Both the position numbers and the translations under genes were made by a program. A DNA stretch of 64,000 nucleotides from Antarctobacter sediminis (GTDB lineage Bacteria > Pseudomonadota > Alphaproteobacteria > Rhodobacterales > Rhodobacteraceae), in contig NZ_JAHUZG010000003.1 of the NCBI RefSeq assembly GCF_019218285.1, positions 744,001 through 808,000 of the forward strand. The letters run 5' to 3'. The notes beneath the pieces were generated by a model. The model was not told the origin of the DNA. It saw only the letters and a list, made by a program, of their open reading frames with translations, and ran no database searches. Each line of letters starts with the position of its first letter. Position 1 is the stretch's first letter. Positions 1-64,000 of the stretch are shown piece after piece.

Positions 1-674
1 GGGGCGTCACGCAGGCGATCTTTCCCGAAGGCGGGCTTAGCCTTGATGGCGCTCTGGCGCAGCCAAAGCTGGGCCTATTGTCTTATATGCTGGATGATCT
101 GGACCTGACGGGGCGGGATGTCGTCTTTGTACCGGTCGGGCTGAACTATGACCGCGTGCTGGAGGATAAGGTTCTGGTTGCTGCGGGTCACGCGGGCACA
201 CGGCGCTTCGACACTTCTGTGACGCGGGTCATTCGTTCGGTACTGCGGCAGGTCTGGCTGCGCCTCACAGGTCGGTTTCATAGGTTCGGCTATGCTGCGG
301 TCAGTTTCGGCGCGCCACTGTCCTTGCGGGACAATCACGATCTGGCAACCGATCCCAAGCGGCTGGCACAGGAGTTGATGGACCGTATCGCCGGGATCAT
401 CCCGGTGTTGCCCGTGCCTTTGGTGGCGCATCTGTTGTTGCAGGGGCCAAAGGATCGGGCGGCGCTGGAGCGCGGGTTTTCCGCCTTGTTGGACAAGTTG
501 CCAGAGGCGCATGTGCACCTGCCGCGCAACAATCGTGATTACGCGGTCGAAGTCGGTCTGCGCACGCTTGTCGAGCGTGACATCGCGCGCGAGGACGGCG
601 GCGTGTTCAGTTTGAACCCAGAGGCCGCGTCTCTGGCGTCATATTACGCGCGCTCGATCTCTCATCTTCTTTGA
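1..674 (+). CDS. PlsB-like glycerol-3-phosphate/1-acyl acyltransferase, C-terminal part
   Basis: The gene enters from the left edge, so its start is missing; about 223 residues are visible, read from base 3. The first visible residues contain the FPEGG acyltransferase motif (block III of the PlsB/PlsC family), followed by PKLGLLSYM and DVVFVPVGLNYDRVLED, the block IV-type VPVGLNYD segment typical of PlsB-like glycerol-3-phosphate acyltransferases. The expected role is the first acylation in phospholipid synthesis at the inner membrane. The catalytic HX4D motif would lie upstream of the window and cannot be checked. It ends with TGA and is followed by about 240 bp of non-coding sequence before ccr. 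Assignment to PlsB rather than a PlsC-type enzyme is likely but not proven. Confidence 0.8.
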   Translation, partial: GVTQAIFPEGGLSLDGALAQPKLGLLSYMLDDLDLTGRDVVFVPVGLNYDRVLEDKVLVAAGHAGTRRFDTSVTRVIRSVLRQVWLRLTGRFHRFGYAAVSFGAPLSLRDNHDLATDPKRLAQELMDRIAGIIPVLPVPLVAHLLLQGPKDRAALERGFSALLDKLPEAHVHLPRNNRDYAVEVGLRTLVERDIAREDGGVFSLNPEAASLASYYARSISHLL

Positions 675-917
675 TCTCCTCCAAGCCGACGCTCCCGCGC
701 CGTGCAGCCCAGTATTCCTGGGCTGTGCCGGGTGTTGCCAAACGCTTGTCATGCTGCAAGTGCAGAGGAAATGCTGCATCCGCTGGGTCATAAAATTACA
801 AAATTGACGCAAATGATGTTGCAATGTTGCGTGATGCCGAATATTCCGGGTGTCAGCCCCGCGATTCTGCGCCGCAGAACCGGACCAATGACAACTCTGG
901 CTCAACAGGAGGCCGCC

Positions 918-2204
918 ATGGCTCTGGACACGCAAACAGGCATCGCCCAGTACGATGCACCGGAAAAAGACCTCTACGAAGTCGGCGAAATGCCCCCGAT
1001 GGGTTATGTCCCGAAAAAGATGTACGCTTGGGCGATCCGCCGTGACCGTCACGGGGATCCCGAGCAGAGCTTTCAGCAGGAGGTCGTCGATGTCTGGGAT
1101 ATCGACAGCCACGAGGTGCTGGTTCTGGTGATGGCGGCGGGCGTCAACTACAACGGCGTCTGGGCCGGCAAGGGCGTTCCGATTTCGCCCTTCGACGTGC
1201 ATGGTCAGGACTATCACATCGCCGGTTCCGATGCTTCGGGCATCGTCTGGAAAGTCGGTGACAAGGTGAAGAACTGGAAAGTCGGGGATGAAGTCGTCAT
1301 CCACTGTAACCAGGACGATGGGGACGACGAAGAGTGCAATGGCGGCGACCCGATGTTCTCGCCCACCCAGCGGATCTGGGGGTACGAGACAGGCGACGGC
1401 TCTTTTGCCCAGTTCACCAAGGTGCAGGCCCAGCAGCTGATGCCGCGCCCCAAGCACCTGACCTGGGAAGAGTCGGCCTGCTATACGCTGACGCTGGCAA
1501 CCGCTTACCGGATGCTTTTTGGCCACCATCCGCATGAACTGCGTCCGGGCCAGAACGTTCTGGTCTGGGGCGCGTCGGGTGGCCTTGGCTCCTACGCGAT
1601 CCAGTTGGCCAACACTGCGGGCGCCAATGCGATCGGCGTCATCTCGGATGAAAGCAAGCGCCAGTTCGTCATGGATCAGGGCGCCAAGGGTGTCATCAAC
1701 CGCAAGGACTTCAACTGCTGGGGTCAGCTGCCGACGGTCAATTCGCCCGAATATAATGCGTGGCTGAAAGAGGCCCGCAAGTTCGGCAAGGCGATCTGGG
1801 ACATCACCGGCAAGGGTGTGAACGTCGACATGGTGTTCGAACACCCGGGTGAGGCCACCTTCCCGGTGTCCACGCTGGTGGTGAAAAAGGGCGGCATGGT
1901 CGTGATCTGCGCCGGCACCTCGGGTTTCAACACCACCTTCGACGTGCGTTACATGTGGATGCACCAGAAGCGCCTCCAAGGCTCGCACTTTGCGCATCTC
2001 AAGCAGGCCGCCGCGGCCAACCGCCTGATGTGCGAGCGTCGTCTTGATCCCTGCATGTCCGAGGTCTTCCCCTGGCAAGAGATCCCGGCCGCGCACACCA
2101 AGATGATGAACAACGAGCACAAGCCCGGCAACATGTCGGTGCTGGTTCAGGCGCCCAAGACCGGCCTGCGCACGCTTGAGGATTGCCTCGACGCCCGCAA
2201 GTAA
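918..2204 (+). CDS. ccr: Crotonyl-CoA carboxylase/reductase
   Basis: The 428-residue product matches the length and character of Ccr, the signature enzyme of the ethylmalonyl-CoA pathway. That enzyme carries out NADPH-dependent reductive carboxylation of crotonyl-CoA to ethylmalonyl-CoA in the cytosol, during acetate-level assimilation. It is an MDR-superfamily protein: the N-terminal GroES-like fold is followed by the nucleotide loop VWGASGGLGSYA near residues 210-222. The start chosen is the ATG at 918, preceded by AGGAGG at about 6 nt. An in-frame ATG at 888 is possible but has no comparable ribosome site. Ccr is nearly universal in Rhodobacterales that lack the glyoxylate shunt. It stands alone here and is closed by a strong terminator. 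Confidence 0.95.
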   Translation: MALDTQTGIAQYDAPEKDLYEVGEMPPMGYVPKKMYAWAIRRDRHGDPEQSFQQEVVDVWDIDSHEVLVLVMAAGVNYNGVWAGKGVPISPFDVHGQDYHIAGSDASGIVWKVGDKVKNWKVGDEVVIHCNQDDGDDEECNGGDPMFSPTQRIWGYETGDGSFAQFTKVQAQQLMPRPKHLTWEESACYTLTLATAYRMLFGHHPHELRPGQNVLVWGASGGLGSYAIQLANTAGANAIGVISDESKRQFVMDQGAKGVINRKDFNCWGQLPTVNSPEYNAWLKEARKFGKAIWDITGKGVNVDMVFEHPGEATFPVSTLVVKKGGMVVICAGTSGFNTTFDVRYMWMHQKRLQGSHFAHLKQAAAANRLMCERRLDPCMSEVFPWQEIPAAHTKMMNNEHKPGNMSVLVQAPKTGLRTLEDCLDARK

Positions 2205-2243
2205 ACCTTTTGCCCAAAATGGGCCGGTTCAACCGGTCCACCA

Positions 2244-2280
2244 ACGCCCGCGAATCGCCCCCCGGCATCGCGGGCGTTTT
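2244..2280 (+). terminator. Rho-independent terminator after ccr
   Basis: A 9-bp perfect stem (ACGCCCGCG at 2244-2252 with CGCGGGCGT at 2269-2277) is followed by a short T run, 40 nt after the ccr stop codon. Confidence 0.75.
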
Positions 2281-2431
2281 GCGTTGTGGGGGCGGTCTCA
2301 AGGGTTTCAGTCACTTGGCGTTTCGCCCCCTCGCTATTTTTGGGGAGTAAGATTCCGTGAATTTCGGGGCGAGTGGCCGCATGCTAAAGTTGCATTAATG
2401 AAGCGTTAACCATCTATGCACGAGGCTGACC

Positions 2432-2641
2432 ATGGGACATGATTGGATTTTGGACGTACTCACTGACCTGAAGACATTCGCTCGGGCCAACGGCATGCCG
2501 TCTTTGGCTGCGCAGCTGGATGATGCCTCTTTCGTGGCTCAGGCAGAGATCGCGTCCCAGGCCGAGGGTAATGGCATTGGGCTTTTTGGCAGGCAGCGCG
2601 CCGCGTCTGGACGGGCTGATCGAACGGCTCGAGTCCGCTGA
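2432..2641 (+). CDS. Small protein upstream of and overlapping luxR
   Basis: The ORF predicts a 69-residue protein starting MGHDWILDVL. The first about 46 residues look like a soluble helical segment (DWILDVLTDLKTFARANG). The C-terminus, from about residue 48, overlaps the luxR coding region in another frame and is arginine-rich, which suggests that the conserved part is the N-terminal two thirds. A GAGG ribosome site precedes the ATG. I recall short proteins of this type upstream of luxR-family genes in Rhodobacterales, but that is memory rather than a search result. Function is unknown; the position suggests co-transcription or translational coupling with luxR. Confidence 0.5.
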   Translation: MGHDWILDVLTDLKTFARANGMPSLAAQLDDASFVAQAEIASQAEGNGIGLFGRQRAASGRADRTARVR

Positions 2642-3308
2642 GGGACTCGACGATCTTCAGCATGAAATCGAGGCACTGAGAGATCGTTACGGCCTTGATC
2701 ACCTTGTCTATCACTGGGTCAACAGCAATGGCGAACAATACGGATGCGGGACATATGACCTTGAGTGGGTCAATCGCTACGTCGCAAAGGGCTATCTGCG
2801 CATCGACCCGGTCATACAGGGCTGTTACCAGCGCTTTCACCCGGTCAACTGGAAGCGTCTGGACTGGTCCAGCAAATCGGCCCGCGCCTTCTATGATGAC
2901 GCCATCAAACATGGCGTCGGCAACCAGGGCTATTCGATTCCGATCCGCGGACCGAACGGCCAGTTCGCCCATTTCACGCTGAATCACAGTTGTTCTGACG
3001 AAGAATGGGAGGATTTCACCACAACTCACCGACGTGATCTGATCCTGGTCGCGCATTACTTCAACTCTAAGGCGTTGGAGTTCGAGCCAGGTCGCACACC
3101 GGACCCCGCGCAACCCTTGTCCCCTCGGGAAATCGAGGCGCTGACGCTCCTGGCAGTTGGATACAACCGGGCGCAAGCCGCTGATACCCTTTCGATTTCC
3201 GAACATACGCTGCGGGTGTACGTCGAAAGTGCCCGACATAAATTGGGCGCCTTGAATACCACTCATGCAGTGGCGCGGGCGCTGAGTCGGGGTGTGATCG
3301 TGGTGTAA
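2571..3308 (+). CDS. LuxR-family acyl-homoserine-lactone-responsive regulator
   Basis: The product is 245 residues with the two-domain LuxR layout. An autoinducer-binding domain occupies about residues 20-165 and contains the YHWVNSNGEQYGCGTYDLEW segment with the conserved Trp/Tyr/Asp ligand-pocket positions. A C-terminal GerE-type helix-turn-helix occupies about residues 182-243, with LSPREIEALTLLAVGYNRAQ. The chosen ATG at 2571 follows a GAGG motif and overlaps the preceding small gene by 71 nt. An in-frame start further upstream would place basic, non-LuxR-like sequence at the N-terminus. The gene lies 113 bp ahead of a luxI homologue on the same strand, so it most likely senses that enzyme's signal. 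Confidence 0.92.
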   Translation: MALGFLAGSAPRLDGLIERLESAEGLDDLQHEIEALRDRYGLDHLVYHWVNSNGEQYGCGTYDLEWVNRYVAKGYLRIDPVIQGCYQRFHPVNWKRLDWSSKSARAFYDDAIKHGVGNQGYSIPIRGPNGQFAHFTLNHSCSDEEWEDFTTTHRRDLILVAHYFNSKALEFEPGRTPDPAQPLSPREIEALTLLAVGYNRAQAADTLSISEHTLRVYVESARHKLGALNTTHAVARALSRGVIVV

Positions 3309-3311
3309 GGA

Positions 3312-3330
3312 CGCGCTTGGGTAAAGCGCG
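3312..3330 (+). other. Short hairpin between luxR and luxI
   Basis: A 7-bp perfect inverted repeat (CGCGCTT and AAGCGCG) with a 5-nt loop sits directly after the luxR stop. There is no T tract, so it may be a weak terminator or an mRNA stability element rather than a full stop. The rest of the 113-bp gap should hold the luxI promoter, but no canonical lux box was recognised. Confidence 0.35.
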
Positions 3331-3421
3331 CCTTGTGCCGGCGCGCGCTCAGGTTGAAATCCGTTAACATTGTCAGCGGCAATCTTTCCCCATCGAACAT
3401 GCATTCCGAGGGGAAAACACA

Positions 3422-4060
3422 ATGATCCGCTACGTTTACGGCACCGACCTGCACAAGTTTCCGAAGCTCTCGCGGACCATGTTCCGTGACCGTGCGGCAC
3501 AGTTCAAGACACGTCACAACTGGGAAGTGACCGTTGATGAGGACGGTTATGAGCGCGATCAATACGACGCCCTTAACCCCCTGTACATCATTTGGGAAAA
3601 CAGCGACGGCACTCATGGTGGGTCCCTGCGGTTGATGCCGACCCTGGGCCGTACCATGCTGAACGAACATTTCACCCATCTGACCGATGGCGTGACGATC
3701 CAGAGCCCTGTCATCTGGGAATGCACCCGCTTTTGCCTTGCGCCGGGCGCCAAGGCCGGTGTGGCTGCGGCTCTCATGCTGGCGGGCGGTGAGGTCATGC
3801 GTGAGTTCGGGGTGGAACATTTCGTCGGCGTGATCTTTGCCCATATGACGCGCGTCTTCCGCCGCATCGGGTCGGAGCCTGAAGTTCTGGGCACGCAGGG
3901 CGAAGGTCGCGATGCCATCAGCGTGGCGCTGTGGGAATCCACTCCGGCGACACAGGCCGCCGTTGCCAAAAGCGCCGGCGTGACGCAGGAAATGTCGCGC
4001 CGCTGGTTCGAGCTGTCCTTTGGCAACATCGTTGTCCCCAGCCAGTTGGAAGCGGCCTGA
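3422..4060 (+). CDS. Acyl-homoserine-lactone synthase, LuxI family
   Basis: The 212-residue product carries the LuxI-family signature. An N-terminal FRDRAAQFKTRHNW block holds the conserved Arg and Trp, followed by the acidic YERDQYDALNP stretch, GGSLRLMPT and WECTRFCL. These residues bind S-adenosylmethionine and acyl-carrier protein and catalyse N-acyl-homoserine-lactone formation in the cytosol. The ATG follows GAGGGG. With the upstream luxR it forms a complete quorum-sensing pair. Acyl chain length cannot be read from the sequence. Confidence 0.95.
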   Translation: MIRYVYGTDLHKFPKLSRTMFRDRAAQFKTRHNWEVTVDEDGYERDQYDALNPLYIIWENSDGTHGGSLRLMPTLGRTMLNEHFTHLTDGVTIQSPVIWECTRFCLAPGAKAGVAAALMLAGGEVMREFGVEHFVGVIFAHMTRVFRRIGSEPEVLGTQGEGRDAISVALWESTPATQAAVAKSAGVTQEMSRRWFELSFGNIVVPSQLEAA

Positions 4061-4094
4061 CACAGGACAGGCTGCAACCGCCGACAGATTAAAT

Positions 4095-4121
4095 GCGCGT
4101 GGGCCCGGCCCGCGCGCTTTT
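4095..4121 (+). terminator. Rho-independent terminator after luxI
   Basis: A 10-bp stem with one G-U pair (4095-4104 with 4108-4117), a 3-nt loop and a TTTT tail lies 35 nt after the luxI stop codon. Confidence 0.75.
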
Positions 4122-4217
4122 GCGTTTCGGGAATGGAAAGGGATTTCCCGGAATTGGATCGGCCAAAGCGTCAATGGGTTCTGGTGGCCCCCGTGTGCGC
4201 AGGATACTGTGCGGCGC

Positions 4218-5759
4218 ATGACCGTTCCCGCGCTTGTTTTTTCCGACGACCAGGCCGCTGCCTTTGACAGCGTGACAGAGATGCTGCGCGATGCGGGCGT
4301 CGATCTGGATGAGGGCCTGTGCCTGCCCGCCAACGAAGGGCGTTCGCGCGTCATGGCCCTGATGGGAAAGGCGGGCAGCGGCAAGACCCTGCTTTTGTCC
4401 GAGCTGGTCAAAGCTCTGGAGGCGGTCGGCGTCGAAACCGTCTCGGGCGATTACGAAAGCCGCCGTTCGCGCGAAAAACGGACCCTCGCGGTCCTGGCCC
4501 CGACCAACAAGGCGGCAAGCGTTTTGCGGATGCGCGGCGTTCCGGCCACCACCATTCATCGCATCATTTATACCCCGGTTTATGACCCGGAGTACGAGAA
4601 GGTCGCAGAATGGCTGATGGGCAACGAGGACGAAGCGCCAGAGATCGAGGGCGTCACACAAGAGGCGCTGGCCCGCGCGCAGGCGACCTATGAACAGCAC
4701 AAATCGATTCCCGCCGCACTTGCCGCGGCGGGCCTGCGCGGCAGTGATTTCATCACCGGGTGGAAACGACGCGAAGAGCCGTTGGACATCGGTTTTGTCG
4801 ATGAATCCTCGATGCTGGACGAGCGGCAGTTCGAGGATCTGTGCGAGATCTTCCCCAATCTGGTTCTGTTTGGCGATCCGGCACAGCTGGCCCCGGTCAA
4901 TCAATCGGGAAAGATGGTCTTTGACGGGCTGAAGGACAGCCAGAAACGGGAATTGCACCGCATTCACCGCCAGCAGGCGGATAACCCGATTCTCGATCTG
5001 GCCCATGCGCTGGCCGATCCGGCGCTGGGGTTCGAGGATTTCGAACGTCTGGTCGAAGAGGCGGCCCGCAAGGATGACCGTGTCGTCTATGGCCAAAGGG
5101 TCGAGGTCGACCTAATGGCCCGCTCGCCTGTGCTGGTCTGGCGAAATGCCACCCGGATCCGCCTGATCAACGCCTTTCGTCGGGTCCACGATGCCCCCGA
5201 GGACAGCCTTCTGCCCGGTGAACCGCTGGTCTGTGACGGCATCGAACTGCCGCTGAAGCACCGCAAGAAACGGTTGGATCTGGAGGCGCGCGGCCTGATC
5301 AAGGGCGCGCAGGTCATCTATCTGGGGCCGGGCAAAAAGCCGGGATTTTCGCGCCTCCACGTGGTGGGCGCGCCAGAACCGCAGGTCTCGGCCGCGTCGA
5401 TCGTCAAGATCGAGAAGCCCGAGGAAGAAGAGCCTTTCATCCCCTATGCGGCCCGCATGGGGGCGACATTCCTGCACGGCGCGGCGGTGACGATCCACAA
5501 GGCGCAGGGGTCTCAATGGGATGCGGTTCAGGTCTTTGCCCCTGATCTGTATGCTGCGGCGCGCGCCGGACGGAACGAAGCAGGACAGCCCTTGTGGAAA
5601 CGTCTCGCCTATGTGGCGATCACCCGCGCGCAGTCGCGCCTGCATTGGGTCGTGCGCAACCGTCTCGCCCGGCCTTCGGGGCCATTGCGGGTGGATGATC
5701 TGAGCGGCACGCCTGCGCCCCTTGCGCTGGAGACCGAGGTGGACGGGCCGGCAGCCTGA
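4218..5759 (+). CDS. RecD-like ATP-dependent DNA helicase (AAA-type with UvrD C-terminal domain)
   Basis: The product is 513 residues. A Walker A motif GKAGSGKT lies at about residues 50-57, and a Walker B-type segment IGFVDESSMLD with GDPAQLAPV (SF1 motifs II-III) follows. Near the C-terminus lie VTIHKAQGSQWDAVQVF and YVAITRAQ, the UvrD_C_2 motifs V/VI of RecD/Pif1-type SF1B helicases. It probably unwinds DNA in repair or recombination, perhaps as a stand-alone RecD2-like enzyme. The start is the ATG at 4218; upstream in-frame codons run into the luxI terminator and are not plausible. It converges with the CurA-type reductase gene, 20 bp away. Confidence 0.88.
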   Translation: MTVPALVFSDDQAAAFDSVTEMLRDAGVDLDEGLCLPANEGRSRVMALMGKAGSGKTLLLSELVKALEAVGVETVSGDYESRRSREKRTLAVLAPTNKAASVLRMRGVPATTIHRIIYTPVYDPEYEKVAEWLMGNEDEAPEIEGVTQEALARAQATYEQHKSIPAALAAAGLRGSDFITGWKRREEPLDIGFVDESSMLDERQFEDLCEIFPNLVLFGDPAQLAPVNQSGKMVFDGLKDSQKRELHRIHRQQADNPILDLAHALADPALGFEDFERLVEEAARKDDRVVYGQRVEVDLMARSPVLVWRNATRIRLINAFRRVHDAPEDSLLPGEPLVCDGIELPLKHRKKRLDLEARGLIKGAQVIYLGPGKKPGFSRLHVVGAPEPQVSAASIVKIEKPEEEEPFIPYAARMGATFLHGAAVTIHKAQGSQWDAVQVFAPDLYAAARAGRNEAGQPLWKRLAYVAITRAQSRLHWVVRNRLARPSGPLRVDDLSGTPAPLALETEVDGPAA

Positions 5760-5779
5760 CAAGGCGCCGGCCTCATCGT

Positions 5780-6802
5780 TCAATCGGCGAGTTTGACGAT
5801 CTGCTTGCCGGTGTTTCCGCCTTGCAGCATCGAGATGAACGCCCCGGGTGCGTTTTCTAGCCCTTCGGCCACGTCTTCGAGAAAGGCAAAATCGCCTGCG
5901 GCGACCCGAGGTGTCATTTCGGCAAGGAACTCGGGGAAACGATCCCAGTGGTCGAAAATGATGAACCCGTTGACCGACAGGCGCTTTACAAGGATCGAAC
6001 GCCAGACCAGCGGCAGGCGGTCCTCGGTCGCGTCGGCGCCGCCATACCAGGCAATCGTGCCGCACAGCGGCACCCGGCCATGGGTGTTCATCAGCGGCAC
6101 CACCGCCTCCAGCACCTTGCCGCCGACATTTTCCCAGTAGATGTCGATCCCGTCGGGGGTCTCGGCGGCAATAGCCTCGCGCAGCGCCAGCGCACCGGCG
6201 AATGCGCGATGATCCACCGCGGCGTCAAAGCCGAAAGTCTCGACCGCAAGTTGACATTTCTCCGCGCCGCCGGCCACGGCCACCGTGCGCAATCCGGCTG
6301 CCTTTGCCAACTGCCCCACAAGCGAACCGACCGGCCCCGTCGCGGCCGCCACAACCAGCGTTTCACCCGCTTGGGGGCGGCCAAATTCGCGCAGTCCCGT
6401 CCATGCCGTAAAGCCGGGCATCCCCAGAACGCCAAGCGCCGTTGACGGAGGCAGGGTGTTGTCCAGCTTGCGCAGGTCCTGTGCAGGCAGCAGGGCGTGG
6501 CTGGCCCATCCGGTCATGCCGGTGACCAGATCACCCTCGGCAAAGCCGTCTGCCGCCGAGCGCAGCACCCGCCCGACGCCCTGCCCAACCATGGTGCCGC
6601 CCAGATCGACCGAGGCGGCATAGCCGCCGACCGCCTCCATCCGGCCCCGCATGTAGGGATCCAGCGACAGATGTGTGACTTCGACCAGCACGTTGCCCGG
6701 TGCCATTTCGGGCATCGGCGCGGTCTCAAGTGAAAAATCCTCGGGCACGGGCATCCCCTTGGGGCGGCGGGCGAGGGCGATGCGGCGCATCTGGTCGGTC
6801 AT
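5780..6802 (-). CDS. NADP-dependent oxidoreductase, CurA/prostaglandin-reductase type (MDR superfamily)
   Basis: A 340-residue zinc-independent medium-chain dehydrogenase/reductase. The N-terminus RRIALARRPKGMPVPEDFSL and the segment LSLDPYMRGRM are hallmarks of the leukotriene B4 12-hydroxydehydrogenase/CurA family, and the nucleotide loop AATGPVGSLVGQ lies around residue 150. These enzymes reduce the double bond of alpha,beta-unsaturated ketones or aldehydes. The start at 6802 is preceded by AAGGAG. It is divergent from the acyl-CoA ligase gene, with about 98 bp between them, so promoters may be shared. Confidence 0.9.
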   Translation of the reverse strand: MTDQMRRIALARRPKGMPVPEDFSLETAPMPEMAPGNVLVEVTHLSLDPYMRGRMEAVGGYAASVDLGGTMVGQGVGRVLRSAADGFAEGDLVTGMTGWASHALLPAQDLRKLDNTLPPSTALGVLGMPGFTAWTGLREFGRPQAGETLVVAAATGPVGSLVGQLAKAAGLRTVAVAGGAEKCQLAVETFGFDAAVDHRAFAGALALREAIAAETPDGIDIYWENVGGKVLEAVVPLMNTHGRVPLCGTIAWYGGADATEDRLPLVWRSILVKRLSVNGFIIFDHWDRFPEFLAEMTPRVAAGDFAFLEDVAEGLENAPGAFISMLQGGNTGKQIVKLAD

Positions 6803-6900
6803 GGGAACTCCTTGCAGGATTCTGCGGGAAAATGGGTTGCACGCGGGTGTCTGTCGCGCGCAGTCTAGCGGCACGCAGGCAGACGGCAAGGGAGGGCCAG

Positions 6901-8535
6901 ATGCAGGGCATGATGATGCATATGCCACTGAGGATCATCGAGATTCTCGACTACGCGGCGCAGGCGCACCCGGGAGGAGAGATCGTTTCCGTGCGCACCG
7001 AGGGCGATATTCACCGCGAAACCTATGCACAGGCCTATGCGCGCACAGCGCAACTGGCGCATGGGCTTGCGGCGCTTGGGGTGGGGCAGGGGGACAGGGT
7101 CGCGACCCTTGCCTGGAACGGCTATCGCCATTTTGAACTGTACTACGCGATCAGCGGAATGGGGGCGGTCTGTCACACGATCAACCCGCGGCTGTCTGCC
7201 GAACAGATGCTGTATATCATCGGCCATGCCGAGGACAGCGTGCTGTGCATTGACCTGACCTTTGTCCCGATCGTCGAGGCGCTGGCCGAACATCTGCCGG
7301 CGGGATTGAAGCTGGTGGTCCTGACCGATCGGGCGCATATGCCCGACAGCAAGCTGGACCTGCTGTGCTACGAAGAACTGCTGGATGGCCAGCCCGAGAC
7401 CTATGATTGGCCGATCCTGCCCGAGGACAGCGCCGCCGGGCTGTGTTATACCTCTGGCACCACCGGCAATCCCAAGGGCGCGTTGTACAGCCATCGTTCA
7501 ACCGTTCTGCACGCGCTGTATCTTGCGGTGACGGTGCCGCGATCCTTGCACGAAGGCGCGCGGATCCTGCCGGTTGTGCCGATGTTCCACGTCAATTCAT
7601 GGGGGCTGCCCTATGCTGCGCCGCTGGTTGGTGCGTCACTGGTGATGCCGGGGGGCAAACTGGACGGGGCTTCTGTTTTTGACCTGATGGAAGCCGAGAG
7701 CGTCACTGCTTCGTGGGGCGTGCCAACAGTCTGGCTTGGCCTGCGGGCCGAGGTGGAACAGCGCGATGCGGTGCCCTCGGCGCTGGATCAGCTTGTGATC
7801 GGCGGGTCGGCTGCACCGCGCGCCATGATCGAGTTTTTCGAGAAACGCGGCGTCGATGTCTGCCACGCATGGGGGATGACAGAGATGAGCCCGGTGGGCA
7901 CCACCGGCCAGTTGACTGGCGCGATGAAGGATCTGCCTTTCGAGGACCGTATGGCGCTGAAGGCGAAACAGGGGCGCAGGGTCTTTGGTGTCGAAATGCG
8001 CGTGGATGGCGAAGATGGTCGCCCGGTGCCCAATGACGGCCAGACCGCGGGCGAATTGCATGTGCGCGGCAACACCGTGATTGCGGGTTATTTCCGAAAC
8101 GAAGAGGCCTCGGCCAATTCTTTTGACGCGGATGGCTGGTTCGGGACGGGCGATGTATCCGTGATCGACGAACACGGTTTCCTGACGATTCAGGACCGCA
8201 GCAAGGATTTGATCAAGTCGGGTGGCGAATGGATCAGTTCGCTTGACCTTGAAAACATCGCCATGGCGCACCCAAAGGTGGCCAATTGCGCGGTGATCGC
8301 GGTGCCCCATCCTAAATGGGAAGAACGGCCCCTGTTGGTGGTTGTGCCACGTGACGCCGGGGACCCGCCCCAGCTGGACGAAATCCATGCGATGATGTTG
8401 GACCATATCGCCAAGTGGCAGTTGCCCGATGCGATGGAATGTGTCGAGGACCTGCCACTGACAGCCACGGGGAAGGTGTCCAAGCTGACCCTGCGCAAGC
8501 GTTTTGGCGACTACGTGCTGCCCGATGCTGGCTGA
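6901..8535 (+). CDS. Acyl-CoA synthetase (AMP-forming, fatty acid-CoA ligase family)
   Basis: The 544-residue product belongs to the ANL superfamily. The P-loop-like YTSGTTGNPKG (A3) is present at about residues 181-191, and WGMTEMSP (A5), GWFGTGDV (A7), IQDRSKDLIKSGGEWIS (A8 hinge) and the catalytic-lysine region LPLTATGKVSK (A10) follow in order. It would activate a medium or long carboxylic acid to its CoA thioester. The ATG at 6901 follows GGGAGG. It overlaps the next gene by 11 nt and is the first gene of a five-gene acyl-CoA catabolic operon. The exact substrate is not readable from the sequence. Confidence 0.92.
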   Translation: MQGMMMHMPLRIIEILDYAAQAHPGGEIVSVRTEGDIHRETYAQAYARTAQLAHGLAALGVGQGDRVATLAWNGYRHFELYYAISGMGAVCHTINPRLSAEQMLYIIGHAEDSVLCIDLTFVPIVEALAEHLPAGLKLVVLTDRAHMPDSKLDLLCYEELLDGQPETYDWPILPEDSAAGLCYTSGTTGNPKGALYSHRSTVLHALYLAVTVPRSLHEGARILPVVPMFHVNSWGLPYAAPLVGASLVMPGGKLDGASVFDLMEAESVTASWGVPTVWLGLRAEVEQRDAVPSALDQLVIGGSAAPRAMIEFFEKRGVDVCHAWGMTEMSPVGTTGQLTGAMKDLPFEDRMALKAKQGRRVFGVEMRVDGEDGRPVPNDGQTAGELHVRGNTVIAGYFRNEEASANSFDADGWFGTGDVSVIDEHGFLTIQDRSKDLIKSGGEWISSLDLENIAMAHPKVANCAVIAVPHPKWEERPLLVVVPRDAGDPPQLDEIHAMMLDHIAKWQLPDAMECVEDLPLTATGKVSKLTLRKRFGDYVLPDAG

Positions 8536-8968
8536 CGATCTGAGGGACATGGCGCCGCGCGCCACCGAGTGGATCGAGATGGACGCAGGGCGGGTGAGCG
8601 CCTTTGCCGATGCGACTGCGGATTGGCAGTTCATCCACCTCGACGAGGCGCGCGCCGCGGCGGAAACGCCTTTTGGTGGCTGCGTCGCGCATGGGTTCCT
8701 CACGCTGTCGATGCTTTCGGCCATGTCGAACGATGTGATGTCGGGACTGTCGGGCATCACCTCACGCGTGAATTATGGTTTTGACCGCATCCGCTTTATT
8801 TCGCCCGTTCGGGTGGGCAAGCGGATCCGTGGCCGCTTTACCGTGGCCAGCGTGGACGAGGGCGAAGGCTGGCTTGATGTCCACTGGGACGTGGAGGTCG
8901 AGATCGAGGGGGCGGAACGACCGGCCCTTGCGGCCAACTGGATCACGCGGTTGTATCTGCATCAATAG
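8525..8968 (+). CDS. MaoC-like (R)-enoyl-CoA hydratase
   Basis: A 147-residue hotdog-fold protein. The hydratase-2 motif is present as FADATADWQFIHLD, with the catalytic Asp and His five residues apart, followed by FGGCVAHGFLTLSM, the conserved glycine-rich loop of MaoC dehydratases. It should hydrate trans-2-enoyl-CoA to (R)-3-hydroxyacyl-CoA. The start codon lies inside the end of the ligase gene (11-nt overlap), indicating translational coupling. A gap of 93 bp, GC-rich and without an obvious promoter, separates it from the dehydrogenase gene. Confidence 0.88.
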   Translation: MLADDLRDMAPRATEWIEMDAGRVSAFADATADWQFIHLDEARAAAETPFGGCVAHGFLTLSMLSAMSNDVMSGLSGITSRVNYGFDRIRFISPVRVGKRIRGRFTVASVDEGEGWLDVHWDVEVEIEGAERPALAANWITRLYLHQ

Positions 8969-9061
8969 CACCGCCCGCGCCCGGACCGGCGCGGCGCCCA
9001 CCCGCCCAACCCGCGCGCCGATCCGGGCGCGGGCGGCGCGGAACTGTCGAGAGGAGAGAGC

Positions 9062-10297
9062 ATGGACCTGGGGATGACGGAGCGGGTGAAACCGCTGGTG
9101 GCGCAGGTGCGCCGGATGATCGAAGAAGAGATCGCGCCGCTGGACGCCGAGTTTCACGCACTGGTAGGGACGCATCCTACCGGGGACCGCTTCAAACATG
9201 TGCCGCGCCAGTTGGAGATCCTCGACGGGCTGAAGGACATGGCGAAGGCGCGCGGGCTGTGGAACTTCTGGCTGACGGATTCCGAACGCGGCTATGGCCT
9301 GACCACCGTGGAATACGCTTATCTGGCCGAGGAAATGGGCAAGGTCGGCATCGCCGCCGAGGTCTTCAATTGCAATGCGCCCGACACCGGCAACATGGAA
9401 GTGCTGGAACGTTACGGCGAGGACTGGATGAAGGAACGTTGGCTGGCCCCCTTGCTGGAGGGAGAGATCCGGTCGGCCTATGTCATGACCGAGCCGGGCG
9501 TGGCCTCCTCAGACGCGGCACAGTTGGCCTTTGAGGCGCGGCGGGACGGGGATGATTTTGTCCTGAACGGTGAAAAATGGTGGATCAGCGGGGCGGGGGA
9601 TCCGCGCTGTGGCCTGTATATCCTGATGGCCTGCACCGCGCCGGATGCTCCCAAACATGAACGGCATACGATGTTCGTCATGGACCCGGACATGCCCGGC
9701 ATCGAGATTCTCCGTCCGATGCAGGTCTTTGGGCAGGATGACGCGCCGCACGGGCATATGCATATCCGGTTCACCGATGTGCGCGTTCCGGCGCGCAACA
9801 TCGTGCTGGGCGAAGGGCGCGGGTTCGAGGTGGCGCAGGGGCGGCTTGGTCCCGGCCGCATCCACCATTGCATGCGGGCAATCGGGCAGGCCGAGAAGGC
9901 GCTGGAGATGATGTGCAAGCGCGGCCTGTCGCGCGAGGCCTTTGGCAAGCGCATCGCCGATCTTGGCGCGAATTACGACATCATCGCCAACGCGCGGATG
10001 GAGATCGAAATGGCGCGTCTGCTGTGCCTCAAGGCGGCATGGATGATGGACACCGCCGGGGTCCGCGCGGCGCAGCCATGGATTTCCCAGATCAAGGTGG
10101 TCGCGCCGCTGATGGCGGGCAAGGTGGTGGACGAGGCAATGCAGATGCATGGCGCGGGCGGGATCAGCCAGGATCACGATCTTGCGTCGATGTGGACCCA
10201 TATCCGCACGCTGCGTTTTGCCGATGGGCCAGACGCGGTGCACCGCCGGCAGGTGGCGCGGGCGGAACTGCGCAAATACGCCAACGAAAAGATCTGA
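9062..10297 (+). CDS. Acyl-CoA dehydrogenase (ACAD10/11-like)
   Basis: The 411-residue flavoprotein has the three-part acyl-CoA dehydrogenase architecture. MTEPGVASSDA and GEKWWISGAGDP are the FAD/substrate motifs of the middle domain. The C-terminal helical domain has QMHGAGGISQDHDLASMWTHIRT. Length and motif variants fit the longer ACAD10/ACAD11 and LvaC-like subgroup rather than short-chain dehydrogenases. The strong ribosome site GAGGAGAG precedes the ATG. It is directly followed by a kinase-fold gene, the same partnership that is fused in eukaryotic ACAD11. This suggests a role with 4-hydroxyacyl-CoA or related substrates (inference). Confidence 0.9.
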   Translation: MDLGMTERVKPLVAQVRRMIEEEIAPLDAEFHALVGTHPTGDRFKHVPRQLEILDGLKDMAKARGLWNFWLTDSERGYGLTTVEYAYLAEEMGKVGIAAEVFNCNAPDTGNMEVLERYGEDWMKERWLAPLLEGEIRSAYVMTEPGVASSDAAQLAFEARRDGDDFVLNGEKWWISGAGDPRCGLYILMACTAPDAPKHERHTMFVMDPDMPGIEILRPMQVFGQDDAPHGHMHIRFTDVRVPARNIVLGEGRGFEVAQGRLGPGRIHHCMRAIGQAEKALEMMCKRGLSREAFGKRIADLGANYDIIANARMEIEMARLLCLKAAWMMDTAGVRAAQPWISQIKVVAPLMAGKVVDEAMQMHGAGGISQDHDLASMWTHIRTLRFADGPDAVHRRQVARAELRKYANEKI

Positions 10298-10347
10298 CGG
10301 CCACCGTTGGTGATGGATATTTTCAGACAGAAGAAGCAGGGGACGGC

Positions 10348-11370
10348 ATGGAAGCGGATGACCTGACGCGCGTGGCGACCTGGATGGAGGCACATGTCGA
10401 GGGGTTCCAAGGACCTTTGCGGGCCGAAAAGTTCATGGTGGGTCAGTCCAATCCGACCTTCCGCCTTGAAAGCGCCTCGGGTGCCTACGTCCTGCGGCGC
10501 AAGCCGCCGGGCGTTCTGCTGAAGTCGGCCCATGCCGTCGACCGGGAATTCCGGGTTCAGCGCGCGTTGGCGGGGACCGCTGTGCCCGTGCCCCGCATGT
10601 ATGCGTTCTGCGAGGACGAGGCCGTTCTGGGCTCGGTTTTTTATGTCATGGAGCATGTGGTCGGCCGCAACCTGATCGAGCCGACCCTGCCCGCCGAGAC
10701 ACCGGCGGGGCGTGCGGCCATCATGGACGAAATGAACCGCGTTCTGGCGGCGATCCATGACCTTGATCTTGCCGCTTGCGGGTTGGAGGATTACGGCGCG
10801 CCGGGCAATTACTATGAACGGCAACTGGGACGCTGGACAAAGCAATATCGCGCGTCCGAGACCGAGCCGCAGCCCGACATGGAGCGTCTGATGAACTGGC
10901 TGGAGGGCGCCTTGCCGCCTGACGACGGCCAGCGCACGCTGGTCCATGGAGATTACCGGATCGACAACCTGTTGTTTGCCCCCGAAGGGCCCGCCTGTCT
11001 TGCCGTGCTGGATTGGGAGCTGTCGACGCTGGGCCACCCCTATGCCGATCTTGCGGGGGTCTTGATGCAGTGGCAACTGCCGCCGGGCGTCGAGGGGCGC
11101 GGGCTGGCCGGGGTGGACCGGGGCAGTCTGGGTCTGCCGTCGGACGCGGACTTTGTCGCGGCATATTGCGCGCGGCGGGGCATCGACGGGATCGAGGGGC
11201 TGGGCTTTTACGTGGCTTTCGCCTTTTTCCGCATGGCCGCGATCCTTCAGGGTGTCAAGAAACGGGCGCTGGACGGCAATGCCGCGAACCCGGAAAAGGC
11301 ATTGAAACTGGGCGCTTTTGTCCCGCAATTTGCGCATCTTGGGTTGGAGGCCCGGCAGACCTATGGATGA
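10348..11370 (+). CDS. Phosphotransferase family protein (APH/choline-kinase fold, LvaA/ACAD11 kinase-like)
   Basis: The 340-residue product has an aminoglycoside-phosphotransferase fold. The catalytic loop is LVHGDYRIDNLLF near residues 197-209 (Brenner HGDxxxxN), and the metal-binding LDWELSTLGHPYADLA follows. The N-terminal lobe has FMVGQSNPTFRL and YVLRRKPPG with the ATP-binding lysine/arginine region. Homologues linked to acyl-CoA dehydrogenases phosphorylate 4-hydroxyacyl-CoA (for example LvaA in levulinate catabolism) rather than antibiotics. The context here (CoA ligase, hydratase, dehydrogenase) supports that. The ATG at 10348 follows CAGGGGA. It overlaps the thioesterase gene by 8 nt. 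Confidence 0.88.
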   Translation: MEADDLTRVATWMEAHVEGFQGPLRAEKFMVGQSNPTFRLESASGAYVLRRKPPGVLLKSAHAVDREFRVQRALAGTAVPVPRMYAFCEDEAVLGSVFYVMEHVVGRNLIEPTLPAETPAGRAAIMDEMNRVLAAIHDLDLAACGLEDYGAPGNYYERQLGRWTKQYRASETEPQPDMERLMNWLEGALPPDDGQRTLVHGDYRIDNLLFAPEGPACLAVLDWELSTLGHPYADLAGVLMQWQLPPGVEGRGLAGVDRGSLGLPSDADFVAAYCARRGIDGIEGLGFYVAFAFFRMAAILQGVKKRALDGNAANPEKALKLGAFVPQFAHLGLEARQTYG

Positions 11371-11770
11371 GGCCTTTCGCGAAGACCCCTATCCCTTTGC
11401 AACCCATATCGGCATGCGGATGCTGGATTGGCGCGAAGGCTATGCCGCTTTCGAAATCCCGCTGGAGATGTTCCTGATGAACCGGCACGGCAACCCGCAT
11501 GGCGGGGTGCATGCCTCATTGCTGGATACGGTCATGGGGTATGCGGGCTGCTGGACCGGGGACCCGGATCGCCGCCAGATGTGTCTGACGCTGAACCTGA
11601 ACGTTCAATACCTGTCGCGTCCGCGAGGGCAGGTTCTGAAGGGCGAAGGCTGGAAAACCGGCGGCGGGCGGTCGAGTTTCTTTGCCGAGGCGCAGATCGC
11701 CGATGAGACCGGTGAAATGATCGCCAAGGGGACAGGGGTGTTCAAATACCGGTCGTCGGGGCAGGCCTAG
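11363..11770 (+). CDS. PaaI-family hotdog thioesterase
   Basis: The 135-residue protein has the hotdog signature NPHGGVHASLLDTVMGYAG, in which the HGG segment and the acidic residue (Asp) match the PaaI/4HBT thioesterase active site. It probably hydrolyses an acyl-CoA intermediate or rescues trapped CoA in the upstream pathway. The ATG overlaps the end of the kinase gene by 8 nt, so it is the last gene of the operon. Its TAG stop overlaps the stop of the convergent gph gene within a CTAG. Confidence 0.88.
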   Translation: MDEAFREDPYPFATHIGMRMLDWREGYAAFEIPLEMFLMNRHGNPHGGVHASLLDTVMGYAGCWTGDPDRRQMCLTLNLNVQYLSRPRGQVLKGEGWKTGGGRSSFFAEAQIADETGEMIAKGTGVFKYRSSGQA

Positions 11771-12411
11771 GGCAGCCCTGCGACCAGTTGCGGAAGACGG
11801 GAAAAATCCGAAAAGGCCGCGGTATGCGGCAAGTCGGCGACCGCGGTTTTGCGGTAGCCTTCGGTAAACAGCAGGAAGGGCACACGCGCATTCTGCGCCG
11901 TTTCCACGTCCGTTTCGCTGTCTCCCACGAAAAGCGGATGTTCTGCCCCGTCCAGCGCGGCCAGAAGCATGGCAGGATCGGGTTTGCGGGTGGGCAGGCT
12001 GTCTCCGCCGATGACATGGTCAAAGAACTCGGCCAGCCCGGTATCGCGCAGCGCGGCCTGCGTTGCCTCGAAAGGTTTGTTGGTGCAGAGCGTCAGGCGA
12101 TGACCGGCCAACCGCAGCGCATCCAGCGCGTCGGCGGCCCCCGGATAGACCGAGGCCGGATCGCTGGGCGTGTTCACGTAGTGGAACATGGTGCGGGTCG
12201 AAAGATCGGCGTGGTGATCCTGTGACTGGCCGAGGTGATCCAACACACGTTGCAGCAGGATCGGCAGGCCGCGCCCGACAAAACCCTGCGTGTCGTCGCG
12301 GCTGATGCCCGGCAGGCCCATTTCGGCCAGCGCGCGGGACACCCCGTCATGGATGTGGCCCACGCTGTCGATCAGCGTGCCGTCAAGATCGAAGGCGATC
12401 GTGCGTGTCAT
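11767..12411 (-). CDS. gph: Phosphoglycolate phosphatase (HAD superfamily)
   Basis: A 214-residue HAD hydrolase. Motif I is [10 protein letters not shown] at the N-terminus with the nucleophilic Asp, motif II is LCTNKP, motif III is in the TRKPDP segment, and motif IV is [12 protein letters not shown]. Length and motifs match Gph, which dephosphorylates 2-phosphoglycolate in the cytosol. It overlaps the upstream rpe gene by 4 nt (ATGA), so the two are translationally coupled. A generic sugar-phosphate phosphatase of the same fold cannot be excluded. Confidence 0.85.
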
Positions 12412-13088
12412 CCGCCAAAAGAGGCACGGATGGCGCGCATGTTTTCGCCGTAGGGGGCCGGGTTCTGAACCGAGCCGCCCTTGAAGACCGCCGATCCGGC
12501 AACCAGAACATCGGCCCCGGCCTCGACCACCAGCGGGGCGGTCTCCGGCGTCACGCCGCCGTCAATTTCGATATGTACCGGGCGGTCGCCGATCATGGCG
12601 CGCAGGGAACGGACCTTGTCCGTCATGTCGATGAATTTCTGCCCGCCGAAACCGGGGTTCACCGTCATGACACAAACCAGGTCGGTCAGGTCCAACAGGT
12701 GTTCGACGGCCTGCGCCGGCGTGCCCGGGTTCAGCGCCACGCCCGCCTTCATCCCCGCGGCGCGGATCGCTTGCAAGGTGCGGTGGATGTGGGGACCGGC
12801 CTCGACATGGGCGGTCAGGATATCGGTGCCCGCATCGGCGAAAGCATCGATATACGGATCGACCGGGGCGATCATCAGGTGCACGTCCATCACGGTCTTG
12901 ACGTGTTTGCGGAAGGCTTTGACAGCGGGCGGGCCAAAGGTGAGGTTCGGCACAAAGTGCCCGTCCATCACATCGACATGAATCCAGTCGGCGCCCTGCG
13001 CTTCGACGGCCTGGATCTCTTGTCCGAAGTTGGCAAAATCGGCGGAAAGGATCGACGGGGCGATCTTGACGGAACGGTCAAAGCTCAT
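12408..13088 (-). CDS. rpe: Ribulose-phosphate 3-epimerase
   Basis: The 226-residue TIM-barrel enzyme has [14 protein letters not shown] at the N-terminus, [16 protein letters not shown] (metal/active-site Asp and His), DVHLMI and [10 protein letters not shown]. These are the canonical Rpe motifs for interconversion of ribulose 5-phosphate and xylulose 5-phosphate. Of two in-frame ATGs, the one at 13088 has the GAGG motif at a correct 9-nt distance, while the ATG at 13097 directly abuts it, so 13088 is chosen. It is co-transcribed with gph and about 75 bp downstream of the hydroxyacid dehydrogenase gene. Confidence 0.95.
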
Positions 13089-13163
13089 GAGCGGCATCCT
13101 CGGGCTGGCCTGCCCCGGACGGCGTGCGGGGCAGGAGGCTTGTGGCGGTTGACGGGGCCGGGG

Positions 13164-14096
13164 TCAATACCCGGCGCTGCGGTCGACCTGATGCAACAGC
13201 GGTTCGCCCGCCTCTGCCCGGCGGATATTGTCGGCGATGACCTGCGCGGCGGTATCCGGTCGGGTGGTCGAGGCGATATGCGGAGTGACCGTGACGCCCG
13301 GATGGCTCCAGAAAGGGTGGTCCTGCGGAAGCGGTTCGATGCGAAAGACATCCAGCGTGGCATGGGCGATCTGGCCGCTGTCCAGCGCGGCAATCAGCGC
13401 GTCATCGTCGATCAACGGTCCGCGGCCCGGGTTGATGAGGAACGCGCCGGGGGCGGTCATTGCCAGCGCCTCGGCGTCGATCAGGTTCTGCGTGGCAGGT
13501 GTGTCGGGCAGCAGCAGGATCACGATCTGCGCACCGTTCAGGGCCTCGCGCATTCCGTTTTCGCCGGACAGGCAGGTGACGCCGGGCAGGGACTTGGGTG
13601 ACCGGCTCCACCCGGTTACGGGGAACCCCAGCGCGGTCAGTGCATTGGCACAGGCCTGACCCAATGCGCCCATGCCAAGGATCGTCACCGGACGGTCCGC
13701 AGACAGCGGCGGCGGGGTCGGATCCCATGTGCGGTTGGGGTTCACGATATGCTCGTCCATCCGCAGATGATGGCGCAGCGTGTGGCCCGTGACCCATTCC
13801 ACCATGCCTTGGGTCAGGCCGGCTTCGTCCACCATGCGCGTCAGCGGCACGGTCAAGGTCTTGTTTCCGGTGATCCCCTCGACCCCGGCCCAGAGGTTCA
13901 GGACCGCCTTGAGCCGGGTGTAGGGGGCAAAGTCCTGCACCTCTGAATTGGGTGCATAGACCATGTAATCCACCTCTTCCGGCGGCAGTTCGGTGGCCAG
14001 AGTATAGCCCATCCCGGTCGCGTCCAGCGCGGTGCGCAACGGGGTTTCATATTCGTCCCAGCGTTCGGTGCGGGCGGCGAAAAGGATGTTGGGCAT
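13164..14096 (-). CDS. ghrA: Glyoxylate/hydroxypyruvate reductase A-like D-2-hydroxyacid dehydrogenase
   Basis: The 310-residue NAD(P)-dependent 2-hydroxyacid dehydrogenase has the Rossmann loop ILGMGALGQACANAL at about residues 139-153. The catalytic Arg, Glu and His fall in INPGRGPLIDDDAL, LDVFRIEPLPQDHPFW and VTPHIAS. The short N-terminal catalytic part and length fit the GhrA subgroup, which reduces glyoxylate and hydroxypyruvate. Placement next to gph and rpe suggests C2 (glycolate/glyoxylate) metabolism. Confidence 0.88.
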   Translation of the reverse strand: MPNILFAARTERWDEYETPLRTALDATGMGYTLATELPPEEVDYMVYAPNSEVQDFAPYTRLKAVLNLWAGVEGITGNKTLTVPLTRMVDEAGLTQGMVEWVTGHTLRHHLRMDEHIVNPNRTWDPTPPPLSADRPVTILGMGALGQACANALTALGFPVTGWSRSPKSLPGVTCLSGENGMREALNGAQIVILLLPDTPATQNLIDAEALAMTAPGAFLINPGRGPLIDDDALIAALDSGQIAHATLDVFRIEPLPQDHPFWSHPGVTVTPHIASTTRPDTAAQVIADNIRRAEAGEPLLHQVDRSAGY

Positions 14097-14181
14097 GGAC
14101 GGGGCTCCGCTGTTGACTGCGGCCCCTTAGATCACGGCCAATAGCCAAGGGAAAGCCGACCACGCGGGGCGGCTTTGACCG

Positions 14182-15321
14182 TCATCTTGGCCGGTGGATA
14201 TGCGCGCTTTGCACCAGTCCGAAGGCCAACAACAGCACCAGCATGGCCGAACCGCCATAGCTGACCATCGGCAGGGGCACGCCAACCACAGGTGCCAGCC
14301 CCATGACCATCGACATGTTCACGGCAAAGAACAGGAAAAAGGTCAGACCGATACCAAGGATCAGCAGAGACGAAAACCTGTCGCGGTTCTGGATCGCGGC
14401 GGCCACGCAGAACAGCAGGATCAGCACGTAGAGCGCCAGCAGCGAAACCCCGCCAATAAAGCCGAACTCTTCGGCCAATGTGTTGAAGATGAAGTCCGTA
14501 TGCTTTTCCGGCAGAAAGTTCAGCCGCGATTGGGTGCCTTGCATAAAGCCCCGGCCCGTCCAGCCGCCCGAGCCCATGGCGATCTTGGCCTGAGTGATGT
14601 GATACCCCGCGCCCAGCGGATCGGACGAAGGGTCAAGGAAGGTGTCAATGCGGCGAAACTGGTAGTCCTGAAGCAATTGCCAGTCGGTGCCCCGGCTTTG
14701 GAAGACCGCCCAGATCGTTCCAACGCCCGCGCCGATGACAGTGGCGAAATACAGCCAGTGCACCCCTGCGAGGAACATCATCAACCCCCCAGCCGTCATC
14801 AGAAGGATGGCGGTGCCAAGGTCCGGCTGGGTCAACACCAACCCGGTGGGCAAGAGAATGATGATGATCGGCACCAGCACCCACAAGGGCCGCGATGTCC
14901 GGTTTAGCGGCAAGCGGTCGTAATAGGCCGCCAGCAGCATGACCATCGAGATCTTCATCAGTTCCGAGGGCTGCAACCGCATGAACCCCAGATCGATCCA
15001 GCGCTGGGCGCCCATGCCGACTGCGCCGAAGAATTCCACCATGACCAGCAGGCCCAGTGAGCCAAGGTAGGCGACCAGCGCCATGTTCCGCCAGATGTAG
15101 ATGGGCACAAGCGCCACGGCGAACATCAGCGCTATGCCAAGGCCAAAGCGTTTCATCTGCGGTTCGGCCCATGGGCTGAAAGATCCACCCGCGACCGAAT
15201 AGAGCATCAGGAAACCGATGCAGGCCACGGCTGTCAGCAACAGGACGAGCGGCCAGTTCAGGTACAGGATCTTGCGCCAGCCGGTCGGGACCGTTTTGAC
15301 GTTGTACTCAAGATAGGTCAC
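14182..15321 (-). CDS. rodA: Rod-shape-determining glycosyltransferase RodA
   Basis: The 379-residue SEDS-family polytopic membrane protein has about ten hydrophobic segments. The hallmark loop region QPDLGTAILL includes the conserved Asp, and the C-terminus has VVGVPLPMVSYGGSAML. RodA polymerises peptidoglycan glycan strands during elongation together with PBP2. The start is a GTG at 15321 whose bases overlap the mrdA stop codon (GTGA, 4 nt), so translation is coupled to mrdA. It is the last gene of the mreBCD-mrdA-rodA operon. Confidence 0.95.
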   Translation of the reverse strand: MTYLEYNVKTVPTGWRKILYLNWPLVLLLTAVACIGFLMLYSVAGGSFSPWAEPQMKRFGLGIALMFAVALVPIYIWRNMALVAYLGSLGLLVMVEFFGAVGMGAQRWIDLGFMRLQPSELMKISMVMLLAAYYDRLPLNRTSRPLWVLVPIIIILLPTGLVLTQPDLGTAILLMTAGGLMMFLAGVHWLYFATVIGAGVGTIWAVFQSRGTDWQLLQDYQFRRIDTFLDPSSDPLGAGYHITQAKIAMGSGGWTGRGFMQGTQSRLNFLPEKHTDFIFNTLAEEFGFIGGVSLLALYVLILLFCVAAAIQNRDRFSSLLILGIGLTFFLFFAVNMSMVMGLAPVVGVPLPMVSYGGSAMLVLLLAFGLVQSAHIHRPR

Positions 15322-17261
15322 GCGCTGTCGCTCCCCGCAGCGCGGCGTTCGGCGCGTTCACGTGCCAGCCGTTCCTGTTGCGCCTTGATGCGCCGACGAT
15401 CCGCCGAGGGATAGGCCTCGAGCGGGGGATCGCCCTTGTAGAGCGCCTGCAAGGTCACGTCTCGGGCGATCGGCGCCGCCGCGGTGCTGCCGCCGCCGCC
15501 GTGTTCGACCACGACCGACACCGCGATTTGCGGGGTCTCGGCAGGGGCAAAGTTCACGAATAGCGCGTGATCGCGCCGTTCCCACGGCAGGTCGTCGTTC
15601 GAGGTCACACCGCGCGCGCGTTCAGCGGCGGTGATGTTGCGCACCTGGCTGGTGCCGGTCTTGCTGGCCATGCGCATCTCGTCCGCGGCGATGCGCGACC
15701 GGTAGGCCGTGCCGTGCCGATGGTTCGACACTGCGAACATCGCCTTGCGCACCTGTCGCAGGTGATTGGGGTTGATGCCAAGGTCCGCGCCTTCCAGGTG
15801 GACCGTTTCGATCCCGTCGATGCTTTTGACCAGACGCGGCGTCACCGCCTTGCCGGTGGCGATCCGCGCGGTCATCACCGCCAGTTGCAGCGGCGAGGCC
15901 AGCACGAAACCCTGTCCGATCGAAGCGTTGACCGAATCCCCGATCACCCATTCCGCGCCGCGTTCGCGCAGCTTCCACGCCTTGTCCGGGATCAGGCCAC
16001 TGGTGACGGCGGACATGGGAATGCCATGTGCCTCGCCCAACCCCAGTCGGCGGGCCATATCGGCAATCCGTTCGATGCCCACCTTCAGCGCAAGCTCGTA
16101 GTAATATACGTCACAGCTTTCGCGCAGGCTCTGTTCCAGATTCATGTGGCCATGGCCCACACGTTTCCAGCAGTGGAACTTGCGCCCGCCGACCTCAAGG
16201 TGGCCGGGGCACCAAACCGTGTCATCGGGCGTCATCAGCCCGGCGTCCATCGCCGCCAGTGCCGTCACCATCTTGAAGGTCGAGCCGGGTGGATAGGCAT
16301 CCTGCACCGTCTTGGAGGCCAGCGGGCGGTGATCGTTTTCCCGCAACTCTCCATAGTCCTTGACGGAAATCCCGCGCACGAACTTGTTGGGATCGTAAGA
16401 CGGCGCCGAAGCGATGGCCAGAAGGTCGCCCCGGTTCACATCCATCACGACGACAGAGGCACTTTCCGATCCCAGTCGCGCCTGCACGTATTCCTGCAAG
16501 GCCGTGTCCACGGTCAGTTGGAGATCGGCGCCGGCCTCACCTTCGCGACGGTCAAGTTCGCGCATGACACGACCGACGGCGTTGACCTCGACTCGCTTGG
16601 CCCCGGCGTTGCCGCGCAGCTTTTCCTCGTATTTCGACTCGACTCCGACCTTGCCGATCTGAAAGCGCGGGATGCGCAGAACCGGCGGCGGATCTTCATA
16701 GCGGCTGAGGTCGCGTTCGGAGACCGGGCCGACATAGCCCGCCACATGGGCATACAGCTCACGGTTGGGATAGGTGCGCGACAGGCCGACCTCGGGCGTG
16801 ACGCCGGGCAGGGCCGGGGCGTTGACCGCCACGCGGCTGATGTCATCCCAAGTGACGCGGTCAGCGATGGTGACCGGAAAGAAGGGCGCCGTGCGCTCCA
16901 TCTCGGCCAATGCGCGGTTCAGGTCATCCTCGTCCAGTTCCACCAGCTGGCCCAGACGGTGAATAACCTTGGTCACATCGCCCGCGTCTTCGCGCGTGAG
17001 GGTGATGCGGTAGGTCTGTTCGTTCTCTGCGATTACCCGGCCTTCGCGGTCGAAAATCCGGCCCCGCGCGGGGGGAATCAGGCGGATGTTGATGCGGTTT
17101 TCCTCGGCCAGCAGGCGGAATTCATCCGCCTGATCGACCTGCATGTGTCGCATCCGCAGGGCAAGTACGCTGGCAAATCCCAGTTGCAGACCACCCAGAA
17201 TCAGGCCGCGTCGCGTGATGCGACGGGCGCTTTCGGTGGTTTCGCGTGGGCTTCGTCTCAT
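15318..17261 (-). CDS. mrdA: Penicillin-binding protein 2 (elongasome transpeptidase)
   Basis: The 647-residue class B PBP has an N-terminal membrane anchor (about residues 18-40), a pedestal/dimerisation domain, and a transpeptidase domain. SxxK is seen in PPGSTFKMV around residue 330, SxN in GDSVNASIGQG, and KTG in ASKTGTSQV. It cross-links peptidoglycan in the periplasm in complex with RodA and MreC. It overlaps mreD by 4 nt and rodA by 4 nt. The C-terminal tail (about 35 residues) is very rich in Arg and Ala. Confidence 0.95.
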   Translation of the reverse strand: MRRSPRETTESARRITRRGLILGGLQLGFASVLALRMRHMQVDQADEFRLLAEENRINIRLIPPARGRIFDREGRVIAENEQTYRITLTREDAGDVTKVIHRLGQLVELDEDDLNRALAEMERTAPFFPVTIADRVTWDDISRVAVNAPALPGVTPEVGLSRTYPNRELYAHVAGYVGPVSERDLSRYEDPPPVLRIPRFQIGKVGVESKYEEKLRGNAGAKRVEVNAVGRVMRELDRREGEAGADLQLTVDTALQEYVQARLGSESASVVVMDVNRGDLLAIASAPSYDPNKFVRGISVKDYGELRENDHRPLASKTVQDAYPPGSTFKMVTALAAMDAGLMTPDDTVWCPGHLEVGGRKFHCWKRVGHGHMNLEQSLRESCDVYYYELALKVGIERIADMARRLGLGEAHGIPMSAVTSGLIPDKAWKLRERGAEWVIGDSVNASIGQGFVLASPLQLAVMTARIATGKAVTPRLVKSIDGIETVHLEGADLGINPNHLRQVRKAMFAVSNHRHGTAYRSRIAADEMRMASKTGTSQVRNITAAERARGVTSNDDLPWERRDHALFVNFAPAETPQIAVSVVVEHGGGGSTAAAPIARDVTLQALYKGDPPLEAYPSADRRRIKAQQERLARERAERRAAGSDSA

Positions 17262-17797
17262 AGTGGGCGTCCCGTGTGATCGTATTCACCGGGCGTGCTG
17301 CGGCGCACGCCAAGGGCAAGGTAGCTGATCGCGGCCACCAGCGGATAGGCCGCCACCGTCATACCATATTGCATCACCCATAAGGAAAGCATTCCCGGGG
17401 TCACGATCAAGAGAGCAAGCGCAACGCGGTAGATGACGGTGATGACCAACAGCGCCGAGGCGGCGGTCAGCCATTCAGCGGCAAAGGTGTTTTCGCGGAC
17501 GTGCCGTCCGCGCAGTTTCAGCCATTCCGAGGCCAGCAGGACCAGCAAGGCCCAAAGACCCGGCGGACGCTGGAACAGGAAATCCGCCAACAGCATGACG
17601 ATGGCAATCGACAGCATCGGCACGTAATCGGGGCGGCGCAAGGCCCAGGCAAAGGTCAGTGCCGTCAGCAGGTCAGGCCCGGCGATCCCCGGCGGCACGA
17701 TCCTCATCGGCAGCAGGTGGACAAAGAAGATCGCCAGCGCCAGCCCGCCATAAGCCGCGCGCAGGGACCAAAGCCGCGCCGGGCTGTTCTCAGCCAT
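17258..17797 (-). CDS. mreD: Rod-shape-determining protein MreD
   Basis: The product is 179 residues with about five to six hydrophobic helices, including the early segment LRAAYGGLALAIFFVHLLP, in line with MreD, the small integral membrane partner of MreC. The ATG at 17797 has AGGAG upstream and overlaps the mreC stop by 8 nt. An alternative longer start (17836) lies deeper inside mreC without a better ribosome site. Identity rests on weak sequence character plus the fully conserved gene order. Confidence 0.9.
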   Translation of the reverse strand: MAENSPARLWSLRAAYGGLALAIFFVHLLPMRIVPPGIAGPDLLTALTFAWALRRPDYVPMLSIAIVMLLADFLFQRPPGLWALLVLLASEWLKLRGRHVRENTFAAEWLTAASALLVITVIYRVALALLIVTPGMLSLWVMQYGMTVAAYPLVAAISYLALGVRRSTPGEYDHTGRPL

Positions 17798-18710
17798 CGC
17801 CGGGCGCTCCTGTCCCGCCGGGAACCGGGGGCGCACCGGCGTCGGGCAGCGCCTCGGGCAGGATCAGCGATGAGGGCGCATCGACCTTGCGCGCGCCGTG
17901 GTCACGCAGCACGCGCAGGAACTCCAGTTGCTCGTAATCGGCGGCCAGCCGGACCCGCAGCCGCCCGCCCGGATCCTGCGCCACTTGTCCGATCAAAAGA
18001 CCCGGGGGGAAAACCTCGCCGTCGCCAGTTGTCACGATCCGGTCGCCGGGACGGACCAGATCGGGGTTCTCCAGAAAGTCGATGGGCGGGGCCGAGCTGT
18101 TGTCGCCAGCGATGATTGCCCGCTGACCCGAGGGCTGGATTTCGGCGGGGATGCGGCTGGTCGCGTCGGTCAACAGGATCACGCGGCTGGTGTTGGCGCC
18201 CACACCCGACACACGGCCGACAAGGCCGATACCGTCCATGGTGGCCCAGCCGTCGACGATGCCATCGCGCGAGCCCACGTTGATCAGCACCGACTGGCGA
18301 AAAGGCGACCCGGAATCCGCCAGTACAACGGCGGTGATATAGGTCAGACGCGGATCCAGCCGCACGTTGTTGAGATCCCGCAGACGCGCGTTTTCCTGTT
18401 CCAGTTGCAGGGCCGCCTCGCGCCAGGCTGTCATCTTGCGCAACTCGCGGCGCAATTCCTCGTTCTGTTCATATAGGCGCTGATAGCTCTGGAAATCGCG
18501 GATCAGGCGCACCGAGGCCGTGACCGGCGACATGGCCCAGTCCATGCGCGGCACCACCGCATCGACCACCTGCGCGCGGAACCGTTCCACGCGTGGGCTG
18601 TCGATGCGCCAGAGAAGGAAGATCCCGAACAGTACCAGCGCAAGGACGACCAAAAGCAGCCGCTTGAGCGGGCCGGTAAAATCGTCAGATGCATTGCGGT
18701 CGCTGGCCAA
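17790..18710 (-). CDS. mreC: Rod-shape-determining protein MreC
   Basis: The 306-residue protein has an N-terminal transmembrane helix (LLLVVLALVLFGIFLLW, about residues 17-33), a short coiled coil rich in Glu/Leu/Arg (about 70-105), then the periplasmic beta-rich MreC core. Conserved patches include VGSRDGIVDGWATMDGIGLVGRV and RIVTTGDGEVFPPGLLIG. The best start is an unusual TTG at 18710 with GAGGGA about 5 nt upstream; no ATG occurs before the membrane segment. The C-terminus ends in a Pro/Gly-rich tail overlapping mreD. Confidence 0.93.
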   Translation of the reverse strand: MASDRNASDDFTGPLKRLLLVVLALVLFGIFLLWRIDSPRVERFRAQVVDAVVPRMDWAMSPVTASVRLIRDFQSYQRLYEQNEELRRELRKMTAWREAALQLEQENARLRDLNNVRLDPRLTYITAVVLADSGSPFRQSVLINVGSRDGIVDGWATMDGIGLVGRVSGVGANTSRVILLTDATSRIPAEIQPSGQRAIIAGDNSSAPPIDFLENPDLVRPGDRIVTTGDGEVFPPGLLIGQVAQDPGGRLRVRLAADYEQLEFLRVLRDHGARKVDAPSSLILPEALPDAGAPPVPGGTGAPGDG

Positions 18711-18812
18711 TGATCCCTCACGTCGGGTTTGCCGGATAATACTGAAGGCCCCGGCTCAGGTACAGCGGGCGCTTGGCGGGGCGCGCAAAGCGCCACCTGC
18801 CGTTGCCGGGTC

Positions 18813-20151
<1,339 letters not shown>

Positions 20152-20556
20152 ATGAAGCGACTTTTCACCACGATCCTTGCCTGCCTTGTGGCAAGCCAGG
20201 CCATCGCGGATTCCTGCTGGGATCACAACGGATCCGTCATGCGTCTGACGGCGCAGGGCAACAACCGCTGGTTCTGGTATGAAACCACGCCGCACAACTG
20301 GCAGTACCCGGCAGGTGTCACGCCCGGTACGCTGTTGTTCAACGGCGCAAAAAGCGGCGAATGGTACAGCGGCACAGCGCGGCGTTTCTCGCGGTCCTGC
20401 CCGGGCAGCCCGCTGGAATACTATGTCGAAGGACCGGTGTTGCAGAATCCGCTGCGCGTTCAGATCACCGGACAGTATCAGGTGCACAACAACTGTAATC
20501 CAACCGGCCAGTGGCGCACGGATACGCTTGTTTTCACCTACATGTACAATTGCTGA
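20152..20556 (+). CDS. Small exported protein of unknown function
   Basis: The 134-residue product starts with a clear signal peptide (basic MKR, hydrophobic LFTTILACLVASQ, cleavage probably after AIA). The mature part of about 115 residues has five cysteines (one just after the cleavage site, one near the middle, the others towards the end) and many aromatic residues. Motifs include CWDHNGSVMRL and TLLFNGAKSGEWYSGTARRFS. It resembles unnamed periplasmic proteins I associate with Alphaproteobacteria, but no function is known to me. The cysteines suggest disulfide stabilisation. The ribosome site is weak. Confidence 0.7.
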   Translation: MKRLFTTILACLVASQAIADSCWDHNGSVMRLTAQGNNRWFWYETTPHNWQYPAGVTPGTLLFNGAKSGEWYSGTARRFSRSCPGSPLEYYVEGPVLQNPLRVQITGQYQVHNNCNPTGQWRTDTLVFTYMYNC

Positions 20557-20696
20557 CCCATAGTCGCCGCGGTCTCGGGGGATAGTCTCTGCCGGGGCCC
20601 GGTGGCCCGGGCAGGAACCCAGAACAGGCCGCGCAACAGTCAATCTTTCGCCGGATTTGCCCGCTAGCCCAAAGGGCGACGGACAGGCGGAGGCAG

Positions 20697-21500
20697 ATGA
20701 TGCAAAGCGATCAGGAGATCTTGCGACAATTGCGCCCGGCGCGACCGCCGCGCCGACGCAACGGGGCGATACGCCTTGGAGTCTACCTCTGCGCCGCTTT
20801 GGGCGTGGCGGGGCTTGGCCTTGCGGCGCTGGTGAGCCTCGCGCCATCGGAGCGCGGGCAGCCGTCTCAACCTCTGCAACTGACCGCGCCTGCCGAGGAC
20901 ACAAGGGCGCCGGGTCTGTTGGCGCAATTGGCAGCGGTGGCTGGCGACGCACGCATCCCGGAGCCCGCAGGATATACGCCCGTCAATGCGCCGAACGCCA
21001 AACCGGCCAGAGTTCAGGTGCAATCCCCGGCACCGTCCGTGCATGTGCCGCGCTTTTCGACGCAAGGGATGGACCGCGATGACAAGCTGACCCTCGCCAT
21101 GCAGCTTTCTGCACGCGGGTTGACGCCGAAAATGATGAAGCTGCACCATGACGGACTGTCGCCCGGCGCGCGGGAGGAATGGATCGCGATGCGGGACGGC
21201 AAATTGCCCGCTGATCACCCGGCCTATGCGCTGCGCCAGCAAGAAATTGCGCGGGATCTGAACCCGGGCAGTTGCCTGCAACTGGCGTCGCGGGACATTT
21301 ATTGCGGCGACACCGCGGATCGCATCCGGGTCGCGCTGGACCTGCGCCGACAGGTGGTTGCCGGGCCTTCCGTCGACGAGACCGAAAAATTGCGCGCCAG
21401 ACCCGTGGTGAACCGCCCCGGAGAGCCCCCTCAGGCGCACCGCCGCCACGGTTCGGAAACCTGCGGCGGCGTTGAGTTCTGCCGCGTCGTCGCGGATTGA
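20697..21500 (+). CDS. Hypothetical membrane-anchored protein
   Basis: The 267-residue product has an N-terminal cytoplasmic, Arg-rich stretch (about 25 residues), one transmembrane helix (LGVYLCAALGVAGLGLAALV, about 27-46) and a Pro/Ala-rich periplasmic linker. A more conserved-looking core follows at about residues 120-225 (DDKLTLAMQLSARGLTPKMM, CLQLASRDIYCGD with two cysteines). The ATG follows GGAGG at 7 nt. Long open frames also exist on the opposite strand here, as is usual at this GC content. The anchor topology and ribosome site favour the plus strand. No family was recognised. Confidence 0.55.
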   Translation: MMQSDQEILRQLRPARPPRRRNGAIRLGVYLCAALGVAGLGLAALVSLAPSERGQPSQPLQLTAPAEDTRAPGLLAQLAAVAGDARIPEPAGYTPVNAPNAKPARVQVQSPAPSVHVPRFSTQGMDRDDKLTLAMQLSARGLTPKMMKLHHDGLSPGAREEWIAMRDGKLPADHPAYALRQQEIARDLNPGSCLQLASRDIYCGDTADRIRVALDLRRQVVAGPSVDETEKLRARPVVNRPGEPPQAHRRHGSETCGGVEFCRVVAD

Positions 21501-21712
21501 CACCGCCCCGGGGCAAGCCCGGCAAACTCCGTGAAATCGCTGATCGCGGGTACTTTGACCGCATGGCGTCATGCCCGTTTGTGCGCCTGACTGGCACGAC
21601 GACGGTTTTGGCAAGGTGCGGCGTCGTTTTCCCCACATGACCGGTCGGGCGCGCGCGGCGCAACCCCGCCCGGCGCGCTATGCAGTCAGGAAAGTTCACG
21701 GAGAGTCGCGTC

Positions 21713-24220
21713 ATGAAAACCCATGTCAAAGCCCTGGTCGTCGGTGGTGGCGCCGTCGGCACCTCGATTGCCTATCACCTGGCCAAGGCGGGCTGGGACG
21801 ATGTCATGCTGATCGAACGCGACCAGCTGACCGCCGGGTCCACCTGGCATGCGGCGGGCCTGCTGCCGCTGTTCAACATGTCCTACGCGACAACCCATAT
21901 CCACAAGTACTCGGTCGATTTCTACAAGACGCTGGAAGAGGAAACCGGCCTGAACGCCGGCTTTGCCGTCGTCGGCAACCTGCGCATGGCACAGACGCAG
22001 GAACGCATGGACGAATACATGCTCTATGCCTCGACCGCCGAAACCTGCGACGTGAAATACGAATGGCTGACGCCGGACCAGATCAAGGAACGCTGGCCGC
22101 TGATCGAAACCTCGGACCTGAAAGGGGCGATCTATCACACCGAGGACGGCTATATTAACCCCGCCGACGTGACGCAGGCGATGGCCAAGGGCGCGCGCCA
22201 GCGCGGCGTGGACATCGTGCAAAAGCTTCAGGCCGATGCGTTCAACTGGACCGGCACCCATTGGGAAGTCACCTGCACCAAGATGGTCGAGAAGGGCGGC
22301 AACCTCGTCGAAAGCGACGAACAGGTCGTCATCACCGCAGAACATGTCGTGACCGCATCGGGCAACCATGCGCAGCGCACCGCAAAGCTCTTGGGTATCA
22401 AGATGCCCGCGATCCCGGTGGAACACACCTTCATCGTCATGGACAAGGACCCTGAGCTGGTCAAATGGCGCGAGGCAGGCAACCCCGAACACCCGGTCGT
22501 CCGCGACGCCGACAAGGAATCCTACGCGCGTGAGGAACGCGGCGGCTGGATCCTTGGCATCTACGAACACGGTGCGCCTGCGCGGTTCGAATACGGCGTG
22601 CCGGACAGCTTCCGCGCCGACCTCTTCCCGCTGGATCTGGATCGCATCGCCGAACAATACATGGCCATGACCGAACGCGTGCCCTCCTGTGCCGAAAGCG
22701 GCCTCAAGGACGATTTCAACGGTCCGATCTGCTACACGCCGGACGGCAACCCGCTGGTCGGCCCGGCGCCGGGCCTGCGCAACATGTGGCTGGCAGAGGG
22801 CTTTTCCTTTGGCATCACCGCCGCGGGCGGCACCGGCTATTACCTCGCCCAGATGATGGTGAATGGCGAGGCCGAGATCGACATGGCCTCGCTGGACCCG
22901 AAACGCTACTCGTCCAACTGGATGACGACCGAGTTCGCGGCCCGCAAGAACGAGGAATGCTACGAACACGTCTACATCCTGCACCACCCGGACGAAGAAC
23001 GCGAAGCCTGCCGCCCGCTGCGCACCGCCCCGGCTTATGACCGGCAAAAGGCGCGGGGAGCGCAGTTCGGTTTCGTCAACGGCTGGGAACGGCCCAACTA
23101 TTACGGCCCGCTGGATGCCCCCGCCAATTTCGACCACGACGCGCGCAGCTTCCGGCGCGGCGGCTGGTGGCAATATGCTGTGGACGAGGCCAGGGCGATC
23201 CGCCAAGGCGTGGGCCTGATCGACGCCTCGGCCTTTACCAAACACATCGTCGAAGGTCCGGGGGCGACACGGTTCCTCGACTGGTTCACCTGCAACAAGC
23301 TGCCTAAGGTCGGCCGCATCAACCTGACCTACGCGCTGACCGTCAACGGCACCACGCGGACCGAATACACCATCGTCCGCCTGGCCGAGGACAAGTACTA
23401 CCTCGTCTCCGCCGGGGCCTGGACCGAATATGACAGCGACTTCCTGCGCAAGGCGATCGAGGACAAGATCCCCGAGTTCGGCTGGATCTCCTGCCACGAT
23501 GTCACGACCCAATGGGGTGTCTTCGCCATCGCGGGGCCGAAATCCCGCGACGTGCTCAAGGAAATCGTCAAGGACGCCGACCCGGAAACCGTGCTGGGCA
23601 ACAAGCGTTTCCCATGGCTGTCGATGCGCAACATCGAACTGGGCATGGTGCCCACCATGGCGATCCGTGTGGCCTACACCGGCGAGCTTGGCTGGGAACT
23701 GCACCACCCGATCGAGATGCAGAACAACCTCTGGGATCAGCTCATGGTCGCGGGCGAAAAACACGGTATGAAACTGGTCGGCGCCCGGGCGCAGAACTGG
23801 CTGCGTCAGGAAAAATCCTACCGTGCCTTTGGCAACGAACTGGGCCGCGACGCCACCCCGCTCGAGGCCGATCTGCCGCGCTTTGTCGACCTGTCCAAGG
23901 ATTTCCACGGCAAGGCCAGACTGGAAGAAACCGGCGTGCGCTCCAAATGCGTGACCCTGCTGATCGACGGCCCGTCGGATGCCGATCCCTGGGGGCGCGA
24001 GGTGCTCTACACGCAGGACGGCACCCGCGTCGGTCGCCTGACCTCCGGCGGCTACTCGGTCCATTTCGGAAAGTCCATCGGCATGGGCTATGTCACCCCC
24101 GAACGGGCGGTCGAAGGCACGGTTCTCAAGGTCAAGATGCTCGACCAACTCTGGGACGCGACCGTCACCTGCGACAGCCCCTACGACCCAAGGAACGAGG
24201 TCATCCGCGTGGACGGCTGA
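21713..24220 (+). CDS. FAD-dependent dimethylglycine/sarcosine dehydrogenase-like protein with GcvT domain
   Basis: The product is 835 residues. The N-terminal DAO-type flavin domain begins with the dinucleotide loop VVGGGAVGTSIAYHL and contains GSTWHAAGLLP, the covalent-flavin-type histidine segment seen in dimethylglycine and sarcosine dehydrogenases. The C-terminal half (from about residue 430) is a folate-binding GcvT/aminomethyltransferase domain with ELGWELH and SVHFGKSIGMGYV. Such two-domain enzymes demethylate N-methylated glycines and pass the C1 unit to tetrahydrofolate. The ATG at 21713 is chosen over one 33 nt upstream because of domain alignment. The substrate (glycine-betaine breakdown product or related amine) is inferred from family only. 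Confidence 0.88.
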   Translation: MKTHVKALVVGGGAVGTSIAYHLAKAGWDDVMLIERDQLTAGSTWHAAGLLPLFNMSYATTHIHKYSVDFYKTLEEETGLNAGFAVVGNLRMAQTQERMDEYMLYASTAETCDVKYEWLTPDQIKERWPLIETSDLKGAIYHTEDGYINPADVTQAMAKGARQRGVDIVQKLQADAFNWTGTHWEVTCTKMVEKGGNLVESDEQVVITAEHVVTASGNHAQRTAKLLGIKMPAIPVEHTFIVMDKDPELVKWREAGNPEHPVVRDADKESYAREERGGWILGIYEHGAPARFEYGVPDSFRADLFPLDLDRIAEQYMAMTERVPSCAESGLKDDFNGPICYTPDGNPLVGPAPGLRNMWLAEGFSFGITAAGGTGYYLAQMMVNGEAEIDMASLDPKRYSSNWMTTEFAARKNEECYEHVYILHHPDEEREACRPLRTAPAYDRQKARGAQFGFVNGWERPNYYGPLDAPANFDHDARSFRRGGWWQYAVDEARAIRQGVGLIDASAFTKHIVEGPGATRFLDWFTCNKLPKVGRINLTYALTVNGTTRTEYTIVRLAEDKYYLVSAGAWTEYDSDFLRKAIEDKIPEFGWISCHDVTTQWGVFAIAGPKSRDVLKEIVKDADPETVLGNKRFPWLSMRNIELGMVPTMAIRVAYTGELGWELHHPIEMQNNLWDQLMVAGEKHGMKLVGARAQNWLRQEKSYRAFGNELGRDATPLEADLPRFVDLSKDFHGKARLEETGVRSKCVTLLIDGPSDADPWGREVLYTQDGTRVGRLTSGGYSVHFGKSIGMGYVTPERAVEGTVLKVKMLDQLWDATVTCDSPYDPRNEVIRVDG

Positions 24221-24263
24221 ACCTCGGTTCAGGCCATACGACAGCCCGACCTCAAAACCAGAC

Positions 24264-24289
24264 GGGGCGCCCCGATACGGCGCCCCTTT
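24264..24289 (+). terminator. Rho-independent terminator after the GcvT-domain dehydrogenase
   Basis: An 8-bp perfect stem (GGGGCGCC with GGCGCCCC) with a 7-nt loop and a TTT tail lies about 44 nt past the stop codon. Confidence 0.7.
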
Positions 24290-24365
24290 CACATGAACGC
24301 CCCCTTCTTTCCCTGCCGCTCTCACCTTGCGCCGAACGTAGGGCCAATTATGTTGACCTGAAACA

Positions 24366-24387
24366 GGGCGCAAACCGCGCCCTTTTT
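24366..24387 (+). terminator. Second terminator-like hairpin just upstream of ytoQ
   Basis: A 6-bp GC stem (GGGCGC/GCGCCC) with a 5-nt loop is followed by TTTTT and ends only 18 nt before the ytoQ start codon. It may be a back-up terminator for the preceding gene, or a leader hairpin if ytoQ transcription starts upstream of it. Confidence 0.55.
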
Positions 24388-24404
24388 GATGTGAAGGAGC
24401 GGAC

Positions 24405-24854
24405 ATGGGACTGAACGTCTATCTCTCGGGAGAGATCCACACCGACTGGCGCGAACAGATCATCGAAGGCGCGCAGGGGCTGGACATCACCTTCAATGCG
24501 CCGGTGACGGACCATGCGGCCAGCGATGACTGCGGCGTGGCAATCCTCGGTGAAGAACCCAACAAATACTGGCATGACCACAAGGGCGCGATGGTCAACG
24601 CCATCCGGACCCGCAAGGGGATTGCCGATGCCGATGTCGTGGTGGTCCGCTTTGGCGACAAGTACAAACAGTGGAACGCCGCCTTTGACGCGGGTTATGC
24701 CAGCGCGCTGGGCAAGTCGCTGATCGTCCTGCAACCGCCCGAACATGACCACGCCCTGAAAGAGGTGGATGCCGCCGCGCTGGCCGTGGCCCGCACCCCG
24801 CAAGAGGTGGTGCAGGTGCTGCGTTACGTGCTGACCGGCGCGCTGCCGTCCTGA
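24405..24854 (+). CDS. ytoQ: YtoQ family protein
   Basis: The 149-residue product starts LNVYLSGEIHTDWR and contains VTDHAASDDCGVAILGEE and DADVVVVRFGDKYKQWNAAFDAGYASALGKS. This is the pattern of the YtoQ family, which is related to nucleoside 2-deoxyribosyltransferase-like folds. The biochemical role is not established to my knowledge. AAGGAG precedes the ATG. It appears monocistronic, between the terminator-like hairpin upstream and a convergent GST gene. Confidence 0.85.
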   Translation: MGLNVYLSGEIHTDWREQIIEGAQGLDITFNAPVTDHAASDDCGVAILGEEPNKYWHDHKGAMVNAIRTRKGIADADVVVVRFGDKYKQWNAAFDAGYASALGKSLIVLQPPEHDHALKEVDAAALAVARTPQEVVQVLRYVLTGALPS

Positions 24855-24896
24855 GCCGGCGCGGGGCGGGGGATACCCCGCCCTACGGTCCGATCC

Positions 24897-25598
24897 TTAT
24901 CCCTCGCGCGACGGGACGATCATGCCGCGTTTGACGGCGGGACGGTCAAGGAACCGCTCCAGATAGGCAATCGTGCGCGGGAAATCGGACCAGCCGATGG
25001 TGTCACGCACACCGTAATACTCGGTCGCGTTCAGCCATGGCGCGATGGCGATGTCGGCGATGGAATAGTCGCCCGCGATCCAGTCGCGCTCTGCCAGTTG
25101 TCCTTCGATCACGTTCAACAGGCGGCGCGCCTCGTTGATATAGCGCTGCTTCGGGCGCGGATCTTCGATCTCGGACCCGGCAAACTTGTGGAAATAGCCC
25201 AATTGGCCCAGCATCGGGCCAAGCCCGCCCATCTGGAACATCAGCCACTGGGTGATCTGGTGCTTGTCATGGGCCGAATTGCCCAGCAGCTTGCCGGTTT
25301 TTTCGCCCAGATACAGCAGGATCGCGCCGGATTCGAACAGGGTCAGCGGCCTGCCATCCGGCCCGTTCGGGTCGATAATGGCCGGGATCTTGTTGTTGGG
25401 GTTCAGGCTCAGGAACTCGGCGCTTTTGACATCGGCGTCGTTCAGCGTCACCCGGTGGACCTCGTAGGGCAGGCCCGTTTCTTCCAGCATGATCGACACC
25501 TTGACGCCGTTGGGCGTGGGGAAGGAATACAGTTGCAGGTGGTCGGGGTGCAGCGCCGGCCAGCGGGCCGAGATCGGATGTGCGGCGAGATCGAACAT
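24897..25598 (-). CDS. Glutathione S-transferase, YfcG/YghU-like (Nu class)
   Basis: A 233-residue two-domain GST. The N-terminal thioredoxin-like domain has LYSFPTPNGVKVSIMLEETG and the glutathione-binding segments NPNNKIPAI and LFESGAILLYL (conserved Glu-Ser). The C-terminal helical domain contains the Asp of GDYSIADIAIAPWL (N-capping box). The TPNGVKVS N-terminus is typical of the YfcG/YghU type, which acts as a disulfide-bond oxidoreductase or organic hydroperoxidase with glutathione in the cytosol. Confidence 0.9.
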   Translation of the reverse strand: MFDLAAHPISARWPALHPDHLQLYSFPTPNGVKVSIMLEETGLPYEVHRVTLNDADVKSAEFLSLNPNNKIPAIIDPNGPDGRPLTLFESGAILLYLGEKTGKLLGNSAHDKHQITQWLMFQMGGLGPMLGQLGYFHKFAGSEIEDPRPKQRYINEARRLLNVIEGQLAERDWIAGDYSIADIAIAPWLNATEYYGVRDTIGWSDFPRTIAYLERFLDRPAVKRGMIVPSREG

Positions 25599-25741
25599 GA
25601 AGGAGCCTTTCTTGGGTTCCGGGGAAAGCTGGGCATGTTTTTCCCTGTTTATAAGGGTGGCGCCTGTGCAATTGCGCAGGGATCGTGTGGACAGGGGCGC
25701 AGACCATGCCGGTCGGCGTCATCACAGGGGAGACAAGGGAC

Positions 25742-26176
25742 ATGATTCAGGAATTCAGGGACTTTATCGCCAAGGGCAATGTCATGGACATGGCCGTGGG
25801 CATCATCGTCGGCGCGGCTTTTACCGCGATCGTCAGCTCGCTGGTGGGCGACATCATCAACCCGATCATCGCGCTGTTCACCGGCGGGATCGATTTCTCG
25901 GGCTGGTTCTACGCGCTGGACGGAAACGAATACGCCTCGCTCGAGGCCGCGACCGAGGCTGGCGCCCCGGTCTTTGCCATCGGCAAATTCGTCATGGCCG
26001 TGATCAATTTCCTGATCATCGCTTTTGTCGTCTTCATGTTGGTGAAGATGGTCAACCGCATCAAGGATGCGGCCGCCAAGAAGGAACAAGAGGCCCCCAA
26101 GGAAGAGGCCCCCAAGGGTCCGACCGAGCTGGACCTGCTGGTCGAAATCCGCGACGTGCTGAAGGCGCGGGGCTGA
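25742..26176 (+). CDS. mscL: Large-conductance mechanosensitive channel
   Basis: The 144-residue protein matches MscL in length and motif: [23 protein letters not shown] (here split across the first helix) is the conserved gate-forming TM1, and [18 protein letters not shown] is TM2. The C-terminal cytoplasmic helix is Lys/Glu/Pro-rich. It releases solutes on osmotic downshock. It is convergent with the DUF3141 gene; a GC-rich hairpin spans both ends. Confidence 0.96.
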
Positions 26177-26183
26177 AAAGGGT

Positions 26184-26209
26184 GCGCGCCGGTCAGACCT
26201 CCGGCGCGC
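26184..26209. terminator. Shared hairpin between convergent mscL and DUF3141 genes
   Basis: A 9-bp perfect GC stem (GCGCGCCGG/CCGGCGCGC) has an 8-nt loop, and the stop codon of the minus-strand gene lies within the hairpin. The tail is poor in T, so termination efficiency is uncertain. Confidence 0.45.
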
Positions 26210-28502
26210 GTTCGTTGGTCCAGCCCCGGGCGCGGATGCGCAGGGCGGCCTGGATCTGTTCGAACATGGCGATGGTCGGCGCATCCATTTCATTGCGCGG
26301 GCCCGCCACCTCGAAGACAAGGTTGACCGCGCGCAGCCGGTCGACGTCATCCTTCAGCAGCTTGGGCAGGGCGGCAACGGCCTCTTTGCCCGCCAGATCG
26401 ACGATCATGGATTGTTCGTGGATCATGTGGTTGCGCATCTCTTCGGTCATCGACGAAAACGGTGCGCGCCCATGCAGCAGCGCGTTCGACCGTTCCAGCC
26501 TTTCGCGACGCACGCCGCCCCGGGCACGGGCCATCAACACCATCATGCGCACGATAGCCTCGGGATAGCCGCCGTCCTCGATGTGGCGCAGGACCTCGCG
26601 GACCTCCGGGAACCTGGTGATGTCGTGGCGCACCGGGTCGGATTTGCGCCGTGGGGCCAGTTGGCGCGCCCACGGGCTGGCGTATAGCGTGTGGAATGTC
26701 AGCTCCAGCATGGCGTCGCGGCTGTCGCGGTACAGGTCAAGGCTGCGTTCCATCGCATCGGCGGCGGCCATTTCCATAACCTTGAAAGGGTTGCCGCCGT
26801 CGACCGCGTGGCGCGTCTGGCGGACGGTTTGGGCATGATCCGACACCGCCGCCACCGCCGGGTTCTGCGAGGACCAACTGCGGGCCTGCAGCCGCATCGG
26901 GTGCATTTCGCGGGTGAGATGGCCTACCTGAGGCGGTAGCATTGCGCGGATCCATGGCCGCATGGCGATTTCGTAGCTTTTCACCGCCCAGTCCGACAAC
27001 TCCGCCACGGCGGCGAATTCCTGTTCTACATCTTCGCCGTCCCCCATGGCGCGGATGTCGTCGATCTGGCGGCTGACAAGATCGATCTCGAACCCGTCCT
27101 CGTCTTTTTCGATCTTCATTTCATACAGGCCCGGGGCCAGCGCCTCGATCGTCTTGACGACCGAATTGATGTGGCGGTGCCGCGTGTTGGCAATCCGGGC
27201 CGAAACGAAGATGCCCAGATGCCCGACGCTGTCGTGCAGGGTGTAGACGATCACATGACCACGGGCGCGCAATTCTTCGGTGGTCTCGTAGAGATCCGCG
27301 ATCCAGTGCAGCGCCTGCTGCGGCGGGGTGATATTGTCGCCATGGCTGGCAAAGACCACCACGGGCGCGGTGATCCGTGCCAGATCGACGGGCACGCCAT
27401 TGTCCAGCACGGCCTGACCTGCGGTCAGCTTGTTGCCGATAAAGAGGTTTTCGACAATCCAACGGATCTCGGCCTCGGTCATGAAGTAGAAGCCGGTCCA
27501 CCATTTTTCGAACTCAAGAAAGCGGTCGCCGCCGGTGTCCACATCGTTGAACAGGTCATAGTTCTTGCGGAACAGGTTGCGCCCGGGATTCAGCCCTTCG
27601 AAGTTCTGGACAAGGCTGGCACCGTCAAAGGTGCCGCCCCCAAGGTCCGAGGACAGCAGCGCCGGCACCGCGCCCCCGGCCAGCCCGCCGTAGTAGCGGA
27701 ACGGGTTGTGGCCCACCTGACCCGCCCAATAGCTGAGCGGCGCGCCTGCGATCACCACCGGGCCGGTCAGATCCGTATGCGTGGCGGCAAGGATCATCGC
27801 GGCCCAACCGCCCTGACAATTGCCTGTGACCAGCGGCTTGGGGCTGCCGGGGTGGCGACGCATGACCTCGCGCAGGAACTCGGCCTCGGCCTCGCAGACA
27901 TCGGCAAGGGTCTGGCCCGGTTCGGGGCGGGGGTAGAAGATGACGAAATAGACAGGATGACCGTCGGCCAGCGCCACGCCCACCTCGGATTCCGCCTTGA
28001 AGCCGCCAATCCCGGATCCATGGCCCGCGCGCGGGTCGATGATAACCCAGGGACGGCCATCCTCACGGGTGGCGGGAGAGCCTTGGGGCGGGGTGATCCG
28101 CACCAGCGCATAGTTGCAGGGGCGGGGCAACTGGCGACCGTCAAGAATGGTTTCATAGTCGAAGGCCAGCACGGGTTTCAGGCCTTCGGCTTCGCGCCGG
28201 GCCGAGGCATCGCCGCGTTCCCGCAGAATGTCGGTGAACAGCACGGCACGTTCCTGCATGTCTTTCAGGTAATCCGCCAGGTCGCGTCCCATGGTCAGCG
28301 GATCGACCTGCGCCAGCGCCGCCTGGGCCGCCGCCGCCGTGGCGGTCATGTGGTCGATGGTGCTGTTGACGATGGCCGAGCCATGGGACCGCGCCAGACC
28401 GGTCAGAAGGTCAGCCTGACCGCGAGCCTGATCCCAGGCGGCGCGGGTCTGTTCCAGTTGCGTGTCGGCGGGGGGCGTGGCGTTTTCTGCGGGGGCGGGC
28501 AT
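26193..28502 (-). CDS. DUF3141 alpha/beta-hydrolase with PHA-synthase-like active site
   Basis: The 769-residue product has an alpha/beta-hydrolase core at about residues 110-440. The nucleophile elbow is GNCQGGW (Cys about 229), a G-x-C-x-G box as in polyhydroxyalkanoate synthases rather than the usual G-x-S-x-G. A candidate acid is in SHGDNITPP (Asp about 389) and the histidine in DSVGHLGIF (His about 428). The last about 300 residues are helical, charged and without a recognised domain. These features agree with the DUF3141 family; the biological role is not established. It shares orientation with ald but is separated by about 108 bp. It is an unusually large single-gene unit. Confidence 0.85.
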   Translation of the reverse strand: MPAPAENATPPADTQLEQTRAAWDQARGQADLLTGLARSHGSAIVNSTIDHMTATAAAAQAALAQVDPLTMGRDLADYLKDMQERAVLFTDILRERGDASARREAEGLKPVLAFDYETILDGRQLPRPCNYALVRITPPQGSPATREDGRPWVIIDPRAGHGSGIGGFKAESEVGVALADGHPVYFVIFYPRPEPGQTLADVCEAEAEFLREVMRRHPGSPKPLVTGNCQGGWAAMILAATHTDLTGPVVIAGAPLSYWAGQVGHNPFRYYGGLAGGAVPALLSSDLGGGTFDGASLVQNFEGLNPGRNLFRKNYDLFNDVDTGGDRFLEFEKWWTGFYFMTEAEIRWIVENLFIGNKLTAGQAVLDNGVPVDLARITAPVVVFASHGDNITPPQQALHWIADLYETTEELRARGHVIVYTLHDSVGHLGIFVSARIANTRHRHINSVVKTIEALAPGLYEMKIEKDEDGFEIDLVSRQIDDIRAMGDGEDVEQEFAAVAELSDWAVKSYEIAMRPWIRAMLPPQVGHLTREMHPMRLQARSWSSQNPAVAAVSDHAQTVRQTRHAVDGGNPFKVMEMAAADAMERSLDLYRDSRDAMLELTFHTLYASPWARQLAPRRKSDPVRHDITRFPEVREVLRHIEDGGYPEAIVRMMVLMARARGGVRRERLERSNALLHGRAPFSSMTEEMRNHMIHEQSMIVDLAGKEAVAALPKLLKDDVDRLRAVNLVFEVAGPRNEMDAPTIAMFEQIQAALRIRARGWTNERAPEV

Positions 28503-28610
28503 TGGGCTGTCTCCGGTGGAGGTTCATCCCTTGCGCTACGCTCCCGACATGACAGGAGATTGACAGTTTGCCCCGGCAAGAACGGTTCCGCCGGGGCAGG
28601 CTGTCGCAGG

Positions 28611-29729
28611 TCAGCCCTTGATGACCAATTGCGGAGAGGTCACGTCGATCCCCTGCGCCTCGCCGACGGCGTAATAGGTCAGCTTGCCGGCATGGACGTT
28701 GAGACCGTTCATCAAGTGCGGATCGTCAGCGCAGGCTTGTTTCCAACCCTTGTCGGCCAGCGCCAGCATGTAGGGCATGGTGGCGTTGCCCAACGCGATG
28801 GTCGATGTCCGCGCCACGGCTCCGGGCATGTTGGCCACGCAGTAATGCATGATGCCGTCGACGTCATAGATCGGGTCCGCGTGGGTCGTCGGCTTGGAGG
28901 TCTCGAAACAGCCGCCCTGGTCGATGGCCACGTCCACCAGCGCCGCGCCGGGTTTCATCGTGGCGAAGTCGGCGCGTTTGACCAGCTTGGGTGCCTCGGC
29001 ACCGGGGATCAGAACGGCCCCGATCACCATGTCGGCCAGTTCCAGGTGCTCGGCCAGAAGGCCCGCGCTGGAATAGCCGGTGCGGAAGGTGCCGCCAAAC
29101 ACATCGTCAAGGTAGCGCAGGCGCGGCAGGGAACGGTCCAGCACGGTCACATCCGCGCCCATGCCTGCCGCGATCCGTGCCGCATGGGTGCCGACGACGC
29201 CGCCGCCGATGACCAGCACGCGTGCCGGACCGACGCCGGGCACGCCGCCCATCAGCACGCCGCGCCCGCCATTGGCCTTTTGCAAAGTCCAGGCACCGAC
29301 CTGTGGTGCCAGACGGCCCGCGACCTCGGACATCGGCGCCAGCAGCGGCAGGCCGCCGCGGTCGTCGGTGACGGTTTCATAGGCGATAGCGGTACAGCCA
29401 GAGGCCAGCAGATCCCTCGTCTGGTCCGGATCGGGGGCAAGGTGCAGATAGGTGTACAGCAACTGGCCTTCGCGCAGCATGGCGCGCTCTGCGGCCTGCG
29501 GCTCTTTCACCTTCACGATCATCTCGGCCTCGGAGAAGATCTCCTCGGCGGTATCCACCAGCCGCGCCCCTGCGGCGGTGTAGTCGGCGTCTGTGAAACC
29601 CGCGCCGGTTCCGGCGCCCGCCTGCACGATGACCTCATGACCGTGGGCCACGGCCTCGCGCGCGGCGTTGGGCGTCAGGCCGACGCGGAACTCTTGGGGT
29701 TTGATTTCTGTGGGGCAACCGATCTTCAT
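28611..29729 (-). CDS. ald: Alanine dehydrogenase
   Basis: The 372-residue enzyme is typical of Ald. The N-terminus MKIGCPTEIKPQEFRVGL is followed by the catalytic Lys/His regions (KVKEPQ, YTYLHLAPD), the Rossmann loop VLVIGGGVVGTHAARIA and the family motif VDVAIDQGGCFETS. It catalyses reversible NAD-dependent deamination of alanine to pyruvate and ammonia. The start at 29729 has a strong GGAGGAG site; longer starts would run into the divergent promoter region. It is divergently transcribed from an Lrp-type regulator, probably its own regulator. Confidence 0.96.
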   Translation of the reverse strand: MKIGCPTEIKPQEFRVGLTPNAAREAVAHGHEVIVQAGAGTGAGFTDADYTAAGARLVDTAEEIFSEAEMIVKVKEPQAAERAMLREGQLLYTYLHLAPDPDQTRDLLASGCTAIAYETVTDDRGGLPLLAPMSEVAGRLAPQVGAWTLQKANGGRGVLMGGVPGVGPARVLVIGGGVVGTHAARIAAGMGADVTVLDRSLPRLRYLDDVFGGTFRTGYSSAGLLAEHLELADMVIGAVLIPGAEAPKLVKRADFATMKPGAALVDVAIDQGGCFETSKPTTHADPIYDVDGIMHYCVANMPGAVARTSTIALGNATMPYMLALADKGWKQACADDPHLMNGLNVHAGKLTYYAVGEAQGIDVTSPQLVIKG

Positions 29730-29865
29730 GGCATCTCCTCCTGCCGTCATGTGCGACATTATGGCAGCGAAGCCTTGCAAAGCGCTCGCAAGCTTGCGCA
29801 TTCTGCGTTACGGCCACGCACGATTATACGAAGAAACGGCACCAAAGGCGGAGGATCTTGCGCAA

Positions 29866-30324
29866 GTGAAGCTGGACGAGACGGACAGGCGCATTCTGAG
29901 GGTCCTGCAACGCAAGGGCCGCATTTCCAACGCCGACCTGTCCGAGGCGGTCCATCTGTCCCCATCAGCCTGTCATCGCCGGGTTCAACGGCTGGAGGCC
30001 GAGGGCTATGTGCGCGATTACGTGGCGCTTTTGGACGCGCGGCGCTTGGGGTTGCCGTCGACCGTATTTGTCGAGATTACCCTGACGGCGCAGGCGGATG
30101 AAGTGCTGGATGCCTTCGAAAAGGCAGTGGCGCGGGTGCCCGCCGTGCTGGAATGTCACCTTATGGCGGGAACGGCGGACTACATCCTGAAGGTCGTGGC
30201 CGAGGATACCGAGGATTTCGCCCGCATTCACCGGCAATACCTTAGCCGGCTGCCCGGAGTGGCACAGATGCAAAGCTCTTTTGCCTTGCGGACGGTGTTT
30301 CGGACCACCGCGCTGCCGGTCTGA
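29866..30324 (+). CDS. Lrp/AsnC-family transcriptional regulator, divergent from ald
   Basis: A 152-residue Lrp/AsnC protein. The N-terminal HTH is LDETDRRILRVLQRKGRISN with LSEAVHLSPSACHRRVQRLE (recognition helix), and a C-terminal RAM/ACT-like effector domain has LECHLMAGTADYILKVV. The best start is GTG at 29866 with GCGGAGG upstream; no ATG is present at the domain boundary. The 136-bp space to ald holds both promoters. The known pattern of Lrp-type AldR regulators activating ald in response to alanine makes that role likely here. Confidence 0.9.
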   Translation: MKLDETDRRILRVLQRKGRISNADLSEAVHLSPSACHRRVQRLEAEGYVRDYVALLDARRLGLPSTVFVEITLTAQADEVLDAFEKAVARVPAVLECHLMAGTADYILKVVAEDTEDFARIHRQYLSRLPGVAQMQSSFALRTVFRTTALPV

Positions 30325-30372
30325 GGCGGAAAGGGGCGTCAGGCCAGCGGCGCGCGCCCTCTTGGCCCCGTC

Positions 30373-30534
30373 TCAGTCCATCTTGGGGCGGTCGTCGTAT
30401 TCGCCGGACAGGATTCGCTGAGCATCTCCTTCGGGGTCGTCATACTGGTTCGAACGCAGGGTAAAGACAAAAAACGCCAGACCTGCGCCGCCCAGCACCA
30501 GCGAAATCGGGATCAGGTAGGTCAGGACGTTCAT
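30373..30534 (-). CDS. ccoS: cbb3-type cytochrome oxidase assembly protein CcoS
   Basis: A 53-residue protein read directly from the sequence: MNVLTYLIPISLVLG, one transmembrane helix, then FTLRSNQYDDPEGDAQRIL. The single N-terminal helix followed by YDDxEGDAxRIL is the CcoS signature. CcoS is needed for cofactor (heme/copper) insertion into CcoN. It lies 10 bp after ccoI on the same strand, the usual end of ccoGHIS. It is too short for many gene finders, but position and motif make it secure. Confidence 0.95.
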   Translation of the reverse strand: MNVLTYLIPISLVLGGAGLAFFVFTLRSNQYDDPEGDAQRILSGEYDDRPKMD

Positions 30535-30544
30535 CGGGGGCCTC

Positions 30545-32731
30545 TTATCGCAAGCGAAGCGCGTTCAGTGAAACGGTAATCGAACTGGTCGACATGGCCA
30601 ATGCGGCAATCAGCGGCGAGCAGAGGCCCGCCACGGCCAGCGGTACGGCGATGATGTTGTACCACGTGGCAATGGAAAAGTTCTCGCGGATCCGCTTGGT
30701 CGCCTTTTGGGCGGTCCGGACCGCCTCGGGGATAGGGGCCAGCGAACCGCCCAGCAGCACGATGTCCGAGGCAACGCGCGCCGCGTCCAGCGCCGAGGCG
30801 GGCGAGATCGAAGCATGGGCCGCCGCCAATGCGGCTGTATCGTTCAAACCGTCACCGACCATGAGCACATGCGCGCCCTCGCGGCTAAGCATTTCGATCC
30901 GGGTGGATTTGTCCTGTGGCAGCGCCTCGGCCATCCAGTGCTGGATGCCCAGTCGGTTGGCAAGGGCCTCGACCGCCGGGGTCGTGTCGCCCGAAATCAG
31001 GATCACCTTCAACCCGGCGTCATGCAGGGCAGAGACGGCTTCTTGGGCACCGTCGCGCAGACGGTCGGTAAAAAGGAAGGCCTGCGCAGGCCCGTCGCCA
31101 ACGCGCAGCCATGCGGCGGTCATTTCGGTCTGACTGCCGCCGACCCAGGTCGTGCGGCCCAGCCGGACCTCCTGGCCGCGCCATTGGCCGGTGGTGCCGT
31201 GGCCGGGGATCTCGGTGATGTTGGCAATCTCGGCGGGCTTGATGCCAGCTTCGCGCGCGGCGGCGGTGAGCGATTGCGACAGCGGATGGCTGGAGCCTTC
31301 TGCCAGGGCCAGAGCGATTTCAAGGTCGCGCCGGGTGAAATCTCCAAGGTTGGTCAGTTCCGGTGTGCCTGCCGTCAATGTGCCGGTCTTGTCAAAGACC
31401 ACGGTATCCACCTGCGCCAGCCGCTCCAGCGCGGTGGCGTGTTTGATCAACAGGCCGCGTCGGAACAGCCGCCCCGAGGCGGCGGTCGTCACCGCGGGAA
31501 CCGCAAGACCAAGCGCGCAGGGGCAGGTGATGATCAGCACGGCAGCGGCAATGTTCAACGCTACGCGCAGGTCGCCCGCGTAGGCAAGCCAGCCAAGAAA
31601 GGCGAGCGCCGAGAGAATATGCACGCCGGGCGCATAAAGTTTCGCAGCACGATCCGCCAGCGACGTATAGCGTGACCGGCCGGACTCGGCGATGGCAACC
31701 AGATCGGCCATGCGGTGCAGCGAGGTATCACGGCCCACGGCGCTGGCGCGGATCACCAGCGGGCCGGTCAGATTGACCTCACCGGCGCTGACGCTGCGGC
31801 CGGGTTCGGCAAAAACGGGCAGGGTTTCACCGGTCAGCAGCGAACGGTCCAGTTCGGATGTACCGGATATGATTTCGCCGTCGACAGGCATCCGGCCACC
31901 GGGGCGCACCCGAACCAGATCGCCCACGGCCAGATCGGCCACCGAAACCTGCGTTTCGCCCTCATCCGTGACTCGCCATGCGCGCGGCACCTCCAGCGCG
32001 GCCAGTTCCTCTGCCGCGGAGCGCGCGACGGAACGGGTGCGGTGATCAAGGTAGCGGCCCGTCAAAAGAAAGAAGGTCAGCGCAATGGCGGCGTCAAAAT
32101 AGGCATGTTCGCCGGACAGCGAGGTTTCCCACAAGGAGGTGCCCACTGCCAGAAGGATCGCGAGCGAGATCGGCACGTCCATGTTCAGGCTGCGCGCAGA
32201 GAGCGCCATCCAGGCGTTGCGGAAGAAAGGCATGCCCGAAAAGGCCACGGCAGGCAGTACGATCGCGGCGGAGATCCAGTGAAACAGGTCGCGTGTCGGA
32301 CCTTCGGCCCCGGACCAGACCGCGATGGACAGCAACATGACGTTCATGGCCGCAAAGCCGGCCACCGCAAGGCGCATCAGCAACTCGCGCCCGGCCTTGT
32401 CCGTTGCGGTGGCAGAAATCGCCGTGCTGTCCAACTCATGCGCTTCGTATCCGGCACCTTCGACCACCGGGATCACGTCGGCGGCGGTCAGGTCGGGATC
32501 GGCCTCGATGCTGACCCGTTTCAGGGTCAGGTTGACCCGCGCCGAACGGACCGCCGGCACGGCCCCAAGGGCCCGTTCGACCGAAGCCATGCAGGCGGCG
32601 CAATGGATCGTCGGCAGCGACAGGACGATATGCGCCTCTTTCACGGGGTCCTGTTCGGCAAGGGCCTGCGCGGCGGGGGCCGCGACACAGGCCGGACAGG
32701 CAGAGGGCGAAGGGCGCAGCGTCGCGGTCAT
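30545..32731 (-). CDS. ccoI: Copper-translocating P-type ATPase CcoI/FixI
   Basis: A 728-residue P1B-type ATPase. The N-terminal metal region has CPAC and the heavy-metal domain motif TIHCAACMASVE. The membrane copper site is TCPCALGLAVP, the phosphorylation site is DKTGTLTAGT, and the ATP-hinge motif is GDGLNDTAALAAA. It moves copper across the inner membrane for assembly of the cbb3 oxidase binuclear centre, rather than for copper resistance, as judged from its place between ccoH and ccoS. It begins 1 bp after the ccoH stop, so translation is coupled. Confidence 0.96.
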   Translation of the reverse strand: MTATLRPSPSACPACVAAPAAQALAEQDPVKEAHIVLSLPTIHCAACMASVERALGAVPAVRSARVNLTLKRVSIEADPDLTAADVIPVVEGAGYEAHELDSTAISATATDKAGRELLMRLAVAGFAAMNVMLLSIAVWSGAEGPTRDLFHWISAAIVLPAVAFSGMPFFRNAWMALSARSLNMDVPISLAILLAVGTSLWETSLSGEHAYFDAAIALTFFLLTGRYLDHRTRSVARSAAEELAALEVPRAWRVTDEGETQVSVADLAVGDLVRVRPGGRMPVDGEIISGTSELDRSLLTGETLPVFAEPGRSVSAGEVNLTGPLVIRASAVGRDTSLHRMADLVAIAESGRSRYTSLADRAAKLYAPGVHILSALAFLGWLAYAGDLRVALNIAAAVLIITCPCALGLAVPAVTTAASGRLFRRGLLIKHATALERLAQVDTVVFDKTGTLTAGTPELTNLGDFTRRDLEIALALAEGSSHPLSQSLTAAAREAGIKPAEIANITEIPGHGTTGQWRGQEVRLGRTTWVGGSQTEMTAAWLRVGDGPAQAFLFTDRLRDGAQEAVSALHDAGLKVILISGDTTPAVEALANRLGIQHWMAEALPQDKSTRIEMLSREGAHVLMVGDGLNDTAALAAAHASISPASALDAARVASDIVLLGGSLAPIPEAVRTAQKATKRIRENFSIATWYNIIAVPLAVAGLCSPLIAALAMSTSSITVSLNALRLR

Positions 32732-32732
32732 C

Positions 32733-33197
32733 TCAGTTCGCCACCGTCATTTGCAGGCGTTGTTCGAACAGCGTGCCGTCAAGGGCGGTCGCCTTCAGCC
32801 AGACGTCCCAGTTGCCGGGCCGCAGTGTTTCATGCGCCACGTAGGCGCGGCCATTGAAGGCAAACTCGGGCGTCCGGTCTTCGCTGACATTGGTCGGACG
32901 ACCGACCGTGGCCGTCAGGTCACGGGTGTGGATCGGACGCCCTTCGTCGTCGGTGATCGACAGGACCAGCATGTCCTGCTCGATCCGCGCCTCGACGTTC
33001 CAGCCAAGCGCCTCTTGCGCGGCGCGGCGTTTGTCGAAAGTCTGGCTGGCCACATAGCTGTTGGCCACTTCGAGGCCGGGGAAGGTGCTGACGGCATTGA
33101 CCGCAAGCGCCACGTTGACCCCGATGATGACGCTGAAGGCACCGCCGAAAATGCCCAGAACGTGCCAGCCGGTCAGCTTGAACTCTTTCTTTGTCAT
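32733..33197 (-). CDS. ccoH: cbb3 oxidase assembly protein CcoH/FixH
   Basis: The 154-residue protein starts with a short cytoplasmic stretch and one membrane helix (HVLGIFGGAFSVIIGVNVALAV). A periplasmic FixH domain with NSYVASQTFDKRRAAQEALGWNV follows, which is the core FixH motif. It stabilises cbb3 subunit assembly. Its start overlaps the ccoG stop by one base (TGATG). Confidence 0.95.
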   Translation of the reverse strand: MTKKEFKLTGWHVLGIFGGAFSVIIGVNVALAVNAVSTFPGLEVANSYVASQTFDKRRAAQEALGWNVEARIEQDMLVLSITDDEGRPIHTRDLTATVGRPTNVSEDRTPEFAFNGRAYVAHETLRPGNWDVWLKATALDGTLFEQRLQMTVAN

Positions 33198-34630
33198 CAG
33201 TTCGCCGCTCCATTGAAGATCGTGTCGTTATAGGCCCGGTCTCCGTTGGTCAGATCCTCGACCCAGAACCGGAATTCCGTCCGTTCCGCCATTGCAGGAC
33301 CCGACGAGGGCGGCGCAATAACATAGACCTTTTGCAGGTAGGTTTCATTGGCGGGCACGTCCACGGTTTCATAGGGCGTGCCTTCCAACTGGATCCGTAG
33401 GGTCGGATCGCCGTGCACGGTCAGCCGGAACGGGCGGTCCTCGCCATGTTTGTTCAGCAGGCGGACATCATAGGTATTGCGGATCGACCCATCGGAGAGC
33501 GTGACAAAGGTGGGGTTGCGGACCGGGGCAACCGTCATCTCGATTTCCGGGCGGATGAACAGCGCAAAGACCAATCCGATACCCACAAGCGACCAAAGCG
33601 CCGTGTACATGATCGTGCGCACACGGAACACGTGGTGCCAGATCGGGCGGGGTGTGTTGCCTTCGCGTTCCCGCGGTTCATCGGACAGCGCGAGATAGTC
33701 GATCAACCCGCGCGGTTTGCCGATCTTTGCCATGACGTCGTCGCAGGCGTCGATGCACAGCGCGCAGGTGATGCATTCCAGTTGCTGGCCGTCGCGGATG
33801 TCGATGCCCATTGGGCAGACGTTGACGCAGGCCATGCAATCGATGCAATCGCCCAGTTGCTCGGCCCCTTCGGACTTGCGGTGCTTGCCGCGCGGTTCGC
33901 CGCGCCATTCGCGATAACCGACAGTCAGCGTGTCCTCGTCCATCATGGCAGCCTGAATGCGGGGCCAAGGGCAGGCGTAGATGCAGATCTGTTCGCGCGC
34001 AAAGCCGCCAAAGAAAAAGGTCGTCGCGGTCAGGATCAGCATGGTCGTATAGGCGACGGGATGCGCCTGCCCGGTGACAAGATCGACCAGCAGGGTCGGC
34101 GCATCGGCAAAATAGAAAACCCATGCGCCGCCGGTGGCCAGACCGATCAGGAACCAAGCGACCCATTTTGTGACGCGCAGCCGGGCCTTGCGGAAATCCA
34201 GCTTTTTCTGGCGGTGCAGGCGGAGGCGGGCGTTGCGGTCGCCCTCGATCCAGCGTTCGACAAGGATGTAGAGATCCGTCCAGACGGTCTGGGGGCAGGC
34301 ATAGCCGCACCAGACGCGCCCCAGCGCCGAGGTGAACAGGAACAATCCAAGCCCGGCCATGATCAACAGGCCCGCGACAAAATAGAACTCATGCGGCCAG
34401 ATCTCGATCCAGAAGAAAAAGAACCGGCGGTTGGCAAGGTCGATCAGCACGGCCTGATCGGGCAGTTGCGGCCCGCGATCCCAGCGCAGCCAAGGCGTAA
34501 TATAGTAGATCCCCAAGGTGACGATCATGATCACCCACTTGAGATTGCGGAATTTTCCGCTGACCCGACGTGGAAAGATCGGTTCGCGTGCTGCGTATAG
34601 GGAAGGGGCCGGTGAATTGCTGTCGGACAC
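33197..34630 (-). CDS. ccoG: Polyferredoxin/Cu(II) reductase CcoG (RdxA/FixG)
   Basis: The 477-residue membrane protein has several hydrophobic helices, two ferredoxin-type 4Fe-4S motifs (CIDCMACVNVCPMGID and CITCALCIDACD), a CGYACPQTVWTD segment and a C-terminal Ig-like periplasmic domain. CcoG reduces Cu(II) for delivery to cbb3. The chosen start is GTG at 34630 with GGAG 9 nt upstream. An in-frame ATG at 34708 would put the FNR site (34695-34708) inside the gene, so the shorter form is preferred. It is the first gene of ccoGHIS. Confidence 0.95.
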   Translation of the reverse strand: MSDSNSPAPSLYAAREPIFPRRVSGKFRNLKWVIMIVTLGIYYITPWLRWDRGPQLPDQAVLIDLANRRFFFFWIEIWPHEFYFVAGLLIMAGLGLFLFTSALGRVWCGYACPQTVWTDLYILVERWIEGDRNARLRLHRQKKLDFRKARLRVTKWVAWFLIGLATGGAWVFYFADAPTLLVDLVTGQAHPVAYTTMLILTATTFFFGGFAREQICIYACPWPRIQAAMMDEDTLTVGYREWRGEPRGKHRKSEGAEQLGDCIDCMACVNVCPMGIDIRDGQQLECITCALCIDACDDVMAKIGKPRGLIDYLALSDEPREREGNTPRPIWHHVFRVRTIMYTALWSLVGIGLVFALFIRPEIEMTVAPVRNPTFVTLSDGSIRNTYDVRLLNKHGEDRPFRLTVHGDPTLRIQLEGTPYETVDVPANETYLQKVYVIAPPSSGPAMAERTEFRFWVEDLTNGDRAYNDTIFNGAAN

Positions 34631-34694
34631 GGGGAATCGCTCCGTTGGGATCTGGATTTGGGGCCGGTTTTCCCAGAGCGCGGCTGCCGGAGCT

Positions 34695-34708
34695 TTGACC
34701 TGCATCAA
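34695..34708 (-). promoter_or_regulatory. FNR box upstream of ccoG
   Basis: TTGACCTGCATCAA is one base from the FNR consensus TTGAT-N4-ATCAA. It is centred about 70 bp upstream of the ccoG GTG start, compatible with a class II FNR promoter and oxygen-limited induction. Confidence 0.8.
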
Positions 34709-34724
34709 TTTTTGAATTTGTGAC

Positions 34725-35600
34725 TCAGGTTTTCGCTGCTTCGCGGCGGAGCCAGGTCAGGAAGGCCTTGAGCGGCGGGCGCGGCACTCCGGGGCGCGTA
34801 ACGATATGATACCCCTTTTCCAGCTTGTCCTCGAACAGTTTGCGCAGCCGTCCGGCCTGAATATCGGGTTCGACGAACACACCTGCGACAATGGCAACCC
34901 CCTGACCGGCGCGGGCCGCTTCCAGCATGTGGTTGCCGGGCAGGGCGGTATAGCCGCGCCCCGCGTCACGGTCGACGCCATGCTGGGCAAACCATTCGGT
35001 CGCTTCGTTGGTGCCAAGCTCTTGCAGCCAATGATAGTCGCGCAGGTCAGCGGGAGAGGTCACGGGCCTGTCCCCCACCAGATCCGGGGCGGCAACCACC
35101 ACGATGGGAGAGCGGATCAGTAATTCCGAGTCCAGCCCGGGCCATTGTCCATCGCCATATCGCAGCGCCATGTCAAACCCGCCGGGTTCCATCGGTTGCA
35201 CCCGTGCCGAGGGGTCGATCATCAGGTTGATGTCTGGGTGTATCTCACGAAAGCCGGGCAGGCGGGGCATAAGCCATGCGGCGGCAAAGGTGGGCGTGAC
35301 CGAGATCTGCAACGGGCGCGAGGCATCCGCGCCGGTCAGCGCCTCCACGGTCAGGGCGATGGTGCCGAAACCCTCGATCAGGCAGCGGGCCAGGGTCTCT
35401 CCCTCGGCGGTCAGTTCCAGCTTGCGCCCGCGACGATCCAGCAGCGCAACGCCCATGTGGGCCTCCAGCGCGCGCATCTGTTGGCTGATGGCAGCATGGC
35501 TAACATTCAGCGCCGCACCGGCAGCGTTGACGGATCTCGTTTCGGCATATGCACAAAAGGCGCGCAAGGCGGACAGCGGTGGCAGGTTCGACCAGTTCAT
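34725..35600 (-). CDS. LysR-family regulator (GcvA-like)
   Basis: A 291-residue LysR-type regulator. The N-terminal winged HTH is LPPLSALRAFCAYAETRSVN with AALNVSHAAISQQMRALE, and an effector-binding domain spans residues 90-291. The pattern LPPLxALRAF fits the GcvA-like subgroup. The ATG at 35600 is chosen; longer forms cross into the divergent region. A perfect TGTAA-N7-TTACA palindrome directly upstream suggests autoregulation. It is divergent from a 51-residue ORF (98 bp apart). It lies inside the cco region but has no obvious functional link to it. Confidence 0.9.
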   Translation of the reverse strand: MNWSNLPPLSALRAFCAYAETRSVNAAGAALNVSHAAISQQMRALEAHMGVALLDRRGRKLELTAEGETLARCLIEGFGTIALTVEALTGADASRPLQISVTPTFAAAWLMPRLPGFREIHPDINLMIDPSARVQPMEPGGFDMALRYGDGQWPGLDSELLIRSPIVVVAAPDLVGDRPVTSPADLRDYHWLQELGTNEATEWFAQHGVDRDAGRGYTALPGNHMLEAARAGQGVAIVAGVFVEPDIQAGRLRKLFEDKLEKGYHIVTRPGVPRPPLKAFLTWLRREAAKT

Positions 35601-35601
35601 G

Positions 35602-35618
35602 TGTAAGCGTGAGTTACA
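35602..35618. promoter_or_regulatory. Candidate LysR operator
   Basis: TGTAA-GCGTGAG-TTACA is a 17-bp perfect dyad of the T-N11-A type bound by LysR regulators. It lies immediately upstream of the lysR start codon. Confidence 0.5.
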
Positions 35619-35669
35619 TGTTTGATTTATTCCTGAGTCGCATGGCAGGCCCCGAACCGTCAAGGTTGG

Positions 35670-35686
35670 GCATGACCTGAACATGC
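35670..35686. promoter_or_regulatory. Second palindrome in the lysR/small-ORF intergenic region
   Basis: GCATG-N7-CATGC is a perfect 5+5 dyad with the same 7-base spacer as the LysR-type site, ending just before the AAAGGAGG ribosome site of the small ORF. A role in regulating the small ORF is possible but unproven. Confidence 0.35.
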
Positions 35687-35699
35687 AAAGGAGGCCAGG

Positions 35700-35855
35700 A
35701 TGTTCGGAATTCTTGCAAAGAGCTTTCTCACCGCCACGCGGAACATTTCGGGCGCACAGCGCCCGACGGCAGAGGATTTGCCAAAACTGGGCTGGCTGGA
35801 TGAGGTCCTGCCGTTTCGCCACCACGCCGGCCACAGGAGCGGGCGCGATGATTGA
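35700..35855 (+). CDS. Small ORF divergent from lysR
   Basis: The ORF predicts a 51-residue protein starting MFGILAKSFLTATRNISG and ending His/Arg/Asp-rich. It is preceded by an excellent AAAGGAGG ribosome site at 5 nt and divergent from lysR, as LysR targets often are. The N-terminus is mildly hydrophobic and amphipathic. No family is recognised. The ribosome site and context favour a real gene, but the short length leaves doubt. Confidence 0.5.
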   Translation: MFGILAKSFLTATRNISGAQRPTAEDLPKLGWLDEVLPFRHHAGHRSGRDD

Positions 35856-35982
35856 TCCTGTCGTCTACCGGCCCGATCTTTGGCGGGCGGCCCCGGGCCC
35901 CGGGCAAACGACCGGGCAAGCATCGGGGCAAACGCGCAAAGCGTACCGTTCCCCGGTGAAAGTGCAAATGCGGTAAGGGATG

Positions 35983-36094
35983 CAAAAGGGCGCTGGTGTC
36001 CCAGGAAACGCGCGAACAGGACAGGACACCAGCGCCATACCCAACCCCTTGAGGCCGGGAAAAGTGCGTCGGGATCTTGATCCCGACGACCTTG
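35983..36094 (-). ncRNA. Candidate FNR-controlled small RNA
   Basis: The non-coding gap between the small ORF and the GGDEF gene (about 280 bp) has a complete transcription unit on the minus strand. An FNR-type box (36127-36140) is followed by a -10-like TATTCT (36106-36101). A predicted start at about 36094 lies near 41 bp from the box centre. Next come a 9-bp hairpin (36089-36068, CAAG loop) and a second hairpin of 13 bp (36036-36024 with 36001-35989, 22-nt loop), then C-TTTT. Expected length is about 110 nt. An ATG (GGTATGG) at the second hairpin opens a 57-codon frame, but its composition is not protein-like. FNR-dependent small RNAs such as PcrZ are known in Rhodobacter; whether this one is related is unknown. 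Confidence 0.6.
35984..36036 (-). terminator. Terminator hairpin of the candidate small RNA
   Basis: A 13-bp perfect stem (GGCGCTGGTGTCC with GGACACCAGCGCC) with a 22-nt loop is followed on the minus strand by C-TTTT-GC. Confidence 0.65.
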
Positions 36095-36126
36095 AGCAGA
36101 GAATAGCAGGACGGCCCGGCACGGCC

Positions 36127-36140
36127 TTGACCTGAGTCAA
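36127..36140. promoter_or_regulatory. FNR-type box upstream of the candidate small RNA
   Basis: TTGACCTGAGTCAA is a perfect dyad of TTGAC/GTCAA half-sites with a 4-bp spacer. It overlaps the stop codon of the GGDEF gene, so it must serve a downstream unit on the minus strand or be fortuitous. Confidence 0.65.
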
Positions 36141-37567
36141 GTCGCCGGGCTGCGATGCCGGATTTTTTGACCTGCCGAGGTCAGTGCGCTGGTTTTCTGC
36201 ATCGGTGTCGGCAGACCGGCGATCTTGCGGTTGCTGACCACGCGATTGCGACCGCCGTTCTTGGCGGAATAAAGCGCGATGTCCGCGCATTTCAGCCAAT
36301 GGTCCTCACCATCCAGATCAGGGTCCAGCTCGGCCACGCCGAAACTCGCCGTCATCGGAGGCACTTCCGACGTGGGGGGCGGAGCGGCGGCGATGCGCAT
36401 GCGCAGAGACTCGGCCAGAATTGCGGCGCTGTCGGCGCAGGTGCCGGGCAGGATCAGGCCGAACTCCTCGCCGCCGACACGGTAGAGCCGCACCTTATCC
36501 TGAAGGTTTTTGCGCACGCGCTGTACGATTTCGATCAGGGCGCGGTCGCCCATGTCATGCCCATAGCCGTCATTGATCGACTTGAAATGGTCGATGTCGA
36601 ACAGGATCAGGCTGGCCGTGGCATCGTTGCGGCGCACGGTGCGGAACACCTCGGCCAGATCGTTTCGGAACTGGCGGGCACTGTTCGCTCCGGTCAGCCA
36701 ATCTCGTTTGGCGGCGGTTTCCAGAGCTTGCATCGTAGCCGCGCTGGCCATTTGCTGCCCAAGCGCCGCGCTCAGCAGGCTGACCATCTCACGTTCCACG
36801 GGGGTGAAACCGGGGCGTTCGTCCGGCCCCTGAAAGCAAAGCGTGCCGATCCGTTCGCCGCCGACGGTAAGGGGCGTGCTGATGTGAGTCATCATCCGGT
36901 GCGGCCCCAAGGCAAAGCCCTGACCCGAAGGGCAAAGATGCAGGGCGACGGGGGTGCCGGCACAAAGGGTTTCGCCACAATCCTGCGCGGCGCGGCACAG
37001 GCGCAAACCGGGCGTGATGCCGGGGATCAGGGAACGGGCATGGCTAACGGTCAGGCCGCCGTTTTCAAGCCGCGTGGCCATGGCGACAGGCATGCGCAGA
37101 TAGTCGCGCCCAAGCGCAAGGATCGCGTCGATCTTTTGCGCCGGGCATGTTGACTGGTCGGATAGGAGCGCCAACAAGTCGCCGCGCGCCATGGCGCCCC
37201 GATGGTCCTGTGTGACGTCGCGCAGCCTGACCACCCAGCACGATGGACCGTCGTTCGGTAGGCTGATCGACCATCGGGTGACCTGTGCGCGGATGCGGGT
37301 GCCGTCCATGTGGCGATAAAATTCGGTATCGCCCGAACCCGGCAGGTCCGATTCAGCGCGAAGATCGGCTTCGCTGCGGCCAAGCAGATTGGACGCGTCG
37401 ACCCCGATCAACGCCGCGAAGGCGGACGACACCCAAAGGATGCGGTGCGATGAATCCGTGACCAGCACGGGATCCGGGCAGGCCGCGAAAAGCGGTTCGA
37501 TCCATCCTGTGATGTCATCGGCTGCCATGGGCAAGCCGTGGGTCGATCCGGTCATGCGCGTATCCAT
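36137..37567 (-). CDS. PAS-GAF-GGDEF diguanylate cyclase
   Basis: The product is about 476 residues. A PAS domain lies at about 17-125 (LVTDSSHRILWVSSAFAAL), and a GAF-like domain at about 130-275 is rich in cysteines (LRLCRAAQDCGETLC, LHLC, GTLCFQGP). The C-terminal GGDEF domain has FDIDHFKSINDGYGH and the catalytic loop GGEEF at about 365-369. The inhibitory I-site RxxD is absent (Q and V at the two positions), so feedback control by c-di-GMP is probably missing. The ATG at 37567 is chosen; 37555 is an alternative. Upstream starts would cross the ccoP terminator. It lies between the two cco operons, hinting at an oxygen/redox link. Confidence 0.88.
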   Translation of the reverse strand: MDTRMTGSTHGLPMAADDITGWIEPLFAACPDPVLVTDSSHRILWVSSAFAALIGVDASNLLGRSEADLRAESDLPGSGDTEFYRHMDGTRIRAQVTRWSISLPNDGPSCWVVRLRDVTQDHRGAMARGDLLALLSDQSTCPAQKIDAILALGRDYLRMPVAMATRLENGGLTVSHARSLIPGITPGLRLCRAAQDCGETLCAGTPVALHLCPSGQGFALGPHRMMTHISTPLTVGGERIGTLCFQGPDERPGFTPVEREMVSLLSAALGQQMASAATMQALETAAKRDWLTGANSARQFRNDLAEVFRTVRRNDATASLILFDIDHFKSINDGYGHDMGDRALIEIVQRVRKNLQDKVRLYRVGGEEFGLILPGTCADSAAILAESLRMRIAAAPPPTSEVPPMTASFGVAELDPDLDGEDHWLKCADIALYSAKNGGRNRVVSNRKIAGLPTPMQKTSALTSAGQKIRHRSPAT

Positions 37568-37633
37568 ACTTGGAGGTGCGCTCGGTGATCGGTGAATTTG
37601 TTTTAGATTGTGTGAACTTTTTGTGTCGAAAGC

Positions 37634-37667
37634 AAAGAAAAGCCCCCCGCGCCATGGCGCGAGGGGC
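37634..37667 (-). terminator. Terminator of the ccoNOQP operon
   Basis: A GC-rich perfect dyad centred on GCGCCATGGCGC with flanking GCCCC/GGGGC arms is followed on the minus strand by TTTTCTTT. It lies 23 nt past the ccoP stop codon. Confidence 0.85.
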
Positions 37668-37689
37668 GATCTCATGGTCCGTGCAGGGA

Positions 37690-38580
37690 TCAGTCTTCGG
37701 AGGCTTCGCCGCCGCCCAGACCGTGGACATAGACCGCAACAGCGCGGATCTCTGCCTCGGTCAGGTCGGCACCGCCCATTGGGGGCATCATGCCGTAGCG
37801 CGAGTTCCAGACCGTTTCCTTGATGGTGTCGAAGTCACCACCGTAAAGCCAGATCGCATCGCTGAGGTTGGGCGCCCCCAGGGTGCGGTCGCCTTTTGCG
37901 TCATCGGCGTGACAGGAGGCGCAGTTGTCGAGGTAGACAGTCTCACCTTCGGCCACCAGCGAAGCGTCCTTTGGCTCGCCGGACAGGGACATCACGTAGT
38001 TGACTACCTGATCGATCTGTTCCGGCGGCAACAGTTCATCCCGCCCAAAGGCCGGCATTTCCGACTGACGCAGCCAATCGCCATCGGCGTCGGCCTGATC
38101 GCGGATGCCAACCGACACCGTGGTGTGAATCGCCTCGATCGAACCGCCCCAAAGCCAGTCGTCGTCCAGAAGGTTGGGATAGCCCTTTGCACCTGCGGCA
38201 CCGGACCCGTGGCACTGGGCGCACCATGTCAAAAAGACCGCCGCGCCCGCGTTATTGGCATATTGCAGCAGTTCCGGGTCATCGGCGATGGCCGTAAGCT
38301 CTGCTGCCGCCAGCTTTGCGTTGATCGGCCCCAGCTCCGCCTCGTGGTCGGAGATGGCCTTTTCAACGTTTCCGCGGGTCGAATAGCCCAAAAGCCCGGG
38401 AGTTGCCCCCGAAATGCCCGGCCATGCGGGATAGGCGATGGTATAGCCGATCCCCCAGACGATGCAGGCGTAGAAGGTCCAGAGCCACCACTTGGGCAGC
38501 GGCTTGTTGTACTCTTCAATACCGTCCCACGAATGGCCTGTCGTCTCGTAGTCGAGATCGTCTTTTTTCTTGTCACTCAT
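37690..38580 (-). CDS. ccoP: cbb3 cytochrome oxidase subunit III (diheme cytochrome c)
   Basis: The 296-residue subunit has a cytoplasmic start, one membrane helix (WWLWTFYACIVWGIGYTI, about 31-48) and two cytochrome c domains with heme motifs CAQCH and CASCH. Methionine ligands are probably in MPAFG and MPPMGG. It receives electrons from cytochrome c or the bc1 complex. The ATG at 38580 has GAGGAGG upstream; the longer start at 38643 lacks one. It is the last gene of ccoNOQP. Confidence 0.96.
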   Translation of the reverse strand: MSDKKKDDLDYETTGHSWDGIEEYNKPLPKWWLWTFYACIVWGIGYTIAYPAWPGISGATPGLLGYSTRGNVEKAISDHEAELGPINAKLAAAELTAIADDPELLQYANNAGAAVFLTWCAQCHGSGAAGAKGYPNLLDDDWLWGGSIEAIHTTVSVGIRDQADADGDWLRQSEMPAFGRDELLPPEQIDQVVNYVMSLSGEPKDASLVAEGETVYLDNCASCHADDAKGDRTLGAPNLSDAIWLYGGDFDTIKETVWNSRYGMMPPMGGADLTEAEIRAVAVYVHGLGGGEASED

Positions 38581-38593
38581 TGTCCCGGCCTCC

Positions 38594-38791
38594 TCAGTTT
38601 GCGGCGGGTGTGTCTGCGCCGTGGTCGGGCGCGGGTCGGTCATCGTGGCGGAACGGGATGTTGGCCGTATCCTCGTGGATCTTTCCCGATCCGGGCCGGA
38701 AGGCCCAGATCACGATCCCCACGAAGAAGCCGAACATCGCCAGCAGCCCCCAGCTGTCAGCCAGTTCACGAAGGAAGGAATAGGTTTCCAT
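38594..38791 (-). CDS. ccoQ: cbb3 oxidase subunit CcoQ
   Basis: The 65-residue protein has a single helix, FLRELADSWGLLAMFGFFVGIVIW (shown broken across the membrane), followed by FRPGSGKIHEDTANIPF. Length and the RPGS motif match CcoQ, a small stabilising subunit that links to oxygen-signal control in Rhodobacter. It lies 12 bp after ccoO and 13 bp before ccoP. Confidence 0.95.
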   Translation of the reverse strand: METYSFLRELADSWGLLAMFGFFVGIVIWAFRPGSGKIHEDTANIPFRHDDRPAPDHGADTPAAN

Positions 38792-38803
38792 AGTGTCCTC
38801 CGC

Positions 38804-39532
38804 TTACCGGCTGGCGTCGGGCGTGAAGGTCGAGAAATCGACCAGCGTGCCCAGCATCTGGAGGTAGGCGATCAGCGCGTCCGCTTCGGAAATGCCGGGG
38901 GCACCGTCAAAGTTGCGGACGTTTACGCTTTCGCCGTAGCGCTCCAGCAGACCGTCGAAATCGCTGTCGGGATCGGCCTGAGCCTTGAAGTCCGCCTGCG
39001 CCGCTTCGATCATCTCGTCCGTGTAGGGAACGCCGACGATGCGGTTGGTCTTCATTAGGTCGGCGATGTAGGTGCCTTCGATCAGCTTGGCTTCGAGGAA
39101 ACCGTATTTGGGCATGACCGATTCCGGCACAACTGACTGCGGGTCGCGCAGGTGGTCGACGTGCCATTCATCCGAATAGCGGCCACCGACACGGGCCAGA
39201 TCGGGGCCGGTGCGCTTGGACCCCCACTGGAACGGGTGGTCGTATTTCGATTCCACCGCCAGCGAATAGTGACCGTAGCGTTCTACCTCGTCCCGCATGG
39301 GGCGGATCATCTGGCTGTGGCAGACGTAGCAACCCTCGCGCAGGTAGACCTCGCGCCCCGCCAGTTCCAGCGGCGTATAGGGGCGCATGCCTTCAACGTC
39401 CTCGATGGTGTTTTCGAGGTAGAACAGCGGCACGATCTGCACCAGCCCCCCGATGGTCACCACGAGAAAGGCAAAGATGGCCAACAGCGTGACGTTCTTT
39501 TCAAGGATGGCGTGTTTGTTGAGAATGCTCAT
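38804..39532 (-). CDS. ccoO: cbb3 cytochrome oxidase subunit II (monoheme cytochrome c)
   Basis: The 242-residue membrane-anchored cytochrome c has an N-terminal helix around residues 15-38 and the heme motif [40 protein letters not shown] is the strongly conserved CcoO stretch (given here only for recognition), and the axial methionine is probably in VMPKYGFL. It transfers electrons from CcoP to CcoN. Confidence 0.97.
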
Positions 39533-39544
39533 GTCCGGTCCTCC

Positions 39545-41155
39545 TTATTCGGCCGGAGTGGCATGGGCCGTGGCGACATTGGCCTCGACGGCCGGTGCCC
39601 GCTTAACGGTCATCCACAGGTTGTAGCACATGATCACGCCACCCACGACGTAGAGCACACCGCCAAGGGCACGCACGACGTACATCGGGAACTTGGCGCC
39701 CACGGTGTCGGCGAAAGAGTTGACGAGGAAGCCGTTGGCATCCACTTCGCGCCACATCAGGCCTTCCATGATGCCTGTCACCCACATGGATGCCGCGTAG
39801 AGAACGATGCCGATCGTGGCGAGCCAGAAGTGCCAGGACACCATCGAAAGCGAATACAGACGCTCGCGGTTCCACAGTTTCGGCACAAGGTAGTAGAGCG
39901 CGCCAAAGGTGATCATGCCGTTCCAGCCAAGCGCGCCAGAATGCACGTGGCCAATCGTCCAGTCGGTATAGTGCGAAAGCGAGTTCACCGCACGGATCGA
40001 CATCATCGGGCCTTCGAAGGTGGACATGCCGTAGAAGCCGACAGAGATCACCATCATGCGGATAACCGGGTCGGTGCGCAGCTTGTCCCACGCGCCCGAA
40101 AGCGTCATCAGGCCGTTGATCATGCCGCCCCAGCTGGGCATCCACAGCACGACCGAGAACACCATGCCAAGGGTCGAGGCCCAGTCAGGCAGGGCCGTAT
40201 AGTGCAGGTGGTGCGGACCGGCCCAGATGTAGATGAAGATCAGCGCCCAGAAGTGGATGATCGACAGTTTGTACGAAAAGACGGGACGTTCGGCCTGTTT
40301 CGGGATGAAGTAATACATCATGCCCAGGAAACCCGCGGTCAGGAAAAAGCCCACGGCGTTGTGGCCGTACCACCACTGGGTCATCGCATCCTGCACACCC
40401 GAGAAGACCTGAACCGATTTGGATCCCCAGATCGACACCGGGATCGCCAGGTTGTTGAAAACGTGCAGCATGGCAACGGTCAGGATGAAAGACAGGTAGA
40501 ACCAGTTCGCCACGTAGATGTGGGGCTCTTTGCGCTTGACCAGCGTGCCCACAAAAACGGCCAGATAGGCGACCCAGACGATCGTCAGCCACCAGTCGAC
40601 ATACCATTCCGGTTCGGCATATTCCTTGGCGTGGGTCGACCCCAGCACATAGCCGGTCGCCGCCAGCACGATGAACAGGTTGTAGCCCCAGAACACGAAC
40701 CACGCGAGGTTGCCGCCCCACAGACGCGCCGCCGAGGTGCGCTGCACCACGTAAAAAGAGGTCGCGATCAGGGCGTTGCCACCAAAGGCAAAGATCACGG
40801 CGCTGGTGTGCAGCGGGCGCAGGCGGCCAAAGTTCAGGTAACCCTGTGCCCAGTCGAAGTTGAGCACCGGAAAAGCCAGCTGGGCGGCGATGAACGTCCC
40901 GGCAAGGAAGCCGATGACCCCCCAGAATGCGGTTGCGGTTACGCCGGCGCGCACGACGCCGTCCATGTATTCGTTTTGCGGAGCCGGGGTGGCCGGTTCG
41001 TCAGTGTGGCGAAGGACCCACAGGAACAGTCCGGCAGAGACTGCCAGAACGATGATCGCATGGACCATGTAAGCCACATCGCGTGCATAGTTGATCGCAA
41101 CCATCGAGAAGATGGCGATCAATCCCAGCACGATGAGCTTGAGATAATTCAACAT
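39545..41155 (-). CDS. ccoN: cbb3 cytochrome oxidase subunit I
   Basis: The 536-residue heme-copper oxidase catalytic subunit has about 12 membrane helices. Histidine-bearing segments include [12 protein letters not shown] and [13 protein letters not shown] (Cu_B ligands and cross-linked Tyr region) and [20 protein letters not shown]. It reduces oxygen at low concentration and pumps protons. It is the first gene of ccoNOQP, with FNR sites 95-140 bp upstream. Confidence 0.98.
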
Positions 41156-41247
41156 TTTTCGTCCCTTCGTCTTACCTCCGCGATTCGTTGGTCGCAGGGG
41201 CGGTTTTAGACTGGGGTCGTCCTAACGATGTTGGGTCAAAGGCATCC

Positions 41248-41261
41248 TTGATCTGCATCAA
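41248..41261. promoter_or_regulatory. FNR box between ccoN and usp (perfect consensus)
   Basis: TTGATCTGCATCAA matches the FNR consensus TTGAT-N4-ATCAA exactly. It is centred about 99 bp upstream of the ccoN ATG, so a class II promoter would start near 41213, leaving a leader of about 58 nt. Confidence 0.9.
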
Positions 41262-41279
41262 TGGAACGCAACGCGGACA

Positions 41280-41293
41280 TTGACACCTGTCAA
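41280..41293. promoter_or_regulatory. Second FNR/Dnr-type palindrome, proximal to usp
   Basis: TTGACACCTGTCAA is a dyad with TTGAC/GTCAA half-sites, centred about 61 bp before the usp ATG. A candidate -10 (TAGCTT, 41316-41321) lies about 30 bp from the box centre, close to a class II arrangement for the rightward gene. The C/G half-sites may fit FnrL or a Dnr/NnrR-type regulator. Confidence 0.65.
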
Positions 41294-41347
41294 AGTGCGA
41301 CGAAAGGCGCGGGGTTAGCTTGGCCACATGCAGCGACGGAGACGCAA

Positions 41348-42187
41348 ATGTCCTTCAAGTCTATCTTAACGGTCGCAACTGACCATGATCTTCTGCCCTC
41401 GACACTGGCCCATGCCGCCAGCGTGGCCGAGGCCTATGATGCCCATCTTGGCGCGCTCTGCTTTGGCGTCGATCGTACGCAGACCGGCTATTACTACGCC
41501 GGGGCCAATGCGATGGTGCTTCAGGAAACGCTTCAGCGCGCCACGGCCGAGGCGGAGGCGCTGGCCGAAGCCGCGCGCGCTGCGCTGGACAAGACCAACG
41601 CCGTCTGGAGCGTCGATCACGGGGTGGCGCAGCTTGCTGACATCGGACGGCACGTGGCATCGCGTGCACGGTTCACCGATCTGGTGGTGCTGCCGCAGCC
41701 CTATGGCGATGGCAAGGGGGTCGAACTGGAACCGGTGCTGGAAGGCGCACTGTTCGAAGGGCAGGTGCCCGTGATGGTGGTGCCCGATACCGTCGAACCG
41801 GCCACCAGCCCAAAGCGTATCGTCGTCGGCTGGAACGAAAGTAACGAGGCGCTGCGCGCCCTGCGCAGCGCGATGCCGTTGTTGGTTGAGGCCGATACCG
41901 TCCACGTGGTGGTGATCGACCCGCCGAAACACGGGCCGAACCGGTCGGATCCCGGTGGCATGGTGTCCGAGTTCCTTGCCCGTCATGGCGTGAAAACCGA
42001 AATCGACGTGCTGGCCAAGACGCTGCCGCGCGTATCGGACGTGATGCTGCGCCACGTCTCGGACATCAATGCCGACATGGTGGTCATGGGCGCCTACGGT
42101 CATTCGCGGTTTCGCGAGGCAATCCTTGGCGGTGCCACCCGCAACATGCTGGAGCAGGCGGGCGTCACGGTTTTTATGGCGCATTGA
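41348..42187 (+). CDS. Tandem universal stress protein
   Basis: The 279-residue product has two UspA domains. The first has ILTVATDHD and is divergent. The second (from about residue 155) has RIVVGWNESNEALRALRSAMPLL and the C-terminal nucleotide-binding pattern GAYGHSRFREAILGGATRNML (G-2x-G-9x-G-S/T class). It is divergent from ccoN and probably FNR-regulated. Tandem Usp genes near fixNOQP are common. A stress-survival role under oxygen limitation is inferred. Confidence 0.93.
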   Translation: MSFKSILTVATDHDLLPSTLAHAASVAEAYDAHLGALCFGVDRTQTGYYYAGANAMVLQETLQRATAEAEALAEAARAALDKTNAVWSVDHGVAQLADIGRHVASRARFTDLVVLPQPYGDGKGVELEPVLEGALFEGQVPVMVVPDTVEPATSPKRIVVGWNESNEALRALRSAMPLLVEADTVHVVVIDPPKHGPNRSDPGGMVSEFLARHGVKTEIDVLAKTLPRVSDVMLRHVSDINADMVVMGAYGHSRFREAILGGATRNMLEQAGVTVFMAH

Positions 42188-42196
42188 GCGCGGGAA

Positions 42197-43123
42197 TTAC
42201 CCTTGCGGAGGGCGGATGCGCCCTTCGCTGACCTGGACCGCCGATCCGCTGACGTGAATCGCTGCAAGCGCGCCGCCCTGCACCTTGATGCGCAGGCCGA
42301 TCTGGCTGGGGCGGCCCATGTCGGCTCCCTGTTCCAGCATCAAGCGCGTCTCACCTTCGGTCAGGCCGCCCGATGCCAAAAGCTGTGCCGCCAGAATGGC
42401 CGAAGCCGATCCTGTGGCCGGATCTTCGGGAATCCCGTCGACGGGCGCGAACATGCGCGCCGTGAAATCCGCCCCCTGTCCGGGCGAATAGAGGTAATGC
42501 GAGGCAATGCCCGATGCGTTGCACAGCGCCTCCCATTCGGCGCCGTTGGGGCGCGCGGCGGACAGGGCCGCGCGGTCGCGTAGCGGGATATAGCCAAAGG
42601 TGGGGCCGCCTTGCCAGATCCCGGGGCGATGCGCGCCAAAGCCGATCTGTTCGGGCACCAGCCCAAGCGCCGCGGCAATCTGCACGGCATCTGGCATCTC
42701 GCCGCAATCGGCGGCAAAGGGCAGGACCGGCGCACGGAACTCTGCCCCGATGCGCCCGTCCTGGCGCCAAACTTCGACCGGAACCAGTCCGGCGATCTCT
42801 TCCAGTGTGATCGTCGTCCGGAATGCGCCCTGAGGCGCAGTTTTCAAGGCCAGGTGAATCGCACACCCGATGGTCGGGTGCCCGGCAAAGGGGATCTCTG
42901 CGGTCGGGAAGAAAATCCGCACACTTGCCGTATGGGCCGGATCCACAGGGCGGCGGATAAAAATGGTCTCGGACAGGTTGAACTCACGCGCGATGGTCTG
43001 CATCGCGGAATCGCTCAGACTGTCGGCGGCTTCGACGATGGCCAGTGGGTTCCCGGCATAAGCCGTATCGGTAAAGACGTCGCAGGTGACAAAGTGCAGG
43101 GGGTCAGACAAGCAGTCCACCAT
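42197..43123 (-). CDS. PhzF-family isomerase/epimerase
   Basis: The product is about 308 residues. PhzF-like signs are TCDVFTDTAYAGNPLAIVEAA at the N-terminus, a probable catalytic Glu in LSETIFI, GHPTIGCA, and GEDPATGSASAI-like DPATGSAS near the C-terminus. Family members catalyse isomerisation of unknown or varied substrates; phenazine synthesis is not implied. The start is uncertain: 43123 (ATG) is used, and 43144 is an alternative. Both overlap the end of fnrL (about 20-41 nt), suggesting coupled translation. Confidence 0.88.
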   Translation of the reverse strand: MVDCLSDPLHFVTCDVFTDTAYAGNPLAIVEAADSLSDSAMQTIAREFNLSETIFIRRPVDPAHTASVRIFFPTAEIPFAGHPTIGCAIHLALKTAPQGAFRTTITLEEIAGLVPVEVWRQDGRIGAEFRAPVLPFAADCGEMPDAVQIAAALGLVPEQIGFGAHRPGIWQGGPTFGYIPLRDRAALSAARPNGAEWEALCNASGIASHYLYSPGQGADFTARMFAPVDGIPEDPATGSASAILAAQLLASGGLTEGETRLMLEQGADMGRPSQIGLRIKVQGGALAAIHVSGSAVQVSEGRIRPPQG

Positions 43124-43853
43124 CAGCGTCGTCGCCTGCTTCATCCATCAGGCGGGACATGTCCGGCACGGTGACATGCCGCTTGCCTTCAAGTTCGATC
43201 ACGCCGTCCTTTTTCAGGGCCGAGATCTGGCGGCTGACCGTTTCCAGTGTCAGACCAAGATAATCGGCCATGGCTTCGCGGGTCAGGGGCAGATCGAACA
43301 CGATCGGGCCTTCGCCCGGGCCGCGCATGTTCAGCGTCGCATCCCGGCGGGCGATGATCGACAGAAGCGACGCGATCTTTTCGCGGGCAGTCTTGCGGCC
43401 CAGCACAAGCATCCATTCGCGCGCCGCGTCCAGTTCGTCCAGCGTCATTTCCAGCAGGCGCTGGGCAATATGCGGCGTGCGTTTCATAAGTTCTTCGAAG
43501 GGCGCGCGGCGAAAACAGCACATGACCACATCGGTCGTGGCCACCACGTCATAGGCGGCCATGTTGCGCCCCGGCCGGCCCACGAAATCGCTGGGCAGTA
43601 GCAGGCCGACCATCTGCGTGCGGCCGTCTTCCATCGCCTGGCTGAGCGTGGCGATCCCCGACACGACCGACCCAACGAAATCCATCCGGTCACCGGCCCA
43701 GATGATCGACTGGCCGGCTTCGAACTTGCGGTAATACTTGATCTGCTCGAGGCTCTCGAGTTCGTCGCTTTCGCAGCGGGCACAGACAGCACGGTGCCGG
43801 ATCGGGCAGTCGCCGCATTCCGGGGCGACCGTCAAGCTACGTTCATTCAGCAT
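43104..43853 (-). CDS. fnrL: FNR-type oxygen-responsive regulator FnrL
   Basis: A 249-residue Crp/Fnr protein. The N-terminal cluster is C13-x2-C16-x7-C24-x2-C27, and a further Cys pair lies in MCCFRR, giving the 4Fe-4S oxygen sensor ligands. The HTH contains TREAMADYLGLTLETVSRQ with the E-x2-S-R specificity residues for TTGAT half-sites. The start at 43853 is fixed by its position after the FNR box (43869-43882); a longer ORF to 43919 would run through the regulatory region. In Rhodobacter sphaeroides FnrL controls cco, hem and bch genes. It presumably autoregulates here. Confidence 0.97.
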   Translation of the reverse strand: MLNERSLTVAPECGDCPIRHRAVCARCESDELESLEQIKYYRKFEAGQSIIWAGDRMDFVGSVVSGIATLSQAMEDGRTQMVGLLLPSDFVGRPGRNMAAYDVVATTDVVMCCFRRAPFEELMKRTPHIAQRLLEMTLDELDAAREWMLVLGRKTAREKIASLLSIIARRDATLNMRGPGEGPIVFDLPLTREAMADYLGLTLETVSRQISALKKDGVIELEGKRHVTVPDMSRLMDEAGDDADGGLLV

Positions 43854-43868
43854 TTCACCTGCCTCTTG

Positions 43869-43882
43869 TTGATCTGCGTCAA
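43869..43882. promoter_or_regulatory. FNR box between fnrL and hemN
   Basis: TTGATCTGCGTCAA is one base off consensus. It lies about 16 bp before the fnrL ATG and about 36 bp before the hemN ATG, so it may activate one gene while repressing the other. Confidence 0.85.
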
Positions 43883-43917
43883 AGCCCTGCAAATCGCGGT
43901 GCCCTAACCGTACGTCC

Positions 43918-45273
43918 ATGGCGAACCGAACTCAACTCGCGCGGCTTGGCCTCTTCGATGCCAAAGTGCCGCGATACACCTCATACCCGACTGCACCGCA
44001 TTTCGACGGTGATGTCGGGCCGGCGCGATTCGAGGAATGGATCCGCTCTGTTCCTATAAATGGTAACATATCGCTTTACTTGCATGTACCTTTTTGCCGC
44101 AGGTTGTGCTGGTTTTGCGCATGCCGAACGCAGGGCACAGCGACTCTGGGGCCGGTTGAATCCTATGTGGGGGTTCTGGAACAGGAGTTGAAACTGCTTC
44201 GCGCGGCTTTGCCGCAGGGGGTGCGGCTGTCGCGGTTGCACTGGGGCGGCGGGACGCCGACGCTTTTGTCCCCTGAGTTGATGAAACGGCTGATCGCGGC
44301 CACCCGCGACGTGGCTGATTTTGCCGATGGATACGAGTTTTCGGTGGAAATCGACCCGAACGAGATCGACGAGGAACGGCTGGACACCTTGGCTGACGGC
44401 GGAATGAACCGGGCCTCGATCGGAGTGCAGGACTTCGATCCGCAGATCCAGGACGCCATTGGCCGCGAACAAGGGTATGACGTGACCCGTGCCGCGGTCG
44501 AGATGATCCGGGCGCGCGGGGTGCAAAGCCTGAATGCCGACATCCTGTTCGGCCTGCCGCATCAAAGCAAGGCACGGATCACCGAGACCGTGCAAAAGCT
44601 GCTTAGCTTCGCGCCGGATCGGGTGGCGCTTTATGGGTATGCGCATGTGCCGTGGATGGCCAAGCGGCAGCAGATGCTGCCGTCGGATGCGCTGCCTACG
44701 CCGCAAGAACGGTTGGACCTTTTCGATACCGCGCGCCGCCTGTTTGTCTGGGACGGCTACGACGAGATCGGGATCGACCATTTCGCGACCAAGGAAGACG
44801 GTCTGTCCGTGGCACAGCGGAACGGCAAGCTGCGGCGCAATTTCCAAGGCTACACCGACGATACCTCGGATTACCTGATCGGGCTGGGGGCGTCTTCGAT
44901 CTCGAAGTTCCCGCAGGGGTTTGCGCAGAACGCGTCAAGCACGTCCAAATATATCGCTGCCGTCCGCGACGGACAGTTTTCGACCGCCCGCGGCCATTGC
45001 TTCAAGGGGGAGGACAAGTTGCGCAGCCGCCTGATCGAGGCCCTGATGTGCGACTTCCGCATCGACGCGCACGAGATTCAGCGGGATTTCAACGTCACGC
45101 GCGATGTGCTGTTCCGCATGTTCCGCGAAGCCAACAGCCGTTTCGAAAACATGCTGGAGGTAACAGAAGACGGGCTGTTCATCCCGCGTGAGGCACGGCC
45201 TCTGACGCGGATGATCGCACGTGGTTTTGACACCTACGATCTGTCAAAGGCAGGCCATTCCAGCGCGATCTGA
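43918..45273 (+). CDS. hemN: Oxygen-independent coproporphyrinogen III dehydrogenase
   Basis: A 451-residue radical-SAM enzyme. Cluster cysteines are C60-x3-C64-x2-C67 in VPFCRRLCWFCACR, and LHWGGGTPTLL and EIDPNEI follow. The C-terminal HemN domain has the usual conserved substrate region. It makes protoporphyrinogen IX for heme and bacteriochlorophyll under low oxygen. It is divergent from fnrL with a shared FNR box. The Rhodobacter homologue is called hemZ. Confidence 0.96.
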   Translation: MANRTQLARLGLFDAKVPRYTSYPTAPHFDGDVGPARFEEWIRSVPINGNISLYLHVPFCRRLCWFCACRTQGTATLGPVESYVGVLEQELKLLRAALPQGVRLSRLHWGGGTPTLLSPELMKRLIAATRDVADFADGYEFSVEIDPNEIDEERLDTLADGGMNRASIGVQDFDPQIQDAIGREQGYDVTRAAVEMIRARGVQSLNADILFGLPHQSKARITETVQKLLSFAPDRVALYGYAHVPWMAKRQQMLPSDALPTPQERLDLFDTARRLFVWDGYDEIGIDHFATKEDGLSVAQRNGKLRRNFQGYTDDTSDYLIGLGASSISKFPQGFAQNASSTSKYIAAVRDGQFSTARGHCFKGEDKLRSRLIEALMCDFRIDAHEIQRDFNVTRDVLFRMFREANSRFENMLEVTEDGLFIPREARPLTRMIARGFDTYDLSKAGHSSAI

Positions 45274-45278
45274 GCTAG

Positions 45279-45310
45279 GGGCCGGGCGGTGAGCAAACCG
45301 CCCGGCCCTT
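45279..45310 (+). terminator. Terminator after hemN
   Basis: A 12-bp perfect stem (GGGCCGGGCGGT with ACCGCCCGGCCC) with a 6-nt loop and a short TTGT tail lies between the convergent hemN and yejF ends. Confidence 0.75.
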
Positions 45311-45311
45311 G

Positions 45312-46901
45312 TCAGACCGGATCGAAAGCCGCCGCCAGCAAGGTTTGGGTATAATCCGTCTGCGGTGCCTCAAAGATCTCTTGCGCTGTGCCGTATTCCA
45401 CCACGTCGCCCTGTTTCATCACGATAACCTTGTGGCTCATGGCGCGCACAACCTTGAGATCGTGGCTGATGAACAGGTAGGCGAGGTCGTACTTGCGCTG
45501 CAACTCGCGCAGGAGGTTCACGATCTGCACCTGAACGGTCATGTCCAGCGCCGAAGTCGGTTCGTCCAGCACCACCAACCGCGGTCGAAGGACCATGGCG
45601 CGCGCAATGGCGATGCGCTGGCGCTGGCCACCGGAAAACTCATGCGGGTAGCGGTGCATCATGCGCGGGTCCAGACCGACTTCGGCCATGACCTCCGCCA
45701 CCAGCTCGCGGTGGGGGCGGCCATCCGGCGCCCCGTGCACCTCCAGCCCTTCGGCAATGATCTGTTCGCAGGTCATCCGGGGCGAGAGCGAGCCATAGGG
45801 ATCCTGAAACACGATCTGCATTTCGGATCGCAGCTTGCGCAGCCGCTTGGTCGACCAGGCATTCACATCCTGCCCGCGATAGGTGATCCCGCCTTCGGAC
45901 TTGATGAGCCGCATGATCGCCAGTGCCAGCGTCGTCTTTCCCGATCCGCTTTCGCCCACGATGCCTACGGTTTCCCCGGCCCGCACGGCGATGGTCGCGT
46001 CGTTGACAGCCTTTACATACCCCACTGTACGTTTCATCAGCCCGCGCTGGATCGGGAACCAGATCTTGAGATTGTCGGTCTTGGCGATCAACTCGGCCCC
46101 GTCATCCACCGGTTCGGGCGAACCTGTGCTTTCGGCTGACAGGAGCATCTGCGTATAGGGGTGTTTCGGTGCGTCAAAGATTTCGGAGGTCTTGCCCTGT
46201 TCGACGATCTCACCGTTCTTCATCACGCAGACCCGGTCGGCGATGCGGCGCACGATGCCAAGGTCGTGGGTGATGAACAATAGGCTCATGTCCTCGGCTT
46301 CCTTGAGCTTTGTCAGGAGTTCTAGGATTTGCGCCTGAATCGTCACGTCGAGCGCGGTGGTCGGTTCGTCCGCGATCAACAGGTCCGGCCCGTTGGCCAG
46401 CGCCATGGCGATCATGACACGCTGCCGTTGGCCGCCGGACAATTGGTGCGGATAGGATCCTAGCCGCGTTTCAGGGTCGCGGATGCCAACCTTGGTCAAC
46501 AGGTCGATGATCCGTGTCCGCGCTGCGGACCCGGTCAATCCCTGGTGTAGCTCAAGGCTTTCACGGATCTGTTTTTCCAGCGTATGCAGCGGGTTGAGCG
46601 ATGTCATCGGCTCTTGGAAGATAAAGCTGATGTCATTGCCCCGCACGTCGCGCAGGCGTTTTTCCGGCGCGCCGATCATTTCCGCCCCGTTGTAGAGAAC
46701 TGAGCCTTCGACCTGCGCGGATTCACCCAAAAGGGATACGGTCGACAAGGCGGTGACGGATTTGCCCGAGCCGGATTCCCCGACCAGCGCCACGGTTTCC
46801 CCCTTCCTGACCTCGAAAGAGACGCCTTTGACCGCGGCAACGGCCTTGCCGTCCTGCCGAAAGCTGACCTTGAGGTCACGGACCTGAAGCAATGCGCTCA
46901 T
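45312..46901 (-). CDS. yejF: Peptide/microcin C ABC transporter ATPase (fused two-domain)
   Basis: The 529-residue protein has two complete ABC nucleotide-binding domains. Domain 1 has GESGSGKS and LSGGQRQRV; domain 2 (from about residue 275) has GESGSGKT and FSGGQRQRI. Fusion of both ATPases is typical of YejF. It powers import of oligopeptides or peptide-nucleotide conjugates from the periplasm. It overlaps yejE by 4 nt. Confidence 0.93.
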
Positions 46902-48064
46902 GAGAAGGTTTTCCTGGGGTCAAAGGCGTCGCGGACCCCTTCAAAGATGAAGACCAGCAGCGACAGCATGATCGCAAAGACCGAAAAGGCGGTGAAGGCC
47001 AGCCACGGCGCTTGCAGGTTCTGTTTCGCCTGCAAGGTCATTTCCCCCAGCGAGGGGGCCGAGGACGGCAGGCCAAAGCCGAGGAAATCGAGCCCCGCAA
47101 GGGTCGAGATCGTGCCGGTGACGATAAAAGGCATGAAGGTCAGCGTGGCCACCATGGCATTGGGCAGCATGTGGCGGAACATGATTTTCCAGTTGGACAC
47201 GCCAAGCGCTTTGGCTGCCCGGACGTATTCAAGGTTGCGGGCGCGCAGGAATTCCGCCCGTACGACGCCCACCAGCGCTGTCCATCCAAAGAGGATCGTC
47301 AGGAAAACCAGCAGCCAGAAACTTCGCCCGAGGATCGCGAAGAGGATGATGATGATATATAGCGAAGGCGTCGCGCCCCAGATCTCGATCACGCGCTGAA
47401 AGATCAGGTCCAGCCAGCCGCCGAAATAACCCTGAAGCGCGCCGGCGACGATGCCGATGATCGAAGCACAGATCGTGACGATCAGTGTAAACAGGATCGA
47501 CAGGCGGAAACCGTAGATCACGCGTGCCAGCAGATCGCGTTTGCCCTTGTCGGTTCCCAGCCAGTTTTCGCCATTGGGGGGCAGGGGCGCGGCGCCGCGC
47601 CGGTCGACCGGGGTGTCATAGCTGTAGGGGATCAGCGGCCAGAGGATCATGCCCTTCTGGAAATTGTCATCGTTCAGCGTACCGGCCTGCGCGTCTTCGA
47701 TCAGGCCGTCGGGATCGTCGAAACAGGCGTCCAGCCCGCCCGTGATGATGAGACAGCGCACCTCGGGATCGCGGTAGGCGGCCTCTGTCTTGAAGTCGCC
47801 GCCAAATTGGGTTTCCGGATAGAAGTTGAAGATCGGGGTAAAGGTTTCGCCCCGGTAACGTACCATGATCGGCTTGTCGTTGGCGATGAACTCGGCAAAC
47901 AGCGACAGGGTGAACAGCACCAGAAAGATCCACAGCGACCACAGGGCGCGACGGTTGCGTTTGAAGTTGTTCCAGCGGCGTTGGTTGAGGGGCGACAGCG
48001 TGAACAGGCCCTTTCTGGGCTCCGGCGGAACGGTGGCGGTGTCGGGGCGGGTGGTGTCACTCAT
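46898..48064 (-). CDS. yejE: Peptide ABC transporter permease YejE
   Basis: The 388-residue permease has an N-terminal helix (LWIFLVLFTLSLFAEFI), a large periplasmic loop of about 140 residues, and a BPD_transp core with EXTLs-type EAA loop RAEFLRARNLEYVRAAKALGVSN. It follows yejB by 3 bp. The length and loop are typical of YejE. Confidence 0.92.
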   Translation of the reverse strand: MSDTTRPDTATVPPEPRKGLFTLSPLNQRRWNNFKRNRRALWSLWIFLVLFTLSLFAEFIANDKPIMVRYRGETFTPIFNFYPETQFGGDFKTEAAYRDPEVRCLIITGGLDACFDDPDGLIEDAQAGTLNDDNFQKGMILWPLIPYSYDTPVDRRGAAPLPPNGENWLGTDKGKRDLLARVIYGFRLSILFTLIVTICASIIGIVAGALQGYFGGWLDLIFQRVIEIWGATPSLYIIIILFAILGRSFWLLVFLTILFGWTALVGVVRAEFLRARNLEYVRAAKALGVSNWKIMFRHMLPNAMVATLTFMPFIVTGTISTLAGLDFLGFGLPSSAPSLGEMTLQAKQNLQAPWLAFTAFSVFAIMLSLLVFIFEGVRDAFDPRKTFS

Positions 48065-48067
48065 GGC

Positions 48068-49156
48068 TCAGCCCTCCCGCTTTTCAAAGTCGATGCGCGG
48101 ATCGACCACGACATACATCAGGTCCGAGATCAGCCCGACCACAAGCCCGATCATCGACGTGATGAAAAGCGTGCCAAAGATCACCGGGTAGTCGCGCGCG
48201 ACAGCGGCCTCGAACCCAAGGCGGCCCAGCCCGTCGAGCGAAAAGATCGTCTCGATGATGATGGAACCGCCGAAAAAGACGCCGATAAACACACCGGGCA
48301 GGCCCGCGATCACGATCAGCATGGCGTTGCGGAAGACATGACCATATAGCACGCGATCCTCTGACAGGCCCTTGGCTCGGGCCGTCATGACGTATTGTTT
48401 CTTGATCTCGTCGAGGAAGCTGTTCTTGGTCAGCAGGGTCAACGTGGCAAAAGCCGAGATCGTCGAGGCGATGATCGGCAGCGCGATGTGCCAGAAGTAG
48501 TCGACAACTTTCATGAAGATGTTCAGGTCTTCCCAGTTGTCCGAGACAAGGCCGCGGATCGGGAAGATTTGCAGGTAAGAGCCGCCGGCAAAGAGCACCA
48601 GCAGCAGGATGGCAAACAGAAAGCCGGGGATCGCATAGGCAACGATGATGACGCCCGAGGTCCATGTGTCAAAGGACGACCCGTCCTTGACCGCCTTGCG
48701 GATGCCCAGCGGGATCGACACCAGATAGGCAATCAGCGTGGACCAAAGGCCCAACGAGATCGAAACCGGCATCTTTTCAAGCACAAGGTCGATCACGCCG
48801 ATCGAGCGGAAATAGCTCTCGCCAAAATCCAGCCGCATGTAATTCCACATCATGTTGAGGAACCGTTCCAGCGGCGGTTTGTCGAAACCGAACTGCTTTT
48901 CGAGGTCGGCGATGAATTCGGGCGGCAGACCGCGGGCACCGGCATAGCTTTCGCTGCCCGGGGTCATTTCGGCGGGCTCCGGCGACTCCGAGCCCCCGGC
49001 AAACCCGCCAAAGACGTCGCCCTGGCCCTCGATCTGGGCGATGATCTGTTCGATCGGTCCGCCCGGCACGAATTGGACCAGCACGAAGTTGATGATCATG
49101 ATCCCCAGCAGCGTGGGGATGATGAGCAGGAGTCGTCGGAGGATATAGGCGGCCAT
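48068..49156 (-). CDS. yejB: Peptide ABC transporter permease YejB
   Basis: The 362-residue permease starts [21 protein letters not shown], a DppB/YejB-type first helix. The EAA loop includes [24 protein letters not shown]. It forms the channel with YejE. It lies one base downstream of yejA. Confidence 0.93.
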
Positions 49157-49157
49157 G

Positions 49158-51098
49158 TCAGTCCAGCTGACCTTCCGCCTTCAGGGCCGCGGCCTTGTCC
49201 GGGTTGATCCACCAGAAGCTGAGGTAGCCCAGCGAATAGGGCGGGATCGTTTCGGGATGTTCATACATGTCGTAATAGGCCACCCAGTGATCGGCGATGT
49301 AACCGGTGGGGATCACGAAGAATTCGTGCCGCAAGGCGCGGTCCAGTGCCATCAGCGCAACGTCGGTTTCAGCTTGGCTTTCGGCGACGAAACTGGCTTC
49401 GATGATCGCGTCCACCAGCGGGCTGGCAAGCCCGGCCGGGTTAAACAAGGAGAATTCCGCCTCGCGCGAGCCGTACATCTGCGACAGGCCGCCACCGGTC
49501 GACAGGAAGGCGCCGTAACGGGTGGAATAGAGGATGTCATAGTCGCGTTCGCGGCGGCGCAAAGTGTACTGCGAGGGATCAACCCGTTCGAAACTCGCAT
49601 CCACGCCGACCTGTTGCAGGTTGCGGACAAAGCTTTCGTGCATCGCTTCGATCGACGGTTCGATGTTCGTCGGGATCAGCATGTTGACCTTGAGCGTCTG
49701 CCCAGCCGCATTTCGGCGCATGCCATCGTCGCCGACCTCCCATCCCGCGTCTGACAACAGCCGCGACGCGGCGCGCAGATTGCGGCGGTCCGGCAGGCGG
49801 GCGGCGTCGGATTCGTGCATTACGGCGACAGGCTCGTCAAAGATCTCGGCGGGCACTACGTCACCCAGCCCCTTGAGAAAGGCCAGTTCCGCGCCCTGCG
49901 GGACGTCCTTGGCCTCGACATGCGTGCCTTCGACGAAAGACGACCGCGGAGCATAGAGACCATAGAGAAGCGACTCGTTCGACCATTCAAAGTTGAACGC
50001 CAGCGCGATGGCCTCGCGCACGCGCTTGTCCTCGAACTGAGGCTTGGCAAGGTTGAAGACAAAGCCGGTGGGGTTCGGTGGGCTGCCATCGGGCAGTTCC
50101 TCGAGCTTGACGATCCCGTCCCGCGCCTTGGGGAAATCATAGGCCGTGGCCCACTGTTTCGGATCGCTTTCCACCTTGAAAGTGTAGGTGCCGGCCTTGA
50201 ATGCCTCGAACGAGGCGGTCTGATCGGCGAAATATTCGATCCGCATGGCGTCGTAGTTGTAGCGGCCCACGTTGAAGGGCACGTCTTTGCCCCAGTAATC
50301 CGGGTCGCGCTTATAGACGATGCGGCGGTTGACTTCGTATTCATCCAGCCGATAGGGGCCCGATCCCATCGCGACCTCAAGCCGGGGCTCGTCAAGGCGG
50401 CGGTTTTCCGGGTCTGCCTCGAACCATGCTTTGGAAAAGACCGGAGTGGACCCCACGGTTTCGATCCGCGAGCGTTTCGACTCGGCCGGGTTGAAGGTGA
50501 ATTTCACGGTGTAGGTGTCCAGCGCCTCGGCGCTGTCGACCATGCGGTCCACGGCCTGCGCGTAGGACGGCAGGCCCTGCGTGATGAACAAGGTGTGCGA
50601 ATAAACCACGTCTTCGGCGGTGACGGGCGTGCCATCCCAGAAGGTGGCATCCTCGCGCATGTGAAAGATCACCCAGTCCCGGCTTTCGGGATATTCGATG
50701 CTGGTGCAGAGGATGCAGTAATACTGCCCTACCGAATCCTCGGTCGATTCGATCAGCTGGTCATACATGACCGAAGTCAGCGCCCCGGCCCGGCCTTTTG
50801 TCGAATAGGGGTTGAGGCTGTCGAAGGTTCCCGTGGCGCCGATCACCAGCTCGCCGCCCTTGGGCGCGTCCGGATTGACGAAATCGAAATGCGTGTAGTC
50901 CGCCGGGTAGTCGAGGTTCCCGAAGAAGGAATAACCGTGCGAGGTGATGACCGGGTCATCGCCGTCCTGCGCCAGCGCGGCGACCCCCAGCACGGCCAGC
51001 CCGATCGCCAGCGCACCTGTCGCGAACAATCGCAGGTCCGGGGCGGGGCGTGTTCGCGCCGCGCTGCGGGGTTGAGGACGTTTGGCCTGAATCGTCAT
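49158..51098 (-). CDS. yejA: Periplasmic peptide-binding protein YejA
   Basis: The 646-residue SBP_bac_5 protein has an N-terminal signal ([19 protein letters not shown], about residues 27-45), the early [22 protein letters not shown] region and family motifs such as [18 protein letters not shown]. The ATG at 51098 is used because AGGGAG sits 6 nt upstream; an ATG 6 nt further up abuts the ribosome site. It delivers oligopeptides to YejBEF. It is first in the operon. Confidence 0.93.
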
Positions 51099-51267
51099 GG
51101 TCATCTCCCTGTGAACCGGCAGTTCGGCCCGGCAATGTGGCGGACTTCTTTGTTAATTCTAAGCTAAGTTTTCCGCGCGGCCAGATTCAAGCCGAGATTA
51201 CGGAAACGTCAACCGGTGCGGGGCCATGCGCCGCGAACCGGCGGTGCATTGCGTAGCAAGCCGGCAC

Positions 51268-51298
51268 GAAAAAGGGCCGCCCCCAAGGACGGCCCTTT
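51268..51298 (-). terminator. Terminator after cycM
   Basis: An inverted repeat (AAAGGGCC with GGCCCTTT arms and a GC-rich middle) lies about 24 nt beyond the cycM stop, with a TTTTT tail on the minus strand. Confidence 0.7.
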
Positions 51299-51321
51299 CG
51301 TATTCGGATTGGACGCGCGGA

Positions 51322-51837
51322 TCAGTTGCCGGTGGTTTGCAGGTAGGCAATCAGGTTGACGCGGTCTTCGGCTTTTTTGAGTCCGGCAAAACCCATGGTG
51401 GTGCCGGGCGCAAAACCCTTGGGGTTTTCGAGGAAGGCAAAGAGGTTTTCCGGGGTCCAGACATCGGCGGCCTCGCTCAGCTTGCCCGAGTAGCCAAAGC
51501 CGGCAACCGAACCGACCGCACGTTCGACAACACCGTCGAGGTGCGGGCCGGTGCCGTCGGTGCCGTCCAGCTTGTGGCAGGCGCGGCATTTGCCCCAAAC
51601 TTTTTCGCCCTTGCCCGCATCAGCAGCGGCCATCAGGGTTGCGAAATCGGGACCTTCTTCGGCCTCGGGGGCCGGGCCGTCGTCGACGAGGATGGCAAAG
51701 CCGGCGGCGTGCTCTTCGCCATGGCCGTGACCGGCGGGGTGATACAGGACCTCCGCGGCCCATTTGCCCATCAGGTAGATCAGCAGGGCGCCGCAGACGC
51801 CGCCGACGATCTTGGTAAAGGTCATGGTATCGAACAT
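51322..51837 (-). CDS. cycM: Membrane-anchored cytochrome c (CycM, cytochrome c552/cy type)
   Basis: The 171-residue protein has an N-terminal uncleaved signal-anchor (FTKIVGGVCGALLIYLMGKW, about 7-26), a His/Glu/Ala-rich linker and one class I cytochrome c domain with heme motif CRACH and Met ligand in TTMGFAGL. The N-terminus MFDTMT and the linker organisation match the Paracoccus cytochrome c552/Rhodobacter cy type, which ferries electrons from bc1 to oxidases. It is monocistronic. Confidence 0.93.
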   Translation of the reverse strand: MFDTMTFTKIVGGVCGALLIYLMGKWAAEVLYHPAGHGHGEEHAAGFAILVDDGPAPEAEEGPDFATLMAAADAGKGEKVWGKCRACHKLDGTDGTGPHLDGVVERAVGSVAGFGYSGKLSEAADVWTPENLFAFLENPKGFAPGTTMGFAGLKKAEDRVNLIAYLQTTGN

Positions 51838-51960
51838 GGGAAGCCCTGTCTGCTTGTATCGCTGTCGGGCGGGTATCTATTGCTTTCCATCCTTTTGGGC
51901 AAGCGGTAGAAGGCGCGACCAATCGCCCGCATGTGGCGGGATACGCGACGGGGACCTCAG

Positions 51961-52794
51961 ATGACACAGCGGATCGCATTCCAGGGAGAGCTTGGCGCCT
52001 ACTCCCATCAAGCCTGTACAGAGGCGCGCCCGGGCGCAGATGTTCTGCCCTGCCGGACCTTCGAAGAGGTGATCGGCGCGGTGCGCGAGGGGCGGGCCGA
52101 TCTGGCCATGTTGCCGGTGGAAAACACCACCTACGGTCGCGTGGCGGACATCCACCGCCTGCTGCCGGAATCGGGGCTGCGGATCGTGGACGAGGCTTTT
52201 GTTCGCGTGCATATCAGCCTGATGGCGCTGCCCGGCGTGCAGATCGAGGAACTGGAACGGGTGCGCGCGCATCTGGTCCTGCTGCCGCAGGCGCAGGCGT
52301 TTCTGTCGAAATACGGTATCAAGGGCGTCGCGGCGGCAGACAGCGCCGGTGCGGCGGCGGAACTGGCGCAGGCCGCCACCCGGAACGAAGGCGTGCTGGC
52401 CTCGGATCTTGCCGCCGAGATATACGGGCTGCACATCCTTGCACGCCATATCGAGGATCACGCTCACAACACCACGCGTTTCCTGTTGATGTCGCCCGAA
52501 CCGGATACGACGCGGCGCGGCAGCCACGGCATGATGACCACCTTCATCTTTCAGGTCCGCAACATCCCTGCCGCGCTGTACAAGGCCATGGGCGGTTTCG
52601 CCACGAATGGCGTCAACATGACCAAGCTGGAAAGCTATATGGTCGGGGGATCCTTCACCGCGACGCAATTCTACGCCGACATCGAAGGCCACCCCGATGA
52701 TCCCGGCGTCAAGCGGGCGCTGGAGGAACTGGATTATTTCACCGACACGCTGGAAATCCTTGGCGTTTACCCGCGCGACCCGCGCCGCGACTGA
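51961..52794 (+). CDS. pheA: Prephenate dehydratase
   Basis: A 277-residue stand-alone P-protein. The catalytic domain begins IAFQGELGAYSHQA and has LPVENTTYGRV and the TRF motif in NTTRFLL. The C-terminal ACT domain (about 195-270) has the phenylalanine-binding ESYM segment. It converts prephenate to phenylpyruvate, with feedback inhibition by phenylalanine. It converges with ogt, 2 bp away. Confidence 0.96.
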   Translation: MTQRIAFQGELGAYSHQACTEARPGADVLPCRTFEEVIGAVREGRADLAMLPVENTTYGRVADIHRLLPESGLRIVDEAFVRVHISLMALPGVQIEELERVRAHLVLLPQAQAFLSKYGIKGVAAADSAGAAAELAQAATRNEGVLASDLAAEIYGLHILARHIEDHAHNTTRFLLMSPEPDTTRRGSHGMMTTFIFQVRNIPAALYKAMGGFATNGVNMTKLESYMVGGSFTATQFYADIEGHPDDPGVKRALEELDYFTDTLEILGVYPRDPRRD

Positions 52795-52796
52795 GC

Positions 52797-53252
52797 TCAG
52801 ATCAGCAGGCCACCTGCCTTTTCATGGCGCAGTAAGGCGACCTTGGTTTCGACCCCGGTGCCGCCGGAAAAGCCGCCTAACCCGTTGGTGCCCAGAACGC
52901 GGTGGCAGGGGATGAACAGCGGGATGGGATTGCCTCCGCAGCCGCGCCCCACCGCTTGCGGCGGGGCGTTCAGGGTCTTGGCAATCTCGCCGTAGGTCGT
53001 TGTTTCGCCAAAGGGTATCGCGGCGATCTGTGCGCAGACCTGTTGCTGGAACGGGCTGGCTTCGACGCGGAAAGGCAGATCGAACTCTGTCAGGGTGCCG
53101 TCGAAATAGGCCGCAACCTGTGCCGCGGCGCGGTTGAGCAGGGGCGTGTCGTCGCGGGCGGCGCTGTCGGTCCAGGTGGCGCGGGTGATGGCGCCTTCGG
53201 TCTCGATGATCTCGAAGCGGCCGGTCGGTGTATCGATGCACAGCGCGGGCAT
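52797..53252 (-). CDS. ogt: Methylated-DNA-protein-cysteine methyltransferase
   Basis: The 151-residue protein has the acceptor site IPCHRV (Cys about 124) preceded by GGNPIPLF, and the HTH-like segment TTTYGEIAK. It repairs O6-alkylguanine by suicidal transfer. The ATG at 53252 overlaps the stop of the upstream gene (TGATG), so translation is coupled to it; 53267 is a possible longer start. Confidence 0.94.
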   Translation of the reverse strand: MPALCIDTPTGRFEIIETEGAITRATWTDSAARDDTPLLNRAAAQVAAYFDGTLTEFDLPFRVEASPFQQQVCAQIAAIPFGETTTYGEIAKTLNAPPQAVGRGCGGNPIPLFIPCHRVLGTNGLGGFSGGTGVETKVALLRHEKAGGLLI

Positions 53253-54418
53253 CAGCGGCCCCACCATTCGGCGGGTTTTTTGCGGGGGCCATGCGCGCGA
53301 GCCAGCCAGAGCGCCAACCGCCGGAACCGCGACAGGGCCAACCGCCGCCAGAGGCGCGCGGGCCAGCGGTCATAGTCGCGGTTGAAGGGGCAGACGCGCA
53401 GGCAGATGGCACAGTCGGAGGCCAGCTTGGCCCAGAAGCCAAAGCATTTCTCGGCATCCGATGTCCATTTCCGCACCCCCTTGATGGCCGACCGGTTGGG
53501 GGCATTTGTCGAGGGCGGGCCATAGGGCAGGGCCTTGACCGGGCAGGCATCGGCGCAGCGCGTGCAGATGGTGCAGAACTCGGCCACGCCCAGCTTGCGC
53601 GGCGCGTCATGGGCCAGCGGCAGATCGGTGAAGATCTTGGAAAAGCGCAGGCGTGGCCCCAGGTCCGGTGTGATGACCATCTGGTTGCGCGCGTATTCAC
53701 CCAGACCCGCCTTGACCGCGTAGGGGATGACCAGCGCCGTGTCATTCATAGAAGGCACGGCCTGGTAGCCGAGATTGCGGATAAATGCGGCCAGCTGCAG
53801 CACGACCGAGGCCTCGTGGCTGTAGGCCTTGCCGGTGGCGGCCCCGGCCAGCGCCGAAGGGTAGGTGGCGACCAGATCCTGATCCATCTCGTGGCCCAGT
53901 ACGATCACCGAGGTCAGTCCCTCGGGCAGGTCATGGGCCGCCTCGCTCATGTCGCGGGTGTCGACCCGGGCGGCATAGAGCCAGCGTTGATCGAAATCGG
54001 TGATCCCGCACAGATGCGCGCCAAAGAACCGGGCCACGCGTTTGATCTCCTGCGCCATGGCGCCCGGATCGTCGATCGGGACGGTATCGGGGGAAACCGG
54101 CGTATCGGCGCTGAGCGGAGCCTGAAACCCTTCGCGTCGGCCCTGCGCGGCGTGGCGGTCGGTCATGATGTCGGAAATGAGCCATGCGGCATTGCGCAGG
54201 GCAAAATCGCGCTGGGTAAAGCCGTCCCCCCGCCGGGGTGCCGCCTCGATCCGGTAGGAGGCAAAGAAGGCATCGGTTTTCGGCGAGCGCAGGGTTTCGT
54301 CCCACATGGCGCGGGAGAAGATGTCGTCACGCTGGGAAAAAGGCACGAAATCCTCTGTCACCTCGATACCTGCGGCGGCATCTTGGGGGCGGGTCGCGCT
54401 GTTGGCGGGCCATGTCAT
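53252..54418 (-). CDS. Cytoplasmic reductive-dehalogenase-like Fe-S protein
   Basis: The product is 388 residues. The core has KAGLGEYARNQMVITPDLGPRLRF and KIFTDLPLAHDAP, the RdhA-type corrinoid-binding region. Two ferredoxin-like clusters follow: C282-x2-C285-x2-C288-x3-C292 and C325...C336-x2-C339-x3-C343 (CAICLRVCPF). There is no Tat signal or membrane partner, so it is soluble and non-respiratory, closer to catabolic or orphan RdhA-like proteins than to organohalide-respiratory ones. QueG (epoxyqueuosine reductase) is a related alternative, but the K-A-G-L-G-E and TDLPL motifs favour RdhA. The substrate is unknown. Confidence 0.75.
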   Translation of the reverse strand: MTWPANSATRPQDAAAGIEVTEDFVPFSQRDDIFSRAMWDETLRSPKTDAFFASYRIEAAPRRGDGFTQRDFALRNAAWLISDIMTDRHAAQGRREGFQAPLSADTPVSPDTVPIDDPGAMAQEIKRVARFFGAHLCGITDFDQRWLYAARVDTRDMSEAAHDLPEGLTSVIVLGHEMDQDLVATYPSALAGAATGKAYSHEASVVLQLAAFIRNLGYQAVPSMNDTALVIPYAVKAGLGEYARNQMVITPDLGPRLRFSKIFTDLPLAHDAPRKLGVAEFCTICTRCADACPVKALPYGPPSTNAPNRSAIKGVRKWTSDAEKCFGFWAKLASDCAICLRVCPFNRDYDRWPARLWRRLALSRFRRLALWLARAHGPRKKPAEWWGR

Positions 54419-54521
54419 GGCGCGAGGCTAGGCGGACCTTGCGTCAGGGGCAAGCCTGTGTCGCAAACGGCAAGGACGGGGCCTGCGGACTTTCGCATCC
54501 TGCCGAAAACAGGAGGGTGGT

Positions 54522-55472
54522 ATGACCACGGGATTTATCGGATTGGGCGCGGTGGGCGCCAAGCTTGCGGGAAACCTGCACCGCAACGGGATCGCATTGC
54601 GGGTCTTTGACCTAGACCCGGACAAGATGGCGCCATTTGTCGAGGCGGGGGCGGAGGCCGGGCTATCGGCACTGGACGTGATGGAGCGCTGCGAGGTGGT
54701 CATTACCTCGCTGCCCAGCCCTGCGGCATCCGAGGCGGTGCTGGCCCAGATGCTACCCGCAATGAGGCCGGGCAAGACATGGGTCGAGATGTCGACCACA
54801 GACCCTGAGGTGATCGTGGCGCAGGCAGGTCAGGTGGCGGCGACCGGCGGCGTTGCGGTCGAAGCGCCGGTTTCGGGCGGCTGCCACCGGGCGGCCACGG
54901 GCAATATCTCGGTCTTTTGCGGCGCGCCAAGGGCAACATTCGAGGCGGTCTTGCCCCTGCTGACCATCCTTGGCCGTCAAGTCCTGCACACGGGCGAGGT
55001 CGGCACGGCGTCCAAGCTGAAGGTGATGACCAACTACCTGGCCACCGCCAACCTGCTGACCCTGTGCGAGGCGCTGACCACCATGCAGGCGGCGGGGCTG
55101 GATGCCGCAACAACCTATGAGGCGATCCGGATTTCCTCGGGCAACAGTTTCGTCCACGAGACCGAGAGCCAGTTGATCCTGTCGGGCAGCCGCGACGTGG
55201 ATTTCACGCTGGATCTGGTGATGAAGGACGTGGGGCTGTTCCAGCAACTGGCCGAGGCGCATGACGTGCCGCTGGAACTGTCGCCGCAGATCATCGCCAT
55301 GTTGCGTGACGGACAGGCGCGCTTCGGCAGCCGCGCGCAATCGGACCGGATGATCGAGAGGTTGGAAGAGCCGACAGGCCTGTCGGTACGGGCGCCGGGC
55401 TTTCCGCTGGAACTGGTAGATGAGGAACCACCGGCGCGGGGTGCCGAAGTGGTGGTGCGCCGCGGGGGGTGA
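54522..55472 (+). CDS. NAD(P)-dependent beta-hydroxyacid dehydrogenase family protein
   Basis: The 316-residue protein has the Rossmann start TGFIGLGAVGAKLAGNL and the family signature VEAPVSGGCHRAATGNISVFCG, with the catalytic Lys probably in SKLKVMTNYLATAN. It belongs to the 3-hydroxyisobutyrate/tartronate-semialdehyde dehydrogenase family; the substrate cannot be assigned. The ribosome site AGGAGGGTGG precedes the ATG. It is divergent from the RdhA-like gene (about 103 bp). Confidence 0.88.
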   Translation: MTTGFIGLGAVGAKLAGNLHRNGIALRVFDLDPDKMAPFVEAGAEAGLSALDVMERCEVVITSLPSPAASEAVLAQMLPAMRPGKTWVEMSTTDPEVIVAQAGQVAATGGVAVEAPVSGGCHRAATGNISVFCGAPRATFEAVLPLLTILGRQVLHTGEVGTASKLKVMTNYLATANLLTLCEALTTMQAAGLDAATTYEAIRISSGNSFVHETESQLILSGSRDVDFTLDLVMKDVGLFQQLAEAHDVPLELSPQIIAMLRDGQARFGSRAQSDRMIERLEEPTGLSVRAPGFPLELVDEEPPARGAEVVVRRGG

Positions 55473-55620
55473 AGGGGCGCACAAAGGAAGGGGGCGCTGC
55501 CCCCTCTTGGCCTGACGGCCAATTCACCCCCGGGATATTTGACGACAGAAGAAGCGGGCAGGGCTTTCCCCGGCAGCCGCCGCGCATTAGGAGTGCGGGG
55601 CGCAGTTTCGGGGGAAAGCG

Positions 55621-56097
55621 ATGGCACAGGAAGAACTGGCACGGATCACGGCCTCGGCTCCGCGGCGGCTGATTGGCGTGGGCGCGATGATGGGCCTTGG
55701 CGGGCTGATGGTCTACATGGGGTTTGGCACGGATGAGATGGCCATGGGCTGGCGTGGCTTTCTGGTGCTGCTGGGGATTGCGGCGCTGTTTGTGGCACAG
55801 CTGATGTGGCAGGTCACCGGACATGCCTTGATCCTGACCGAGGAGGCGCTGACCGACAGTGACGGCACCGTGGTTGCGCGGCTGGACGAGATCGAGAAAG
55901 TGGATCGCGGCATGTTCGCGATGAAACCGTCCAACGGATTTCTGGTGATCCTGAAGCAGCCGGGGTCGCGTATCTGGCGGCCGGGTTTGTGGTGGCGCAT
56001 GGGGCGGCGGGTGGCCATTGGCGGTGTCACCGCCGGATCGGCGACCAAGCCGGTGGCAGACATCATGATCCATCTGCTGTCGCAGCGGGAAGGCTGA
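55621..56097 (+). CDS. Small membrane protein of unknown function
   Basis: The 158-residue protein has two hydrophobic helices (about residues 17-35 and 46-64) and a C-terminal cytoplasmic PH-like region (LTEEALTDSDGTVVARLDEIEKVDRG). The layout resembles bPH-type membrane proteins, but no family was confirmed. GGGGGAAAG precedes the ATG. Confidence 0.75.
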   Translation: MAQEELARITASAPRRLIGVGAMMGLGGLMVYMGFGTDEMAMGWRGFLVLLGIAALFVAQLMWQVTGHALILTEEALTDSDGTVVARLDEIEKVDRGMFAMKPSNGFLVILKQPGSRIWRPGLWWRMGRRVAIGGVTAGSATKPVADIMIHLLSQREG

Positions 56098-56178
56098 TCC
56101 CTTCTTCGGGCGAGATGCAAAGGAACAGGGGACGCGGCGCTGGCCTTGTCCCCTTTTTCCTGCCTGTTCAGGCCGCGT

Positions 56179-56727
56179 TCAGGCGGTGGTGTCAAAGACC
56201 AGTTGCGGCGCATAGCGCGGGCGGGTGAAGCTGTAGGTGCGGATGTCGAAGGCGGAGAGGCCAACGTTGAACACCGGGTCGAAGGCGTCCCAGGTTTCGA
56301 CCATGACCAGCTCTTCGCCCTCTGTGCCGCTGGGAAGGCGGTCGGCATAGGCGGCAAGGTCGGCGGCGTTGAGTTCGGGGTAGTCGCCGCGGGCCTCGGA
56401 CCATTTCAGTTGCCAGCCGCCCAGGTCCGAGTCGTATTTGACAACGGTGATGCGGATGTCGCTTTCCTGCATGCTTGTTTTGGTCAGGGTGCGCAGGAGG
56501 CGCCGCGCGTTGGTGATGTAGTTCGGGTTGAGCGGCTCTGTTTCACGCGAGATCATGTCGCTGATGACATAATTGGCCTTTTGATTGACCGCCTGTTGGC
56601 GGAAGGCATCGAAATAGGTCCAGCCGACACCGAAAAGGAACAGAAGCGCGGGAAAGACGATGACTGCTTCGACATTGACGAAGCCGCGGGTGTCACGGGC
56701 AAAACCCTTGAGGAAAGACAGGCGCAT
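56179..56727 (-). CDS. TadE-like pseudopilin/assembly protein
   Basis: The 182-residue protein has a short basic N-terminus, then RGFVNVEAVIVFPALLFLFGVG, a TadE/TadG-type membrane segment with the conserved Glu (VEAVIVFP). The mature periplasmic part is about 150 residues without further motifs. The ATG at 56727 (AAGGA at 9 nt) is chosen over an upstream GTG. It is the third gene of the vwa-tadE-tadE cluster. Confidence 0.75.
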   Translation of the reverse strand: MRLSFLKGFARDTRGFVNVEAVIVFPALLFLFGVGWTYFDAFRQQAVNQKANYVISDMISRETEPLNPNYITNARRLLRTLTKTSMQESDIRITVVKYDSDLGGWQLKWSEARGDYPELNAADLAAYADRLPSGTEGEELVMVETWDAFDPVFNVGLSAFDIRTYSFTRPRYAPQLVFDTTA

Positions 56728-56739
56728 CGGGGGCACTCC

Positions 56740-57273
56740 TTAGCTGGGTTCGTAGACGAAGGCCGAGGTCGAGACGATCGCGGTGTATCCGTTTTCGTCC
56801 TTGGGCAGGCTGGCGTTCAGCGTCGAGGCGGGGGTCAGCGGGCGGAACTTGTAGCAGGCGCGCAGGATCATCAGCTGGCCGCCGACGCCATTGCGAAAGC
56901 TGCGCTGCGGCGTGGCTTCTTGGCCGATGTCGACGCAATCGGCCTTGGCGGCGGGTTCGACGTAGCTGCGCATGTTCAGCGGGATCATCTCTAGCTGAAG
57001 GTTCGCGTTGCAATCGGGCAGCACGGTGGTCTTGGCACAGATCGCGGTCTTGAGCGCGTCATGGGTATGCGGGCTGACGCCGATCTTGACCTCGCGGACT
57101 GTCTGGTCCAGCGCGCGCTCCAACTGGGTGTGGCGCACGGTGATGGTGCCGATTTCAACCGTCGAGACAATGATGGCCACGAACAACGGCACCCAGAGCG
57201 CGTAGGGGGCAATGGCATTGCCGTCTTCTTCGGACCAGAAACGGCGCAGGGCGGACAGGGGCGAGCGGGTCAT
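56740..57273 (-). CDS. TadE-like protein
   Basis: The 177-residue protein has EEDGNAIAPYALWVPLFVAIIVSTVEIG, a TadE-type anchor in which the typical Glu is replaced by a polar Pro/Tyr region, and four cysteines in the mature part. It overlaps the VWA gene by 4 nt (ATGA). A secreted or pilus-associated role is inferred from the neighbours. Confidence 0.7.
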   Translation of the reverse strand: MTRSPLSALRRFWSEEDGNAIAPYALWVPLFVAIIVSTVEIGTITVRHTQLERALDQTVREVKIGVSPHTHDALKTAICAKTTVLPDCNANLQLEMIPLNMRSYVEPAAKADCVDIGQEATPQRSFRNGVGGQLMILRACYKFRPLTPASTLNASLPKDENGYTAIVSTSAFVYEPS

Positions 57274-58913
57274 TGGGTCAGCCTCAGTTGCGTGATGGTG
57301 TTGGCAATGGCGGCAAAGGTTTCTTCCAGATCCGCCCCTTGCACGTCGAAGAAATGGGCCGGGGAAGAGGCGCAGTTGCGCATGGCGTCCAGCCCGCGCT
57401 GTGGCGCTTCGAAGCCGATGGCGAAGACCACCACGCCCATGTCCTTGGCCGCGTCACAGATCGCGTCAAGCCGGCTGTCGGCCGGGTCGGCCCCCACGGT
57501 TGCCTGATAGGCGTAGTAGATGTCGGAATACTGGCTGTAGCTGACGAAACCGTCGTTGTATGGCTGGCTGTAGAACTTGCTGCCGACGGCGCGGGTGCCC
57601 CAGCGGGCAAAGACCTCGGCATTGGTCATGCGGCGGGCATTGCTGCCACCGTCCGGCGCGTTGCGATAACGGTAGCTGTAGGAATACGAACGGAACCGTT
57701 CGCGGTAGTAGACGTCTTCCGCCGTGCCTTCGCGATCGCGCACCAGCAGGGAAAAGCGGTCGTCGCCGGGGTATTCCGTGCCACGGTCATCGACCCAGAT
57801 GTCGGACAGGCCGAATTTGTAGTGGGCCTTGAGGTCATATTGGGTGGTGTTTTCGCCGTCCGTCATGACCACGATGTATTTCGAAGTCTCCGGGTCCGTG
57901 TAGGCCGCCGGGCGACCCGCGAATTGTTGCGCCACCAGCCCGTCATAGGCCATTTCTGAAATGGCTGGCCTTGCGGCAGGGTCCAACAGGGCCGCGCCCC
58001 ATTTCACGCCAAGGTCGATGGCCGTATTGCCGCCGGCATTCAGGCTGTCGATATGGGCCTTGAGCGTGGTCGCATCCGAACTGTGCGCCAGCACGGCGCT
58101 GGTATCGCCGGTCTTGCACCAGGGGTTCGGGATCGCGGTGGTGCTTGTATTGGTCGAATTCAGATCGAAATGCGCGAGGCGGCTCAGAACCTCCGAAGGA
58201 GAGATCGCCGTGGTGTCGAAATCGGCGGCATCGAAAGTCACGCAGTTGGAATAGTCATGCAGATCGTCCAGCGTGAAATAGCTGGCCGTGGTGGCCCCAA
58301 GGTTCACGGTGGCATTGTAAGGAATGATCGAGATCGTGGTCAGCGCCGTGCTGTCCGCCGGCATAAGGATATCGACGAACTCGCTTGCGGCGTTGCGCAT
58401 GTTCACGATCTTGCTGTTCCAGCCCATCGAGCCGGAGACGTCCAGCACCATCGAAATCTCGACATTGGCGGTGGCGTGAACGGCAGTGGCAAGCCCGGTG
58501 GCGTCGAGCGTGTTTACCCCGATCAGAGACATGAAGTCCGAAGAAATCGCGGCCTCGCCCCGGGCGGTCACGCTTTTCGATGTGAGCGTCTGATCCACCT
58601 GAACCGAGGTCAGGGCATCCCCCAGACCCATGGCCGAGAGATAGTCGCGCACGACGATGTCCGGATCCTGCGCGTTTTCGATGTTGGCAGCGGCCAGAAC
58701 GGCGCGGTCCAGCGTGTTTTGCACTTTGATGCGCTTGAGTTCGGCATGCATCATGTCGATGCCTACGCCGCCGAACACCATCATCACCAGGGACCCGACA
58801 ATCGCGAGGTAGGACATGTTGCCCGAAGTATCGCTAGCGAACTGGGTCAGCCGGTTGCGCAGCGTGTCCCCGCAAGTCAGCAGGGCCGCGAGGCTCGTGG
58901 TAGATTTCAACAT
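57270..58913 (-). CDS. TadG-like protein with VWA domain
   Basis: The 547-residue protein has a Flp/Tad-type N-terminal helix (DTSGNMSYLAIVGSLVMMVFGGVGID, about 34-60), then LKRIKVQNTLDRAVLAAA and a VWA domain with the MIDAS motif LDVSGSM (about residue 160). The C-terminus ends ITQLRLTQ. The ATG at 58913 follows AAAGGTG. The VWA domain probably binds divalent metal and partners at the cell surface. It heads an operon with two tadE-like genes. Confidence 0.85.
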   Translation of the reverse strand: MLKSTTSLAALLTCGDTLRNRLTQFASDTSGNMSYLAIVGSLVMMVFGGVGIDMMHAELKRIKVQNTLDRAVLAAANIENAQDPDIVVRDYLSAMGLGDALTSVQVDQTLTSKSVTARGEAAISSDFMSLIGVNTLDATGLATAVHATANVEISMVLDVSGSMGWNSKIVNMRNAASEFVDILMPADSTALTTISIIPYNATVNLGATTASYFTLDDLHDYSNCVTFDAADFDTTAISPSEVLSRLAHFDLNSTNTSTTAIPNPWCKTGDTSAVLAHSSDATTLKAHIDSLNAGGNTAIDLGVKWGAALLDPAARPAISEMAYDGLVAQQFAGRPAAYTDPETSKYIVVMTDGENTTQYDLKAHYKFGLSDIWVDDRGTEYPGDDRFSLLVRDREGTAEDVYYRERFRSYSYSYRYRNAPDGGSNARRMTNAEVFARWGTRAVGSKFYSQPYNDGFVSYSQYSDIYYAYQATVGADPADSRLDAICDAAKDMGVVVFAIGFEAPQRGLDAMRNCASSPAHFFDVQGADLEETFAAIANTITQLRLTQ

Positions 58914-59262
58914 TCGAACACCTTTCAACCAGATCTCGGCGACAGCCCCAGAAGCCGCGATCCGTGCAGTTTGATGACAATTTTATGCCATTTCAAAATG
59001 GCCAAACTTGGGCAGTTCGAATTGGATTTGGTTAGAATTCTAGGCATTTGGCCGCACAGTCCATCGGGTCCTAAGAAGATTGTTTCAGGCTTTGTGACGA
59101 TGGTGGGGCGGCGCGTCTCTGCCTTGCGGGGCGAGTCGGGGCAAACCGGGGGTTGGGATGCGCGGGCAGGCGGGCTAGGCTTGTCTGGCGGGCTCCCGGC
59201 AAGAGGAGCCATGCGCGCGGGGCGCGCGTGCCCCGTGCGGACACTGGAAAGGAAGGAAACCC
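58914..59262. other. Divergent intergenic region between VWA gene and gdh
   Basis: The left half is AT-rich for this genome and should carry the leftward promoter of the VWA operon. It contains a perfect 7+7 palindrome (58987-59002, GCCATTT-CA-AAATGGC) that could be an operator. The right half is very GC-rich and leads to the gdh ribosome site AAAGGAAGGAA. No gene was seen. Confidence 0.5.
58987..59002. promoter_or_regulatory. Palindromic candidate operator upstream of VWA operon
   Basis: GCCATTT-CA-AAATGGC is a perfect 7-bp dyad with a 2-bp centre, about 75 bp upstream of the VWA start codon, in the AT-rich part of the intergenic region. The bound factor is unknown. Confidence 0.4.
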
Positions 59263-60717
59263 ATGTCCGTCGTAGCAACGCGGCCCGTCGTGCCGTCGAA
59301 CGAACCCTCATTCAGACAGTCCGTGGACCTGATGTTCAACCGCGCCGTCGCGCTGATGGACCTGCCGCCGGGGCTGGAAGAAAAGATCCGGGTTTGCAAC
59401 GCCACCTACACGGTGCGGTTCGGCGTGCGGCTGCGCGGCAAGATCCAGACCTTTACCGGGTACCGTTCGGTCCATTCCGAACATATGGAGCCGGTCAAGG
59501 GGGGCATCCGCTTTGCGCCCGAGGTCAATCAGGACGAGGTCGAGGCGCTGGCCGCGCTGATGACCTATAAATGCGCCTTGGTCGAGACGCCGTTTGGCGG
59601 CTCCAAAGGGGGGCTTTGCGTAGATCCCCGTCAATATGACGAACACGAGATGGAACAGATCACCCGGCGTTTTGCCTATGAACTGGCCAAACGCGACCTG
59701 ATCCATCCCAGCCAGAACGTGCCCGCCCCCGACATGGGCACATCCGAGCGTGAAATGGCCTGGATCGCCGATCAGTACCGGCGGATGAATACCACGGACA
59801 TCAATGCCAACGCCTGCGTCACCGGCAAGCCGACCAATGCCGGCGGGATTCAGGGCCGGACCGAGGCGACGGGCCGGGGCGTGCAATACGCCCTGCGCGA
59901 GTTCTTTCGCCATCCCGAGGACATGGCCAAGGCCGGGTTGGACGGTACGCTGGACGACAAGCGCGTCATCGTTCAGGGGCTGGGCAACGTGGGGTACCAC
60001 GCGGCCAAGTTCCTGCAAGAAGAAGACGGGGCGCGGATCACCGGCATCATCGAACGTGACGGCGCATTGTTCAATCCTGACGGGCTGAACGTAGAGGCAG
60101 TGCGCGAATGGATCGTCCGCCACGGGGGCGTCACCGGATTCCCGGACGCCAACCACACCGCCGAAGGTGCAACCGTGCTGGAAGAAGACTGTGACATCCT
60201 CATTCCGGCGGCGCTTGAGGGGGTCATAAACCTGTCGAACGCCCATAACATCAAGGCTGCCTTGATTATCGAGGCCGCCAACGGGCCGATCACGGCGGGG
60301 GCGGATGACATCCTGCGCGAGAAAGGCACTGTTATCATCCCGGACATGTATGCCAACGCAGGCGGTGTGACCGTGTCCTATTTCGAGTGGGTCAAGAACC
60401 TCAGCCACATCCGTTTCGGCCGGATGCAACGCCGCCAAGAGGAGGCCCGGCACGAGCTGATCGTCAAGGAACTGGAGCGACTGGACCGCTACCTTGGCGA
60501 TGCATGGAGCATGTCGCCGGACTTCAAGGCGCGGTATCTGAAAGGCGCGGACGAGTTGGAACTGGTGCGATCCGGTCTCGATGACACCATGCGCATCGCC
60601 TATCAGTCCATGCGACAGGTCTGGCACGAACGGGACGACGTTACCGATCTGCGCACGGCGGCCTTTATCGTGGCGATTGGGCGGGTCGCGGCCAGCTATC
60701 GCGCCAAGGGGTTGTAG
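59263..60717 (+). CDS. gdhA: Glutamate dehydrogenase (Glu/Leu/Phe/Val family)
   Basis: The product is 484 residues. Active-site motifs KGGIRFAPEV, KCALVETPFGGSKGG (catalytic lysine), PAPDMGT and the nucleotide loop QGLGNVGYHAAKFL all occur. The dimension and sequence fit hexameric NAD-type glutamate dehydrogenase (about 480 residues) rather than the large NAD-GDH. It interconverts glutamate and 2-oxoglutarate plus ammonia. It is closed by a strong terminator. Confidence 0.93.
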   Translation: MSVVATRPVVPSNEPSFRQSVDLMFNRAVALMDLPPGLEEKIRVCNATYTVRFGVRLRGKIQTFTGYRSVHSEHMEPVKGGIRFAPEVNQDEVEALAALMTYKCALVETPFGGSKGGLCVDPRQYDEHEMEQITRRFAYELAKRDLIHPSQNVPAPDMGTSEREMAWIADQYRRMNTTDINANACVTGKPTNAGGIQGRTEATGRGVQYALREFFRHPEDMAKAGLDGTLDDKRVIVQGLGNVGYHAAKFLQEEDGARITGIIERDGALFNPDGLNVEAVREWIVRHGGVTGFPDANHTAEGATVLEEDCDILIPAALEGVINLSNAHNIKAALIIEAANGPITAGADDILREKGTVIIPDMYANAGGVTVSYFEWVKNLSHIRFGRMQRRQEEARHELIVKELERLDRYLGDAWSMSPDFKARYLKGADELELVRSGLDDTMRIAYQSMRQVWHERDDVTDLRTAAFIVAIGRVAASYRAKGL

Positions 60718-61153
60718 CCACTGGCGCAACGGTAGCCCTCAAGATGCCAAGCGCCTCCGCAGGGACCTGCGGGGGCGTTCTTTGTGGTGCGGTGGGTATG
60801 GTATCAGCCTGAGTGGTCCTGCCCGCGCAACATCCGCCAGTTTCGGCAAAGACGGCCCTGTTCGCCTCGTCGTGACCGGTGCCAAACATTTCTTCGATAT
60901 AGGCCACAGTGGCCACGTTCCGGTCATGCGCGCGGTTGCGGATATTGGTCAGGACGTTCGCGGCCCCGGTCAGGACGATCACCGGCTGGACAGACATTGG
61001 CAGGTGGTCCCTGCTGTCCCTGTCCTTATAGGGCGCGCCGATCAGTTCAGGGTTGGCGCCGGTGATCCCGCTCATCAAAAAAGCAGTGACGTTCAGCTTT
61101 TGCCATGTGGCAAGGTCGTCGCGTACGACGATGGCGATCTTGGTGTCGAACAT
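60665..61153 (-). pseudogene. Decayed DUF2000 gene
   Basis: The first about 95 residues are a clear DUF2000 domain: MFDTKIAIVVRDDLATWQKLNVTAFLMSG and a middle with EEMFGTGHDEANRAVFA. After this the sequence no longer resembles the family (ETGGCCAGRTTQ...), and the frame runs through the gdh terminator and 53 nt into the gdh gene. The 3' end seems to have been lost or replaced. The start is ATG 61153. If functional, the protein would lack the last part of the domain. Confidence 0.6.
60751..60783 (+). terminator. Terminator after gdhA
   Basis: A stem of about 11-12 bp (GCGCCTCCGCAG pairing with CTGCGGGGGCGT, two G-U pairs) with a TTCTTT tail lies 34 nt after the gdh stop. Confidence 0.8.
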
Positions 61154-61363
61154 GGTCAGTCCTTGATGCTGCTGCGCAGGGTCGCCGCCGGTCCGGGTTG
61201 GCGTTCGGGGTGCGCCGGGCACTCGCAATTCGGTGTGCGTTTGTGGAAAATCATCGCCTTTCGCCGCTCTTTCGCCACAATGGTGGCCCGAGGGTTGACC
61301 GAATCTTACCCGAAAAACGTCCCCGTTCCGCCGTAATCCTGACTGCGGCGCTACCGGAGACCC

Positions 61364-63274
61364 ATGATGGCACGTTTTTCGCTTATTCACCGCCCGGCGC
61401 TGTTGCGCGCGTCCAGCGCCATTGGCCGTTTCAGCAAGGATGAGGCGGGGACGGTCACGATCTATTCGGTCTATATCGCCTTGCTTGCCATGACGATCAT
61501 GGGGGCCTCTGTCGACCTGATGCGGCAAGAGGCCTCTCGCGCCCGGTTGCAAACCACGCTGGACCGGGCCGTTCTGGCTGCGGCCGATCTGGATCAGTTT
61601 CAGGACCCGACCTTCGTGGTCAATGATTACGTCGGCAAGGCCGGGTTGGATGCCTATGTCACCAGTGTCAACGTCACCCTTGGGCTGAACGAACGCACGG
61701 TCAGCGCCGATGCGGCGTCCAGCCTGTCCACATTGTTCCTGCGGATGTCAGGCAGGGACTACCTGCCGGCCAATGCGCTTGCCACCGCCGAGGAAAAGAT
61801 CGCCAACGTCGAGATCAGCCTTGTTTTGGATATCTCGGGGTCGATGCGGTACAACGAACGGATCGACAACCTGAAGCCCGCGGCCAAGAGCTTTGTCGAA
61901 AAGGTCATGTCCGAGGGCAACGAAAGTGTCACCACGCTGAACCTGATCCCCTTTGCCGGGCAGGTGAATCCCGGTGACATCATGTTCGACTATTTCCTTG
62001 GCAAGCGCCCCAAGATCAAGGGCAACAACGGCTGGGGCAACGGGGATCAGGTCGCGCCGGGCGGGTCGCTGTGCAACAACCACGCCGAAAACTATGCCGA
62101 AGGTTTGGCTGATCCGGCCTGCGCCGACGGTGGCAATGTGAACGTGGCCAACGGGTTCTTTTCGCCTTGGCCGCAGGCGATTTCCAACATCGTGATCTAT
62201 TTCGACACCGACGGCGACGACATTTATGACGTGGCCCACAAGATCGAAGATTTCCCGGAGAATGCGCCGCGCGATCTGGACGAGATCTTCAAGGGCGCGG
62301 TGGCCTATATGATGGCGCAGGACGGCGACCTGACGGATTACAGTCAGTTCCTGGGCATCTCGATCAAGGGGGGGACGGAAAAGAACCGCTATTTCCAGGT
62401 CAAGGGCAATCTCAACGGGGCCACCTCGGATCTGGGGCCGACCAAGAACAAGGGCAAGATTCCGGGCAATACCTATTCCTACGGCCAGATCGACTACGTG
62501 ATGTGGGAAACCTCATACACCGGACCCGAGGCCGAAGAAGTCATCCCGGAAATCAACGTGAACATGCCGGGGTCCTGCGTCGAAATCGACAGTTTCGAAT
62601 TTGGCAACTCGGCCCTGCCCCTTTCGGATGAATACGTGCCGATCTTTCACCACTGGGACATCGATACCGCCGTCATGGACTGGGGCTGGTGTCCGGGAGA
62701 GCAGACCGCCATCCAGTATTACTCATCCGATCCTGACCAACTGATGCAGTTCATCGACGACATTCGACTGCATGACGGCACCGGGGCACAGTTCGGCATG
62801 AAATATGCGCTGGCCCTGCTGGATCCGACGACGCGCGATGCGGTCAGCCACCTGATCGACGCGGGCGTGATCGAAAGCCGGTTCGAAGGCCGTCCGATTG
62901 CATGGGACGATCCGGAAACCGAGAAGTACATCGTGCTGATGACAGACGGACAGGTGACGGACCAGTTCCGCCCCAGCGACCCCGACGCGCCGATCAACGC
63001 CGAAGTAGAACTGCTGCAACAGGACGCAGGGGCCTATTATGTCCGCACGGGACGTTCCTCGAACCTCGACCACCTGTACCAGCAATGTGACCTTGCTCGG
63101 GAAATGGGGGTGACAGTCTTTACCATCGCCTTCGAGACCACCGCCCAGGCGGCCGAAGAGATGCGGCTGTGTGCCTCGTCCGACAGCCATTTCTTCCACG
63201 TACACGGCGATGAAATCATCGATGCCTTCGACAGCATCGCGCGCCAGATCAACAATCTGAGGCTGATCCAATGA
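61364..63274 (+). CDS. TadG-like VWA protein (second paralogue)
   Basis: The 636-residue protein has a Tad-type N-terminal helix (GTVTIYSVYIALLAMTIMGASVDLM, about 30-54), LQTTLDRAVLAAADLDQ, a VWA domain with LVLDISGSMRYN (about residue 160), and a C-terminal NNLRLIQ. An insert of about 150 residues between beta strands is Asn/Gly/Lys-rich. It is related to the 57.3-58.9 kb gene and to the partial gene downstream. Function is inferred to be surface or pilus assembly. Confidence 0.85.
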   Translation: MMARFSLIHRPALLRASSAIGRFSKDEAGTVTIYSVYIALLAMTIMGASVDLMRQEASRARLQTTLDRAVLAAADLDQFQDPTFVVNDYVGKAGLDAYVTSVNVTLGLNERTVSADAASSLSTLFLRMSGRDYLPANALATAEEKIANVEISLVLDISGSMRYNERIDNLKPAAKSFVEKVMSEGNESVTTLNLIPFAGQVNPGDIMFDYFLGKRPKIKGNNGWGNGDQVAPGGSLCNNHAENYAEGLADPACADGGNVNVANGFFSPWPQAISNIVIYFDTDGDDIYDVAHKIEDFPENAPRDLDEIFKGAVAYMMAQDGDLTDYSQFLGISIKGGTEKNRYFQVKGNLNGATSDLGPTKNKGKIPGNTYSYGQIDYVMWETSYTGPEAEEVIPEINVNMPGSCVEIDSFEFGNSALPLSDEYVPIFHHWDIDTAVMDWGWCPGEQTAIQYYSSDPDQLMQFIDDIRLHDGTGAQFGMKYALALLDPTTRDAVSHLIDAGVIESRFEGRPIAWDDPETEKYIVLMTDGQVTDQFRPSDPDAPINAEVELLQQDAGAYYVRTGRSSNLDHLYQQCDLAREMGVTVFTIAFETTAQAAEEMRLCASSDSHFFHVHGDEIIDAFDSIARQINNLRLIQ

Positions 63275-63463
63275 TGCGCGCAGCCAAGGGTTGTTCCCTG
63301 CTATTGTCTCTGAAATCCGGGCAAGCCTATCCGAAAGGCTATGAAAAACCGGCACAATTCTCTGAAAACCCAAGTATTGTACCGCTTTGCGCCGCAATTG
63401 GGACCAGATTGTTAACCATTCCTTCTCCTCGCCAGAGTGGCACCTTGCTTTGGGAGAGTGGAC

Positions 63464-64000
63464 ATGGAGAGCCAGAACGGAGCTCGCAAACGCGCCTTGC
63501 GCTTCATCGGTCAGCAAGACGGCAACGTGACGATCTTTTCGGTCTTCATGATGCTGCTGATCATCCTCATTTCGGGCGCTGCGGTGGATATCATGCGATT
63601 TGAATCCACCCGCGCGCAGATGCAGACCCAGATGGACCGCGCCGTGTTGGCAGCGGCCGATCTGGATCAGTATCTTTCGTCGGATGCGGTCGTACGCGAC
63701 TATATGGACAAGGCCGGAATGGAACATGTCCTACTGGGCACGCAGATCGACTGGGGCTTTAACCACCGGACGGTCAAGGCTTGGGGCGAAACGACGATCC
63801 CGACCTACTTTTTGCGGATGAGCGGCTATGACGAACTGACGCCCCCGGCGATCAGCGTGGCCGAGGAAAAGATCGCCAACGTGGAAATCAGCCTTGTCCT
63901 CGATATTTCGGGGTCGATGCGTTTCAACGACCGTATCGACAAGCTCAAGCCAGCGGCCCAGAACTTTGTCTACAAGGTGATGACCGATGAGACCAACGGG
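63464..64000 (+). CDS. TadG-like VWA protein (third paralogue), 5' part
   Basis: The gene runs off the right edge; 179 codons are seen from an ATG preceded by GGGAGAG. The product has the same layout: an N-terminal segment DGNVTIFSVFMMLLIILISGAAVDIM, then MQTQMDRAVLAAADLDQ and the VWA start LVLDISGSMRFN. The identical stretch EEKIANVEISLVLDISGSM is shared with the second paralogue, showing a recent tandem duplication. The C-terminus is not in the window. Confidence 0.85.
   Translation, partial: MESQNGARKRALRFIGQQDGNVTIFSVFMMLLIILISGAAVDIMRFESTRAQMQTQMDRAVLAAADLDQYLSSDAVVRDYMDKAGMEHVLLGTQIDWGFNHRTVKAWGETTIPTYFLRMSGYDELTPPAISVAEEKIANVEISLVLDISGSMRFNDRIDKLKPAAQNFVYKVMTDETNG

Follow-up and report, generated by a model that had tools for sequence, protein, structure and literature searches.

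A candidate small RNA with a near-invariant terminator loop, found directly behind ccoP or behind a predicted FNR-type promoter in Rhodobacteraceae

What does an FNR box control when it lies across the stop codon of a gene, between the ccoNOQP and ccoGHIS genes? The question is raised by the window, a 64-kb stretch of Antarctobacter sediminis DNA, in which a unit read on the minus strand stands between a gene for a PAS-GAF-GGDEF protein (3′ of ccoP) and a LysR gene (5′ of ccoG). A sequence-only reading had taken this unit for a probable FNR-controlled small RNA gene, and all the features that it named are present on the minus strand: the FNR dyad, the TATTCT element, a hairpin at the predicted 5′ end and a terminal hairpin with a TTTT tail, whose stem comprises 14 bp where 13 had been counted (Table 1). 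That the box covers the stop of the upstream gene is borne out by the PAS-GAF-GGDEF stop at 36137, and the proposed distance of about 40 bp from box to start, as in class II promoters, agrees with the 40.5-41.5 bp measured from the box centre to the predicted start A (36093 or 36092). The explanation favoured here, with a probability of about 0.6 for the whole of it, is that of a non-coding RNA, about 110 nt long, that is co-regulated with the cbb3 oxidase and acts in trans through a loop. Conservation of the RNA hairpin, its location and the promoter architecture are supported by sequence comparison; transcription, release from the ccoNOQP mRNA and pairing in trans are what we infer from them.

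Table 1. Features of the predicted transcription unit, in window coordinates
Feature	Position	Strand	Basis or comment
FNR box TTGACTCAGGTCAA	36127-36140	-	centre 36133.5, about 41 bp 5′ of the predicted start
-10 element TATTCT	36100-36105	-	seen in the sequence
Predicted transcription start (A)	36092-36093	-	prediction from class II geometry
5′ hairpin CGTCGGGAT-CAAG-ATCCCGACG	36067-36088	-	fold
Middle hairpin CCCGGCCU-CAAG-GGGUUGGG	about 36040-36059	-	fold
Conserved hairpin, 14-bp stem and 20-nt loop GUCCUGUUCGCGCGUUUCCU	35989-36036 (loop 36022-36003)	-	fold and comparison
TTTT tail, probable intrinsic terminator	35984-35987	-	seen in the sequence
Predicted sRNA, about 110 nt	35984-36093	-	geometry of box, -10 and terminator

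Within the window, the TTGAYN4RTCAA dyad occurs five times, against 0.10 expected from shuffles: at the predicted sRNA, before ccoG (34695-34708), at two places before ccoN and close to the start of a gene of the FNR type. The latter gene (43104-43919, minus strand) has its FNR box at 43869-43882 and encodes an FNR/Crp-type protein with a cysteine cluster (CGDCPIRHRAVCARC) at the N-terminus; this is the probable trans-acting regulator of the unit and is perhaps autoregulated. The RNA from 36098 to 35980 folds at -59.8 kcal/mol, compared with -41.8 ± 3.8 kcal/mol in shuffles (z = -4.7). Beyond what the sequence-only reading had described, a middle hairpin is found, 4 of whose 8 pairs have two-sided changes that preserve the pairing among seven sequences, and the conserved part of the unit turns out to be the loop of the last hairpin. 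The 5′ hairpin is kept in relatives of the same genus and varies in sequence in other genera. A generic sigma-70 promoter and terminator scan of the window did not flag the unit, so the case for it rests on comparison rather than on consensus matching. The PAS-GAF-GGDEF gene (36137-37567, minus strand) separates ccoP from the hairpin and is found at the same place in two other loci (L019 and L027) and in Sagittula marina (L163). A small divergent frame of about 51 codons (MFGILAKSFLTATR...) lies at 35700-35858 on the plus strand; similar frames are present in L017, L023, L027, L088, L091 and L101, and the frame has no Pfam match up to E 0.1.

The part of the unit that relatives have in common is the last hairpin, whose stem changes pairwise while its loop stays nearly constant. 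In a MAFFT alignment of 15 sequences, 10 of the 14 stem pairs show two-sided changes, and none of 500 shuffles reaches any of five measures of covariation. A larger alignment of 99 sequences gives the same picture: although it was fitted to a covariance model, a procedure that leans towards structure, and includes two rows that are weak second matches, 96% of its stem cells are paired, its covariation score is 0.622 against 0.274 ± 0.010 in shuffles, and 298 cells carry two-sided changes against 91 ± 13. Two-sided changes affect 13 of its 14 pairs, a value reached by 61 of 500 shuffles; the other four measures are unreached. A palindrome acting at the DNA level is rejected because the stem covaries. 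The 15-nt loop core, CTGTTCGCGCGTTTC, stands unchanged in 115 of 131 loci, and the core CUGUUCGCGC is usually followed by GUUUCC. A small protein-coding RNA of the Pos19 kind is also rejected, since no frame through the loop has a consistent start or stop across 129 loci. A terminator alone would leave the loop free to vary; the stem and the TTTT are present, but the exactness of the loop core does not fit. At least four T follow the stem within 9 nt in 84/131 loci, fewer than four in the other 47.

In the genomes sampled, the hairpin is largely confined to one family. A DNA search matched 16 of 61 genomes, all of them among the 37 that belong to the same family, and a covariance model detected the hairpin in 137 of 295 family genomes sampled at one per genus. 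Spread outside Rhodobacteraceae is rejected, with no match in the 24 non-family genomes and, in a class-wide draw of 240 genomes (at least three of them family members), a single weak match outside the family (E 0.006). Among the named carriers are Rhodobacter viridis, Thioclava indica, Paracoccus yeei, Ruegeria, Phaeobacter, Leisingera, Roseovarius, Shimia and also Sagittula marina, which shares the GGDEF insertion of the window. The ccoO gene is found in 269 of the 295 family genomes; about half of these have no hairpin match under a strict filter that may lose some hairpins, and the hairpin thus appears not to be needed for the cbb3 oxidase. Conversely, it occurs in none of the 20 genomes listed as lacking ccoO, outside which stand six further ccoO-less genomes. 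One incomplete genome (G302, 73% complete) carries the hairpin beside ccoG (L121) and is absent from the ccoO rows, so it must be among those six.

The hairpin is likewise bound to one neighbourhood. Loci were fetched and oriented from 131 of the 137 matching genomes, leaving out six weak matches (E 3e-4 to 7e-3) and excluding from the counts two weak second matches without cco genes (L143 and L146). Genes of the cco cluster lie beside the hairpin in 129 of the 131 loci; one of the remaining two has the LysR gene only (L038) and the other neither (L032). Wherever cco or LysR genes adjoin the hairpin they are on its strand, in no case on the opposite one. Among the exact loop matches listed (83 matches in 80 loci), 55 have adjoining cco genes and 28 do not, the latter belonging to other taxa except for one MAG named as a family member (L165). 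Two arrangements can be distinguished. In attached copies (87/131), the hairpin lies no more than about 110 nt behind the end of ccoP, a 3′UTR position, and these loci thereby have by position what characterizes 3′UTR-derived sRNAs. In detached copies (44/131), a spacer, an inserted gene or a rearrangement separates ccoP from the hairpin; the window, with its own FNR box and the GGDEF gene in between, is of this kind and lacks the 3′UTR character.

The two arrangements differ in their upstream sequence. A perfect FNR box stands within 250 nt upstream of the hairpin in 41 of the 44 detached copies, the window included, and in none of the 87 attached ones, while the background rate in the same loci is 2.3% (38/1683 windows; Fisher p about 8e-31, uncorrected for kinship). 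The 0/87 is partly trivial, as ccoP coding sequence lies upstream and leaves little non-coding room for a box; the 41/44 is not. The three detached loci without a box are L032, which has no cco gene within 3 kb, and L039 and L108, which at 111 and 147 nt from ccoP are practically attached. Downstream of the box, an A of the -10 element is found at +30.5 from the box centre in 37 of the 41 loci (p 8e-22), as compared with 13/41 for the best A column on the reverse strand; a T follows at +34.5 in 23 loci, and 32 have a purine at +41.5; the corresponding A of the window is one base closer to the box than in most detached loci. As judged from sequence, this site and spacing constitute a class II FNR promoter directed at the hairpin, and the class II box and -10 distance typical of FNR-controlled sRNAs such as FnrS are found here. 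The RNA would therefore appear to be made either as the tail of a ccoNOQP mRNA under FNR control or, as in the window, from an FNR-driven gene of its own. The sequence-only reading had staked its proposal in part on conservation of box and hairpins in relatives, and conservation is indeed seen, of the box at nearly all detached copies and of the terminal hairpin in about half of the family genomes. Its FNR-controlled small RNA gene is supported for the lineage of the window, by virtue of the box and the fixed -10 distance, but not for the 87 attached loci, where the hairpin belongs to the ccoP 3′UTR and has no promoter of its own. The comparison thus supports regarding the gene as the version that the window's lineage has of a wider RNA family.

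The alternation between the two arrangements appears to have been frequent. On a quick ccoP tree covering 121 of the 131 loci, parsimony gives 22 changes between the attached and detached states and 20 changes of the box. Across seven independent pairs separated by well-supported branches, the box changes in the same direction as the state in a median of 6 and never in the opposite one (sign test, median p 0.03, range 0.016-0.063). Two cases hold both forms at once. In L062, the loop of the hairpin on the ccoP side is apparently decayed and that of a second hairpin, with an FNR box, is intact (about 2085-2151 and 3001-3067), which may be a snapshot of a promoter switch under way; Shimia thalassica has an attached copy without a box and a detached copy with one. 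L112, L156, L181 and L186 each have two or three adjacent copies behind ccoP that agree in their loops; the stems differ in the first three loci and are alike in L186.

Altogether, these observations lead to a model in which a fall in oxygen would allow an FNR-type regulator, the candidate being the one encoded at 43104-43919, to bind the box upstream of the unit; transcription would then start at about 36093 and run as far as the terminator at 35984. In the genera with attached copies, the RNA would instead be the 3′ end of the FNR-controlled ccoNOQP mRNA, freed by RNase cleavage. In either setting, it would be made while FNR is active, alongside the high-affinity oxidase. The stem would present the near-fixed loop, which would base-pair with mRNAs, probably over Shine-Dalgarno-like sequences, so that expression of the cbb3 oxidase would go together with reduced expression of other genes. 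The function that we infer as likeliest is regulation in trans through the loop. A broader picture, to be taken as tentative and somewhat short of even odds, is that of a family-wide sRNA of oxygen limitation that has switched many times between mRNA tail and FNR-driven gene, has kept its FNR control throughout, acts in trans and re-tunes competing respiration.

As the UCCU ends of the loop resemble an anti-Shine-Dalgarno sequence, mRNAs with AGGA-type sites are plausible targets. Loop duplex energies against the start regions of nine cco-locus genes gave no signal (ccoN being represented by only 25 loci and uspA by 9). In the home genome, the loop complement with up to three mismatches is not enriched, its 133 sites falling short of the 157 counted for the reversed pattern, and inspection of 30 of the 133 gave no clear start-proximal target. 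Across 120 genomes, near-perfect loop complements have more sites than the reversed control, in part because the RNA gene itself is counted; 17 of 18 sites inspected lie within or opposite long reading frames and one behind ctaD. Start-linked complement patterns also exceed reversed controls, at 17 against 10 in the home genome and strongly in a second search. In the latter, 29 of 30 loci were inspected and nearly all lie inside or opposite long frames, so that the excess is read as codon usage. No recurrent start-proximal site was found among the loci inspected, which are part of all sites; L425 and L436 have possibly start-proximal complements, with one occurrence each. In L328 (G099:C7, about 547652), an almost perfect loop complement directly follows the stop codon of ctaD, which encodes the aa3 oxidase. 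As a target ctaD is rejected, since the complement is absent from 28 other genomes with a ctaD match (30 searched) and is due to chance or specific to that lineage.

These searches bear directly on the rival explanations. One is that the hairpin is nothing but the 3′ end of the cco transcript, a terminator or stability element acting in cis whose loop is kept for a protein, the detached copies being passengers. The empty mRNA searches are what it predicts, and so are the two-thirds of hairpins that closely follow ccoP and the T-runs behind most stems. However, passengers would hardly be expected to have an FNR promoter directed at them in nearly all detached copies, with no conserved coding frame through the hairpin, and in L062 it is the copy at ccoP whose loop has apparently been lost and the detached copy that has kept it. 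A terminator is not known to require a fixed 15-nt loop, and this explanation is considered unlikely. Because the target searches came out empty, a protein as the partner of the loop is a live rival in another form as well: the loop could be the docking site of an RNA-binding protein, which the RNA would titrate in trans. Such a role would suit both a loop core that is exact over 15 nt in most loci and a complement that is not enriched in the home genome, but the tandem copies that a sponge would lead one to expect occur in four loci only, and it is rated improbable.

A further possibility is that the FNR promoter, together with the hairpins, serves the LysR-ccoGHIS genes downstream as a leader or attenuator. 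The unit does lie upstream of LysR and ccoG in the same direction, and some 60-230 nt separate the hairpin from the ccoG start in a number of detached loci. Yet ccoG has an FNR box of its own in the window, 39 of the 87 attached loci likewise have a strict box downstream of the hairpin at a distance of up to about 350 nt, the window hairpin ends in a TTTT tail, and the distance to ccoG exceeds 1 kb in several attached loci; a leader function is accordingly given little credence, about as little as protein titration. The reading of a trans-acting RNA made together with the cbb3 oxidase is preferred to all three. If it is correct, the low-oxygen switch of Rhodobacteraceae, a family of major marine bacteria and photosynthetic model organisms in which post-transcriptional low-oxygen control is little known, would gain a new node: an RNA with a near-invariant loop, linked to the high-affinity oxidase and present in about half of the sampled genera. 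The repeated switches would also provide a natural series on how 3′UTR-derived sRNAs turn into stand-alone genes.

In the main text of open-access papers, no earlier report of this RNA was found, and the accessible text of PMC5107571, PMC4263372, PMC8625941, PMC9438474 and PMC4809877 does not mention it; the term "cco" is absent from the main text of PMC8625941. An unnamed earlier sighting may exist in Paracoccus, for which PMC5107571 lists 167 sRNAs; the genetic context of two of them (intergenic 134 and 100) is the same in Rhodobacter sphaeroides. An Rfam search of the window gave no match at the gathering threshold and seven weak ones (E 0.19-4.8), none named FnrS, so that membership in the FnrS family or another listed Rfam family is rejected. 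The CcsR or "cuckoo" RNAs have CCUCCUCCC loops, with CUCCUCC in a hairpin loop; this affiliation is rejected too, as the loop here is free of CUCCUCC. RepG of Helicobacter pylori and other sRNAs pair via a terminator loop. The proposed pairing region of the cco RNA is likewise the loop of a terminator hairpin, the sequence and host being different.

PcrZ of R. sphaeroides is under FnrL control, at a position that presumably differs from that of the cco-locus RNA. It is described as a low-oxygen sRNA that represses photosynthesis genes (PMC4263372). The same text reports FnrL ChIP-seq sites at the promoters of the R. sphaeroides sRNAs RSs0019 (Pos19) and RSs2461, as well as further FnrL sites without an annotated gene (PMC4263372). 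RSs0019 and RSs2461 are named by loci other than cco, and Pos19 is described as a small coding RNA. FnrS of Escherichia coli, an sRNA under direct FNR control that represses its targets in the absence of oxygen (as cited in PMC4263372), is alike in proposed role; unlike FnrS, the cco RNA is found at cco in Rhodobacteraceae, is conserved in the loop of its last hairpin and is a 3′UTR element in the attached majority of loci. The R. sphaeroides RNAs UdsB, UdsC, UdsD and UdsH are described as 3′UTR-derived and are predicted to end at a terminator (PMC8625941, PMC9438474). Like PcrX and SorX of the same species, they share with the attached cco RNA a place at the 3′ end of an mRNA, whereas PcrX and SorX come from other mRNAs and the cco RNA also has FNR-driven stand-alone copies. 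A parallel for the change of promoter is MicX/MalH, which in Vibrio cholerae and E. coli occupy the same genomic location, with an own promoter in one and another biogenesis in the other, and which have no known common targets (PMC9438474); unlike MicX/MalH, the cco RNA has kept the same loop through between 7 switches, counting well-supported ones, and 22 by parsimony. The cco RNA is regarded as a new family of a known general kind, working at most like FnrS as an FNR-driven RNA and like PcrX, SorX and the Uds RNAs as a 3′UTR-derived one; what is unusual about it is that it has apparently alternated many times between mRNA tail and FNR-driven gene and that its near-invariant part lies inside the terminator loop.
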